A stretch of DNA of 64,000 bases from Mayamaea pseudoterrestris (Eukaryota > Bacillariophyta > Bacillariophyceae > Sellaphorales > Sellaphoraceae), in the NCBI GenBank assembly GCA_027923505.1, contig BROI01000014.1:620001-684000 (forward strand), in the 5' to 3' direction. This document shows, piece after piece, positions 1 to 64,000 of this stretch. Position numbers and translations under genes: made by a program. Numbering within the stretch: position 1 is the stretch's first letter; each line of letters starts with the position of its first letter. The notes under the pieces were generated by a model. That model saw only the letters and a list, made by a program, of their open reading frames with translations, searched no databases and had not been told where the DNA came from.

Positions 1-2250
1 TATACAACTTAAAAGCAATTTGCTAACTCGATCGCAAGGCTTCCACACTGCGTGCACAAAGTCTTCTCGTCCGCATCGATGTGTTAAGTTTAAAACATCA
101 ACGTTGTGCTCATTTATCTGTTCGAAATTGCCATTGCCAAGAGGTTGCATGCCACGAGCGAGCCGCCGTTCATTATATCTCAGTGCGTTCTCCAGCTCCA
201 ACAGGAAATCGACATGGGCACGTAATTCTAAGCTGCCTTCAAACGCCACAAAGGATGCATGCGTGTCGAATATTTGATCATCAACATTCTTGTCGGTTTC
301 CTCGAAAGGCATGCATCGAAACGACTTCTGAAATGGATATGAAGACAAACCAAATCGACTTTTCAAGCCAGGATACTCTGCAAAGTGCCAAGCATGGATA
401 CCTGGAAATCGAACGCCAGCAATGGGAGAGGGCTTGGAAACGTTCAACAGACTTCTCCAACCGTTCGTTCCGTCACCACGCATGCTACCCGGTCCGCTTG
501 TGGCGCACAAGAAGAGACGCGTGCAACGAGCCAGTGTGCGATGGGGCTCTGCGCGAAGACGAAAGCCAGCCAATAATTGGTGCATGGCGCCGTTTCCAAG
601 TATTTGTCTGATTCTCGTCTCAACATGAGCAGTCTCGGCGACACTTGGTTCGTGTTGCGGATTTGAGCTCTTCAACACTACTCGTGCTAAACTTTGGAGG
701 ATCACCGAGTCGACGTGCTGTTTTACGGGAAGATACGATGAGCTGCTCGCTCCAGGAAACAGAGGTCGCTGACTCTTCATTTGCTTCCAAATCGCCGTCC
801 CTGGTGGGCAAGGTGCCATGCGCCCTCGCCGACTACCCGCCATTCGCAGCAAGACCTGTCCTCTCTCGGGATTGCTAAGAAGTGAGTCATCGACAGTCTT
901 GCCACATTCCTCTTCTGATGAGAATCCACGAATAAATCCCTTTTCCAACAGCCGCTTTAGAACGTCACATAGATCTTGCAACGCCGACAAATGTTTGTCG
1001 ACTGCCGCAGAATCTGGCGCATCGGAGGACGATATTTGCAAATCCTTCGTAGCATAATACCTCCTATAGACGTCATCGAGTCGAAACCAAAAACCCTTTC
1101 TGTAAAAGAGACGACAGTACAAATGTAGGCTTCTGTCATCGTCTTCCATTTCCAAACAGGGCGTCTGTTGTAAATGTTGTGCTGGAACGACAGCAGGCAA
1201 ACTTTCACACTCAGCATTGCCTGTTAATTTGTCGCGACAAAGTATACACGTGCACACCCATGAATCGTGAACGTCGTCGTCAACAGGCAGGATATATCGT
1301 CGCGCCAACGCCAGCACCACTGACAAGTCATCTCCGCGTTCCCACTGAAAGAGCGTGTCATGCTTCGGTCCCACGCGCCAACGCGCGTCACGCATAATGA
1401 TCCAGCAAATTTCGGCCAAGTTTTGTAGGTAGGCAGATGTGAGTGGCGTGATGGGATGCTGATGAGTGGATGCAGGTGATGTTGTAGCGGTCGTTGTTGC
1501 TGCTGCTGACAAGCTGCAAATTGCTGATTCCAAAGAATCTTCTTCCAATTCAGGGTCAGCTACTAATTGATCCATTGCCGGCGTTGCCATTGGTTGGTGC
1601 GCTGGTGTTGGCGTCTTGTCGGCTCGAAACACGAGCTGATCGACCAGAAACTGTTTGTCTTTCTCCAATGCTAGGAATGATGATGGCCCTGTCGTCGAGT
1701 GCTTCGGACCTGGAGTTATTAGACTAATGAGTGGTTCATCGTCCAGATCTTCGTCATCCGAAGTGAATGATGTTTTCGTATGCAATGTCTGCATCTGCAT
1801 ATCTTTCTTCGAATTAGCGGACGCAATACTGACATCCGTGCCTGCATCATGGTCATTACTCCATTCAGTGTTCATCGCGTTCGCTTGCTGAGATAGTGAT
1901 GCGCCCGATGCAGCTGCTGCTGGTTTCATGTAGAGAAACTCGACCGAGGAATCGTCATCATTGACTGACAGTAAGTCGTCCTTTGCGTCATCGCCATGAT
2001 CACTCTCGAGGTCCAAATCAAGACTTTCCTCCTTTGCTAAAGCTAATTGTTGCGTGTATTCTTGTTCTAGAAGAAGTCTAGATCTATTCTGACTGGTGTC
2101 ATTGGGTGGCGGCGGTGCCTTGCAATTCTCCTTTTGCATGGCATCAGTCGTGCGTTGCCGCTTCTTCACACTGCCGATGACACCTTTACCGGCATGCCGT
2201 GTCGTGTCACTGTTTCCTGACGACTGCGAGCATGGAGGAGACGTCGCCAT
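1..2250 (-). CDS. FAN1: FAN1-type structure-specific nuclease, N-terminal 750 codons (runs off left edge)
   Basis: One reading frame stays open on the minus strand from the left window edge up to an in-frame stop at 2350-2352. The first in-frame ATG is at 2250 in a strong context (gccATGg). FAN1 is a Fanconi-pathway 5' flap/interstrand-crosslink nuclease in the nucleus. Residues 1-260 are acidic, low complexity. Residues 62-80 look like a ubiquitin-interacting motif (Leu-x2-Ala-x3-Ser with acidic flanks). From about residue 270 ('SAYLQNLAEICWIIMRD') the protein matches the FAN1 helical core. The best block is residues 377-400 (LHLYCRLFYRKGFWFRLDDV), followed by a winged-helix/SAP-like stretch ending 'RLLEKGFIRGF'. 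The TPR and VRR-NUC catalytic domains would lie beyond position 1 and cannot be seen. No intron is needed. Family call from pattern recognition. Confidence 0.75.
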   Translation of the reverse strand, partial: MATSPPCSQSSGNSDTTRHAGKGVIGSVKKRQRTTDAMQKENCKAPPPPNDTSQNRSRLLLEQEYTQQLALAKEESLDLDLESDHGDDAKDDLLSVNDDDSSVEFLYMKPAAAASGASLSQQANAMNTEWSNDHDAGTDVSIASANSKKDMQMQTLHTKTSFTSDDEDLDDEPLISLITPGPKHSTTGPSSFLALEKDKQFLVDQLVFRADKTPTPAHQPMATPAMDQLVADPELEEDSLESAICSLSAAATTTATTSPASTHQHPITPLTSAYLQNLAEICWIIMRDARWRVGPKHDTLFQWERGDDLSVVLALARRYILPVDDDVHDSWVCTCILCRDKLTGNAECESLPAVVPAQHLQQTPCLEMEDDDRSLHLYCRLFYRKGFWFRLDDVYRRYYATKDLQISSSDAPDSAAVDKHLSALQDLCDVLKRLLEKGFIRGFSSEEECGKTVDDSLLSNPERGQVLLRMAGSRRGRMAPCPPGTAIWKQMKSQRPLFPGASSSSYLPVKQHVDSVILQSLARVVLKSSNPQHEPSVAETAHVETRIRQILGNGAMHQLLAGFRLRAEPHRTLARCTRLFLCATSGPGSMRGDGTNGWRSLLNVSKPSPIAGVRFPGIHAWHFAEYPGLKSRFGLSSYPFQKSFRCMPFEETDKNVDDQIFDTHASFVAFEGSLELRAHVDFLLELENALRYNERRLARGMQPLGNGNFEQINEHNVDVLNLTHRCGREDFVHAVWKPCDRVSKLLLSCI

Positions 2251-2444
2251 GGCGCAGAAAGATTGCAGCGAGATAATGGAGGAGGCTCGTGATGATGGTC
2301 TGCCTTCATCGCCGAGTCGCCGCAAGGGTCGAGGTTCGGTCTGCACTAATTAATGAAAACCGCTGAGACATCTCAGAACACTGTCCTAGCGGTACTACAT
2401 ATCTGCATCCTCGTCGGCTTCGCCATCACATTCATTGTGTCACC

Positions 2445-3440
2445 ATGACGAAGCTTCCTCCACTTTGCTTTGCATTATTCATCCTGACTTCTCTGTTAAA
2501 TCTGTCATGTATCTATAGTCAAGAGACATGCAGTAAAAGCGACTCCGCGAATGGCGTCTGTTCTGCTTCAATTTTGATTCGAAATGACGACGCTCAGCAG
2601 GGCAAATTGACAGACATATCACATTGTCAATCGAAAGGAAACTTGTATCGACACTCTGGGACTGCACAGGCTTACAAGGCTAACGCGCCGTCGAAGAATC
2701 ATGTGTGCAGTCAAAGTTTGGATCAATCTCAAAAGCTTAAAATTGCAGGCTGGCCCTTGACGCGGCGATCCTTTCGAAACCCACCGACACTGACGATTCA
2801 AGTCAATCTATGGAGCTGCACCGTCAACGAGAATACAACGACAACCGACAATGAATGCTACTGTAAACCTCTCATTAATGAACAATCCGCTGTTGTTGAC
2901 GTTTGGCAGGCAAGGCCAGACGGAACCTACTCGTCCCTCCGCAGTAATTCTGGCGACTGCAGAGCGAAAGTAGCTGTTTCCTCGCAAGGCACGGCAACGA
3001 TGGAAACTCTAGCTCCGGGATCTGCTGGTGCAATGGGCGGCCTTGGACCAGCTGGCTGGGACTTTGCACCATATGCTGCTCCCGTCATTCACATGCTTGC
3101 ATCGGCGTCGAACCACGCTCCGATCCTCGTCGACATTCCCATCATCTTCGACCGCACCACCTTGCATCAAACTTCCTTTTCGTGGAGTGATTGGCGTGGA
3201 CATGGATGGATGACTAAAAAGCCAGTGGAGGAGAGAGCTTATCGAATCACGGCATGGGAGCCTGATGCAAAAGAGAATCGCATACAAATTTCTGTGGATC
3301 TCTACTTGCCAAGGACGGGCAAGAATGTTACGCTTTCGGAAGCCTTGTGCCCTGCACGCTTTTATGGATTGCCCTGGTCGTTCTACAAGGAGCCAATCGC
3401 AGAATGTGCGCCGTTCCTACTTGATTTCTTTGCGTTGTAG
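2445..3440 (+). CDS. Secreted intradiol ring-cleavage dioxygenase-like protein
   Basis: 331 aa, single exon, ATG in an ideal context (caccATG). Residues 1-26 form a signal peptide (hydrophobic LCFALFILTSLLNL core), so the product is probably secreted or vacuolar. The core from about residue 150 (VDVWQARPDGTYSSL, then DCRAKV and 'TMETLAPGS') follows the beta-sandwich signature of intradiol dioxygenases, which cleave catechols with a non-haem Fe(III) held by two Tyr and two His. In the usual R-P-x-H-I-H segment this protein has PVIHM: only His216 is kept and Val214 replaces the first His. Activity is therefore doubtful. Twelve cysteines suggest disulphides. Divergent from FAN1 with 194 bp between starts. 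Family assignment moderate; function open. Confidence 0.5.
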   Translation: MTKLPPLCFALFILTSLLNLSCIYSQETCSKSDSANGVCSASILIRNDDAQQGKLTDISHCQSKGNLYRHSGTAQAYKANAPSKNHVCSQSLDQSQKLKIAGWPLTRRSFRNPPTLTIQVNLWSCTVNENTTTTDNECYCKPLINEQSAVVDVWQARPDGTYSSLRSNSGDCRAKVAVSSQGTATMETLAPGSAGAMGGLGPAGWDFAPYAAPVIHMLASASNHAPILVDIPIIFDRTTLHQTSFSWSDWRGHGWMTKKPVEERAYRITAWEPDAKENRIQISVDLYLPRTGKNVTLSEALCPARFYGLPWSFYKEPIAECAPFLLDFFAL

Positions 3441-3510
3441 TGTTTCGACTCAAGACCACAAGTCAAAAGCGATATATCAACCTATCTTACTGCTTGCTGA
3501 TTACATGAAC

Positions 3511-4050
3511 TTATTCGTCATCATCGTCGTCATCACCACCTTCCTCTTCGAAATCATCGAAACGTGACCAATCCACAGTCGAAAAGGTCTTGCCATAGTT
3601 ATTGGCAGTCCAAGCCCAGTCTGTCAACTTGCCAGTCGTGAATTCACCAACAACAATAAACATGACCAGCCAGGATGCATAGAGAGCGGTCGACTTGCCG
3701 AATCTGCATAGAATAAAATAGTAGAGAAGAAGTAATGGGTTAACGAGCAATCGGTATCGTTTGTAGTTTAAAAGCAACGTCTTACGACAATTTATCAAAG
3801 ATCTTTCACGCCGATTGAATCCATTGACCAATTCAGTTTCGTTCACCTCCATCAAATAATTCAGAATCTCGCACTTGCTCACGCAGTTATTACACTAGTA
3901 ACATAAATGTAATACGCACGTGTTGTACCATTTGCGCAGAAAGCCAGGCGGAATTGGAGTAGCTCCTGCAGTTGCCAAGTGTCGCACCCTTTGCGCAGGA
4001 ATCTGCGCAGAGACTCGTCGGAGCGCTGAGTGTGCGGCGAGACGAAACAT
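3511..4050 (-). CDS. QCR9: Cytochrome bc1 complex subunit 9 (QCR9/UQCR10)-like protein
   Basis: Two exons, 4050-3920 and 3703-3511, joined over a GTGCGT...ATGCAG intron of 216 nt give 107 aa. The join restores one frame and one fold. The N-terminus (MFRLAAHSALRRV..., Arg-rich, no acidic residues) is a mitochondrial presequence. After 'LRKWYNTFGKSTALYASW' comes a single membrane helix (ALYASWLVMFIVVGEF), then the typical 'W..NN.GK.....DW' segment and a very acidic tail. QCR9 is a one-helix accessory subunit of respiratory complex III. An ATG 13 codons upstream (4089) is in frame, but the presequence fits 4050 better. The family is short and diverged, so the call is moderate. Confidence 0.6.
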
Positions 4051-4303
4051 GTCAATATAAAAGCTACTGTTTTGCTGTGATTTCTTCAATCGACTTCTCC
4101 TAGCTCGCTAGCCGGCAGCCACAACATCATGGTCGAGACGAGAGGTCCAACGCGTCGACGATGATGCATACGTCACAGTTCTCCTTAACCTTACCGTGAA
4201 CGCGCTGATCTTGCTAGCTAATGCAGCTAATCCAAGCCAGTATGAGGTGCTATCAATACCCGTAAGCTATTGCCATACTCAAAAGATAAAAAAGCAAATA
4301 AGG

Positions 4304-5779
4304 TTAATCACTGTCACTATCCATCATCATTGCTGAAAAGACACCACCACCGCTAGCCTTGGCAGCAGGCTTGGCTGCGACCGGCTTGCGAGACGCTGGT
4401 GTAGACCATTTCGTCGCTGTAGTCGCAACAGATTTGTATGCCCCTCCCGCTGGTGCCTTTGGTTTATTAGACATCTTACTCTTTTGCTGTTTTCGCTGAG
4501 ACTCCCACGCGGATCTGCTTGCTTGCACTCGAGCTTGGAAACCTTCGTCCGTTTCAAACCATCCGCGACTTGACTCCTATTGAATCAAGAAAAAGCTCCG
4601 TCAGAATGATGGTAAGATAATTTACACGGCATGATGATATAACATGTACTCACCTCAAGTGCCTCGATTTCAATGACAATTTCATCCTTTCGAGCCACCG
4701 ACTGAGATTCCTTGAGTGTCAATAAACGTCCCTTGGCTCCCTCCTCTATTGCTAATAAAGGCAGCATCTCCCTTCGCAGCTTTGCAATGTCCGACTCGTG
4801 CTTCAATGGATGCGGTGGGGATGTGCCAGTCTTTTCCAGCTTGGTCTTGCGTTCCTCTGCCTTGCCCTTTGCAATAGCAAGGTTCTCAACCCGTTTCTTC
4901 TTTCCTTCCTTTTCAGCTTCCGCAATTTCTTCCTTTAGGCTTTGTATACGCTCATCTACTTGGTCCAGTAGACTGCGTCGCTCCTCGACCGTGACGCGGC
5001 CATCCTCAACGTGCTTGTGCATGAGGTCGCGAACGAGAGTGAGCTTTTCTTCGAGCGACTTTAGCGAAACTGAATTGTAGAGCTCATCTTCCGCCTCGCT
5101 CAGTGGTGTTCCCTGCATAAGTTTCGTATCTAGTCCCTTGACAATATCAACAATTCCTTCAATCGCCTTGGCGCAACCCTTCTTTTGCGACCAAGACGGA
5201 CAAGTCGAAGCAATATTCTTTTCAAACACGTTGATACTAGAGTATGCAAGCTTGTACTCGTGCGAGCCCTCCGGAATCAATGCAGCTCCAAGGCTCATCT
5301 TTGCCATGTCCTTGCCAAGTTGATTGTTGCTTGCATTGACCTTTGGAAACACAACGACTGTTTTAAGATTCTTTCCGGTATCGTGCTGCAGCTTGAAAGA
5401 TCCTGCGCATTCCATGACAGCCGACGCTCCTCGATCTTCCTCGAAGTCACATTCTCGGAGCGTCGACGTTACCACCTTTGCAGCAGACTCGTCGTACTTT
5501 TGTCGACCAAGCTTGCCGGCGCCAACGATAAAGGTGATGCGGATCATTGTTTCGAGGTCAAAGGGATCGGAGAATGCATCGCGAATCGTGTTTTCAATAG
5601 TTTGAGGAGCCTGGCCAGCAAGATCAAAGGTTTCGCTTTCTGCAAATCAAAAGCAAGTCACGCAATTGTCAGTTGGAATACGACCGGTACGTGGGCAGCC
5701 ATTGCCAGTTCATCGTCGCAAACGACTCACCAGTCGTATTGCGAATGGACGCTGCCATTCCACTGACAGCATGCGACAT
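4304..5779 (-). CDS. Unrecognised coiled-coil protein, 435 aa
   Basis: Three exons (5779-5731, 5639-4654, 4576-4304) with GTGAGT donors and TTGCAG/AATAG acceptors; the phases fit and give 435 aa. I do not recognise the family. Residues 1-130 look like a folded domain with conserved-looking stretches (FDLAGQAPQTIENTIRDAF, then RGASAVMECAGSFKLQHDTG and KTVVVFP). Residues about 190-330 are a long charged coiled coil (EEKLTLVRDLMHKHVEDGR, EEIAEAEKEGKKKRV). The C-terminus is basic and Ala/Pro/Lys-rich and ends in an acidic MDSDSD. There is no signal peptide or membrane helix, so it is probably cytosolic or nuclear. Convergence of gene structure and globular N-domain says it is real; no function is offered. 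Confidence 0.75.
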
Positions 5780-6198
5780 GTTGATGATGGTGATTGATTA
5801 ACTAAAAGGACGGGACTGATGGCGGAGAAAAGGGTGGAAGAAAGTAGTTGTTGCGTCATGGTCGTTTCGGAAAGGTGAGCCGAAATTCTGTCTTTTCACT
5901 CACGCTTGTCCGGCTCTTAACCCGATTCTGTCGCCAAGGAAAAAGCGATCCGAGCCTGTCGCGCACCATGCCAAAGAACAAGCCTCTTCAAGCCCCTTTG
6001 TTGCTGTCCAAAGAAGGATTATTTACGCAATCTACGTGATTTGAATTAGGGAAGATTGATTTCACCGATTAAAAACCTGGTGGTCCACAAGCAAGCGAGA
6101 GCTCTGAGCACTTATTCATAATTGACGGAAGAAGTTGCTGCTCAAGCCATCAGCCATCAGGTCGTGCACCTTTTGACAAAAAGCTCCATTAGCAGACA
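5780..6198. other. Intergenic, divergent promoter region
   Basis: 419 bp between two divergent start codons. No coding frame with sensible composition was seen on either strand, and no RNA gene. It should hold the promoters of both neighbours. Confidence 0.5.
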
Positions 6199-7947
6199 AT
6201 GCCATCAAGACTATGGCTAGGAACGCTGGCGATATGTATTTGCAACACTTCAGATGCATTTCAAGCTGCAGCGCCGTCGATGAGAATAAGATCACTTTTT
6301 GCGACACCCAGAGCCACACGCGACACTGTTAAAGCGCCCGGAAAATCACGGAAAAAGGGAGCAAATAGCACCAAGAAACGACCAAATATATCTACGACAA
6401 GGTCAGATTCGCAAATACCCGGACCACGTCCCATTCTAACAGATTATGAAGCTAATCGCAACATTCACACCAACAAACAGCGACTCGTCCAAGATATTGG
6501 TTGTCCTCATTTCGGAACCTGCTCGGGATGCTCCGTTTCTGCGCAAGTTGGAAGTGTGGACACAATACAATCTGCAAGCCAATTCTTTTCAAGTACACTG
6601 GTACAACGCAGTCGGACTCGAACAAGCTCTACGTCGGAATGGGATGACGACGCATCCGATGAATTAGCGTATCCAATCATTGTTCCATCCCCGCTTGGAC
6701 AGTGGCGGACGCAAGCTAAACTAGCCGTTGCTCCAAAGTCGTCCTCATGGAACAAGGATGGGTGTAGCTTGGGTTTGTTTGCGCGTGGGACGCACAATGT
6801 GTTGCGCATTCCTGATTGTCGAGTCCATCATCCGTCCATCAACCGGGCCGTAGCGCTTCTGGAGGAAGCCTCGGCCAAAGTTGGAACGCCGGCATATACG
6901 GGAAAGCGTGAAGTGAGTTTGCGCTATGTACAGTTTCAAGTGGAACGTATTACCAATAAGGTTTGTTTGACGCTCGTTTGGAGTGCTGAATCCTTGAAGG
7001 ACACACATCCGCACCTCACGCGTCTGACCAAGGAGCTGCAGCGAACGGACCCAAAACTTTGGCATAGCATGTGGTGCCACTGTAACGACGGATCTGGTAA
7101 CAATATTTTCTCGAGAAACCCAAAACGATGGCATCACTTGTCGGGGCCAGAGTTTGTGCGTGAGCCACTGCCTGTCAGTGACAATGGGTGGCTGTACTTT
7201 TCGCCACTCAATTTCCGCCAAGCCAACATGGATGGCTTTGATATACTTGCCAGAGATGTAGCTCAAGCAGTTCCTGGGGGGTCCAAAGTATGTGAGCTGT
7301 ATGCTGGAGTCGGGTTGCTGAGCTTGACGGCGCTCGCCTATCATGCAGAGTTGGATCCCCTAGAATGGGTCCGCTGCAGCGATGAGAACCCATCCAATCC
7401 GAGATCATTTGAAAAAGCTGTTGAATCGATAGCTCCTGCTGTTACTGGGCGCAACACACGAGGCAAGCGTGCCAAAGAGGAAGAGACCATGACATTGGCG
7501 CAACTTGCGTCAATGATGGAATCTGGTGCACTGAGCAATGCCAAAACTACCACAACCGGAGACAAGATCAGCTACCTTGTCGCAGACGCAGCCAAAGCTC
7601 TGCAATTAGGTCAAGCGCTCGGTGCTAACGTCCTTATTGTTGATCCGCCCCGGAAAGGGCTGGAGCCAGCTGTGCTGAGTGAATTGTGCAAGCCTTTTAA
7701 TCGGGCACAGCCGTATGTCGAGTCATCCTCCGCGTTGGTAATGATACCCGAAGAACGAATCAACTGGGTTAACGATGTTGATACTCTCATATACGTGAGC
7801 TGTGGGTTTGACGCTCTCGCCCGAGATACGGAGGAGCTTGTGACAAGCAATGCTGGATGGAAAATTGAGAGTTCTACTGGATACGTCCTCTTTCCTGGCT
7901 CCAACCACGTGGAAACGATCTGTATATTCAAGCGTAAGCTGACATAG
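6199..7947 (+). CDS. TrmA/RlmD-type RNA (uracil-5-)-methyltransferase, probably plastid
   Basis: 582 aa, single exon. The N-terminus is a signal peptide ending 'NTSDAFQAAAPS', an ASAFAP-like plastid-targeting junction, followed by a basic linker. Fe-S cluster cysteines are Cys102, Cys108 and Cys111 (C-x5-C-x2-C). The SAM-binding motif VCELYAGVGLLSL begins near residue 364. The Asp-Pro-Pro-Arg motif (VDPPRKGLEP) and the catalytic nucleophile Cys535 in YVSCGFDALARD are both present, so the enzyme looks intact. The family makes 5-methyluridine in tRNA or 23S rRNA using SAM; plastid rRNA or tRNA is the likely substrate. A low-complexity insert sits between the SAM motif and DPPRK. Which uridine is modified cannot be told. 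Confidence 0.85.
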   Translation: MPSRLWLGTLAICICNTSDAFQAAAPSMRIRSLFATPRATRDTVKAPGKSRKKGANSTKKRPNISTTRSDSQIPGPRPILTDYEANRNIHTNKQRLVQDIGCPHFGTCSGCSVSAQVGSVDTIQSASQFFSSTLVQRSRTRTSSTSEWDDDASDELAYPIIVPSPLGQWRTQAKLAVAPKSSSWNKDGCSLGLFARGTHNVLRIPDCRVHHPSINRAVALLEEASAKVGTPAYTGKREVSLRYVQFQVERITNKVCLTLVWSAESLKDTHPHLTRLTKELQRTDPKLWHSMWCHCNDGSGNNIFSRNPKRWHHLSGPEFVREPLPVSDNGWLYFSPLNFRQANMDGFDILARDVAQAVPGGSKVCELYAGVGLLSLTALAYHAELDPLEWVRCSDENPSNPRSFEKAVESIAPAVTGRNTRGKRAKEEETMTLAQLASMMESGALSNAKTTTTGDKISYLVADAAKALQLGQALGANVLIVDPPRKGLEPAVLSELCKPFNRAQPYVESSSALVMIPEERINWVNDVDTLIYVSCGFDALARDTEELVTSNAGWKIESSTGYVLFPGSNHVETICIFKRKLT

Positions 7948-8356
7948 ACTAACTGCTCTGTGACTCTCTTTGGTACACGTCTGTCTCATGAAGCGATCTA
8001 CTGTAAACTCCCAGGCGAACAATGCAAACCTGCTGACATCTTGCAGTAGCAATACCAGTGCGACTCGAACCTTATTTTCGTCCGATGACGTGATCGGATT
8101 TCGAATATTTCGACCCTTTCGTCCACCATGGCAAGCCCGATGAGCACCTTGATAACAGCCTCTTGACGCTCCGGTCGTCGACTACAAGACGATTATCATA
8201 TTCAGTATCCCACAGTTTATCAGGAGGACTGCTCAAAGTCTATCGACAGTGTCGTTTCGACCTTAACTGCACGAGATTCCAACCGCATCGCCCTTCATTC
8301 TTCATTCTCGACCGACACAGACTCGCTCAACGGGAAAGCTGTCATCCGTTTCATAA
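7948..8356. other. Intergenic between two co-directional genes
   Basis: 409 bp holding the 3' UTR of the methyltransferase and the promoter of the next gene. A single TGACGT-type core lies at 8085-8090. No further gene seen. Confidence 0.45.
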
Positions 8357-9886
8357 ATGGTGGCACTGCTGCCACTGTCAATTTTGTTCATTTTTCGGTC
8401 CGCGACTTGCTTCTCGTCACGTACTAGCAGGCAGCAGTCACCAAACCGTGTGCGACCGAGTTTCGTCCATTGCATGGCCGATCCGCAAAATAATGGCAAA
8501 GATACAGTTAAGCATATTGTGCTAGTTGGTGGCGGGCATGCCCATGTACAAGTCATCAAGGCGCTGCACCAACGCGCGCGTGGCGAAAATGTGAGAATCA
8601 CACTGATCGATCCCCTCGAATCAGCTTGCTACTCCGGAATGGTCCCTGGATGCATCGTCGGGAGCTACGAACCCTCAGAGACCTTGATCAACTTGAGAAG
8701 TCTTGCAAAGTGGGCTTCGGCTGAGTTTGTACATGATAGTGTTGTTGACGTTGACTTCGATGAAAAGTGTGTTCATATTTCAAACGTGCCAGATCCAATA
8801 TTCTTTGATGTCATTTCATTCGATATTGGCTCCGTTTCTCGGGATCTAGACGATATTCCTGGAGCACGGGAGCATGCAATTGCGACTCGACCAATTCACA
8901 AGCTCGTCAGTCGACTCGATCAAGCACTAGAGCAACATAAGCAGAGACAAGTGGAAATGGGTGAAGAGCATCCTCCACATATTGTTGTGATTGGCGGAGG
9001 TGTGGCAGGAATCGAATTGGCCATGTCAGTAACGACGCGGTGGCAGAATTCGTACCCTGAAACTTCTTGTACCCTTCTGGATGCAGGCTCTGTGCTTATT
9101 CCAACTGAGTCGGCCCTGGCTCGTGAGAAGCTCAAGGAAACGCTTGCAACAAGGCGGATAAAGGTCAGACACGATGTGAGGGTGAAAGATGTTTTCGAAA
9201 ATTGTATTCAACTGGAAGACTCAGATACAATGATTCATTTTTCTCTGTGCATTTGGGCGACCGGTGCTGGAGCAAACCCATTAGCATACTATTTGAGTTC
9301 GAATCGCGGACTGGAAACGACGGAGCATGGTTGGATCAAAGTCCAGCCATCGCTTCAGAGCACGAAGTATCCTTACGTCTTTTCTGTTGGCGATTGTGCC
9401 TCAATTCAAGGTCTGGGACAAGGTTCGCCTCCGAAAGCAGGAGTGTATGCAGTCAGAGCCGGCCCAATTTTGGTTGAAAACCTTATCTCCTATCTGAAAG
9501 GGTGCGCACTTTCTGTTTATGAGCCACAGGACGACTTCTGGAAGCTTCTCGTATGCGGTGAAGAAACTGCCATTGGGTTTCGCTTTGGTATTGCTATCCA
9601 AGGCCATTGGGTATGGCAGTTAAAAAATCATATCGACCGCCAATTTATGCAGCAGTTCGACGTTGACAATCTTCCCCCTCCGACTGAAGCATCGCTCGAC
9701 ATGTCTCAGTACGACGACGTCAGCGATATGCTCCCCACATTGCAGCTCAATCCGGCGCATGATGCTGAGTTAATTCAAAGAAACGACGACGGAGTAGATT
9801 TTTTACAAGCATGGGCCGTCTTACGCGCAATGGCAAAGGACAGTGGTTACAGGGACAGTGTCATTAGTAACATAAAAAGCAGGTAG
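8357..9886 (+). CDS. SelD-associated pyridine nucleotide-disulphide oxidoreductase, plastid-type leader
   Basis: 509 aa, single exon. The leader (MVALLPLSILFIFRSATCFSS) is a signal peptide ending in an A-x-x-F junction, as in diatom plastid proteins. The FAD Rossmann motif is HIVLVGGGHAHVQVIKAL, the NAD(P) motif is VVIGGGVAGIELAMS, and the C-terminal FAD motif is YPYVFSVGDCASI. The 'GGGHAHV' start and 'CYSGMVPG' segment are typical of the family fused to the N-terminus of selenophosphate synthase (SelD) in many bacteria and algae. Here the protein stops after the oxidoreductase, with no SelD domain. It belongs to the broad NDH-2/FSP1-like flavoprotein group, so a quinone reductase role is the main alternative. 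No conserved redox CxxC pair is seen. Confidence 0.75.
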   Translation: MVALLPLSILFIFRSATCFSSRTSRQQSPNRVRPSFVHCMADPQNNGKDTVKHIVLVGGGHAHVQVIKALHQRARGENVRITLIDPLESACYSGMVPGCIVGSYEPSETLINLRSLAKWASAEFVHDSVVDVDFDEKCVHISNVPDPIFFDVISFDIGSVSRDLDDIPGAREHAIATRPIHKLVSRLDQALEQHKQRQVEMGEEHPPHIVVIGGGVAGIELAMSVTTRWQNSYPETSCTLLDAGSVLIPTESALAREKLKETLATRRIKVRHDVRVKDVFENCIQLEDSDTMIHFSLCIWATGAGANPLAYYLSSNRGLETTEHGWIKVQPSLQSTKYPYVFSVGDCASIQGLGQGSPPKAGVYAVRAGPILVENLISYLKGCALSVYEPQDDFWKLLVCGEETAIGFRFGIAIQGHWVWQLKNHIDRQFMQQFDVDNLPPPTEASLDMSQYDDVSDMLPTLQLNPAHDAELIQRNDDGVDFLQAWAVLRAMAKDSGYRDSVISNIKSR

Positions 9887-9931
9887 ATGAATCATAATAA
9901 ATGTACATGCATAAATTCAGACTTGAAGATC

Positions 9932-11847
9932 TCATTTCTTGACAGGATCCGTAGAACTCCAAATTTCGTCGTCATCGTAAACAAAATCTTCACCTTCTTC
10001 GTCGTCCAAAAGATCCCATTCTCCGTCGTCGTTGAAGCCCACCAACTCTTCAGTGTCGACATCCAAGTATCCACCTTGAGCAAATGGCCGCCACTGCAAT
10101 TCCTCCTGTGCTGGTGCGCTTGTCCCGAACCGAGCGGCATCTTCTTCAAGCAAATGCGGTGGAACGTAAGGATTCGTCATACGAGGCGAGAAGTCGAAGT
10201 CAAACTCATCCACCATGACAAGATCGCCGTCTTCGGCACCTCGGCTGATCAGTTCAGCACTGATCCCCAGAGCTACGAGCTGTCGGCCAAACCGCTCCAA
10301 TGCTTCCGGATACTCCCAGTGTGTCATGCGAGCAATTTGTTCGATGTATTTGCCAGAAATACGCCACTGACCTGGGTATGACGGATCAGATATGATTTCA
10401 TAGTCATCGCTGTCATAGTCCAGCCCAGCCATTGAAAGGTCGATCTCTGCAGGAGGTGGAAGATCTGGCTCTGGCTGCACGGCGACAAACTTACGGAGAC
10501 GGCTCATTAATTCCTTGACGCGTTCCGTTGTGGCAGCGGAAATGGACAAAACACGCGAGTGTCCTGCCGCGTCACGCAATGCAGCGAGTATATCCTCCTC
10601 CTGTTCCTTGACTTCTGATACGTCAATCTTGTTCAAAACGACCACTTGAGGCTTTTGAGCAAGAATCTCGTCGTACAGCTCGAGCTCCCGATTGATTGCG
10701 CGGAAGTCGCCTACCGGATCCTCCGATGTCCCATCAATTAAATGCAACAATACCCGACACCGTTGTACGTGCCTAAGAAAAGCACCTCCCATACCTGCTC
10801 CACCAGCAGCGCCTGTAAATGTAGTAAGAGGTTAGCATTCAGCTGACGGTCAAGGATTCGTTCTTTCAGTGGTATTTCCATCAACTGTAAGCACGCACCT
10901 TCAATGAGTCCTGGAATATCGCAAAGCACCAACCCAGCCGAGTCTTCGGCTAAATCACAAACACCCAGATTGGGAACCACTGTCGTGAACGGATAGTTTG
11001 CAATCTTTGGCCGTGCATTCGATGCTGCAGCCAGTAACGTTGATTTACCAGCATTTGGCTTGCCCAAGAATCCTACATCCGCCACAAGTCTTAACTCAAT
11101 CGAAAGCCAACGCTTCGCACCAGGTTCTCCATACTCTGCCAAACGTGGAGCAGTCCTTCGAGCCGTTTTGAACGCGTTATTGCCTCGTCCTCCTCGCCCT
11201 CCCTTGGCAACCAGCAGTGTCTCGCCATCCTCTCTCAATTCTCCAGCAAGCTTCTGTGTCTTTAAATCTCTCACCACTGTCCCCGGCGGCACTCGCACAT
11301 ACATATCATCCCCATATGGCCCATCCTTGTTCTTCCCCTGTCCCGGTTTGCCGCTATTGGCTCTCACGTGAACCTGCTGTCGGCAACCCATGAGTGTGTT
11401 GAGTTTCGAGTCACAAATCAAGTAAACACTTCCACCTCGACCACCCCGGCCTCCATTGGGTCCACCTCGAGCTTCACCCTTTTCGCGACGAAAGGCGACG
11501 CAGCCCTTGCCGCCGTCGCCGGCTGATACGTGGACGCGCGCCGTGTCAAAGAATTGCCACTCCGGATCGTCGGCGGCTGTTGGAACTGTACTTGGTGCAG
11601 CTGGGGAAGAAGAAGATGACTTGGATGATGATGCAACTCTGGTTGCGTATAATGATAAAGATTGTCTCGTAGACAATGATAGTGACGTTGATGCGTCGGA
11701 AAATATTGGCAAGGAAGTGTACCTTGACTGATGGGCCGCAAGCTGCTGTAGGTGCGAAAAGGCGGTCGTCGCGTCAAGGAAAAAGAATCCAATCAAAAGC
11801 AATGGACCAGTCATTCCTTTAACGCGTAATCGAGTATGTTCCGTCAT
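9932..11847 (-). CDS. obgC: Obg-family GTPase, plastid (ObgC-like)
   Basis: Exons 11847-10899 and 10812-9932, 86-nt intron (GTGCGT...TTACAG), 609 aa. The intron falls inside the G3 motif, and joining it gives DIPGLIEGAAGGAGMG. The leader from MTGPLLLIGFFFL to TTAFSHL is a bipartite plastid signal (ATG at 11814 is also possible). Then come the Gly-rich Obg fold (GDGGKGCVAFRREKGEARGG), the P-loop GKPNAGKST, switch I NYPFTTVVPNLG, NKID, and a C-terminal OCT domain (GQWRISGKYIEQIARM). Obg proteins act in large-subunit ribosome assembly, here probably in the plastid. An acidic tail of about 25 residues follows the OCT domain. Convergent with the oxidoreductase, only 45 bp apart. Confidence 0.93.
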
Positions 11848-12111
11848 GCTGCTATAAAGATCGACGGCCACTACTAAAGAGCAAGCTCGAGAGGATACGA
11901 AGAAAGGATGTGCTGATGTTTCGTGTCGGAATCGAATGGTGGCCTTGTCGAATGATCGAAATCCCGCATCAATGAAAAGACGTTTGTCGTAGCGGCAATG
12001 GACAGACGGTGCGTTTCGGCGAGATCTTTCCCACCGCAAAAGATCACGCAACCCATCAAAGCGTAGTCCGCTAGAAAGCTTCTTAACTTGCACGCAACTC
12101 AAGCTCTAGTT

Positions 12112-13599
12112 ATGACATTTCCCAACGTTGATCTTCCATGGAAGCCGCTCTACCAGCAGGTCAAGGATGGAGAGGTAGCAAAGGATCAGTCGTCGCCCTT
12201 GCTGTTCTACTCGCTCGCTGCGACAATCGTTTTTACGGCTGCCGTTTATGCGTTTGAAGGCTACCTGGACAGCCGGCAGAAGGCATGCTACCAAAAGACG
12301 GAGTTTCCTAGCGAATTACAAAAGACTGTTTTGAAAATTGACAAGGAGCGTCAGCCGCAAACGTCCAAGTCTGCATCGAGCGATGACGGTTCGTCGTCGG
12401 CGGAATCCAAAGCGTTGCTTCCCCAACTTCAAGCCAAGTTTCGCAACGCGCAGTCGTACGGACTAGACAAGATTCAGTTTGGAATGATTGCTCATACATG
12501 GGATACCTTTGAGTCGATTGCCTTTTTGCTGCTGGGATTCTTGCCGTACGCGTGGGACTTGTCGTGCCGGTGGGGCGAGCGATTCGGGAATTGGAACGAG
12601 CGAAAGCATGCCATTATCATTTCACTCATCTTTTTGGCTGTAACAACTGTGATTGGAACGGTTACGGCGTTGCCATTTGAGCTTTACTCGACCTTTCAGA
12701 TTGAGCGCAAGCACGGTTTTAACAAAATGACCTTTGGTTTGTTTGTCATGGACAAGATCAAGAGTTTGTTTCTGACGGCGCTCATTGGAGCTCCGTTCGT
12801 CGCATTATTGCTCTACATTATCCAAGTGGGCGGGCCTTATTTCTACATTTACGTTTGGGGGTTCATGTTTTGCTTCTCCGTGTTCATGATGACGATTGTT
12901 CCAGTCTTTATCATGCCATTGTTCAACAAGTACGAACCTCTTGCCGACGGCAGTCTCAAGACTCGCATCTACGAGCTTGCGGGCCAGCTCAAGTATCCAC
13001 TTACCAAGTTGTTTGTTATGGACGGTTCTAAACGCTCATCACATTCCAATGCCTTCATGTTTGGCTTTGGAAATAACAAGCGCATTGTTCTCTTTGATAC
13101 CTTGCTTACACAAGTCACAGAGGACGAAGTGTTGGCCATTTTGGGTCACGAACTTGGGCATTGGAAGCTGGGCCACACGTTGGCTAATTTTGTCGTGACG
13201 CAGGTTTACATGGGTGCGGCCTTTTACTGCTTCGCCAGCACGTTTGGCGCGCAGGACTTGCACGCTGCGTTTGGTTTCAACGATGCGACTCGGCCGGTGC
13301 CAACTATCATTGCACTCTTGCTCTTTTTCCAAACACTGTGGGCGCCTGTTGACAAGGTGCTAAGCTTTGTCTTGACGGCCTTTTCGCGTTACAATGAATT
13401 TGCTGCGGATCGCTTCTCGGTTGATCTTGACATGTCAAGCAAGTTGCAGAGTGGCCTGTGCAAGATTCATTTGGAGAATCTTGGAGCCATGTGTCCTGAT
13501 TGGATGTATTCGACCTATCACTACAGTCATCCGCCGTTGGTGGAACGTTTGAGCGCCATGATGGCGCTGGACAAGCAAAAGCAAAAGAAGGTTACATAA
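12112..13599 (+). CDS. STE24: CAAX prenyl protease STE24
   Basis: 495 aa, single exon; the frame is open upstream but the first ATG is 12112. M48 zinc metalloprotease of the ER membrane that cleaves the -AAX residues from prenylated proteins. The zinc site HELGH is at residues 346-350 and the third ligand Glu429 lies in NEFAADRF. Seven or so membrane helices flank it, with the family marker 'PLFNKYEPL'. An insert of charged Ser-rich residues (about 80-115) follows the first helix. The C-terminus is Lys/Gln-rich, as in homologues with ER retention. Its start codon lies 264 bp from that of Obg, so one short region must serve both. Confidence 0.95.
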   Translation: MTFPNVDLPWKPLYQQVKDGEVAKDQSSPLLFYSLAATIVFTAAVYAFEGYLDSRQKACYQKTEFPSELQKTVLKIDKERQPQTSKSASSDDGSSSAESKALLPQLQAKFRNAQSYGLDKIQFGMIAHTWDTFESIAFLLLGFLPYAWDLSCRWGERFGNWNERKHAIIISLIFLAVTTVIGTVTALPFELYSTFQIERKHGFNKMTFGLFVMDKIKSLFLTALIGAPFVALLLYIIQVGGPYFYIYVWGFMFCFSVFMMTIVPVFIMPLFNKYEPLADGSLKTRIYELAGQLKYPLTKLFVMDGSKRSSHSNAFMFGFGNNKRIVLFDTLLTQVTEDEVLAILGHELGHWKLGHTLANFVVTQVYMGAAFYCFASTFGAQDLHAAFGFNDATRPVPTIIALLLFFQTLWAPVDKVLSFVLTAFSRYNEFAADRFSVDLDMSSKLQSGLCKIHLENLGAMCPDWMYSTYHYSHPPLVERLSAMMALDKQKQKKVT

Positions 13600-13637
13600 T
13601 TATAGCGATACTAGCAATTTTAAGGCAATATATACAT

Positions 13638-14840
13638 CTAGCTAGTCTGGAAAACGTTTTGTATCATTGGCTTCTTGACAGCCAAAGCAGCGCGATCCAG
13701 TTCATCCATGGCGTCGGCGGAAAGTTTCCACCCACTGACACTACCCACATTACTCGTCGCTTGCTGAACGGTCCTGCAGCCTGGTATAGGAATTGTGCCT
13801 TTTTGCCGCGCCCAGTTGATGGCCACTTGGGATTGTGACTTGTCGTATTCCTCGCCCACTGCTTCCAATACGCGAAGCAAGTCTTGGGCACCAGGCAGGA
13901 GCTCGCGAAAGAGCTGCTTCCTCGGGCTAAAGCCAAGCAACCCGTTTGCTTGCGGCAGATTGTCGAGCGAATATTTGCCAGTCAGCAAGCCCAGACACAA
14001 TGGACTATATGAAATAAGTCGACAACCAACATCGTCGCAAATAGCATTCATATCCCGACAGACCTTGAAGGTCATGAGTGAATATTGAATCTGTGCCGTG
14101 GCGAGTGGAACGTTGCGCTCCTGCATGTAGGCAGAAATCTTTTGCAATTGTTTTGGTCCATAGTTGCTAACGCCGACAGCCTCGCACAATCCAGCATCGT
14201 AAACGTCAGCAAGTCCTTCCCAAAGGGCAGCTTCCTGAAAGGGTTGGTAGTTGGCCGTGGACCAGTGCAGTTGTGCAATGGCGAGTTTAGGTTGCTCGAG
14301 ACGTTCCAGTGACTCCTTGGCAGCAGTCATCATTGAGCTGGAAGTAATTCTCCAAGGGTATGGGGCAAACTTTGTTGCCACTTGCTGCTGATTATTCACT
14401 GATTTTCGGTCACTTGCACCAGAGCCAAATGTCAGAAACGAAAATGGATTGTTCAGGGATGGCGACGACGAGGCGGGCGCGTTGTTGGTTTGCTTTTCCA
14501 ACTGAAATCGTCGCTCAAATTTTCCCAGGAGCTTTTCCGCTCGGCCATTCAAATCCAGTGTGCCGTAGCTGTCGGCTGTGTCAAACAGTGTCACGCCAGC
14601 GCGTCGAACGGTTCTGTATGCTTCGTATATTTCCTCGTCTTGACTTGGATCATAGCCGAATAACAGTCGATTACCCCATGACCATGTGCCACAGCCAAGC
14701 TCTGATAATGACAAAGGACCTGCAGTGACGCGACCAACCGATAAAGGTCCTGATTTTGATTGTTGCTCTTGCAAAAGGCCTGCCGCGAGTATGATCGTCA
14801 GGAGAAAAATGAGCATCTTGATGAGTTCATTTCGAGCCAT
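13638..14840 (-). CDS. Aldo/keto reductase
   Basis: 400 aa, single exon, ATG at 14840. A hydrophobic N-terminus (LIKMLIFLLTIILAAGLL) acts as a signal peptide or anchor. The (beta/alpha)8 aldo/keto reductase fold shows its full tetrad: Asp and Tyr in FDTADSYG, Lys in ATKFAP, His in LHWS. NADPH-binding signatures near the C-terminus are IPIPGCR and the 'QATSNV' segment. It reduces carbonyls with NADPH; the closest well-known group is the plant chloroplast/pyridoxal-reductase-like family (GTWSWGN start). A Ser/Asn-rich insert of about 35 residues (about 125-160) is not standard. Convergent with STE24, 38 bp between stops. Substrate unknown. Confidence 0.9.
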   Translation of the reverse strand: MARNELIKMLIFLLTIILAAGLLQEQQSKSGPLSVGRVTAGPLSLSELGCGTWSWGNRLLFGYDPSQDEEIYEAYRTVRRAGVTLFDTADSYGTLDLNGRAEKLLGKFERRFQLEKQTNNAPASSSPSLNNPFSFLTFGSGASDRKSVNNQQQVATKFAPYPWRITSSSMMTAAKESLERLEQPKLAIAQLHWSTANYQPFQEAALWEGLADVYDAGLCEAVGVSNYGPKQLQKISAYMQERNVPLATAQIQYSLMTFKVCRDMNAICDDVGCRLISYSPLCLGLLTGKYSLDNLPQANGLLGFSPRKQLFRELLPGAQDLLRVLEAVGEEYDKSQSQVAINWARQKGTIPIPGCRTVQQATSNVGSVSGWKLSADAMDELDRAALAVKKPMIQNVFQTS

Positions 14841-15304
14841 TGCGAGGCTTCAAATCCAGTGAAAGCAAAGGTACGTATTCTACAGCAGTGTCAGTTAGTT
14901 TCATGCACTTTTGTCTATATCATTAGCTCGTTGATCCCGTCGGTAGAGATCTTCGATTGCGCGATGTTTGCTCGAGTCGAACCTAAACGCGCGAATGAAA
15001 TGACGTATCAAGAGCCTCCACTATTGCTTATAGTGTACGTCAATAACTTTAAAATAAATCAAAGTTATTGGCACTGTAGCACAAACAGTAGTCCGAAAAT
15101 CAAAGTTATTGGCAGTGTCGCTTAAACAGTAGTCCAAAAACTTTGAAAATCAAAGTTCTTGGCACTGTGGGTCTTATAGTACACCGACACGTCAGCCGAC
15201 AGACGAAAACAAGCGAGAGACGACGAGACGATAGCTTCATTCCTTCACACTTTCTGCATCTTTAACAGCTTTTCCTTGACTACTACTGCATCACAAGCAT
15301 AATA
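14841..15304. promoter_or_regulatory. Divergent promoter with short repeats and three CRE cores
   Basis: 464 bp between divergent genes. It holds TGACGT at 15001-15006, ACGTCA at 15037-15042 and ACGTCA at 15189-15194, the core bound by bZIP factors and known from CO2/cAMP-responsive diatom promoters. Between them lie two and a half degenerate direct repeats starting 15058, 15099 and 15149 (ATCAAAGTTATTGGCACTGT), and an inverted pair CAATAACTTT/AAAGTTATTG at 15041-15050 and 15061-15070. Regulatory role is inference. Confidence 0.5.
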
Positions 15305-16546
15305 ATGAAAAGGTGCTATATACGACTTGCCTATCCGTCCGTACTAGTTTTCTTTTGGAATGGCTGGGTGGTCTCAGGTCTGCCTGACTCTACTTGCGAC
15401 GCCGCAGAATCCATGGAATGCCATGCCAAGATCGGGAACAAGAACGCAACAAACCACGAAAGCCCAACTCGCTCTCTCATCTTTAACCGAATCCTCGCCG
15501 AAGATTACGAAGCGATTGATCCCAAGGTGCCAAAATGTATCCAATCATTGAAAGAGCGAGGTGCTCATCGGTGTTGGCATAAGCACTCCACCTTTTTGGA
15601 ACACTTGATTGGAGTCCACAACATTCTTCGTGGATGGAACGAATCGGAGATCGCAGGCAGAGTTGCACTCTTTCATTCCGCTTACTCCAACTCGTACGTG
15701 AATCTAGCCTTGTACGATCCTAATACGGAGCGCGACATTATGAAGGAGCTTGTCGGAGACCAAGCAGAGGAACTCGTGCACATGTTTTGCATCATTGATC
15801 GTCAGCAAGTCGTCGTGAACACATTGCTCAAACAAGGACACATACCCATGGAGGGACTCACGGTGCCTCATTTGAAGAAAGCTAATGAAAGCGTATTCTT
15901 GAGTGCGGAAGTTTTGCGCATGCTCATTGTCTTTACCATGGCAGATATTTCGGACCAATACTTTTATTGGCAAGACGAGCTTTGGGGCGGCGGTGGCACG
16001 GCAGGATCAATGGTTATTCCTGGAATGGACTTTACGGAACGTCACAATTCCAAGTCTCTCTGGCCAGGCATGAGCAAGCCAGGTTTGTGGATGAGTTACA
16101 TTTCAGATCTGACGCAGGTCGTCAAGACTTACAAAGGGGACATGTCTATGCCCCCTGTGCTCGACTTTGGAGCGCGAATCTTGTCCACCCAAGATGAGGC
16201 CCTGTCTCGTGACTTGTACTGGAATGTTATTAGCGAACAAGTGACAGGTGACGACGAGATTATTGCAACCCTTATAAAATCAAACGAACACAACCCGTTT
16301 GCATTCGAGCCATTGGTTCTGTTGGCGCAAAAGTATTTGCATGAGAATCGGTACGATGACGCGCTCGCATCGACGGAACGAGCCATTGAATTGGAGAAGG
16401 CGTGGCTTACTTGCTGGGACAAGCGCATGTCGTTTGGTGCATGGGTTGCGTGGACCAGAGTGATGCACCAAAAGGCGCAAGAGCGAAAGCCGTGGCCTTC
16501 CAACAGTTGGGAGGTCAACAATTTGGGCTTGGTGAAGAATGAATAG
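15305..16546 (+). CDS. DUF6817-like secreted or membrane-anchored protein
   Basis: 413 aa, single exon. Residues 1-26 are a signal peptide or anchor (YPSVLVFFWNGWVVSGL). Residues 95-170 (HSTFLEHLIGVHNILRGW, then VALFHSAYSN) have the spaced His residues of an HD-like helical domain that I associate with DUF6817; the identification is from memory. Residues about 320-375 form a TPR-like helix pair (EPLVLLAQKYLHENRYDDAL). Cys pairs near the start fit a lumenal location. The promoter carries three CRE-type sites, so light or CO2 control is possible. Enzymatic role unknown. Confidence 0.6.
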   Translation: MKRCYIRLAYPSVLVFFWNGWVVSGLPDSTCDAAESMECHAKIGNKNATNHESPTRSLIFNRILAEDYEAIDPKVPKCIQSLKERGAHRCWHKHSTFLEHLIGVHNILRGWNESEIAGRVALFHSAYSNSYVNLALYDPNTERDIMKELVGDQAEELVHMFCIIDRQQVVVNTLLKQGHIPMEGLTVPHLKKANESVFLSAEVLRMLIVFTMADISDQYFYWQDELWGGGGTAGSMVIPGMDFTERHNSKSLWPGMSKPGLWMSYISDLTQVVKTYKGDMSMPPVLDFGARILSTQDEALSRDLYWNVISEQVTGDDEIIATLIKSNEHNPFAFEPLVLLAQKYLHENRYDDALASTERAIELEKAWLTCWDKRMSFGAWVAWTRVMHQKAQERKPWPSNSWEVNNLGLVKNE

Positions 16547-16612
16547 AAACATTTATGGCTAAACCTAATAATAATTGAGCTTAACTACTCAAAGTCACCT
16601 GATAATAATCAC

Positions 16613-17983
16613 TCATTGCGCAGCCTCTTTCTTCTCATCAACGTCGTCATCGTCGTCATTGATTTTTGCTTTGCCTTTTCTTCCTTTCTTCTCATCTTTC
16701 TTGGATTTGCCAAAAAGTTTCTCGAAGGCAGACTCGGCCGCTGCGTGAAGCCTTCCTGAAAGGCCCAAGCCCGAGCTCCTAGCCTCTTTGTCAAACTCGA
16801 GCAGCAACTCTTCCTGTCGCTGCGTGATCTCCTTTGGTATCTCAATTTTCAGGTGCACAACTTGATTTCCCTTTGAGGCGCTATTTAGTTGCTGAATGCC
16901 CTTGCCACGAAGCATCAGCTTTGTATTCGGTTGACATCCCTTTGGAATCTTCATCTCGACCTCGCCGGTCAGAGTTTTGACATCAACCGTCCCACCCAAA
17001 ATGGCTTGCGTCACGCTGATTGGAACTTCTGTATGTACATCATATCCATCTCGCTGGAAATAGTCATCGTCCTGCACAACGACCTGAACCAGCAAGTTTC
17101 CCGCTGGCGCACCTGGATCGCCCTCCGCTCCCTTTCCCTGCAGGCGAATGTTCATGCCCGTGTCAATACCGGGCGGAATGTCGACAGTGACTGACCGTTC
17201 CTTCACTTCCACTTGTCCAGTCTGAGGATTAGCAGTTTGATATCTAACGTTCATATCCTTTTGTGCACCAAACACCGCTTCCTGAAAGCTCAAATTGACG
17301 TGCATCTGCAAGTCCGCCCCTCGTCTTGGTCCACGTGGTCGTCGCCGGCCACCGCCAAAGAACATGTCAAACAAATCTTCTGGATCAATCTCTGGTGCAC
17401 CACCACCACCAGTCGACGAATGAAAGTGAAAGGACCCATCGTTAAAGTTAAATCCTCCCTCAAAAGGGTTGCCTCCGCCAGCTCCACCAAAGTTCATGTT
17501 TGGATCAACTCCGGCATGACCAAACTGATCGTACTTGCTGCGTTGATCGTCATCACTTAAAATCTCGTAAGCTTCCGTTACTTGCTTGAACTTTTCGGCA
17601 GCATTAGTGTTTTCCTTGCCTGCCGCGTCGGGGTGGTACTGCTTGGCGAGCTTGTAGTAGGCCTTTTTGATTTCTCCCTTGGACGCGGTGCGAGGAACAC
17701 CAAGGACTTCGTAAAAGTCTCGCTTCCCTTGGGAGGAAAAGAGACGACAAGAGAGTATGACACGGCTATTACGCAGTGAATGTCTGCACTCTAAACTCCT
17801 CGACAGTGATCTGTTGGTTCGATAGGACCGAGAGCCTGGTCGTTGTTGGTGTGATGTATTTGTCGTCGAAGTTCCACGAGAACAAAGTCCGAGCGATGCA
17901 ACGGCAGGACTCAACGCTCGTTGGATAATAATCGATCGGGCAGATGATCGGATAAGAGTGCCAGAAATGGTTGCAGGCATCAT
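16613..17983 (-). CDS. Mitochondrial DnaJ/Hsp40 co-chaperone lacking the zinc-finger domain
   Basis: 456 aa from tandem ATGs at 17983 and 17980. The frame is open further upstream (next ATG 18166), but the Arg/Ser-rich presequence begins at MMPATISG. The J domain starts at [11 protein letters not shown] and holds the HPD triad ([10 protein letters not shown]). A Gly/Phe-rich linker follows, then the two C-terminal substrate-binding domains ([39 protein letters not shown]). The four CxxCxGxG zinc-finger repeats that normally interrupt the first C-terminal domain are missing, so this is type II architecture in a DnaJ-like frame. It would recruit mitochondrial Hsp70. The tail is Lys-rich then acidic. 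Confidence 0.9.
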
Positions 17984-18245
17984 GGTTATGTGGCAACGTT
18001 CCAGGTGGTCGAAATGCAATTTGAATGAAAGGCTCTTGTCGCGAGGGAAGAAAACGAGGCGAGAGGTTGGTCGACAATGAGTACCGCAACGACGCGACTG
18101 CGAACCTTGTTTGTGTGACGTGTCGGGCGCGCGCAAGGCGCGGGGCGTTCTTCCAAGATTGACCATGGCAGTTTCTTCTTTGGTTGCGCATTCCAACCGC
18201 ATCTTTGGTTTTGTCGTCTCCGTTCAAGCGCTCCTACACTAAAAA

Positions 18246-18726
18246 ATGAAGCTTTCATCTGTGTCACTTGTCATTTGCTGGAGTCAAGCACTCACGCTGT
18301 CTACGGCGTTTCTCGCGCCTCAACCACTGTCGCGGTCGTTCGTTCGGAACAACATGAGCGACGGCAACTGGGGAAGCGACATGGCCAATGGGGCCGGAGA
18401 AGGAGCAATTGAACGACTAGAATTTAAGATATTTCCCGATGGTACGGGGCGACAGCAGATTCGCTGAATGACGTAGTCCATTTATGCATACTGATTCATC
18501 ATTTATCACGATTAATTCCTCGCTTTTACTCTCTTTTTCTGCAGGTCGTGTCGAAGAGGTTGTTCGTGGCATCAAAGGAAACAACTGCAACAAGGTAACA
18601 GAGACGATAAATGAAATGCTAGGAAAGGTTGTGGCAACGACACCGACGGAAGAAATGTTCGAGCAGGCGCTCATTGAGGATCAGAATCTTTACAACACTG
18701 ACTCGAGCAGCACCAGTAGTTGGTAA
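18246..18726 (+). CDS. Plastid-targeted DUF2997 protein
   Basis: Exons 18246-18441 and 18545-18726 (GTACGG...CTGCAG intron, 103 nt), 125 aa. The leader (LVICWSQALTLSTAFLAPQP) is a signal peptide with a clear AFLAP plastid junction. The mature part (EFKIFPDGRVEEVVRGIKG, then the 'TETINEMLG' segment) matches DUF2997, a small family of cyanobacteria and plastids that often sits next to Ycf35. The intron splits the DG of 'FPDGRVEE', and only the spliced form has the family motif. Function of the family is not known to me. Divergent from DnaJ, 262 bp between starts. Confidence 0.8.
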
Positions 18727-18827
18727 TATGTACATCATGTCAACAAAATTTAGAGATTTATTTATGAAATTGTATGAGTATGAAACCATAAGCCATTTAT
18801 ATATATTATAGAGCTGAGAGAAAAAGA

Positions 18828-19901
18828 CTATTTTGCAAGGATTCGTCGTCGCCGACGACCGCCTCCACCTCCTTCTCCGTTTTGCTGGTTATCTCCTTCT
18901 CCTCCATCCTGCTGGTTATCACCTTCGCCGCCGTTGGCATCATCTCCACCTCCACTATACGCCTCGCCCCCATCATACGTGCTGTCCTCGTTATCGTCCG
19001 CAGCAGTGGCAGCTCGGCAGTAGCGAAAGCCCGTTCCGCACGCTCCCAAAGCGGCAAGAAATATTCCAGCAACCACCATGACAATAATGCATACTGTAAT
19101 GCACCAGTTCTTGCGCTGGCCATGTTTGCGCATGACGCGTGACTTTTTCCGAAAGACCAACGCATCCTCGCGCATGACTTCCGATGTATGCAGTAACTTC
19201 TCCATTCGCTGCTGATTGTCCAAGACAAGACTAATGTTTCGGCCCATGATATTCTGCAAATTTTCCACCTTACTCTGAATAGCTTGAACCTTGGCGTCCG
19301 CCGCCAATTCCTTGTGGTTCAAGTTGTGATAGTGCATGGCAGATTGAAGGGTCGAACCAAAGGTGCTGTCAAGCGAGTAGGCCCGTGCCGTGTTGATGCG
19401 ATTGAACCGAAAGAGCTTGACAAAGTCTTCCTGAACGTGTTGCAAAAAGAAGAAATTGCTGAAAGTTAAGTAATGTAAAGAAGATGGGAATATCGCCATG
19501 TGAGGAATTTGAAACTAACATCAAAGAAATGCCCCAACTCATGAAATCCATAATACTTACACTTTCTGGTCCCTCATGTCAGGATCATCTCCCAGACAGA
19601 CATAGTATACGCCATCTTTCAAAAACAGATGAAAGTAGTGATCGTCGCGAAGCGCTTCAAGATCTTCCATGACACTATAGCATGACTCGACGAAATTCGA
19701 AAAGAAATCAGTTTCCTTTTGGTTGCGTTGAATAAACGTTCGACATTCTCCCTCCTGGATTGATCCCGGATGGTCTCTCAAGTGTTCAAGCAACTGTGTC
19801 GTCACTTGAGCCACGTTGGTGCTTCGAAGGTCGGCATTGGTCGCTTCGCAAAGGACGGCTGCATCGCGAGCCCGACAGACGTTGACGTAGACAATAGTCA
19901 T
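18828..19901 (-). CDS. Longin-domain R-SNARE (VAMP7-like) with long C-terminal tail
   Basis: Exons 19901-19561 and 19458-18828 (GTAAGT...TTTCAG, 102 nt), 323 aa. Residues 1-125 form a longin domain (starts MTIVYVNVCRARDAAVL). The R-SNARE coil spans about 165-225 (VENLQNIMGRNISLVLDN), with the zero-layer Arg in QQRMEKLL. A membrane anchor lies at about 231-254. R-SNAREs drive fusion of vesicles with endosomal or plasma membranes. About 69 residues follow the anchor: Gly/Asp/Asn-rich with a duplicated GGEGDNQQ and a closing RRRRR. R-SNAREs normally end within a few residues of the anchor, so this lumenal or extracellular tail is unusual. Confidence 0.85.
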
Positions 19902-20186
19902 GGTTGATTACAAGTTTATGAAAATGTATATGGGGGTAATGCGACTAGAATGCAATGTAAAGGATGTTTCCTTGTCATTGTGGAAGGTCCATCGAAGCAT
20001 CGAAGGCAAACCCATCGGTTTCAACGCTTGCAACACGCGCGCTGGCGCGGCACACAAGTACCGGTTGACGTCGCACCAGATAACGATGCGACGCGTCTCC
20101 ACATCCACCGAAAGCTGCTTCACTTTTTCTTTGGCAGCTTGCCGGCACGGCTCATCTGCACAACAGAGCCACTACCATTGTCAACC

Positions 20187-22475
20187 ATGAATGTTCAACG
20201 TCGCAATGATGTGGCAATATACTGCCTCTCATCGGGTCCAACCTTGCCAGAATGGCTCGGCGAACGTGCTCGTCGTAACCTGTCGAAAAAGGATGAAAAC
20301 ATTCGACGACGAATCGAACTACTTCAAGACTTTCAAATGCCAGCCGCCAGCTCCAAGCTTGTGTCATCCAACGATGGACGCTACATTATAGCAGCAGGGA
20401 CGTATCCTCCACGCATCCGGTGCTACGACCTCCATGAGTTGACCATGAAGTTTGAACGATACTTAACAGCAAACGTTGTTGATCTATGCATGCTTGGCGA
20501 AGATTATGGCAAACTTGCCTTGCTTCAGGAAGATCGAACGATTGCCTTTCACGCCCCGTATGGTGCTCATGAATCGGTTAGGATACCAACATTTGGGAGA
20601 AACATGGCTTACGAACCTAATACCTGTGAACTGATTATCACTGCCAGAGGCAATAACTTGTATCGAATCAACTTGGAGGAGGGACGCTTTGCGGAACCAT
20701 GGTCGTACCAATCTGAAGCATCTAGTACTTGCATTTCCATCAGTTCTGCTCATCCTTTAGCTGCCGTTGGTAGTGAGGATGGCTTTGTACGCCTATGGGA
20801 TAGTCGAGCAAGCGATGGTGGTTTGCACCCCTTTATGAAGCTCGACGTGCAATCAGCAACCAGTAATTGCGGATACGCTGATGAGTACTGCAAGAATCCA
20901 ACCGAAATCACTTCCATTGCCCACGATCCTAGTGGCTTGTTCATGGCTGCTGGAACCGCTGGAGGTGTCGTGGCACTCTACGACGTGCGGACAAGTAAGC
21001 CGCTGTTTGTGCAGGAACACAAGCATGGTTTGCCAATTCACACTTGCAAGTTTCATCCCGGATCGGGCATGATTTTGAGTGGAGATGAAAAGCTTGTCAA
21101 GGCATGGCGGTACAAGTCAGCTGGCGACGTGGTTCGTAGCGAGAGATTCTCGGGAGATGCTAGCTCAGCGATTGGAGCCGTTCGCGTCAATGTTGAATCC
21201 ACTGGTGGGAAACTTTGCCATTTTATCGTGGCTGGTGACGAGACAGACCCACACGGAGAAAAGAGTGGCTTGCTACTGTGTGCGACCGATCAACCTAAGA
21301 TGGAATCTTACTACGTGCCGGCAGTTGGCACGGCGCCCAAGTGGTGTTCATTCCTTGAATCCATTACGGAAGAATTAGAGGAGCGTGATTTGGAGCGCGA
21401 AGGGGCTGATGGCGCAATTGTGCGTGATGGCCAAGAAACCGTCTTTGAGAATTACAAGTTTGTCAGTCGCGAAGATGTGGAGAAGTTGGGCATTTCAAAT
21501 CTCGTCGGAACGCCTTTGCTTCGGGGGTACATGCACGGGTTTTTCATGGACTCAAACCTTTACAATCGTGTCAAGGCGGTGGCCAACCCGTTCGAGTATG
21601 AAGAGTACCAAAAGAAAAAGCTGAAGGAACGTCTTGAAGCTAAGCGTTCAAGTCGTATTGCTCCACGTCAGTCTGATCATAAGAAGAAGTCGAGCGTAAA
21701 CGCTGAAATGGCTGAACGTTTGCAGAGCAAGGCAGAAGACTCAAAGAGTGGCAAGCATGCTCAAAAGCTTCTTGGAGATGATCGCTTCGGTAACTTGTTT
21801 ACAAATCCCGACTTTGAGATTGACCAAGCAGCCGACGACTTCAAGCTCCGTAACCCCAGTGGCATTGCAGCTGCGAAGCGCAAGAAGAACAACTTGGACA
21901 GCGATGACGAGGACGAGGGCAGCGATCGCAGTGTAGAGCATGGAACGTTAGAAAGTCACCAGAAAGCTACCGTTCAGTCAGACGACGACGATGGTCAGCA
22001 TGCTCTTACCGATGACGAAGGCTCTTCAAGCGATAGCGATGGTGATGGCTTTGGACGCGTGAGGGGCGAAGCTTATGAAGCAATGAAGGCGGCGAATAAG
22101 AAGAAGTCGACCGTCGACCGATCCAGGCAGAAGGATACGAGAAAACAAAGAAAAGTCAAGTTAATTGAAACAGATGCGATCGATGCCGATGGACTACACG
22201 TCGGCGTTGACAGCAAGGATGCGTCAACCATAATTAACCGCCGGTTAGACGACTTGAACATGCCGTTGGCCAAGCGGCTTGTGGATCAAGAAGAGTCTGA
22301 TAAACACATGCAGATCAAAGTCACAGGTGGGACGAAGGAAGCGAGGTACGTTCCAAAGTCTGATCGAAAAAAGTTTCGGAGCAACGACGATGGGCCCGAG
22401 GGGCGGCGTAAGCGCCGGGGAGTTCGAGAGCTGGGCTTTAAGACGCCATTTAAAAACAACAGGCCAACAAAATAG
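20187..22475 (+). CDS. NOL10: NOL10/Enp2 nucleolar WD40 protein
   Basis: 762 aa, single exon, ATG at 20187 (accATGa). Frame is open upstream, but without ATG and without family similarity. Begins like Enp2/NOL10 (VAIYCLSSGPTLPEWLGERA, RRRIELLQDFQMP), then a seven-bladed WD40 propeller to about residue 400. The NUC153 motif (DDRFGNLFTNPDFEID) is near 535, and the C-terminus is Lys/Asp/Ser-rich. The protein is an essential factor for 40S subunit assembly in the nucleolus. Divergent from the R-SNARE with 285 bp between starts. Confidence 0.95.
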   Translation: MNVQRRNDVAIYCLSSGPTLPEWLGERARRNLSKKDENIRRRIELLQDFQMPAASSKLVSSNDGRYIIAAGTYPPRIRCYDLHELTMKFERYLTANVVDLCMLGEDYGKLALLQEDRTIAFHAPYGAHESVRIPTFGRNMAYEPNTCELIITARGNNLYRINLEEGRFAEPWSYQSEASSTCISISSAHPLAAVGSEDGFVRLWDSRASDGGLHPFMKLDVQSATSNCGYADEYCKNPTEITSIAHDPSGLFMAAGTAGGVVALYDVRTSKPLFVQEHKHGLPIHTCKFHPGSGMILSGDEKLVKAWRYKSAGDVVRSERFSGDASSAIGAVRVNVESTGGKLCHFIVAGDETDPHGEKSGLLLCATDQPKMESYYVPAVGTAPKWCSFLESITEELEERDLEREGADGAIVRDGQETVFENYKFVSREDVEKLGISNLVGTPLLRGYMHGFFMDSNLYNRVKAVANPFEYEEYQKKKLKERLEAKRSSRIAPRQSDHKKKSSVNAEMAERLQSKAEDSKSGKHAQKLLGDDRFGNLFTNPDFEIDQAADDFKLRNPSGIAAAKRKKNNLDSDDEDEGSDRSVEHGTLESHQKATVQSDDDDGQHALTDDEGSSSDSDGDGFGRVRGEAYEAMKAANKKKSTVDRSRQKDTRKQRKVKLIETDAIDADGLHVGVDSKDASTIINRRLDDLNMPLAKRLVDQEESDKHMQIKVTGGTKEARYVPKSDRKKFRSNDDGPEGRRKRRGVRELGFKTPFKNNRPTK

Positions 22476-22558
22476 TAAAACAATCATTTATTATGATCAC
22501 GTACGTTAGTTATACACTAAGCGAGAACAAATAAAAGGCAAATATTATAAGCATCGAC

Positions 22559-24169
22559 CTAAAATCCCGAAGAGGCATCCCTATATTGAACTGACAGGCC
22601 CGACGAGTCAATAGGAGCTGGCATTTGATTTTGATGAGTTTGGTTTGGCGGTGGGGGAGGCATCTGCGCTGGCTGTGGTGGTGGATACTGTCCCTGCGGC
22701 GTCGAAAGCTGCTGCTGTGATTGCGCGTGCCCACTGTAAGAAGGTCGATGAGGCGAGATCGAAGCTGCAACTGGCGGAGTATGAGAGTGGTTGTTCCCAT
22801 CCAACTGAACATTCTCCAACTGCGGAATTAAAGTAGCCCAAACCTGTTCCATTCGCTTATTGTATTCTACTTGCAAATTGATATAATCAAGGACGGTTCG
22901 CCTCATATCTTCCGCCTTTTCCCTACGAAACCTGTCAACCTCGCGAAGGACTCTTTGAGAAACCACCGCAAATTCATCGCGAGCCATCGCCTCGGCATCT
23001 TGGGCACGCCGAAGAGCCATCTCTGTCTGATACGCTTTAGCCTCTGATCCGATCTGCATGCGTAATTTGGCCAGTTGCATTTGCTTCGACTCAACATCAG
23101 ACACAGCAGTGCTGCACGTCAGTCGCTTTTCGTGGCGACGCTGCAAAGCCAACTTTACAGCATGAATAAGTTTAATGTAATCCTGTAGCGGCTCCTCGAA
23201 CTGTTGCATTTCCTTCTCCGCCTGCTCCGCGCTCAAAACACTTAGCTGATCGGCCGTATCACCCATTTTACGGAGCGCATCTCCCAAAGCATCCGCCTCG
23301 CTTTGGCCAAGCAAGTTGAATGCTAAACCAAATTCAAACATTCCATTCGCAATTTCCTTGCCCTTGCGTACAAGACCACTCGCTTGATGCGATACGGCCC
23401 GCATTTGCGCATCGAGTCCATGAATGTATCGAGCAATTTCTTCAAACAAGTCATCGTCAGGACTCTTGATCAAGTCACCCGTCATGCTTGTTTTTGCTTC
23501 GGCAAACCATCGCTTGATTCCATCCTTCTTGGGAGATGGAATGTTCATCATGAGTGGTTGCGACAATGTATTATCCACAAAAAAGGTTCCCTTAGCATTC
23601 TTGGCAACCTGAAAGCTAACATCATCGGCTCGCAGAAACGTATCCAAACTTGGAGCATCCGCCAGTTCCGGATGCACCGCAACTCGACGCAGAAACCGCT
23701 CCAGCTGCTGCCTTCGGTCCTCAACAAAGGCCGGACTAAAGCGTCCCACGGGCTGCTTGTCGGGAATGGGTGGAACAATGGCTCCGGCTCGTTCCGTGTG
23801 CAGACGCTCGTACAACCAGTAAAAGTCAGAGTAGCGACGCAAGACGGCCGAGTATGGCATGTCGCCCGAGGAATGGCGGACATCGACGCGGTAGCTAGTA
23901 TATGACTTTAATCCGTCGGTATGTTGGACTGGATCTGAAACCTGTTGATAAAATTCAATGGTGCGAAAGAACAACGAATGAGAATCGGTCGACAATACAT
24001 TGACGGTCGTCTCTCGCAGACAATCTCCCTCGACGATTAAACTTCTCTATGCATTCCGAAACTGCTTATATTCACTTACAGTAATGTGCATCGCCGCATC
24101 TTCCGCTCGTGTGCGACTACCGTGATGCGCCTCTGGCACCAGCGGAGGAGGTCCTCCAGTTGTCATCAT
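22559..24169 (-). CDS. PX-BAR sorting nexin (SNX1/2, Vps5-like)
   Basis: Exons 24169-24080 and 23941-22559 (GTAAGT...CAACAG, 138 nt), 490 aa. The PX domain starts at the exon join (MHITVSDPVQ) and includes the phosphoinositide-binding RRYSDFYWLYERL and the 'IVPPIPDKQ' segment. Residues about 190-400 form a BAR coiled coil. The C-terminal 80 residues are a Pro/Gln-rich tail. Such proteins bind PI3P on endosomes and tubulate them for retromer-type recycling. The tail is not part of the usual fold. Convergent with NOL10 (83 bp). Confidence 0.9.
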
Positions 24170-24510
24170 TATTTTCTGCTGCTTCTTTGCGACTCAAGTA
24201 GCGCTAAATTTAAAGGTGGCTTTTCCTTGGCACAGAGAAATCCGTAGTCTATGTTAGATGACCTGCTAAGGCAACTACAACGAGTCAGACACCAATCGGA
24301 GGACCGTTGGTTGGGTTTGTTGACAAGGGCGCGGCTGCTTTCGTCTTCGTCGTTCTGCGATCCATCCGCCGCGAAACGCTCACGACGTCACTTACGGATC
24401 AGGTTTTTCAATCGTGTTTCGTCGACTCGACGTTTTGGATTGTTTCAGCGAGATTGGCACTACAAGACTCGCGGGATCCATCACAATGGCAGCATACACC
24501 GATTTCCACC

Positions 24511-26235
24511 ATGATGAAATCCCTTTACACTCTCCTCTTGCTGCCAACAATTGTTGGAGGAGCCTCCGTCAGCGAACTTGACGATGCAATACTTCCCGAC
24601 CATGTCACAATCTGCGATGGCTCCAGTCCCGTCGGTTTGATCCAAGCCTATCTTCTCACCGAACCCCTAAAGTACTGCATGAATGATGGAGTCTGCAAAG
24701 ACGATTACGAATCACAGATGGAACCATGCGAATGTCCATCCGGCTTTGAAGGTCCCCACTGCGAGTTCATTGCCGGAACAATGCCAGAATGCACCATGAA
24801 GTGCTTCGCGGGAGGAATCTGCCAAACCGGCGCAAAGTCGTTTGAGCTACTTCAAAACAATTGGACAGCGCCAGAAGACTTTCAATACTGCCTCTGTCCC
24901 GATGAATTCCAGGGAGACCAGTGCGAGCGACAGGTCGAGACTTGTGATGGAAACAATCACTGCCTGCATGGCGGTACATGCACCTCCATTACCAGTCTGG
25001 ACGGCCAAGTCTCCAAGTATTGCGATTGCACAACGGCGGAGGATGGAGCTTATGCAGGCAAGTACTGCGACCACAAGGCAACCGTGTTTTGCGCCGAAGA
25101 TGATCCCAACGGACACGCCTTTTGTACCAACGGTGGAACCTGCAAGGGTGGCAGTGAACTAGGTTGCGACTGTCCCGACGGATTCATCGGACCCGTTTGC
25201 GAGTTCAAAAGTGAACAGCGCGCCTACAGCGAGTGCAAACTTGAGTGCTTCAACGGAGGAATATGTCGTAAGGGAGCCAAAGACATTAGTTACTTGGAAA
25301 AGTTTGGCTTTCACCGGCATTTGGCTGTGGAGCGATTCAACGAAGACTTTGAGCACTGTGTTTGTCCGAATGGACTAGTCGGACTGCAGTGCGAATACCA
25401 AATGGACGTTTGCCCGGGACGAGAGGTTGTTTGTATGCATGGTGGCGTGTGTCAGATAACGACGGACACGACAAAGGATGGATTTACGGCAATGTCATGC
25501 GATTGCTCCACCGCTGAGAAGGAGTACTTTCGATACACTGGCGAATACTGCGAAGTCAAATCAACCGAATTTTGTACTCTGGATGGACACAAGACGATGC
25601 GAGGAGAAAACTCTGATGCTTTCTGCACGCAAGGAGGCCAGTGTCGCGATTACGTTACAAACGGTGATCAGCATCCGGGATGTCATTGCCCCGATGGGAC
25701 AAGTGGAGATCACTGCGAGATTGGAAACCCGACTGTCATAAAGCAGAACAGCAACAGGAAACGTCTGCTTGGATTGCTACTCAGCTTGGGTTTGATCCTT
25801 GTCGTTATCCTTGTCATTGTCGTGCGCCACCGACGAAAGGGTGGCCTCGCGCTGTACCACCCGCATCGACGCAACCGCGGCAACATTGAACCGTTCAAAG
25901 ACTGTCCGCCGCCACCAACAATGGATCACATTAACAATATGGAAAATTCTTGGATGCGAAGTAGCAGGACGAATCGCAGTCACCATAGCGGGAATGAGGT
26001 GGAAGGCCACTTTCTTGACGATCAAGCTTCCGTTTCATCTCTGGGTCTGAGTGAGTCAATGTCTAACCAGTTTGGAGGAAGTGTCAATGAAGCTGAAATG
26101 TCCGTGCACGCAAGCGTGAGGGACCAAGCTGCATTTTCCAAAAGTCAAAATGGTAATGTGATTCTCATGAAACCGAAAGCAACCTCGTCCAACACTTCGT
26201 CTGGATACATTGCCCCAGCAAATGACATTATATAG
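24511..26235 (+). CDS. EGF-repeat type I membrane protein (first of two)
   Basis: 574 aa, single exon, start at the first of two ATGs in caccATGATG. Signal peptide MMKSLYTLLLLPTIVGG. Six or so EGF-like modules follow with the pattern C-x-N/H-GG-x-C ... C-x-C-P-x-G-x-x-G-x-x-C (e.g. CPDGFIGPVCEF, CLHGGTCTS). One membrane helix (GLLLSLGLILVVILVIVV, about 482-499) precedes a basic RHRRK stop-transfer and a 75-100 residue cytosolic Ser-rich tail. Likely a surface receptor or adhesion protein; EGF-repeat proteins of this kind are common in diatoms. No ligand or enzyme domain is visible. Confidence 0.85.
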   Translation: MMKSLYTLLLLPTIVGGASVSELDDAILPDHVTICDGSSPVGLIQAYLLTEPLKYCMNDGVCKDDYESQMEPCECPSGFEGPHCEFIAGTMPECTMKCFAGGICQTGAKSFELLQNNWTAPEDFQYCLCPDEFQGDQCERQVETCDGNNHCLHGGTCTSITSLDGQVSKYCDCTTAEDGAYAGKYCDHKATVFCAEDDPNGHAFCTNGGTCKGGSELGCDCPDGFIGPVCEFKSEQRAYSECKLECFNGGICRKGAKDISYLEKFGFHRHLAVERFNEDFEHCVCPNGLVGLQCEYQMDVCPGREVVCMHGGVCQITTDTTKDGFTAMSCDCSTAEKEYFRYTGEYCEVKSTEFCTLDGHKTMRGENSDAFCTQGGQCRDYVTNGDQHPGCHCPDGTSGDHCEIGNPTVIKQNSNRKRLLGLLLSLGLILVVILVIVVRHRRKGGLALYHPHRRNRGNIEPFKDCPPPPTMDHINNMENSWMRSSRTNRSHHSGNEVEGHFLDDQASVSSLGLSESMSNQFGGSVNEAEMSVHASVRDQAAFSKSQNGNVILMKPKATSSNTSSGYIAPANDII

Positions 26236-26572
26236 CCACTTAAATAGCTTTACATCTATGGATATCTCTTCTTCGCAATGACTATTACGTACTACTTGCC
26301 GTACCCGAAAGCCATCGGCCCGAGCACAGTAGCTAACCCAATTACTCACGAGCGCGCTAATTTAACTTTTCGAGTTCAACAATGTACTTCTGCTCGCGCG
26401 AAAACTGCCGACGCGCGCCTTGGAGCAGCGAAGGGGAACCTCCGAATCGGCAACCGCGAGAGTCGCACAAATTCTTCGGCCATTCCTGTTCAGTCGGTCA
26501 GCCATTGCCCACTGCTCATTGCACATCCCGTGAGCATACTCCCGCACTCCTGCTAACAATCAACTCATTACA
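26236..26572. other. Intergenic between the two EGF genes
   Basis: 337 bp; promoter of the second EGF gene expected. No gene-like frame or RNA gene seen. Confidence 0.4.
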
Positions 26573-28011
26573 ATGATGAATCTAATCCACAAGAAGACTT
26601 TTGCCACGATAATTGCCTTGTCGATTGCCTCCCTGTCCATGCTGCCGACCATTTCCGCGCAAACAGTCGACTGCGGTGACGGTCGTTGCTTCAATGGCGG
26701 TACCTGCCTCACCCAAGACGTGAATGGCGCTACTGAATATCATTGCGATTGCAGTGCCACATATGGAACTAACGTTGCCTACGCCGGTCGCTACTGTCAG
26801 TACAAGGCGACGGTCTTTTGTCCCACCAACGACGGGGCAAACGTCAATCTCTTTTGCGTCAACGACGGAACCTGCAAGTCGGATCCATACGAAGGCTGCA
26901 ACTGCAATGACCCGTACACTGGTTTCGTCTGCGAGAAGAAGATTCCGGAGAGTCAGTCGGGCAATGATGATGGAAACTACGACACTGTTTCGGGAAAGTG
27001 GCCCGATCCAGTCGACCCCACCGACGACAATGTCGCGACGGCTCCAGCGCAATCTCCTAGTAAGACTGAAGCGACGGGACAGTCGAGCATCATTGGTGAC
27101 TTGGTTTACCAGAACCATAATGACGGCGACGGAAGCAGCGGTAACTCCAATTTGGAAGAGGTTCAGGAGGGTGGCTACATTGGCAAGGTTATTTACAACA
27201 ACAAGGATTATCTCCCGGACAATAACCAAGACGACGACGTCATCAAGGAAACAACCATGCCTCCCGTCAATGACATTGACATTTGCACGACGAATGGATC
27301 GACGCTGGATGCGACGCCACTTTCCTTTTGCGTCAATGGAGGAACTTGCATGCGCAAAGTCACGACACTGCAGGGGTACGTTTCTGTTATGTGTACGACT
27401 TTATGCTGGCTTGCGGGCCGTTTGCAGGATAGGATGTGCACATGCGCAATCATGCACGTTAACACTTGCATTGTCTCACATATCACCTTTCTATCTACAG
27501 TCACGCCGGCTGCGAATGTCCCGATGTGTGGACGGGCCCACACTGCGAAATCAGCATTGCCATTATAGAAGCGGCGGAAGCAGGCGCGGGACCTTCAGTT
27601 GGAAAGTCGTTTGGCGTTGCAGTCATTGTCTTGGCTACACTTGCGATAACTGCTTTGATAGCATTCGGGACAGTGATGTATTGCAAGAGTCGCAAGCGTC
27701 GTCGGTCAACAAAGACCAATGCTCGCCTTCGTTGGGGTGGACCGGCTGCTTACAGTGACGATAATTCCGACATCAACTTGGCGCCCCGCCAACAGTCCTT
27801 TTACGAGGGAGATTATCCAGCCAGTACGCACGTTTCGTCGACCCGAGACCCCATGGCGCAGTTTGGACAGTCGCATGCTGCGGCGGCGGCTTCCATGCAT
27901 CAAGGCTCGGTGGACGATGGAAGCGCGCGGTCGGAAGCAGAGCCGCAGATTTACATTGGACCGCCTCGCGATGAAGATGGTCATGTGTTGCACAGTGTCG
28001 AAATTCTTTAG
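26573..28011 (+). CDS. EGF-repeat type I membrane protein (second of two)
   Basis: Exons 26573-27375 and 27501-28011 (GTACGT...CTACAG, 125 nt), 437 aa. Signal peptide to about residue 30 (TISAQ). Two EGF-like modules (CFNGGTCLTQ; CVNDGTCKSD) precede an Asp/Asn-rich spacer of about 120 residues. A third EGF module (CVNGGTCMRK ... CECPDVWTGPHCE) is split by the intron. A membrane helix (GVAVIVLATLAITALIAFGT) precedes a basic KSRKRRR and a cytosolic tail. Shares the layout and phrases (KATVFC) with the upstream gene, so the two are probably a diverged tandem duplicate. Confidence 0.85.
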
Positions 28012-28534
28012 AGTGGTTGAAGGGCTGACAGCTGAGCAGTGTTGTGGGCGCACTGTGCACCGAGCGATGGTTCCAGAGTTGCGACTAGATATTTGCATAG
28101 ATATAAATGTTTGAGACAATGACTTATAAACGAAAGTATTACATATTCTATTAGTACGGCGACTGTAGGTTTGGTTTGACCATGTCAAAGCTTTGGAAGC
28201 GGTTCGATGTAAACATCTACCATTACGCAGTATGCTCCAACCTTACAAAGACTTTCACCTAGCTGGCTTTATCATCAACAGTACCTGCTGTAACTACAAA
28301 TGTGATGCGTAAAACGCGAGCCAAATAATCATTGTAACAAAAAATTCGACTGCTACTTAAATCCTGTGTCACATGCGCTAGTAGAGTACGTAGCCTCGAC
28401 CAACACCGGATCGTTAAACAAAATACTCTCCATTGATATTGCGAGCATAACCTATTCCAGCTGTAATTATATAAAATGAGTTGGATGAGACAAGTGAGCA
28501 AGTGGGGAGCAAAAGAGCACAATATCTTCTCAAG
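28012..28534. other. Convergent 3' region
   Basis: 523 bp between the stops of the EGF gene and of the dehydrogenase. AT-richer than the coding DNA. No gene or RNA seen; holds both 3' UTRs. Confidence 0.4.
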
Positions 28535-30036
28535 CTAAGCACTTGAAGACTTACGCGTCCCGAAGAGAATTCTCGAGCTCAATACACCGTCGATCATGGT
28601 CATGTTCCGTTGCAAATCCTTCAAGCACATTGCCTTTCCATCTTCATGCTTTGCTGGGTCAATGTCGATCACGTTGTAGGCAATGTTTCCGCGACTCTGG
28701 TTGATCTGCTGAGCAATATTGACGCCGGCAACAGCGCAGCAATCTGTAATCTTTGACAATACTCCAGGAATATTCTTGTTGACGACAGTCAGCCGGATAT
28801 GCGCCTCTTCTCGCTCTGGCATGCTGACATTAGGAAAGTTCACAGAGTTGCGAATCGTTCCGTGCTCAATGTATTGGCGAATCGTTTCTGCGGCCATGGC
28901 AGCCGCTTCGTCTTCGGCCTCTTCTGTAGAGGCACCAAGGTGTGGAAGAACAATGGACTTTTCGTGGTCCCACAAAATGTCATCCGGAAAGTCCGTCACG
29001 TACCGGCAAGTGCTTCCAGTGTCAAGGTAGTCCTTCATGGCGGCCGAGTCGACCAATTCACCACGGGCAAAGTTTAACAAGACGGCATCCTGCTTGAAAT
29101 GAGCAATCACATCGGCGCCAATGATTCCATGCGTGCCTCCTTCGTCCATGGTTCCTTTAATGTAGGGAATGTTTAAACTAATGTAATCCGCAGTCGCCAC
29201 GGCCGAAGCAATCGAGTCCGTCAAGATGGTTTCACGCGGAAGCTTCAACGCCGACTGTACCGAGAGACCCGGGTCATAGCCCTGCACTTTCATGCCAAGA
29301 GCGGATGCATCTCTTGCTGTTGCAGCTCCAATGTGTCCCAATCCAATGACGGCTAGCGTCTTGCCCTTGATTTCGCGACCGCCAAACATTGCCTTGTCCT
29401 TTTCAACACGCTCCTTGGCCAAGCCTTGCGACCCCAGCACTTTCATATGGTTGATTCCATCAACCACTCGTCTACTTCCAAGCAGCATGCCGCAAAGAAT
29501 CAACTCCTTGACAGCATTCGCATTCGCACCAGGTGTATTGAAGACTGGGATACCAAGTTCCGTCATGCGTGCCACTGGAACATTGTTGGTTCCAGCTCCG
29601 CATCGCGCAATGGCTCGCACCGAAACGTCCACCTCTGACTCTTGGAGCTTGTGCGACCGCAGCAGCAAGGCATGGGCAGGGCCAGCCGCGTCGGAAGCGG
29701 CGCTCACAGCGTAGAGTGTTTCGGGGAATCGAGCTAAGCCAACTGGCGAGATTTTGTTGAAGGTTTGGATGGCGTACTTTCCCGGTTTAATGTAGTCTAA
29801 AGAAATGATTGACGTAGTTTTAGAAACATTGCAATGCCTTCGCTCTTATCTGAATTCTTTATCGTCAGTATTCACTCACCTTGAATGTCCGTCACGTTCC
29901 AGCCCGATGTGTAATGGTCGACGTCGCAAGGAATTGGGCTCCAGCCTTCCGACAGGGAACTCATGCCCCGATAGGACGCACAGCGAAGGGCCGTCCTGGC
30001 CGACTGTCGCGAAAGGCTAGCCATCAAGAGACTCAT
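28535..30036 (-). CDS. serA: D-3-phosphoglycerate dehydrogenase, copy 1
   Basis: Exons 30036-29880 and 29796-28535 (GTGAGT...TTTAG, 83 nt), 472 aa. Catalyses the first step of serine synthesis, 3-phosphoglycerate to 3-phosphohydroxypyruvate with NAD. Arg/Ser-rich N-terminus (MASLSRQSARTALRCASYRG) suggests an organelle leader, most like a mitochondrial one. NAD motif IGLGHIGAATARD; active-site Arg in NFARGELVDS; active-site His in LPHLGASTEEAED. A C-terminal ACT domain (NKNIPGVLSKITDCCAVAG) may bind serine. The intron follows 'NVTDIQ', at a different place from that of copy 2. Confidence 0.93.
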
Positions 30037-30373
30037 GTTGATGGTGTCTGTAATACAATGGCGACGCTGCGAGTGGAAGATTCGTCGGCAAGTGTGATGG
30101 GCGCGCCTCTTTGGATGGCCGGAACGCTTTGTCGCTGCGCGTCACGTGCTTCCTCATGACGTCATTCAACGCATTTTCATTGGCTCGATTCAAAAACGTG
30201 CGGCGCGTCATGTTCGCGTGACCAATCGAATCGTGGATCGTTTCCTTCCTTCCCGACCATCAAACTGGAACGTTCCGACGACGCTGCGGCATGAGTCAAG
30301 CAAGGACGACGAAGGTGCAGCATTGAGCCATAATTTACTGGTACATAGCAACAGAGACAAATTGACAAGCATC
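30037..30373. promoter_or_regulatory. Shared promoter of the two serA genes
   Basis: 337 bp between divergent starts. It contains a CACGTG box (30143-30148) and, 8 bp on, the perfect palindrome ATGACGTCAT (30156-30165), a full CRE/ATF site for bZIP dimers. CCAAT-type sequences lie near 30179 (ATTGG) and 30221 (CCAAT). Position between two copies of one pathway gene suggests joint control; that is inference. Confidence 0.55.
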
Positions 30374-31903
30374 ATGTTGACGTCTCGTCCATTCGCCAAG
30401 CTCGCACGCTCCTCGGCCGGACGGACTGCATGCCTTTCATCGCACCGCTCCTTCTCCTCCATTGAGGTGGAACGCATTGAAGTCGAGCATGGCCGCGGGC
30501 AATGGAAAACCTACGGCGACGTTTCCAACTACACCCCCGGCAAGTACCAAGTCAAGACTTTCAACAAGATTAGTCCACTTGGATTGGCTAGGTTTCCGAC
30601 GGAGAAATACGAGATTCGTACCGACAAGCAGGAGGCGAGAAATGCGCATGCCATTATGCTGCGGTCGCACAAGTTGCAGGAGGACGAAGTGCCTCATACG
30701 GTGCGAGCGATTGCCAGGTACGAATAGCAATGATGAAGCTTGGATTGAGACTTGTGTGTGCAGCTGTGGATACAGCCACTTACCGAATCCTTATGTAATT
30801 CATTTCATGACAGATGCGGTGCAGGAACCAACAACATTCCAGTTGCTCGAATGACGGAACTTGGCATTCCAGTATTCAACACACCAGGAGCTAACGCCAA
30901 CGCTGTCAAGGAGCTTGTCTTGTGTGGCATGCTTCTGGGGAGTCGCCGTGTTGTGGACGGCATTAACCACATGGAAGAGCTGGGCAAGGCTGGAACGGCC
31001 AAGGAACGTGTCGAAAAGGACAAGGCCATGTTTGGTGGAAGGGAAATCGCTGGCAAAACATTAGCGGTTATTGGCTTGGGGCATATTGGAGCTGCCACGG
31101 CTCGGGATGCGTTTGCGCTTGGCATGAAGGTCAAGGGATATGACCCCGGCCTCAGTGTCAAATCCGCCCTTCAGCTGCCAAAGGACTTGGAGCTGTCGTC
31201 GTCCATTGTCGCTGCAGTCAAGGATGCCGATTACATTAGTATCAATATTCCATACATCAAGGGAGAGGGTGGAACACATGGTATCATTGGCGCTGATGTC
31301 ATTTCACACTTTAAATCGGATGCCGTCTTGCTAAATTTTGCACGTGGCGAGCTTGTGGATTCTGCGGCCATGAAGGACTTTTTAGACTCGTCTGCGGCAG
31401 GCCGATACGTTTCCGATTTCCCAGATGATTTGCTTTGGGACCATGCCAACGCAGTCATCCTGCCTCACTTAGGTGCATCGACCGAGGAAGCGGAAGATTC
31501 GGCTGCGGCCATGGCGGCAGATACAATCCGAGCCTTTCTGCAAACTGGAACAATCAAGAACTCTGTCAATTTCCCCGATACTGAGCTTGGACAGCTCACT
31601 ACTGGAACAACGGTGCGGTTTACCATTGTTAACAAGAACATCCCTGGTATGCTTTCCAAGATAACGGAGAAGTTTGCTGCAGAAGGCCTCAACATTCTGC
31701 AGCAGGTGAATCACTCTCGGGGCGACATTGCTTACAACGTTGTAGACATTGATACCTCGACACAAGACGATGTTCGCAGTTTCAAGTCTATACAAGAGAA
31801 GATCACCATGCTGGAAGGTGTTCTCAGCAGTCGCGTCATCTTTGGCAAACTTCCGCCAGGCACAGGCTACGCAAAGAACTTGGATGGAGAATACTTTGTA
31901 TAG
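30374..31903 (+). CDS. serA: D-3-phosphoglycerate dehydrogenase, copy 2
   Basis: Exons 30374-30717 and 30814-31903 (GTACGA...TGACAG, 96 nt), 477 aa. Same reaction and domains as copy 1: NAD motif IGLGHIGAATARD, NFARGELVDSAAMKDFL, LPHLGASTEEAED, C-terminal ACT domain (NKNIPGMLSKITEKFAAEG). The N-terminal leader (MLTSRPFAKLARSSAGRTA) differs and looks mitochondrial. The intron lies in 'RAIAR|CGAGTNN', where copy 1 has none. The high similarity and head-to-head order point to an inverted duplication; different introns say it is not recent, or that introns were gained or lost since. The C-terminus has a 14-residue extension. Confidence 0.93.
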
Positions 31904-32078
31904 GTAACTGCTAACTGCAATCAAGTATAGAAATAAAGAATCCAAAAAATCTAGCTGTGCACTTCTGTAGTTCTACCGGTAGCATGGCAGAGAGCTACAA
32001 CAAGAATAAGCATTAGGTCGGTGTCGCTAAAGTGTTGTGTATTTATTTTATTAAATTCGTTGCAGCTAAAAGAGCAAT

Positions 32079-32654
32079 TTACTTCTTCTTGCCACCGCCA
32101 ATCTTGAATGCCTCTGGAAGCTTGTTGTCCTCAATCCGGGCTCCAGAGTAGTCGTACTTGGTCTTCGCCATGCGGTGTCCGAGATTGGGTGCCTTGAGCC
32201 AGCTTCCGCCCTCGCTGGTTCCTCGCTTCAAGTAGAACTGTGTAAAATCCTCGAATTTAAATGCCTTCTTGACATTCTTTTGGTAGTTCTCCGACTTCTT
32301 CTTTTCGTCTTGTGCCCGGACCTTTGCGTACTCGGCAGCACTCAAGCCAGCTGGGATGTACGACTTGGTGCCGATGGCTCCAGTCTTGATGTTCTTGCCA
32401 CTGCGAGCACCATATGTGTTCTGGTCCTTCTTAGGAGTCCAGAGATCCATGTTTGCAATCTGTAATACGAAGAAAGCAAGTGTAAGTCTTGGTCGAGGTT
32501 CAACTTGGGAAACTACCTACATGAATGAAAGCATCAAGGCGCAACGTACGTCGTCGAAAAGGGCATTCATCGCAGTGCTCTGCTTCGGCTGGGCGGCCGG
32601 AGCGAAAGCGGAGGCAACTGATAGGGAAGCGACGAGGACGGCGGCGAACTTCAT
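32079..32654 (-). CDS. Small plastid-targeted protein of unknown function
   Basis: Exons 32654-32550 and 32459-32079 (GTACGT...TTACAG, 90 nt), 161 aa. The first exon is a textbook diatom plastid signal: MKFAAVLVASLSVASAFAPA, with the ASAFAP motif. The mature protein (about 140 aa) is basic, Lys/Tyr/Gly-rich (NVKKAFKFEDFTQFYLKRG, then 'KAPNLGHRMAKTKYDYSG') and has no membrane helix. I do not recognise the family. Size, targeting and charge would fit a thylakoid-associated or ribosome-associated protein, but this is speculation. Confidence 0.8.
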
Positions 32655-33207
32655 GGTGAGATGCTTGAATAGATCGTCAAGAATGGTCGACTTGGCAAAG
32701 CCGCGAGCACGACGTTGCGTGCGTCTCGCAGGTTGAGGCGTATCTTTGCGCGCAAACTCCGGCACTCCGGGTTTATTATGAACGAGTTTAGCTACCCTGA
32801 CGGAGGGCACTATGAAAACACGTTTGGAGCATAACGTAACGTCTGTCTCAGTGTTTCATTAGCGTAGCTGGACGCTATACTGTTATTTGAGTCGTCGGTA
32901 ACGGAGAGAAGTAATCGCAATAGGTGCTCAGACTTCCCTTGCCCCTTCATTTGAAAGGAGAAAATCATGTGTACCATTCTAAACCTTTCCTGATCAAGTG
33001 CATGGCACATACCAGTACATACTGTATTGAAAAGGGTGGTACAGTTGGCAGACCACTCCAGGGCCTACCGGTAAGTAGCTATGCAAAGACACTTTAATAA
33101 AGTGGTGCCAAGGCCCCTAGAATGGGGAAGACTATAGCTTATTGAATTGAAACCTGCTAGACGGCAGCGCACTACCTGGTAGGAAATCATAAATGCCATA
33201 TCATAGG
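32655..33207. other. Intergenic with several small palindromes
   Basis: 553 bp between two minus-strand genes. Holds TACCGGTA (33066-33073), CACTTTA-A-TAAAGTG (about 33090-33104) and CTACC-T-GGTAG (about 33172-33182). No ORF with protein-like composition. The right part should be the 3' UTR of the next gene. Confidence 0.4.
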
Positions 33208-33702
33208 TTACTCCGAAGTGGCCAGTGAAACAGGTTGCGAGAGGGTTCGACGATGAAAGGCGTAGAATGTGCGCCTTCGAACGAGGTGCGGGTCGTTCCG
33301 TCTCCTTTGTTCTTCCTCGACGTAGCTTGCAAAGTGCTTCCGCTCCTGCGTATAAACAATCGAAATAGTCAGATTATGTAGAGCCATGCATGCGTGCAGT
33401 GCAGTCTAATAGGGATAAAACGAACGTTTCCTTTCCAACCAAACGACCGACAAAATGCTCGGCATTCATCCCAAACAACTGTGATTGTGACGTACGTTTT
33501 CATCTCGTATTTTATCAACACTGCTCCATCCCAATGTAAAAGAGCTTATGGCCAACACTCCGAGAAAGTATGGAAATCGATCCGGAGTAAAGACGGACTT
33601 CTTGAACGTTTGCTGAGCAACGTCTGTCCCTGCCTTGACAGTGCTCAAGCCGCTGTGGACGGAGCTCAAAAAGCGCACAGCTCGAGTCACCGGGGAAGCC
33701 AT
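33208..33702 (-). CDS. Small single-membrane-helix protein, probably mitochondrial
   Basis: Exons 33702-33496 and 33345-33208 (GTACGT...ACGCAG, 150 nt), 114 aa; not obvious without splicing. The N-terminus (MASPVTRAVRFLSSVHSG) is basic and amphipathic like a mitochondrial presequence. One helix follows (FPYFLGVLAISSFTLGW), then a charged C-terminus (KHFASYVEEEQRRRNDPHL) ending SLATSE. Layout resembles one-helix accessory subunits of respiratory complexes, but I cannot assign a family. The clean phase-0 join and in-frame stop support the model. Confidence 0.6.
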
Positions 33703-34631
33703 GTCAACAGATTAGTTGCGTCCTTGCACAAAGAGAGTATATATATGATGGGGACGAGTGTTGATGGAGTGAGATGTGTCATGTTTCGAATCGTCGACGC
33801 GACGGCCATTGGCATCGACAGGGCGAAGATGATGACGTCGAGCGCGTCATTCCCACTTTGAGACTCATGAAAACGAAACGCACATGGCGTGAATCGGTGG
33901 ATTAGAACAGCCGGTTCATCGACACCCTACAACCGCGAATGGAACGGCAAGTTGCGACGAATGTGTTGAAGTTCCGCCAGCGCAGAAAGTCGGAGAAATG
34001 GCAGGACGAGACAATTGATAGGGCCACACTTACGTCAGTTGTTTGATCGGGGTCACGTTGTTTTCAGTGTACTCTGTACCTTATACAGATGATGACTGAT
34101 TCAAAACCACGTATCGGTATGATACGCAAACCTTATCATGTGTCAATTCTTTGCCTCCCGTGGACACGAGCAGGTCCATGCCTTCGGTACACCTCGATCC
34201 ATACTCAGAACTCCCTCGGCTGCCAACGCTTTTTCTTTGTGACTCCTCGGAGCTTGACCGTACGTCTTCTTTCCGCTTAAGCCTCCGAAGTTCGGCGCCA
34301 GATCCGGGGTCCTTGTGCTTGTGACTTGTGATTCTCGATCGGTTCACAACTCGTTGAGGGAGTCGTTTGGCCGAGCACTTGTACTTATATAGACCATTCT
34401 TCTCACGCCTCTTTGCTGGCTTTGAGCAAGCTAACGTTGCAATATCGATTAGCATCTAGATACTTGATACAAGACGCAAGATAAAGGTAAGTCAATTGAA
34501 GTCACGGACCGAAGAAAGCCTGCGAGCGTCGTGCTCCGAAACGCACACCAGGCACCCGGAAACTTCACAAGTGCCACAACTAACGATCCACACAAAATTC
34601 CCCCGCTCGCTGCATTCTCACAGGCAACGAG
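33703..34631. other. Long divergent intergenic region
   Basis: 929 bp between divergent starts. A TATATAG lies near 34387. The right end carries a probable 5'-UTR intron listed separately. A 124-codon minus-strand frame (34081-34455) is low-complexity basic and not accepted. Confidence 0.4.
34487..34623 (+). other. Probable 5'-UTR intron of the polyQ gene
   Basis: AAAG|GTAAGT at 34483-34492 and TCTCACAG|G ending at 34623, eight bases before the ATG, give a 137-nt GT-AG intron in the leader. A TATA-like box sits about 100 bp upstream. Not tested against transcripts. Confidence 0.5.
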
Positions 34632-34774
34632 ATGAACAATAACAACCACCAAGCCGGCAGCAGCGCCGATCAATCGGCTCTCTCCTTGCTTGTCAACGCG
34701 GCGGAAGGTAGCCGCGATGCTCGTTCGCAGCAGGAGAGTATGCAGCAACATCACCAGCAGCAACAGCACCTCCA

Positions 34775-34813
<39 letters not shown>

Positions 34814-36635
34814 ATCCTTCGCCAACCAGCTACGCCAGCAAAGCCTTGGTCGTGATCAAGGCTTGTCACTGGAGGAGCAGTTGCTGCTGCAGCAGCAGCT
34901 GCAAGGTGCTTCCTTTGGCGGCGGAGGAGGAGGTTCCATGAACCTTTTGAACCAGCTGCGCGAGCAGAATCTGTTTAGTCAGTACGGGCAGCAGCAACAA
35001 CATCAGCAGCAGCAACAGCAACAACTTGCAATGCTACTTGGGCTAGGAGGTGGACAAGGTTTGGGAGGAGGGCATTCAGCTGATGTTCATTCGGCACTGG
35101 CGGCTCAGTTGCGCCAGCAGGCGCAGCAGCAACAGCAGCAGCAGCCGCAGTTCACATCGGCTGATTTGTTGGCGTTGAGTCGGTCGGGTGGACTTGGAGG
35201 GCTCTCTGGAATTCTTGGAAACGGAGGAGGCCTTGGAGCAGGTGGCGCGAGCAGCTTTGCCACTGAACTAGAAGGGTTACAGAGGTTGGAAGAGTTGGAG
35301 CGTCGTCAGCGACTCTTGGCCGCAGCAGCGGCTGGAAACGGAGGTTTGCCGCAAGGTCCAGTTGGGATTGGCAGCATGGTTCGAAACGAGCATATTGATC
35401 CAAATGGGTCGCCCATGTTGATGCCAAAGATGAATCCAGAAGATTCCCGTCCTCCTGTTCCCACACGTCCCATTTCGTCAGTCAACGTTGGGTCGGCCCG
35501 TAAGAAACTTCCTGGCGCGGACCTTGTCGGCGGCGTCATGAAACCTTCGTCGAACGGCGGCCTTGGTGCAATCGCGTCTGCCGATGACAACAAGGAAGAG
35601 TTGGAAAAGGCTCCTGGATCAGTCATTGTCCCATGTCGTGCCCGTGGCATGGTACGTTGGACATGTTCTGCCTTGAGTGATGATTACGTACCAATTTGCG
35701 CGTATGTTAACCAAGTTGCATTCCCTTTTTTACAGCCCATGGACCACAACTTTAAAACAGCTTACTTTGTAATTCCCGAGAACGTCAAGCATGGCGAGGA
35801 GCTCATTTGCTCGTATTTTGCCTGCCGCAACGCTGGGATCAAGTTTCGCTATTGCTCGCACTGCAAGGTCCCCGTCGCGAAACGTAACTTTCGTAAGCGT
35901 CACAAGCATGGTGGCCAAGATGTTGCTCAGCTTCCGGGCGAAGATTCGGATGGCGAAGAAGAGATGGCTGCTGTCAAGAAGGGAATTCCCTCACAGATCA
36001 TGGCCGGTCACAAGGGCGAAGAGGTCGAGGCAGATGGCATTTCGTCGCAGAGCACCGACTCCAACCAGGGCAAAGCCGTAGGTCTGGCTCATTCAGCCGT
36101 TCGAAACTTTGGGAACTCCAAGAAGCAGGCGGCCGCTGCTATGGCTATGCCAGTTCCACTTGCCAAAGATATGGGTTCGCGCAAGGCAACTTCGGAACGC
36201 GAGATGCGTTGGTTGACTCTTTTGACGAGGCGCCCGGCAACGAAGGACGGCGACGCCATGTCTGGGTGGTTGATGGAAGTACTGGCGGTGAGTGATCTTG
36301 ACACGCCGCTCCAGCAGCCTGGTCAAGAAGGCGACGCTGTTCTCGTTTCGGAAGAGCCCAACAAGCTGCCCGCCGTTCCTGCGAAAGAGGATGTCGACAC
36401 TGCATCTAGCGAGGAATACAACTCGTCCAGTGATGAATCGTCTAACAAGCTGCAGGAGAAGCCAACGTCGTTTGATGAAGTGGCCAGAAAGCGTCCGACG
36501 GAAATGATTGACGATGCAGTGGGCGCGCCTCCGCCGTCGGGTGAAGGCAGCAACTTTGCCAGTGGCAGTTTTGCCGCTTGGAAGGAGCGAAAGAAACAGA
36601 AGAAGCAAGACAAATCTGGCTCTGATGAGGCTTAG
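34632..36635 (+). CDS. PolyQ protein with a conserved-looking Cys/His domain
   Basis: Best model: exons 34632-35651 and 35736-36635 (GTACGT...TTACAG, 84 nt), 639 aa. Residues 1-180 are very Gln-rich, with pure Q runs encoded by mixed CAG/CAA near 34750-34815. Gly-rich patches follow. After the join comes a compact domain (RGMPMDHNFKTAYFVIPENV) with C-x4-C ... C-x2-C (CSYFACRN; YCSHCKV) and a basic RNFRKRHKHG. This could bind zinc. The C-terminal 250 residues are disordered, acidic and Lys-rich. No signal peptide; a nuclear regulator is plausible. The intron is a multiple of three with no stop, so retention would add 28 residues (667 aa). Family not recognised. Confidence 0.75.
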
Positions 36636-36784
36636 TGCTGCTAAAACTGAGAAGTGGGGCAGCGTTTGGAACGTTGATTGCTATGCTCCCTTTATGCGTG
36701 TAGAATGATTGGTGATATTAAAAAGGAAGTTATCAAGGTACACTCGTTAAATTTTTTATTTATTGCATTTTACCTGCAAGCTCA

Positions 36785-37618
36785 TCATTCACGTAGAGAG
36801 CTGAGGAATATAAAATCATTACCAAGTCGATGAGACGTGGATTTAGCCGACAAGTCCAGTGGCCGAGCTCCGTACATCGGCGCAATTCCATGGCTTAATA
36901 ATTTAGGAGCGACCGTAACACAAAGTACATCCACCAAATTATTGTTGAATAGACTTGAGATGACTTGAGCGCCTCCTTCCACCATTAGCGTCTTGATGTC
37001 ATGGCGAAGCCACAGCTGAGCGAGCGCCTCCTTGATGTCGATTCTTCCGTCGGGCCCGCAAGGACACGGACAAAGTCGGACATTCGCCGGGAGAATGCTC
37101 ATAGAGTCAGCCGCTTGCTGACTGCAGCATACAATAAGACTCTCTACCCTCAGACATTCTTTCATTGATCTTAAAGAATGGAGGTTTGAATCGAGAGCGA
37201 CTGGAATTGGTTGTTGACGAGCTACACTTGAATGCGGATTCCAGAGTCGATTGTTTAGTCTTGGATTGTCCAAAGCAAGAGTTCTTCCTCCTATTAGTAT
37301 ACCGTCATGTAAAGAACGAATCGCATGTGTCAAGCGCATTGATTCTTCGCCGCTGAGTGGATAGTTGCTCGTCGTCTCAGATTTGGACGCATCCTTGAAA
37401 GGAGCCAACATTCCATTCAAGCTTTGAGCGAATGAGACTGTGATGATAGGAAGTGTGTTTTCGTTTCGTTCATTGGCGACAAGCTTATGCATGTTCTTCA
37501 TCTGATCAAGAATGTCGTCAATAGTGCGATCGCAGCAGCTGCTTCTCGGGTCGACAGCTTCGGCCATTGTGATATGACACACACCGAGAAATAGAAAGAT
37601 CAATATGACGCCAGACAT
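36785..37618 (-). CDS. RibD C-terminal-type riboflavin biosynthesis reductase
   Basis: 277 aa from the ATG at 37618 (frame is open upstream but without ATG). Signal peptide MSGVILIFLFLGVCHITMA, so probably secreted into the ER and perhaps routed to the plastid; no clear ASAFAP motif. The dihydrofolate-reductase-like fold shows ITVSFAQSLNGMLA, HDGILIGGRTLALDNPRLNN and TLMVEGGAQVISSLF, all markers of 5-amino-6-(5-phosphoribosylamino)uracil reductase. The deaminase half found in bacterial RibD is absent, as in fungal RIB7 and some plant proteins. NADPH-dependent. Substrate order (before or after deamination) cannot be told. Confidence 0.82.
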   Translation of the reverse strand: MSGVILIFLFLGVCHITMAEAVDPRSSCCDRTIDDILDQMKNMHKLVANERNENTLPIITVSFAQSLNGMLAPFKDASKSETTSNYPLSGEESMRLTHAIRSLHDGILIGGRTLALDNPRLNNRLWNPHSSVARQQPIPVALDSNLHSLRSMKECLRVESLIVCCSQQAADSMSILPANVRLCPCPCGPDGRIDIKEALAQLWLRHDIKTLMVEGGAQVISSLFNNNLVDVLCVTVAPKLLSHGIAPMYGARPLDLSAKSTSHRLGNDFIFLSSLRE

Positions 37619-38456
37619 TCTGCAGGCCAACTGGATACATAGTGGATCATGGTAACACCAATTTTGCAACTGCTTTGATACCGGAAAGCGTACTTGTATC
37701 GATTGATTGATTACTGTACAACAACATCATGCTTGCTGATGTCGAAACCAATAAAGGTCGCGCGATTGGAGAAGATTGTCGCACAGGTTTTAGCGATTAT
37801 GGAAAGCTATCAATGCCTTGACATTCAAACGCCCATAAAACATGCCATGTATACACCCAAATCATGCCAGAATGGTGCCAACATCATTATTCTGTCTGCG
37901 CTACATGATAGTATGCATGATGGGTGCCCTGGTAGACTGCAATGTGATTGGTGACAAGTTGTCACCAGTCTCAGCCTGCAGATGCCGTGACATTCAATTG
38001 CCCATAAAACATGCCATGTATACACCCAAATCATACCAGAATGCTGCCACCATCATTGTTCCGTCTGCGCTACAAGATGTTATGCTTGGTGGCTGCCCTA
38101 GTAGACTGCAATTTGATTGGTGACAAGATGTCACCAGTCTCAGCCCACAGATGCCATGACATTCAGACGCCCCCTACAGCAAGCCCGGTAGGTGCCCAAA
38201 TTACACCAGAATGGTGCCAACATCATTTCTCAGGCTGCGCTACAAGATTGTAGGCATGGCTGGTGTCTCAGGGGATGGCAATGTATTTGGTGACAACTTG
38301 TCACCAGTCTCAGCCCGCATATGCCATAACATTCAGACACACCTACAGCAAGCCCGGTAGGTGCCCAAATTACACCAGAATAGTGCCAACATCATTATTC
38401 AGGCTGCGCTACAAGATGGTAGGCTTGGCTGGCGTCTCAGGGGATGGCAATGTATT

Positions 38457-38475
38457 TGGTGACAACTTGTCACCA
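38457..38475. repeat. 19-nt palindrome present in each satellite unit (example)
   Basis: TGGTGACAACTTGTCACCA: two 9-bp arms around one base. Found at the same place in nearly every unit, including the diverged first one (37949-37967, centre base G instead of C). It is lost only in the last unit. Looks like a dimeric protein-binding site or a hairpin in a transcript. Confidence 0.85.
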
Positions 38476-41400
38476 GTCTCAGCCCGCAGATGCCATGACA
38501 TTCAGACACACCTACAGCAGGCCCTGTAGGTGCCCAAATTACACCAGACTGGTGCCAACATCATTTTTGAGGCTGCGCTACAAGATGGTAGGCTTGGCTG
38601 GTGGGTCTCAGGGGATGGCAATGGATTTGGTGTCAACTTGTCACCCGTCTCAGCCCGCATATGCCATAACATTCAGACACACCTACAGCAAGCCCGGTAG
38701 GTGCCCAAATTACACCAGAATGGTGCCAACATCGTTATTCAGGCTGCGCTACAAGATGGTAGGCTTGGCTAGTGTCTCAGGGGATGGCAATGGATTTGGT
38801 GACAACTTGTCACCAGTCTCAGCCTGCAGATGCCATGACATTCAAACGCCCCTACAGCAAGCCCTGTAGGTGCCCAAATTACACCAGAATGGTGCCAACA
38901 TCATTATTCAGGCTGCGCTACAAGATGGTAGGCTTGGCTGGTGTCTCAGGGGATGGCAATGTATTTGGTGACAACTTGTCACCAGTCACAGCCCGCAGAT
39001 GCCATAACATTCAGACGCCCCTACAGCAGGCCCGGTAGGTGCCCAAATTACACCAGAATGGTGCCAACATCATTATTCAGGCTGAGCTACAAGATGGTAG
39101 GCTTGGCTGGTGTCTCAGGGGATGGCAATGTATTTGGTGACAACTTGTCACCAGTCACAGCCCGCAGATGCCATAACATTCAGACGCCCCTACAGCAAGC
39201 CCGGTAGGTGCCCAAATTACACCAGAATGGTGCCAACATCATTATTCAGGCTGCGCTACAAGATGGTAGGCTTGGCTGGTGTCTCAGGGGATGGCAATGT
39301 ATTTGGTGACAACTTGTCACCAGTCACAGCCCGCAGATGCCATAACATTCAGACGCCCCTACAGCAGGCCCGGTAGGTGCCCAAATTACACCAGAATGGT
39401 GCCAACATCGTTATTCAGGCTGCGCTACAAGATGGTAGGCATGGCTGGTGTCTCAGGGGATGGCAATGTATTTGGTGACAACTTGTCACCAGTCTCAGCC
39501 CGCAGATGCCATGACATTCAGACACACCTACAGCAGGCCCGGTAGGTGCCCAAATTACACCAGAATGGTGCCAACATCATTATTATGGCTGCGCTACAAG
39601 ATGGTAGGCTTGGCTGGTGTCTCAGGGGATGATAATGTATTTGGTGACAACTTGTCACCAGTCTCAGCCCGCAGATGCCATGACATTCAGACACACCTAC
39701 AGCAGGCCCTGTAGGTGCCCAAATTACACCAGAATGGTGCCAACATCATTTCTCAGGCTGCGCTACAAGATGGTAGGCATGGCTGGTGTCTCAGGGGATG
39801 GCAATGTATTTGGTGACAACTTGTCACCAGTCACAGCCCGCAGATGCCATAACATTCAGACGCCCCTACAGCAGGCCCGGTAGGTGCCCAAATTACACCA
39901 GAATGGTGCCAACATCATTATTCAGGCTGAGCTACAAGATGGTAGGCTTGGCTGGTGTCTCAGGGGATGGCAATGTATTTGGTGACAACTTGTCACCAGT
40001 CTCAGCCCGCAGATGCCATGACATTCAGACACACCTACAGCAAGCCCGGTAGGTGCCCAAATTACACCAGAATAGTGCCAACATCATTTTTCAGGCTGCG
40101 CTACAAGATGGTAGGCTTGGCTGGCGTCTCAGGGGATGGCAATGTATTTGGTGACAACTTGTCACCAGTCTCAGCCCGCAGATGCCATGACATTCAGACA
40201 CACCTACAGCAGGCCCTGTAGGTGCCCAAATTACACCAGAATGGTGCCAACATCATTTTTGAGGCTGCGCTACAAGATGGTAGGCTTGGCTGGTGTCTCA
40301 GGGGATGGCAATGTATTTGGTGACAACTTGTCACCAGTCTCAGCCTGCAGATGCCATGACATTCAGACACACCTACAGCAAGCCCGGTAGGTGCCCAAAT
40401 TACACCAGAATGGTGCCAACATCATTATTCAGGCTGCGCTACAAGATGGTAGGCTTGGCTGGTGTCTCAGGGGATGGCAATGTATTTGGTGACAACTTGT
40501 CACCAGTCTCAGCCTGCAGATGCCATGACATTCAAACGCCCCTACAGCAAGCCCTGTAGGTGCCCAAATTACACCAGAATGGTGCCAACATCATTATTCA
40601 GGCTGCGCTACAAGATGGTAGGCTTGGCTGGTGTCTCAGGGGATGGCAATGTATTTGGTGACAACTTGTCACCAGTCACAGCCCGCAGATGCCATAACAT
40701 TCAGACGCCCCTACAGCAGGCCCGGTAGGTGCCCAAATTACACCAGAATGGTGCCAACATCATTATTCAGGCTGAGCTACAAGATGGTAGGCTTGGCTGG
40801 TGTCTCAGGGGATGGCAATGTATTTGGTGACAACTTGTCACCAGTCTCAGCCCGCAGATGCCATGACATTCAGACACACCTACAGCAGGCCCGGTAGGTG
40901 CCCAAATTACACCAGAATGGTGCCAACATCATTTCTCAGGTTGCGCTACAAGATGGTAGGCTTGGCTGGTGTCTCAGGGGATGGCAATGTATTTGGTGAC
41001 AACTTGTCACCAGTCTCAGCCTGCAGATGCCATGACATTCAAACGCCCCTACAGTGGCCCTGTAGGTGCCCAAATTACACCAGAATGGTGCCAACGTCAT
41101 TATTCAGGCTGCGCTACAAGATGGTAGGCTTGGCTGGTGTCTCAGGGGATGGCAATGTATTTGGTGACAACTTGTCACCAGTCTCAGCCCGCATATGCCA
41201 TAATATTCAGACGCCCCTACAGCAAGCCCGGTAGGCGCCCAAATTTCACCAGAATGGTGCCAACATCATTATTCAGGCTGCGCTACAAGATGGTAGGCTT
41301 GGCTGGTGTCTCAGGGGATGACAATGTATTTGGTGACAACTTGTCACCAGTCTCAGCCTCAGATGCCATGACATTCAGACACACCTACAGCAGGCCCTGT

Positions 41401-44400
41401 AGGTGCCCAAATTACACCAGAATGGTATTAACATCATTTCTCAGGCTGCGCTACAAGATGGTAGGCTTGGCTGGTGGGTCTCAGGGGATGGCAATGGATT
41501 TGGTGTCAACTTGTCACCAGTCTCAGCCCGCATATGCCATAACATTCAGACACACCTACAGCAAGCCCGGTAGGTGCCCAAATTACACCAGAATGGTGCC
41601 AACATCATTATTCAGGCTGCGCTACAAGATGGTAGGCTTGGCTGGTGTCTCAGGGGATGGCAATGTATTTGGTGACAACTTGTCACCAGTCTCAGCCTGC
41701 AGATGCCATGACATTCAAACGCCCCTACAGCAAGCCCTGTAGGTGCCCAAATTACACCAGAATGGTGCCAACATCATTATTCAGGCTGCGCTACAAGATG
41801 GTAGGCTTGGCTGGTGTCTCAGGGGATGGTAATGTATTTGGTGACAACTTGTCACCAGTCACAGCCCGCACATTCAGACGCCCCTACAGCAGGCCCGGTA
41901 GGTGCCCAAATTACACCAGAATGGTGCCAACATCATTATTCAGGCTGCGCTACAAGATGGTAGGCTTGGCTGGTGTCTCAGGGGATGGCAATGTATTTGG
42001 TGACAACTTGTCACCAGTCTCAGCCCGCAGATGCCATGACATTCAGACACACCTACAGCAGGCCCTGTAGGTGCCCAAATTACACCAGAATGGTGCCAAC
42101 ATCATTTTTGAGGCTGCGCTACAAGATGGTAGGCTTGGCTGGTGTCTCAGGGGATGGCAATGTATTTGGTGACAACTTGTCACCAGTCTCAGCCCGCAGA
42201 TGCCATGACATTCAAACGCCCCTACAGCAGGCCCTGTAGGTGCCCAAATTACACCAGAATGGTGCCAACATCATTATTCAGGCTGCGCTACAAGATGGTA
42301 GGCTTGGCTGGTGTCTCAGGGGATGGCAATGTATTTGGTGACAACTTGTCACCAGTCTCAGCCCGCAGATGCCATAACATTCAGACGCCCCTACAGCAAG
42401 CCCGGTAGGTGCCCAAATTACACCAGAATGGTGCCAACATCATTAATCAGGCTGCGCTACAAGATGGTAGGCTTGGCTGGTGTCTCAGGGGATGGCAATG
42501 TATTTGGTGACAACTTGTCACCAGTCTCAGCCTCAGATGCCATGACATTCAGACACACCTACAGCAGGCCCTGTAGGTGCCCAAATTACACCAGAATGGT
42601 ATTAACATCATTTCTCAGGCTGCGCTACAAGATGGTAGGCATGGCTGGTGTCTCAGGGGATGGCAATGTATTTGGTGACAACTTGTCACCAGTCTCAGCC
42701 CGCAGATGCCATGACATTCAAACGCCCCTACAGCAAGCCCTGTAGGTGCCCAAATTACACCAGAATGGTGCCAACATCATTTTTGAGGCTGCGCTACAAG
42801 ATGGTAGGCTTGGCTGGTGTCTCAGGGGATGGCAATGTATTTGGTGACAACTTGTCACCAGTCTCAGCCCGCGCAGATGCCATGACATTCAGAACACACC
42901 TACAGCAGCCCTGTAGGTCGCCCAAATACACCAGAATGGTGCCAACATCATTTTCAGGCTGCGCTACAAGATGGTAGGCTTGGCTGGTGTCTCAGGGGAT
43001 GGCAATGTATTTGGTGACAACTTGTCACCAGTCTCAGCCCGCAGATGCCATAACATTCAGACGCCCCTACAGCAAGCCTGGTAGGTGCCCAAATTACACC
43101 AGAATGGTGCCAACATCATTTCTCAGGCTGCGCTACAAGATGGTAGGCATGGCTGGTGTCTCAGGGGATGGCAATGTATTTGGTGACAACTTGTCACCAG
43201 TCTCAGCCCGCAGATGCCATGACATTCAGACGCACCTACAGCAGGCCCTGTAGGTGCCCAAATTACACCAGAATGGTGCCAACATCATTTTTCAGGCGGC
43301 GCTACAAGATGGTAGGCTTGGCTGGTGTCTCAGGGGATGGCAATGTATTTGGTGACAACTTGTCACCAGTCTCAGCCCGCAGATGCCATGACATTCAAAC
43401 AGCCTACATCAGGCCCTGTAGGTGCCCAAATTACACCAGAATGGTGCCAACATCATTTCTCAGGCTGCGCTACAAGATGGTAGGCTTGGCTGGTGTCTCA
43501 GGGGATGGCAATGTATTTGGTGACAACTTGTCACCAGTCTCAGCCCGCAGATGCCATGACATTCAGACACACCTACAGCAGGCCCTGTAGGTGCCCAAAT
43601 TACACCAGAATGGTGCCAACATCATTTCTCAGGCTGCGCTACAAGATGGTAGGCTTGGCTGGTGTCTCAGGGGATGGCAATGTATTTGGTGACAACTTGT
43701 CACCAGTCTCAGCCCGCAGATGCCATGACATTCAAACGCCCCTACAGCAAGCCCGGTAGGTGCCCAAATTACACCAGAATGGTGCCAACATCATTATTCA
43801 GGCTGCGCTACAAGATGGTAGGCTTGGCTGGTGTCTCAGGGGATGGCAATGTATTTGGTGACAACTTGTCACCAGTCTCAGCCCGCAGATGCCATGACAT
43901 TCAGACGCCCCTACAGCAAGCCCGGTAGGTGCCCAAATTACACCAGAATGGTGCCAACATCATTTTTAGGCTGCGCTACAAGATGGTAGGCTTGGCTGGT
44001 GTCTCAGGGGATGGCAATGTATTTGGTGACAACTTGTCACCAGTCTCAGCCCGCAGATGCCATGACATTCAGACACACCTACAGCAAGCCCGGTAGGTGC
44101 CCAAATTACACCAGAATGGTGCCAACATCATTTTTCAGGCTGCGCTACAAGATGGTAGGCTTGGCTGGTGTCTCAGGGGATGGCAATGTATTTGGTGACA
44201 ACTTGTCACCAGTCTCAGCCCGCAGATGCCATGACATTCAGACACACCTACAGCAAGCCCTGTAGGTGCCCAAATTACACCAGAATGGTGCCAACATCAT
44301 TTTCGAGGCTGCGCTACAAGATGGTAGGCTTGGCTGGTGTCTCAGGGGATGGCAATGTATTTGGTGACAACTTGTCACCAGTCTCAGCCCACAGATGCCA

Positions 44401-47400
44401 TGACATTCAGACGCCCCTACAGCAAGCCCGGTAGGTGCCCAAATTACACCAGAATGGTGCCAACATCATTTTTGAGGCTGCGCTACAAGATGGTAGGCTT
44501 GGCTGGTGTCTCAGGGGATGGCAATGTATTTGGTGACAACTTGTCACCAGTCTCAGCTCGCAGATGCCATGACATTCAGACGCCCCTACAGCAAGCCCGG
44601 TAGGTGCCCAAATTACACCAGAATGGTGCCAACATCATTTCTCAGGTGGCGCTACAAGATGGTAGGCTTGGCTGGTGTCTCAGGGGATGGCAATGTATTT
44701 GGTGACAACTTGTCACCAGTTTCAGCCCACAAATGCAATAACATTCTGACGCCCCTACAGCACCCAGCTCCCACTACGAGATGGTGCCAACATCATTATT
44801 GTCGCTACAAGATGGTAGGCTTGGCTGGTGTCTCAGGGGATGACAATGTATTTGGTGACAACTTGTCACCAGTCTCAGCCTGCAGATGCCATGACATTCA
44901 GACACACCTACAGCAGGCCCTGTAAGTGCCCAAATTACACCAGACTGGTGCTAACATCATTTTTGAGGCTGCGCTACAAGATGGTAGGCTTGGCTGGTGT
45001 CTCAGGGGATGGCAATGTATTTGGTGACAACTTGTCACCAGTCTCAGCCCACAGATGCCATGACATTCAGACGCCCCTACAGCAAGCCCGGTAGGTGCCC
45101 AAATTACACCAGAATGGTGCCAACATCATTTTTGAGGCTGCGCTACAAGATGGTAGGCTTGGCTGGTGTCTCAGGGGATGGCAATGTATTTGGTGACAAC
45201 TTGTCACCAGTCTCAGCCTGCAGATGCCATGACATTCAAACGCCCCTACAGCAAGCCCTATATGTGCCCAAATTACACCAGAATGGTGCCAGCATCATTA
45301 TTCAGGCTGCGCTACAAGATGGTAGGCTTGGCTGGTGTCTCAGGGGATGGCAATGTATTTGGTGACAACTTGTCACCAGTCTCAGCCTGCAGATGCCATG
45401 ACATTCAGAAACACCTACAGCAGGCCCTGCAGGTGCCCAAATTACACCAGAATGGTGCCAACATCGTTTTTGAGGCTGCGCTACAAGATGGTAGGCTTGG
45501 CTGGTGTCTCAGGGGATGGCAATGTATTTGGTGACAACTTGTCACCAGTCTCAGCTCGCAGATGCCATGACATTCTGACACACCTACAGCAGGCCCTGTA
45601 GGTGCCCAAATTACACCAGAATGGTGCCAACATCATTTCTCAGGTTGCGCTACAAGATGGTAGGCTTGGCTGGTGTCTCAGTGGATGGCAATGTATTTGG
45701 TGACAACTTGTCACCAGTCTCAGCCCGCAGATGCCATAACATTCAGACGCCCCTACAGCAAGCCTGGTAGGTGCCCTAATTACACCAGAATGGTGCCAAC
45801 ATCATTTTTGAGGCTGAGCTACAAGATGGTAGGAATGGCTGGTGTCTCAGGGGATGGCAATGTATTTGGTGACAACTTGTCACCAGTCTCAGCCCACAGA
45901 TGCCATGACATTCAGACGCCCCTACAGCAAGCCCGGTAGGTGCCCAAATTACACCAGAATGGTGCCAACATCATTTTTGAGGCTGCGCTACAAGATGGTA
46001 GGCTTGGCTGGTGTCTCAGGGGATGGCAATGTATTTGGTGACAACTTGTCACCAGTTTCAGCCCGCAAATGCAATAACATTCTGACGCCCCTACAGCAAG
46101 CCCGGTAGGTGCCCAAATTACACCAGAATGGTGCCAACATCATTATTCAGGCTGCGCTACAAGATGGTAGGCTTGGCTGGTGTCTCAGGGGATGACAATG
46201 TATTTGGTGACAACTTGTCACCAGTCTCAGCCCGCAGATGCCATGACATTCAGACACACCTACAGCAGGCCCTGTAGGTGCCCAAATTACACCAGAATGG
46301 TGCCAACATCGTTTTTGAGGATGCGCTACAAGATGGTAGGCTTGGCTGGTGTCTCAGGGGATGGCAATGTATTTGGTGACAACTTGTCACCAGTCTCAGC
46401 TCGCAGATGCCATGACATTCTGACACACCTACAGCAGGCCCTGTAGGTGCCCAAATTACACCAGAATGGTGCCAACATCATTTCTCAGGTGGCGCTACAA
46501 GATGGTAGGCTTGGCTGGTGTCTCAGGGGATGGTAATGTATTTGGTGACAACTTGTCACCAGTTTCAGCCCGCAAATGCAATAACATTCGCACCGGCCCG
46601 TAATCCAGAATGGTGCCAACATCATTATTCGGTCTGCTACAAGATGGTAGGCTTGGCTGGTTCTCAGGGAGACAAACTTGCACCCGCAGGTGCCATGACA
46701 TTCAGACACACCTACGAGGTGCCCAGTGTCTAAATTACACCAGAATGGTGCCAACATCGTTTTGAGGCTGCGCGACAAGATGGTAGGCTTGGCTGGTGTC
46801 TCAGGGGATGGCAATGTATTTGGTGACAACTTGTCACCAGTCTCAGCTCGCAGATGCCATGACATTCTGACACACCTACAGCAGGCCCTGTAGGTGCCCA
46901 AATTACACCAGAATGGTGCCAACATCATTTCTCAGGTGGCGCTACAAGATGGTAGGCTTGGCTGGTGTCTCAGGGGATGGCAATGTATTTGGTGACAACT
47001 TGTCACCAGTCTCAGCCCGCAGATGCCATGACATTCAAACGCCCCTACAGCAGGCCCTGTAGGTGCCCAAAATACACCAGAATGGTGCCAACATCATTAT
47101 TCAGGCTGCGCTACAAGATGGTAGGCTTGGCTGGTGTCTCAGGGGATGGCAATGTATTTGGTGACAACTTGTCACCAGTCTCAGCCTGCAGATGCCATGA
47201 CATTCTGACACACCTACAGCAGGCCCTGTAGGTGCCCAAATTACACCAAAATGGTGCCAACATCATTTCTCAGGTTGCGCTACAAGATGGTAGGCTTGGC
47301 TGGTGTCTCAGTGGATGGCAATGTATTTGGTGACAACTTGTCACCAGTCTAACCCCGCAGATGCCATGACATTCAAACGCCCCTACAGCAGGCCCTGTAG

Positions 47401-48271
47401 GTGCCCAAATTACACCAGAATGGTGCCAACATCTTTATTCAGGCTGCGCTACAAGATGGTAGGCTTGGCTGGTGTCTCAGGGGATGGCAATGTATTTGGT
47501 GACAACTTGTCACCAGTCTCAGCCCGCATATGCCATAATGTTCAGACGCCCCTACAGCAAGCCCGGTAGGTGCCCAAATTACACCAGAATGGTGCCAACA
47601 TCATTTTTGAGGCTGCGCTACAAGATGGTAGGCTTGGCTGGTGTCTCAGGGGATGGCAATGTATTTGGTGACAACTTGTCACCAGTCTCAGCCCGCAGAT
47701 GCCATGACATTCAGACACACCTACAGCAGGCCCTGTAGGTGCCCAAATTACACCAGAATGGTGCCAACATCATTTCTCAGGTTGCGCTACAAGATGGTAG
47801 GCATGGCTGGTGTCTCAGGGGATGGCAATGTATTTGGTGACAACTTGTCACCAGTCTCAGCCAGTAGATGCCATAACATTCAGACACACCTACAGCAAGC
47901 CCGGTAGGTGCCCAAATTACACCAGAATGGTGCCAACATCATTATTCAGGCTGCGCTACAAGATGGTAGGCTTGGCTGGTGTCTCAGGGGATGGCAATGT
48001 ATTTGGTGACAACTTGTCACCAGTCTCAGCCCGCAGATGCCATGACATTCAGACACACCTACAGCAGGCCCTGTAGGTGCCAAAATTACACCAGAATGGT
48101 GCCAACATCATTTTTGAGGCTGCGCTACAAGATGGTAGGCTTGGCTGGTGTCTCAGGGGATGGCAATGTATTTGGTGACAACTTGTCACCAGTCTCAGCC
48201 CGCAGATGCCATAACATTCAGACGATGGTGGTGCCTAAATTACACCAGAATGGTGCCAACATCATTTCTCA

Positions 48272-48445
48272 CTGGGTTCACGGTCGAGGTTCACGCCTCG
48301 ATCGTCAGCGATTTCACTCATGTATGTGAGGATTCGGTCACAAGTGTGACTCAACCCTGCACAGGATTAAATGCATACAAAACACAGGTAGCTAACCGTC
48401 TTGTCATAAGACGCAGGTCAACTCAACTCAATAATATTGTGTCAC
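48272..48445. other. Non-repeat block inside the satellite array
   Basis: About 174 bp that do not match the 169-bp unit. It breaks in after CATTTCTCA on the left and gives way to AAATTTCACCAG on the right. Unit landmarks on the two sides are 209 bp apart, 40 more than one period. Contains TCGAGG-TTCACG-CCTCGA (48284-48301) and GTCACA-AG-TGTGAC (48337-48350). No ORF, and no terminal repeats or target duplication beyond the unit itself. Confidence 0.7.
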
Positions 48446-50023
48446 AAATTTCACCAGAATGGTGCCAACATCATTAATCAGGCTGCGCTACAAGATGGTA
48501 GGCTTGGCTGGTGTCTCAGGGGATGACAATGTATTTGGTGACAACTTGTCACCAGTCTCAGCCCGCAGATGCCATAACATTCTGATGCCCCTACAGCAAG
48601 CCCGGTAGGTGCCCAAATTACACCAGAATGGTGCCAACATCATTTTTGAGGCTGCGCTACAAGATGGAAGGCTTGGCTGGTGTCTCAGGGGATGGCAATG
48701 TATTTGGTGACAACTTGTCACCAGTCTCAGCCATCAGATGCCATGACATTCAGACACACCTACAGCAAGCCCGGTAGGTGCCCAAATTACACCAGAATGG
48801 TGCCAACATCATTATTCAGGCTGCGCTACAAGATGGTAGGCTTGGCTGGTGTCTCAGGGGATGGCAATGTATTTGGTGACAACTTGTCACCAGTCTCAGC
48901 CCGCAGATGCCATGACATTCAGACACACCTACAGCAGGCCCTGTAGGTGCCCAAATTACACCAGAATGGTGCCAACATCATTTTTTCAGGCTGCGCTTCA
49001 AGATGGTAGGCTTGGCTGGTGTCTCAGGGGATGACAATGTATTTGGTGACAACTTGTCACCAGTCTCAGCCCGCAGATGCCATGACATTCAGACACACCT
49101 ACAGCAGACCCTGTAGGTGCCCAAATTACACCAGAATGGTGCCATCATCATTATTCAGGCTGAGCTACAAGATGGTGGGCTTGGCTGGTGTCTCAGGGGA
49201 TGGCAATGTATTTGGTGACAACTTGTCACCAGTCTCAGCTTGCAGATGCCATGACATTCAGACACACCTACAGCAGGCCCTGTAGGTGCCCAAATTACAC
49301 CAGAATGGTGCCAACATCATTATATAGGCTGCGTTACAAGATGGTAGGCTTGGCTGGTGTCTCAGGGGATGGCAATGTATTTGGTGACAACTTGTCACCA
49401 GTCTCAGCCCGTAGATGCCATGACATTCAAACACACCTAGCGGCCCTTAGTGCCCAATTCAGACATGGTGCCAACATCATTATTAAGGCGGGCTACAAGA
49501 TGGTAGGCTTGGCTGGTGTCTCAGGGGATGGCAATGTATTTGGTGACAACTTGTCACCAGTCTCAGCCCGCAGATGCCATGACATTCAGACACACCTACA
49601 GCAGGCCCTGTAGGTGCCCAAATTACACCAGAATGGTGCCAACATCATTATTCAGGCTGCGCTACAAGATGGTATGCCTGGCTAGTGTCTCAGGGGATGG
49701 AAATGATATTGGTGACAACTTGTCACCAGTCTCAGCCTGCAGATGCCATGACATTCAAACACACCTACAGCAGGCCCTGTAGATGCCCAAATTACACCAG
49801 AATGGTGCCAACATCATTGTTCCATCTGCGCTACAGGATGGTACGCCTGATGGGTGCCCTTGTGGACTCCAACACAATGTGACTGGTGAAAACTTCTCGG
49901 CATAAAACATGCCATGTATACATCCAAATTACACCAGAATGGTGCCAACATCCTTACTCAGTCTGCGCTACAAGATGGTATGCCTGATGGGTCTCAGCCC
50001 ACGGACACCAGCCTTGACATTGA

Positions 50024-50612
50024 AGCACTACTCTCAATTGTGCAAACCTCTGTTTCTAGGAAAATAATTATCATATACCCTATGCTCTTTATGTCTGCTG
50101 CTGACTCAGCACAATAGTCTCATTCCCGACTGTTCCTTCATGATCACTGCTCGTATCGCTTATTTGCTTGCCCACTTGAAACTTAATGATGGATTTGCTC
50201 ATGCACTTGCCAACTGGCATCCAACACTCTCCTCCATGAGCACCTCCTAATTCTCTAAACTCTACAAAATTGCCGTGCATTGCCAGCTAGTTGGTGCTCT
50301 CCTCATCGCCGCTCTCCATCAAGAAACTGTACTGGTATAGATACATGTACAGTTCTTTAGGGATGAGACAAACTAAGCACTGGTCCAGACAAGCCACTGA
50401 ATATTTAGTTGGTGGATTGCAGTGGTAACGGAATGCGAAAGTGGACTTGTTCAGCTACAGTAATCATTTAGAAATGCGTGCCCATACCTTCAAACCAGAA
50501 AAAACCAGCCTTACTGTTAGGCAAATGAATGTACATTGGCTTGGCGCATACTTTGTTTATAGGTGACAAGTATTCAGTTGGCAGCGTATCTACCCATACA
50601 AACCAGACTTGC
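50024..50612. other. Intergenic after the satellite
   Basis: 589 bp of unique sequence between the array and the metallophosphoesterase stop. It may hold a 3' exon of that gene (see that entry). No other gene seen. Confidence 0.4.
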
Positions 50613-51818
50613 TTACCGTTCACGCTGATATCGTCCAGGTTTGACATCTTGCAGACGCTTCTGCAGCGCTTCTCGGCCGCCACCCTTTTCGTCCCAGTAC
50701 CGCAGCACCTGCTCACCTTTCACTTCTCCGCGTCGTGTATCCCATACAAGTTGAAAATCAACTTGCGGGTTCACCATGTGCAATTGCCGCTCGCGAGGCT
50801 TCCCAAGCGGATTGTGAATGTAGCGAACACCGTCGAAATCAAAATCTTTGGGTCTATGCGAGTGACCAAATATGTGCATGTGACGGCGGCCAGCAATCGG
50901 CAGAGAACGTAACTGTTGGCCAATGAGCTCGCTCCCTGCTACCTTGGCAAACTTGGCGGACATGTCGCCGGCGCCATGGTCGAGCCAATCCAGCGAAAAA
51001 TCATCCTGCTCCAAGTCAATCCAATCGGGTAAAGACTGCTTGTTTGGCAAAAAATGTGACACCGTCATTAATGCTGCTGAAGAATACTCATCAATTAGTG
51101 TGAATTGTCGCGTATTTCGCTCCAGCAAGTGCTCCGTCAAGCCAATGGGAATGCGAGCAGTAGACTCTATTTCGCTCGGGGGGGAATTGCGCCATCGACA
51201 TCGTAAAAAATCCACCCAAGGCCAGTGCCGAAAACCTTTTGAAAGATCATTGGAAAAACATAGACTCCCATCGTACCAGCTTTGTATTGGTAGTACCAAA
51301 AGCGACTGTCTGCCGTTGACAAGACAAGGATCCACCATGACGCCAAGCGTTCGACACTCATCGTAAACTTGTTCCATTTTCTCAAGCGAGTCAAACTCGT
51401 CTTGCTTGTTCAGCCAAGCCTCGTGGTTGCCACAGATGAAAAAGACATGACATCGGTCTTGCATGTAGCGCATCGACCTTCGAAAAACATCCATGTCGTG
51501 CGAAATATCACCAGCCACAATGAGCAAGTCTCGTTTCGTCCAATGATGCTCATCCATTTTCTCTCGAAGCCACTTTAGATTGTCGACGTGATCCGTATGC
51601 AAGTCGCTGAGGCAAAATACTCGGTCAACGTTGTTTAAACAATGATGGAGTGGAAGGCTTGATTCTTCGTCGACTGTGGACAATGTGGACGTGGTGTCGT
51701 GGAGTGCATAAATGCGTCTACTAATAAGTCGTTTGCTCGTCAGCGATACATGTTCAAATGAATGTGTCTGGTCTAGAAGAAGCGTCAGATAGCTCAGATA
51801 TAGCCATGGTATTTGCAT
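50613..51818 (-). CDS. Calcineurin-like metallophosphoesterase
   Basis: 401 aa from the ATG at 51818, where a signal peptide begins (MQIPWLYLSYLTLLLDQTHSFEHV); 'THSF' may be a weak plastid junction. The two-metal site of the family is complete: D-x-H in FCLSDLHTDH, GDISHD, GNHEAW, and GHSHRP near the C-terminus. Substrate unknown; such enzymes hydrolyse phosphomonoesters or diesters. The stop at 50613 overlaps a good splice donor (GAACG|GTAAGC). Splicing to an acceptor at CTAACAG near 50514 would replace the last residue by about 14 others ending at 50468. I keep the unspliced form as default. Confidence 0.85.
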   Translation of the reverse strand: MQIPWLYLSYLTLLLDQTHSFEHVSLTSKRLISRRIYALHDTTSTLSTVDEESSLPLHHCLNNVDRVFCLSDLHTDHVDNLKWLREKMDEHHWTKRDLLIVAGDISHDMDVFRRSMRYMQDRCHVFFICGNHEAWLNKQDEFDSLEKMEQVYDECRTLGVMVDPCLVNGRQSLLVLPIQSWYDGSLCFSNDLSKGFRHWPWVDFLRCRWRNSPPSEIESTARIPIGLTEHLLERNTRQFTLIDEYSSAALMTVSHFLPNKQSLPDWIDLEQDDFSLDWLDHGAGDMSAKFAKVAGSELIGQQLRSLPIAGRRHMHIFGHSHRPKDFDFDGVRYIHNPLGKPRERQLHMVNPQVDFQLVWDTRRGEVKGEQVLRYWDEKGGGREALQKRLQDVKPGRYQRER

Positions 51819-52035
51819 AGTGAGCGATGAATGAAAGCAGACGAAGGGCAGGACATTTTTGACGAAAAAATGAAACGGATCGTCGCGCGTCAAACGTGCT
51901 CGATGTCGCACCGCAACTCATTCTGCACGCTTCATTCGGTCAATCCCCACCATGGCAAAACAACGAAACAACGACTAATCTCTATACTACCGGTAGTAAC
52001 AGATAAAAGCTATTTACTACATACCTGCATACAAA
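51819..52035. promoter_or_regulatory. Compact divergent promoter with ACCGGT palindrome
   Basis: 217 bp between divergent starts. Contains the perfect 14-nt palindrome TACTACCGGTAGTA at 51985-51998, about 40 bp before the Prp22 ATG. The same core CTACCGGTAG occurs at 31973-31982. Confidence 0.45.
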
Positions 52036-55000
52036 ATGAGTGAAGTAAAAACTGAAAAGAAGCAAAAAACCAATGCGCTGTCTCCCGTAGAACGACTGCA
52101 GGAGCTCGCCATGCTGAAGAAAATTGCGCAGGAAATGGAGCAGCATTTACAAATGCACGACAAGACCTTGGCAGAGTTTTTTGTTTCGCAAGCAGAAGCA
52201 AAAGTGAAGAAGTCAATAAAGGAAAACAGTTCTGCGCCTGATTATTTAGCAACGGCCAAGTCACTGCAGCAGGAACTGACATTACAAGGCGCTGAAAATA
52301 TTTCGTTAGCATTTTGCTCCGTCCTTGTGGAACTAGTTTACAGAGAGTCTCCTCGGATTGCTCGCTTCCAGCAAAAGCTTTCCGCAAAGAGACAGCAGCA
52401 AAAGAGTAATGAGCCAGTTGTGTTGAGCAGCATGCAGGACTCGCAGCGCAAGCAGGAGCTTTCGGGCGTCTTCCCAGGGCTTGCCAAGAATAATTTATCG
52501 CATGGCGTTCCACTGGATGATAACTTTTACGAACACTCGACACGAAATACAGAAAGACAGCAATCAATAAATGCGAGACGTGGAGTTGACAATCGACCGG
52601 CTTGGATGTCGCAGACGAATGGACAGCCTCACGCAGCCCCGTCTTCAGCAGCAGCAGGGGTTCCACAGTCTGGGGAAAAGCGACGAGTCAACAATTTACC
52701 AGCATGGATGACCAAGTTGGAGCCTGATGCGAAGCGTGCTCGCTCGGAACAATTGGAACTATACGGCATTTACAAGGGAAGCATTCTCAAGACACTAGAC
52801 TTTGGTTTGGTGGTTGAGTTTAGTGCTGGCTCGTCTCGACATGAGGGCATGGTGTTTAACACGCAAATATCGAAACAGCCCAATGCTCCGCACAATTACA
52901 GGCGCAATCAACCTGTATGGGTTAAGGTGATTAGTGTCAAGGATCAACAGAATGGAGAAAAGAAGATTGCATTGAGTTTAAAGGATGTTGATCAAAAGGA
53001 TGGAACGGATCTCATGCCGCATCGTTCACTCGTTGCCTCTGGGTACGACAAGCCAGCAGCTGCATTCGCGCCTCCATCCTCCGTCGTACATCCTGGTCTT
53101 GATGTACAAGCACTGAAACAAAAGGAAGCCGAGGAGGAAGCATCTCGGCGGGTTCGATCCATGGGCGATGGTTCGAGTACCATTCGTCGACGCAAGCAAT
53201 TGACCGAGCACGAGTTGTTTGAAGCGCAGCAACTTATTCGATCGGGAGTGTTGCCCGTCGAACAATACCCCACATACGACGCTGAAGGTGGACTTGGCAT
53301 GCTTGCTGTGGAAGAAACGGAGGAAGAAACAGAAGTTGAGCTGGCCGAAAGCGAACCTGCGTTTTTGCGAGGACAAACACGAAACAGTGGTCGCGACTCG
53401 GATCCCATTAAAATTGTCAAGAATCCCGACGGGTCCATGCAACGTGCTGCCATGCAGCAATCAGCCTTATCGAAGGAGCGTCGCGAGTTGCGTCAAGCGC
53501 AGGCGAATCAGTTGATTGATTCCATTCCAAAGGACTTGAATCGACCTTGGGAGGATCCAGTGCCAGAAGCTGGAGAGCGGCACTTTGCGCAGGAACTACG
53601 GGCGATCAACATGAGCGCTTTTGACGGAGCACCTGAATGGAAGAAGAAGGCTGAGAACAAAACACTGTCGTTCGGCATTATTTCCACCAAGTCAATCAAG
53701 GAGCAGCGAGAGAGCCTTCCGGTCTATCGATTGAAAAAGGAATTGATGGAAGCCATATCGAAGAATCAAATTTTGATTGTAGTCGGGGAGACTGGAAGTG
53801 GTAAAACAACACAAATGACGCAGTACATGGTTGAAATGGGATTGACGAAAAGTGGAATGATTGGGTGCACACAGCCTCGTCGAGTTGCAGCCGTCTCAGT
53901 TGCGAAGCGTGTCGCGGAAGAGTATGGCTGCGCTCTTGGAGAGCAAGTTGGTTACTCGATTCGTTTTGAAGATGTTACATCCAAGGAAACGATTATCAAG
54001 TACATGACGGATGGTATGTTGATGAGGGAGTACCTCGCAGACAACGATCTACGTCGCTACAATGCGCTAATGCTGGATGAAGCTCATGAGCGAACCGTGC
54101 ATACTGATGTACTCTTTGGCCTTTTAAAGGACTTGTGCAGGAGACGGCCCGACTTGAAGATCATCGTTACGAGTGCTACATTGAATGCAGAGAAATTCAG
54201 CGCTTACTTCTTTGACTCGCCGATCTTTACAATTCCTGGTAGGACGTTTCCAGTTGAGATCTTGTATGTGAAGGAGCCAGAACCAGATTATCTTGAGGCT
54301 GCTATCATCACCGTTATGCAGATCCACCTCGACCAACCAGCGGGTGATATCTTGGTATTTTTAACGGGTCAGGAAGAGATTGATACATGTTGCGAAACAT
54401 TGTACACGCGAATGGAGGCGTTGAAAGATCTCGCACCTGAGCTCATTATTTTGCCCGTGTACTCCGCTTTACCGTCGGAAATTCAGTCTCGTATTTTTGA
54501 GCCGGCTCCACAGGGATCGCGTAAATGCATTGTCGCAACTAATATTGCCGAGGCGTCGTTAACAATTGACGGAATTTACTATGTGGTCGATCCTGGATTC
54601 AGCAAACAGAATGTCTACAATGCTAAGCTAGGCATGGATTCCTTGGTTGTCACGCCGATCAGCCAAGCTTCAGCCAAACAAAGAGCTGGCAGAGCGGGTC
54701 GAACGGGCCCAGGGCGATGTTACAGGCTCTATACTGAGTCTGCTTTTAAAAACGAAATGCTGCCAACCAACATTCCCGAAATTCAGCGCACCAATCTGGG
54801 AAATGTTGTCCTGCAGCTTAAAGCCATGGGTATTAACGATCTGCTCGGCTTTGATTTTATGGACCCGCCGCCGGTCGCCACGCTTATTGGTGCACTGGAG
54901 TCCCTTTTTGCTCTTGGGGCTTTGGACGAGGAGGGCTTGCTGACGCGGCTTGGCCGCAAAATGGCTGAGTTTCCTCTTGATCCAAGCTTATCTAAAATGC

Positions 55001-55680
55001 TCATCTTATCTGTGGATCTTGGCTGCTCGGATGAAATTCTTACGATCACAGCCATGCTTTCGGTAGAAAATCCGTTCTTTCGTCCTCGTGACAAGCAAGC
55101 GCAGGCTGACATGAAAAAGGCGAAGTTCCATCAGGTGGAAGGAGACCATCTGACTCTTTTGACAGTCTACAAGGGATGGGAAGCAGCGAAATTTAGCAAT
55201 CCATGGTGCTTTGAAAACTATATCCAGGCGAGAAGCATGCGTCGCGCACAGGACGTGCGCAAGCAGCTCGTGACAATCATGGATCGTTACCGACTGGACC
55301 TGATCAGCGCCGGAAAGAACTATAAGATCATCTGCAAGGCTATATGTGCTGGCTTTTTTACCAACGCTGCAAAGAAGGACCCTCAGGAGGGATATAAAAC
55401 CTTGGTCGACCAGACTCCAGTGTACATTCATCCATCTTCGGCATTGTTTCAAAAGAACCCCGAATATGTTATCTATCACGAACTTGTTCTGACGACAAAG
55501 GAATACATGCGCAACATCATGGTTATTGACGCCAAGTGGCTCGTCGAGTTAGCTCCAGCCTTTTACAAACAAGCCGATGCGAACAAGATTACAAAAGCGA
55601 AACGCAAGGAGAAGATCGAACCCTTGTTCGACCGATTTAATCCTAAGGATGCCTGGAGACTGTCGCGGCGAAAGGGATAA
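52036..55680 (+). CDS. PRP22: DEAH-box pre-mRNA splicing helicase Prp22/DHX8
   Basis: 1214 aa, single exon. Releases spliced mRNA from the spliceosome. N-terminal helical region, then an S1 RNA-binding domain at about 240-320 ([19 protein letters not shown]), which distinguishes Prp22 from Prp2, Prp16 and Prp43. Helicase motifs: [11 protein letters not shown] (584-), Ia [14 protein letters not shown] (681-684), [44 protein letters not shown]. The HA2/ratchet and OB domains follow to the end. All catalytic motifs are intact, and the length is typical of the family. Given the intron content here, it is a core housekeeping gene. Confidence 0.97.
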
Positions 55681-55724
55681 AAGATTGTATATATAACAAA
55701 ACTGGCTAACAGAGTAGCGATTTC

Positions 55725-57194
55725 TTATTGTATTTCATATGTGGGTAGGTGCTCGTCCGCAGGTTTGCCGTCAACGGTGTCATGAGTTGTTGGCAAAATG
55801 TTGGCCATCGTAAAGGAACCATATTTCATGTCGTCAAGCCAAGTCGACCATTGCGGAACTCTGCTTTTGCTTCGACTCACTGTAAAATTAATAACCTTGT
55901 CGATAATAGCAGCTGTCATAGCTCGCGTCATGGCGCCGCGCATGTCCACTGATGACTCGATCAAGCGTTCCATTTCGTCATGTGACCAGCGAAGTAGCGT
56001 GCAGTCGTCCGTCGCGACAATTGTATAGAACGAGTTTGATACCTTTGGCGCGGGGACGGGAGTGTCGACGACGTGAATGGTTCGCCGGTGAGCAAGACTG
56101 GGTGCGTCCGACTCGGATCCGTCATTATTTTGTCGATTGGCATTCTCATGTACCGGCGAAGGTTTACTTTTCTTTGGCTGCACTGTTACTTGGTAATCGT
56201 CATCGTCGCCTTTGACAGCCTTTGTCGCCGTACGTTTGGCTTGATGCTTGATCCAGTACTGTTCTAAAAAGGCCATTTCTCCAACCCATGCACCCGGTGC
56301 CTCCCGAGGCTCATCATCGTCCACCGTCGGTGAGTCCTTGATCGAAACCGCAGACAGTCGACGCCCTAGTGCACTTGCTTGCGTCTGGCCCTTGACGACG
56401 AGATACACATGGTCCAGCTTTTCACCTTGCCGTACAATGAGCTTGTTCTTTGGAACATGTATCACCTCGGCGCGATTGTAGATAATCTCAAACTGTTTCG
56501 GCGTAATGCCATGTCTTAAAAAGTATGTATCGTATATTTCTTCCTGCTCCCTTGTTAATCTCACACTAGAAGTCCGTTCCTTGTAGATGTTTCGGATGAA
56601 GTAGCCATTGACTGCTGCAAAAGTGAGCGCCCAAGCGATAGGAACAGGCCGAAAGGGTATTTGCTTGGAGTGGTAGATCACAGAGGCGAGACTGCCCGTC
56701 ACCGAAAAGACGCGCAGCTCCAAAACGTCAGAGCGAGTAAAGCCAATCAGAGAAGTAATCGAGCCTAAATTCAAGATTAATGTCGGCCAATTGAGGTGCC
56801 ACCATTCAACAAATCTATTCCAGAACTCCTCAAAGGATTCCCATGCATTTTCTGACGAACGTGAAGCTACAATTGCCGGCTCGACGGCTTTAAAAGGTTT
56901 TGGAGGCGCGAGCGAGGATTGCACTGGCATTTTTGGTATATCTGGCAAAATGTTCTTCTTTTTGGGAGGAATCTTGATTCGAAAGAATACTCCTCTGTGA
57001 ACGCCTTGGATGTAATTGGTTTTAAAGAAAGGTTGCCTCTGTTGTATCTTGGCTTCCGTGTCGATCAGCTTTCGTACTTCATCCGTCCGATGAAATCTAA
57101 TCCGTAACAGCTTGTCAAGGAACTTTCGATTCGTCATCATAGAGTTTTGCAGTGAACATGAGAAAGCTTGGCTCACCTTTTGGCAAGCTTTCAT
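55725..57194 (-). CDS. Popeye-like cyclic-nucleotide-binding membrane protein
   Basis: 489 aa from ATG 57194; ATGs at 57140 and 57137 are also possible. Three hydrophobic helices lie at about 135-205 (TLILNLGSITSLIGF, VFSVTGSLASVIY, PIAWALTFAAVNGYFI). Next comes a cNMP-binding-like beta-roll (NKLIVRQGEKLDHVYLVVKG, then GAWVGEMAFLE), broken by an 80-residue charged insert. This three-helix plus cNMP layout is that of Popeye proteins, which bind cAMP in animals. No ion-channel pore is seen. An ATG at 57198 in an ideal context (gaccATGg) opens another frame of 27 codons (MDESLPKGEP...), so the true N-terminus needs transcript data. Convergent with Prp22, 44 bp apart. Confidence 0.7.
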   Translation of the reverse strand: MKACQKVSQAFSCSLQNSMMTNRKFLDKLLRIRFHRTDEVRKLIDTEAKIQQRQPFFKTNYIQGVHRGVFFRIKIPPKKKNILPDIPKMPVQSSLAPPKPFKAVEPAIVASRSSENAWESFEEFWNRFVEWWHLNWPTLILNLGSITSLIGFTRSDVLELRVFSVTGSLASVIYHSKQIPFRPVPIAWALTFAAVNGYFIRNIYKERTSSVRLTREQEEIYDTYFLRHGITPKQFEIIYNRAEVIHVPKNKLIVRQGEKLDHVYLVVKGQTQASALGRRLSAVSIKDSPTVDDDEPREAPGAWVGEMAFLEQYWIKHQAKRTATKAVKGDDDDYQVTVQPKKSKPSPVHENANRQNNDGSESDAPSLAHRRTIHVVDTPVPAPKVSNSFYTIVATDDCTLLRWSHDEMERLIESSVDMRGAMTRAMTAAIIDKVINFTVSRSKSRVPQWSTWLDDMKYGSFTMANILPTTHDTVDGKPADEHLPTYEIQ

Positions 57195-57425
57195 CCATGG
57201 TCAAGCATCGAATGTTCTCTACCGTAGGTGGTCGTCACGCAAAGTGTCGCACCGGTTTTGCATTCCGGCGCGCCAAGCACAGTTGAAGTTTCGAAAACCA
57301 AGCTCCAGCCATCAGATCCATCCCCAAGATCCCATCAAAGGGCTGTCTGGCGAACAAAAGCATTCATTCTTCGCTTGTTCCTCGCTCAGTATCTCTACGT
57401 ACCAAGACAGCGTCTGTTTGCGACC

Positions 57426-58985
<1,560 letters not shown>

Positions 58986-59314
58986 AGGCCCGACACCTGT
59001 ACTTGCATATGAATGATAATGGCGACGGGAAATGAAATCCCGCTAGCCTACTTTTGAATATCCACTTTTTCGAATAATTCAATAGTAGATTTTCTTCTTT
59101 ACTTTAACTCCGTTACAAGGTCTAGAGCTCTATCGTAGTTTAACTTGGCGAAGACGGCATAGCTGACTGCAGCAGCGTCCTTCCGTCGTCCGTGGAACCC
59201 GGAGTTGCCGTGCACAGATCGTGCTGCCAAAACTCACGCCTCGAACAAAGCCGGCACAGTCATCGAGGAAAGCGACCATTCCGTCCCAGTTGTAGCAAGG
59301 GATTTTCTTAAAGC
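58986..59314. other. Intergenic between POR and AP-2 alpha
   Basis: 329 bp: 3' UTR of POR and promoter of the adaptin gene. No gene seen. Confidence 0.4.
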
Positions 59315-62300
59315 ATGGCGACACAAGCACGAGGCCTTCAAAATTTTATTTCTGACTTGCGCAATGCAAAGGGAAAGGTAAGAAGAGTAACCGGCGAAGA
59401 CAACAAGTCGATCCGACGCCATGGTGGCCGATCATCGCCGTGCAGCCTTGCGCGCAGCGGTACTGAAAACGAGTTGTCAGCCAATGAGAAGACACCCTTT
59501 GGATCGACTTTGGCATTTGTATGGATGAATGACTTATGCCTCGAAGTTTCTTTGAAGAAAATAGCCAGATTTGGTCATTATAACCCTTGCGAGACCACCA
59601 TGATGGCGGACATGTTTACGATGCTTTTGCTTAACCAGCGCTTGCTCTACCCTTTTTAGGACGACGAGAAGAAGCGCGTCGACAAGGAGCTTGCTAATAT
59701 ACGGAAGAATTTTACGCCAAAGGGTGGGAAATTGGCTGACGACGGAAGCAATCCGAGTCTGTCGTCGTATCAACGCAAAAAATATGTTTGGAAGCTTGTT
59801 TACATTCATGTGCTTGGATACGATGTCGATTTTGGCCACGCAGAGGTTTTAGTGTTAGTGAAGTCTCCAAAGTACTCGGAGAAGCTTGTTGGATACACGG
59901 CGTTGAGCCTGTTAATGCGCGGTGACGATTCTTCGATAGGCTCGATTCGAAGCACCATTGTAAAAGACTTGACGCAACCGACTGCCGCCAGCTCGAAAAG
60001 CGGCGTCCCTCCAGATGCAGCACAATCACTGGCTTTATGTTGTACTGCAAATATTGTTGGGCTTGAGTTGATCCAGTCGCTGCATGTCGAAGTTCAGCAA
60101 ACGCTTGTAGCCAAAGCCACGAGCTCTTACGTCAAGAAGAAAGCTGCACTTTGTCTTTTGCGACTGGCACGTACCAGTGCCAAGCTTATACAAAGCAGAG
60201 AATTTGCGCCGCAAGTTGCGCAGCTGCTTCAAGATCGTCATCTAGGTGTGCTGACGAGCACCATGGGTCTTTTGTACGGATTGGCAACGCAGGTTCCTTC
60301 CGAGTATGTTAGTCTCATACCATATGCGGTTCACATTCTTGGGATGCTAGTCTTGAAAAAGGCATGCGCTCGCGAATACTTGTACTATCGCACTCCAAGT
60401 CCATGGCTGCAGATTAAGCTGCTGAAGTTTTTGCAACTGTACCCACAGGCGCTAGTTTCTAATGGCGAGGAAGAATCGGCCAGCAACGGTGGCGGTGCCC
60501 ACATTTCGCAATTGACGAGCATTATTTCTAAGATATTGACCGAAACAGATGTATCTGACTCGATCAATAAATCGAATGCGGATCACGCTGTGTTGTTCGA
60601 AGCAGTGAATTTGATCGTATGTTGGGGGTCCTCAAGTCCACCTCAATTGCGAGAAGGAGCGATGAAGCTGCTTGGTAAATTCATTTCTGTCCGCGAGCCA
60701 AACATTCGATACCTTGGACTGATGACGATGGCAAAATTGGCGCATTTAGAAGGCAGCATTGAGGCAATCAAGAAACATCAAGCCACGGTCCTCGTTTCGT
60801 TGAAAGACGCTGATATTAGCGTTCGTCGCCGAGCATTGGATCTTTTGTTCGTCATGTGCGATACGGATAATGCCGAGAGGATTGTTGACGAGCTTGTCGC
60901 TCACCTCGCCCAGGCCGATGCTGCAATCCGCGAAGAGATGGTGCTCAAAATAGCAATTCTCGCTGAGAAGTACGCGACTGATCTTCGCTGGTATGTTGAC
61001 ACGATATTAAAGCTCATCTCAATCAGTGGCGACTACGTCAGCGACGCTATTTGGCATCGAGTCGTTCAAATTGTTACAAATCACCCTCAAGGGGACTTGC
61101 AGGCCTACACGGCTGCCACGCTTTTAGTTGCGACAAGTCCTCGTCGGTGCCACGTGACAACTGTGCGTGTTGCGGCCTACATACTCGGCGAATTTGGGTT
61201 TTTGATTGCGGAACGACCCGGCATGAGTGGAGAGGAGCAGTTTAGGATCCTACACCAGCACTGGCCCACAGCTGATAGCCAGACGCGGTCTGTTCTGTTG
61301 ACAACATATGCCAAGCTGTCAAACTTGTACGAGGAATGTCGACCATTGGTTGCGCCAGTTTTTGCAAGATGTAGCAATAGTGTCGAAGTGGAAGTTCAAC
61401 AACGCGCCGCTGAGTATTCTTCGATGAGGGAAGCCTTCAATCCCGAGGCAGTGGAAGATTTGCTTCGCGAGATGCCTCCATTTGAAGAAAAGAAAACGAG
61501 CGCATTAGAGCAGCGACTTCGAGAAAAGGAAGGCGAAGAAAGTGCTGCTGTCCAAAAAGCTCAAAGGCCGAGCGCGGCACAACGAAAACGAGCTGCGCAA
61601 AGCGCTGCAGCGGCGAAAGCAGTCGAAGAAGTGGCCAAGGCGGAGCTTCAAGAAGAGCCCGACGACCCCGTCAGCCCCATTAGTGGTAAGTATTCTAGGA
61701 ATTGGATGCTATTTGAAAGCAAGCAGTGCTTATCTTACGTTGTTTCTTATTGAACCATTAGACGGAAGCCCAGGAACTGCAAAAGATTTCAATCGCACCG
61801 AAAAAATTGGTATTCCGAAAGAAGTCATACCAGCCATGCGAAAAGCCTTTTCGAATCTCTGCACATCGCCATCTGGAGTACTGTTTGAAAATGCGCTCCT
61901 TCAAGTTGGTGTGAAGCATGAATACGTCGGTGCTCAAGGCCGCGTTTCCATATTTTTTGGCAATTTGAGCAAAGCACCTTTGCACAACTTCCGCGCAATT
62001 ATTGATGAAGTCGATCATCTTAATATTCAAAAGCAAGGAACACAAGGTCTCCTCGATCCGGACGACGACGGTGGCTGCACCGTAGCCGTTAGAACCCAAG
62101 CGAAGTTGCTTTTGATTGTCGAATGTGCCGCACCATTTGATGATGCTCCTGCCATGCGCGTGGCATTTACAACTGATGGTGGCGAGTACCATGAGTATCC
62201 ATTGCGCCTTCCTATCGTCGCAACTTGCTTCATGGAACCTGTTTCCCTTGAGCCTCAGCCATTTATGCAGCGATGGAAGAGTCTAGAGGGTCAGGATCGC

Positions 62301-62624
62301 GAGTGTCAAGAGGTCATAAAGGCGCCGCCAAATGCTCCTCCCATTGACGAAGAGTACATGGAACGAATCTCGGCAATTGTCACGGACGGACTAAAATTCG
62401 GGCGTTGTCCTGGTTGCGATCCAACACCCTGGACCGTCTCGGGAGCTGCGACATTTCGGACTGTGGCAAAAGATGCGAATGGCAACAACATTAATGTCGG
62501 CTGTTTGGTTCGCGTTGAAGCCAATCCGCAGGCTGGAGCATTCCGAGTCACAACACGAACCCTGCATCCGTTATGCTCCAAAGCGATTAAGAACGTTGCA
62601 CTTGTGAGCATAAAACTGGCTTAA
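59315..62624 (+). CDS. AP2A: AP-2 complex subunit alpha (alpha-adaptin)
   Basis: Exons 59315-59377, 59660-61685, 61762-62624 with introns of 282 and 76 nt (both GTAAG donors), 983 aa. The 21-codon first exon (MATQARGLQNFISDLRNAKGK) joins DDEKKRVDKELANIRKNF, the alpha-adaptin start. The helical trunk carries KKYVWKLVYIHVLGYDVDFG and SYVKKKAALCLLRL. An Ala/Lys/Glu-rich hinge (about 600-670) precedes the two-part ear (ALLQVGVKHEYVGAQGRVSI; the C-terminal platform ends KNVALVSIKLA). It is the large subunit of the clathrin adaptor at the plasma membrane; binds PIP2 and endocytic cargo and partners. Confidence 0.95.
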
Positions 62625-62681
62625 GGACGCAAGTGTCGCATGTAGCATTTAAGTCGCATGCTATATTGTACCAATGTTAGT

Positions 62682-64000
62682 CTATGCGTTATGTAATATG
62701 CTGGAGGCTTGAGCTAGAGACGCACGAAGACCCCAGTAGTTCAGTTGCAGAGCTGACTCTGTCATCTCCACATTGTGTATACGATTCTTCAGAGCTTTTA
62801 ATGTATTTGTCATCTCGGCATCAAAGTCACTTTGCGTGGCAAAGTCGCCGTAGCCTTTACTGTCGACAAGCCGCTTTATTTCAGGCGGCAGACTTTCAAA
62901 TGGATATGTTGCCTTCGTGCCACGCACTTTGTTTTTCGACAAAAGGCTTTCGATCTTCTCCCATAATAACGGTTCGTCGTACCAAATACAGTTGCCACCC
63001 TCGTCAAAATCCCTCGTGTCCGAAAGAGGCGGTTTCTCGCCCTTCCGGCACATCCAAACCCTTTCCTTAACTGCGCTTACGAAGCTGATAGTAAGACCCA
63101 TGCGTTCAGCTCGCCCGACTCTCCCACAGCGATGAATGTAGACCTCCGGTGTATCCGGTAGAGTCATGTTGATGACAAACGGCAGACCCTGAATGTCAAT
63201 TCCGCGAGCTGCAACGTCTGTCGCGAGGAGAATGCGTACAGTCCTCAATTTGAATTTCTCAAGACTTTCCTTCCGCTCCTGCATCCTCCGCATACCCGCC
63301 AGCACCGCAAAGCTGTACTTTTCAACGTATCCTTTTCCATCGGTTTGGCTCAAGCTTTTCAAGTACTTTTCGGTTTGATTACAATCTAAATTTGTTCGAC
63401 AGAATACCAACACTTGGTCCATGTCAAACCTATCAATCGTCTCGAGAAGTAAACGCATCTTCACCTGCTTAATCTTTTCGCTGTTAGCTTCTTCATCATC
63501 AAGCCCATCAAAAGAGACCGGCGCTTCCAAGTTCCCGCCTCGATGGACGCTGTCTGTTTGCAGCAGATGCGCACTAGAGTCAAATGCAGACGGATGAACT
63601 TCAATTACAAAATGATGAACTGTCTCGGGAAGAATACTGTCATTTTGTTTTAACTTTATCCACGTTGGCCGGTGACAGAGGGTGCCAGCCAGTTCTTGCA
63701 CCTGCTTACTTTCAAGAGTTGCCGAGAAGAAGCACACTTGGAGACGTTCAAATCGGGAAGTAATTTGGTTGCTGGCGACGAGTAACCTTCCATAGATGGA
63801 CTTGATGCCTTTGATCGACTCTTTATTGCTAATTAGCTCGTCTGCTTCATCTAATACCAGGATACGCCCGTTCGATGTCTGGATTGTTCCCTTTTTCACA
63901 TAAGACGCCATGATAGGCGGAGTGCCGACGATGATATCTACCAGTCCTTCCTTAAGCAGATCAATTGTGACTCTCGGATTGATCCCGCCCACAAGCAGTG
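62682..64000 (-). CDS. DDX1: DEAD-box RNA helicase DDX1, C-terminal part (runs off right edge)
   Basis: The frame is open to position 64000; about 439 residues are visible. Ib VGTPP (usually VGTPG), II VLDEADELIS, III FFSATLE, V LLATDVAARGIDIQGLP, VI HRCGRVGRAERMG. The C-terminal 'DEGGNCIWYDEPLLWEKIE' segment is the mark of DDX1, which has a SPRY insert between motifs I and Ia (outside the window). DDX1 works in tRNA splicing with the RtcB ligase and in RNA processing. Convergent with AP-2 alpha (57 bp). The N-terminal P-loop part is not seen. Confidence 0.92.
   Translation of the reverse strand, partial: LLVGGINPRVTIDLLKEGLVDIIVGTPPIMASYVKKGTIQTSNGRILVLDEADELISNKESIKGIKSIYGRLLVASNQITSRFERLQVCFFSATLESKQVQELAGTLCHRPTWIKLKQNDSILPETVHHFVIEVHPSAFDSSAHLLQTDSVHRGGNLEAPVSFDGLDDEEANSEKIKQVKMRLLLETIDRFDMDQVLVFCRTNLDCNQTEKYLKSLSQTDGKGYVEKYSFAVLAGMRRMQERKESLEKFKLRTVRILLATDVAARGIDIQGLPFVINMTLPDTPEVYIHRCGRVGRAERMGLTISFVSAVKERVWMCRKGEKPPLSDTRDFDEGGNCIWYDEPLLWEKIESLLSKNKVRGTKATYPFESLPPEIKRLVDSKGYGDFATQSDFDAEMTNTLKALKNRIHNVEMTESALQLNYWGLRASLAQASSILHNA

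Follow-up and report, generated by a model that had tools for sequence, protein, structure and literature searches.

The 12-kb tandem block in the window, the whole 64,000-nucleotide stretch of Mayamaea pseudoterrestris DNA analysed here, is one array of Sat-A, the main dispersed satellite of this genome, which has a unit of 169 bp. Judged from its sequence, Sat-A is probably a dispersed, cytosine-methylated satellite whose arrays would lie as silent islands among genes and may carry a binding site like the CENP-B box, and we give this reading a probability of about 0.7. If our copy number estimate holds, one dispersed satellite makes up about 5% of a compact 30.6-Mb genome, right against housekeeping genes and with likely methylation scars.

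Structure of the Sat-A array and its flanks

The array contains about 69 units, arranged head-to-tail from 37,813 to about 50,020 (Table 1), confirming the satellite of some 70 copies proposed in the preliminary description. Tandem Repeats Finder (TRF) reported a period of 169 at 37813-46589 (52.1 copies), 46683-48223 (9.1 copies) and 48445-49843 (8.3 copies), with 92-93% matches, and the array reaches about 50,020 once diverged units are included. A 17-bp palindrome of the unit was found 69 times in the array by a search allowing up to 3 substitutions, and the spacing between successive copies is mostly 168-171 bp, with a few at 153, 159, 278 and 363. A single unit, long head-to-tail arrays and a high copy number fit satellite DNA, and no higher-order repeats were seen, divergence being flat by lag. 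The edge motif CATAAAACATGCCATGTATACA occurs at 23 places genome-wide with at most one mismatch, while its reversed-letter control gave 0.

Table 1. Features of the Sat-A array and the neighbouring open frames in the window
Feature	Position	Strand	Basis
Open frame with RibD C-terminal domain (PF01872)	36785..37726	-	ORF and Pfam
Sat-A main array portion, 169-bp unit	37813..48271	+	TRF, palindrome anchors, blastn block boundaries
Two diverged edge units with CATAAAACATGCCATGTATACA in place of core-unit sequence	37813..38140	+	Read from sequence
173-bp fragment within the array, part of LTR-like repeat	48272..48444	.	100% identity to locus L021 2542-2714 and 5240-5412
169-bp array continuation	48445..49856	+	TRF, blastn block
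Diverged satellite at right edge, with edge motif CATAAAACATGCCATGTATACA; outer limit approximate	49857..50022	+	Sequence reading, motif search, blastn
Open frame with calcineurin-like phosphoesterase domain	50613..51917	-	ORF and Pfam

The unit length is indeed close to that of one nucleosome. Analysis of AA/TT/AT/TA periodicity in one consensus gave no peak near 10.2 bp, the nearest being at 12.07 and 9.39 bp. A predicted 204-aa open frame crosses satellite units at 41128-41742 and is taken as chance; the unit length of 169 is not divisible by 3. The window has no Rfam family at gathering scores and no tRNA genes, and an exact 30-mer of the Sat-A unit had 0 matches in viral contigs after exclusion of records close to this genome.

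The array lies between ordinary genes, as first described: the RibD-domain frame has a candidate start codon at about 37618, some 195 bp off the array edge, and on the other side the calcineurin-like phosphoesterase frame has its 3' end toward the array. The absence of any transposon around it, also claimed, is not quite right, since the 173-bp fragment matches, at 100% identity, a portion of an LTR-like repeat of about 330 bp, which ends in TGACAC...GTGTCA and is present twice in array locus L021. Among 20 open frames examined at array flanks, 11 have a Pfam match (including uL14, calreticulin, ubiquitin-S27a and cyclin), with no transposon domain in these 11. Comparison of 14 array flanks of up to 1 kb each revealed no common left or right module, and the only matching pair (C18 right and C7 left) has another repeat in common. 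The arrays end at many phases of the unit, with no fixed phase in the blastn blocks. As a separate observation, the genome encodes a homologue of light-dependent protochlorophyllide reductase, so that the organism is likely photosynthetic.

Sat-A is dispersed over the genome

Searching the whole assembly for the unit, as had been suggested, revealed many loci. The palindrome matches exactly at 7,671 places on both strands (3,924 and 3,747) and the same letters backwards at 0, which excludes chance for this repeat. As the palindrome is exact in 88% of 593 sampled units, extrapolation from this count gives about 8,700 units, amounting to 1.5 Mb and 4.8% of 30.6 Mb. By sampling, 215 rare-variant matches were grouped into 96 loci (98 with additional search matches counted in) on 36 of 41 contigs; this sample is about two thirds of an estimated total of 154 (Chao2), or roughly 150. 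At least two loci lie on 24 contigs, with up to 6 on one contig and 3 on that of the window. Arrays occur in both strand orientations, and every fetched array is kilobases long, with tens of units. Of 82 contig ends, 11 fall within Sat-A, and the array C1 continues into a run of at least 7,500 N, which is either a gap or withheld sequence.

Placement is indistinguishable from random over all 41 contigs (variance/mean 0.95 against 0.95 for the null; gap CV 1.04 against 0.98). A 12-contig subset had given over-dispersed placement (P = 0.04), which was not reproduced with all 41. The two largest contigs contain 10 loci against 18.5 expected, the heterogeneity over all contigs having P = 0.22.

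Arrays differ little from each other: in a set of 13, divergence is 7.5% inside an array and 9.5% from one array to another. The nearest neighbour of a unit is in its own array for 69% of units versus 9% by chance, indicating that exchange between loci is limited.

CpG depletion and a palindrome of low divergence

The observed/expected CpG ratio is 0.27 in Sat-A and 1.05 outside; by bin, it ranges from 0.22 to 0.35 in 11 array bins versus 0.81 to 1.27 in 50 others. The TG+CA value is 1.72 in Sat-A versus 1.17-1.19, and Sat-A shows the CpG depletion and TpG/CpA excess expected of DNA-methylated repeats. At the three CpG sites of the consensus, the number to which this polymorphism test is limited, C>T changes average 0.094, against 0.015 for the remaining 42 C, and G>A changes 0.176, against 0.023 for the remaining 39 G. 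Among the unit positions that vary most, several (48, 53, 63, 109 and 134) are not CpG. Since the many copies of one 169-bp consensus share their depletion, which counts as one event, independent support has to come from other repeat families: CpG values are 0.14-0.39 in 8 of 10 other repeat stretches next to arrays (0.50 and 0.71 in the remaining two), and several repeat families at contig ends are also CpG-poor. The LTR pieces within arrays have normal CpG (0.98-1.21), which means either that these pieces are young or that the arrays lack methylation at present. The genome encodes DNMT5-like, DNMT2-like and HhaI-like genes. Taken as sequence, Sat-A likely carries scars of DNA methylation, and the earlier proposal of a heterochromatin or silencing element gains indirect support from the CpG depletion and the DNMT5-like gene.

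No region of the unit varies less than the palindrome, whose mean divergence is 1.06% over 19 positions versus 3.01% over 129 background positions (p = 5e-8; 21 positions more than 10% divergent left out), and each of the 13 arrays shows it to be less divergent than background. Among relic units, with identity below 88%, other parts are better kept: the palindrome ranks 12th, 32nd and 8th among 153 windows (n = 6, 17 and 40). The unit has dyad symmetry with a longest arm of 9 bp (P ~0.025 versus shuffles), and the 10 other repeat stretches next to arrays lack the palindrome even when up to 5 substitutions are allowed. The palindrome may be a protein-binding site. The CENP-B box of alpha satellite is a short motif under constraint within a unit about the size of a nucleosome; the Sat-A palindrome, perhaps constrained too, has another sequence, its arrays are dispersed and its binding protein is putative.

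Possible origin and alternative explanations

New Sat-A arrays would be seeded by copies of pieces from existing arrays, probably through ectopic recombination or by way of excised circles that reinsert, and would enlarge by unequal exchange. They would be CG-methylated, now or formerly, probably by the DNMT5-like enzyme, and form small heterochromatin islands among genes; a protein binding the palindrome could maintain the array state or phase the array nucleosomes. It is unlikely that Sat-A is instead a neutral junk satellite dispersed by chance, with neither methylation nor bound protein, its CpG poverty a founder accident and its palindrome constraint an appearance due to recent homogenisation. 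The ordinary palindrome of relic units, the normal CpG of the LTR pieces and the many most-variable sites outside CpG would fit such a satellite; the CpG-poor neighbouring and contig-end repeats, the higher mean change at the three CpG sites and the palindrome's low divergence in every array argue against it. We are somewhat more doubtful still of a stronger functional version, with a palindrome-binding protein building at least 100 nucleosome-phased, methylated islands as polycentric kinetochore seeds or silencing/insulating nodes between genes, in an alga.

Dispersal of the unit to many loci, together with a lack of CENH3, methylation and small-RNA signal, had been set beforehand as counting against the first proposal, and the dispersal part is what we found; the centromere first suggested is not supported. 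A reading in which this genome has satellite centromeres, and the window array is that of its own chromosome, is highly improbable. The loci are not one per chromosome (contigs may be smaller than chromosomes), they are placed at random with three on the window's contig, and genes flank the array closely; no part of the window is markedly rich in AT, the lowest 500-bp GC being 0.398 at 28076, outside the array, whereas the centromeres reported for Phaeodactylum are short and AT-rich (PMC7082073). In favour of a centromere are the nucleosome-sized unit, the likely methylation scars and a palindrome akin in kind to the CENP-B box. Assembly breaks and the N run at arrays also mean that larger true arrays may be absent from the assembly, and each chromosome could still have one array that outsizes its others. 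Very unlikely too, if less so, are many small centromere units on holocentric or polycentric chromosomes, as for Tyba in Rhynchospora, a 172-bp repeat reported as evenly distributed in ~20-kb domains (PMC11538461). Sat-A resembles Tyba in unit length and in its many kilobase arrays per chromosome, lying here on both strands and between genes, and the dyad symmetry would suit this role; however, Tyba arrays are spaced evenly and coincide with CENH3, whereas Sat-A, known here from sequence, is randomly spaced. With about two thirds of the estimated loci sampled, any regular spacing would be blurred. The centromeres reported for Phaeodactylum, short and AT-rich regions (PMC7082073), also speak against it.

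Dispersed satellites are known from insects (PMC10048060) and bivalves (PMC7492417). In the Pacific oyster (Crassostrea gigas), most reported cluster consensus units are 165-168 bp, and Cg170/Cg_HINE resembles Sat-A in its ~165-bp units scattered genome-wide in both orientations (PMC7492417). We give very little credence to Sat-A arrays being tandem repeats of such non-autonomous Helentron elements: the oyster repeats have Helentron flanks as carrier and a longest reported array of 29.3 units (PMC7492417), whereas Sat-A arrays have tens of units, end at many phases and have no module common to 14 flanks. A Helentron or other carrier element was rejected on this last ground. Euchromatic satellites of Tribolium and the Drosophila 1.688 family also lie near genes, but the Drosophila arrays mostly have up to 6 repeats (PMC10048060), while the fetched Sat-A arrays are kilobases long and CpG-depleted. 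Among stramenopiles, Phytophthora parasitica has the satellites PpSat1 and PpSat2, the latter with arrays close to gene-rich regions; they differ from Sat-A in unit length (~330 and 143 bp), with 504 and 426 full units in that paper's sets (PMC7290008).

If the copy number estimate holds, Sat-A offers a natural system for studying how silent islands stay confined beside active genes, how a satellite with no visible carrier spreads, and whether arrays are marked by a short palindrome. It also cautions that unit length by itself is poor ground for calling a centromere.

Searching for the boundary pattern of a CCCTAA-repeat telomere gave 0 matches. A second satellite is found at nine contig ends, in every case oriented outward, and looks subtelomeric.

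The window array belongs to a dispersed satellite

The window array is genuinely tandem, with about 69 copies of a 169-bp unit at 92-93% matches, so that the structure given in the preliminary description (12 kb, about 70 copies) holds. Both edges consist of diverged units, which are older than the rest, and within the array lies a 173-bp fragment of an LTR-like repeat.

The same description had raised the possibility of a centromere, and proposed searching the unit genome-wide for one locus per chromosome or one only. The array lies on contig 14 of 41 in an assembly of 30.63 Mb, and the satellite, here called Sat-A, carries a 17-bp palindrome, GGTGACAACTTGTCACC, which has 7,671 exact places in the assembly while its backwards-read control has none genome-wide. 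By strand these are 3,924 and 3,747, the strand being called from a single central base and unreliable where copies are mutated there. Sampling positions by five rare-variant patterns (80, 28, 31, 22 and 54 hits), we found that, with a merging distance of 20 kb, all 215 hits fell into 96 loci on 36 of the 41 contigs, for a Chao2 total of 154; a distance of 10 kb gave 104 loci (Chao2 198) and one of 40 kb gave 90 (Chao2 146). Hits from further unit and palindrome searches brought the count to 98, and the placement of these loci over all 41 contigs was indistinguishable from random, as judged by variance/mean (0.95 vs 0.95 under randomness), gap CV (1.04 vs 0.98) and between-contig heterogeneity (P = 0.22), a result that could hide a weak regularity of spacing since the sample covers about two thirds of the estimated loci. 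With so many loci so placed, the centromere reading is most likely wrong: the array represents a dispersed satellite that likely bears methylation scars and has a palindrome that may be bound. An over-dispersion seen in a 12-contig subset (P = 0.04) was absent in the full set.

The two largest contigs hold 10 loci vs 18.5 expected, and 14 loci lie <25 kb from a contig end vs 6.6 expected (P = 0.007). Examination of all 82 contig ends revealed Sat-A in the outer 60 bp of 11, indicating that contigs often break off where an array lies, so that Sat-A is probably undercounted. Among the matches listed from the open-licence literature on satellites, tandem repeats or centromeres of diatoms or algae, titles and abstract openings mention no comparable satellite for diatoms or related algae.

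Arrays, flanks and a palindrome of low divergence

The fetched array loci, picked from strong hits, were all multi-kilobase. Over 13 arrays, units diverge by 7.5% when they share an array and by 9.5% when they come from different ones, the nearest neighbour of 69% of units is in the same array (9% by chance), and no higher-order repeat was seen. No common module was found across 14 flanks, one pair of which has another repeat in common. Pfam matches were obtained for 11 of 20 ORFs selected from the flank-ORF set (uL14, calreticulin, ubiquitin-S27a, Tsr1/BMS1 C-terminal, cyclin, sugar transporter and others) and not for the other nine; none of the 11 has a transposon domain. At one place in contig C1, units are broken by GC-rich odd sequence before the strand flips, reflecting genuine decay or else a badly assembled stretch.

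In 615 and 593 sampled units (two anchors), the palindrome is the least divergent region, with 1.06% over 19 positions vs a background of 3.01% over 129 positions that omits 21 positions diverging >10% (p = 5e-8, which is generous since units and positions are non-independent). It lies below background in 13/13 arrays. Among 153 windows, its rank in relic units (<88% identity) is 12th, 32nd and 8th for n = 6, 17 and 40, so the constraint, if real, would be limited to living arrays. The palindrome is possibly a protein-bound site. Dyad symmetry of the unit modestly exceeds that of shuffles (longest arm, P about 0.025).

Features located in the window and in fetched stretches (L handles) or contigs (C handles) of the same genome
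Feature	Location	Remark
Window array	window 37,813 to about 50,020	
Open frame with RibD C-terminal domain	left of window array	candidate start codon about 195 bp from array
Phosphoesterase open frame	right of window array	
Low-CpG DNA	window 50023-50600	non-repeat, between array and right-hand gene
Phosphoglycerate-dehydrogenase-like regions	window 28535-29845 and 30098-31903	opposite orientations; Pfam scan of second only
Interrupted, strand-flipped Sat-A	L010 7746-10000 and L011 1-2498	near N stretch of C1
Sat-B inside C1	L009 4960-6895 and 7843-8853	about 1 kb from Sat-A array
Sat-B ends	C4, C9, C10, C11, C17, C18, C20, C30, C31	L041, L046, L082, L048, L053, L087, L056, L062, L100
CpG-poor contig-end repeats (182, 173, 147 bp, and others)	L094, L063, L065, L058, L077, L054	

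CpG depletion

Eleven one-kilobase bins of the window array have a CpG observed/expected ratio of 0.22-0.35, compared with 0.81-1.27 in 50 such bins outside, and TG+CA is in excess in Sat-A (1.72 vs 1.17-1.19). At sample-consensus CpG sites (n = 3), changes to TpG/CpA are several-fold more frequent than the C>T or G>A substitutions of other positions; non-CpG positions 48, 53, 63, 109 and 134 of the unit also rank among the most variable. Other repeats adjoining the arrays have CpG of 0.14-0.39 in 8/10 stretches (0.50 and 0.71 in the remaining two), and several contig ends bearing repeats are CpG-poor. By this base composition Sat-A likely carries methylation scars, but LTR pieces within arrays have normal CpG (0.98-1.21), which speaks against that reading.

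The genome holds one DNMT5-like, one DNMT2-like and one HhaI-like methyltransferase gene, the first so assigned because of 7r76 (E = 5e-40), its sole PDB hit with an E-value of up to 0.001. This entry is named DNA repair protein Rad8, and we take it to be Cryptococcus Dnmt5. For published diatoms, transposon islands are described as highly CG-methylated and the rest of the genome as unmethylated (PMC9998398).

Next to the right edge of the window array, CpG is also depressed (11 vs 26 expected), possibly through spreading or as remains of old satellite; the left side has no comparable depression next to the array. The window also encodes a homologue of light-dependent protochlorophyllide reductase, from which a photosynthetic host is likely and a diatom plausible. 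Its two phosphoglycerate-dehydrogenase-like regions, 69% identical in DNA over 960 bp, make up a local inverted duplication.

A second satellite at contig ends

Sat-B, a distinct satellite, occurs at nine ends on nine contigs, with a period of 164-181 bp in 8/9 and 67-90% identity to the L009 repeat. Its orientation relative to the end is identical in 9/9 (two-sided P = 0.004; a 32-bp match at one end of contig C6, C6R, was excluded from the count). Because of this uniformity, a subtelomeric repeat is a better fit than a broken centromere, and Sat-B is likely subtelomeric. Three further ends bear other CpG-poor repeats, of 182, 173 and 147 bp, and the genome seems rich in nucleosome-sized satellites.
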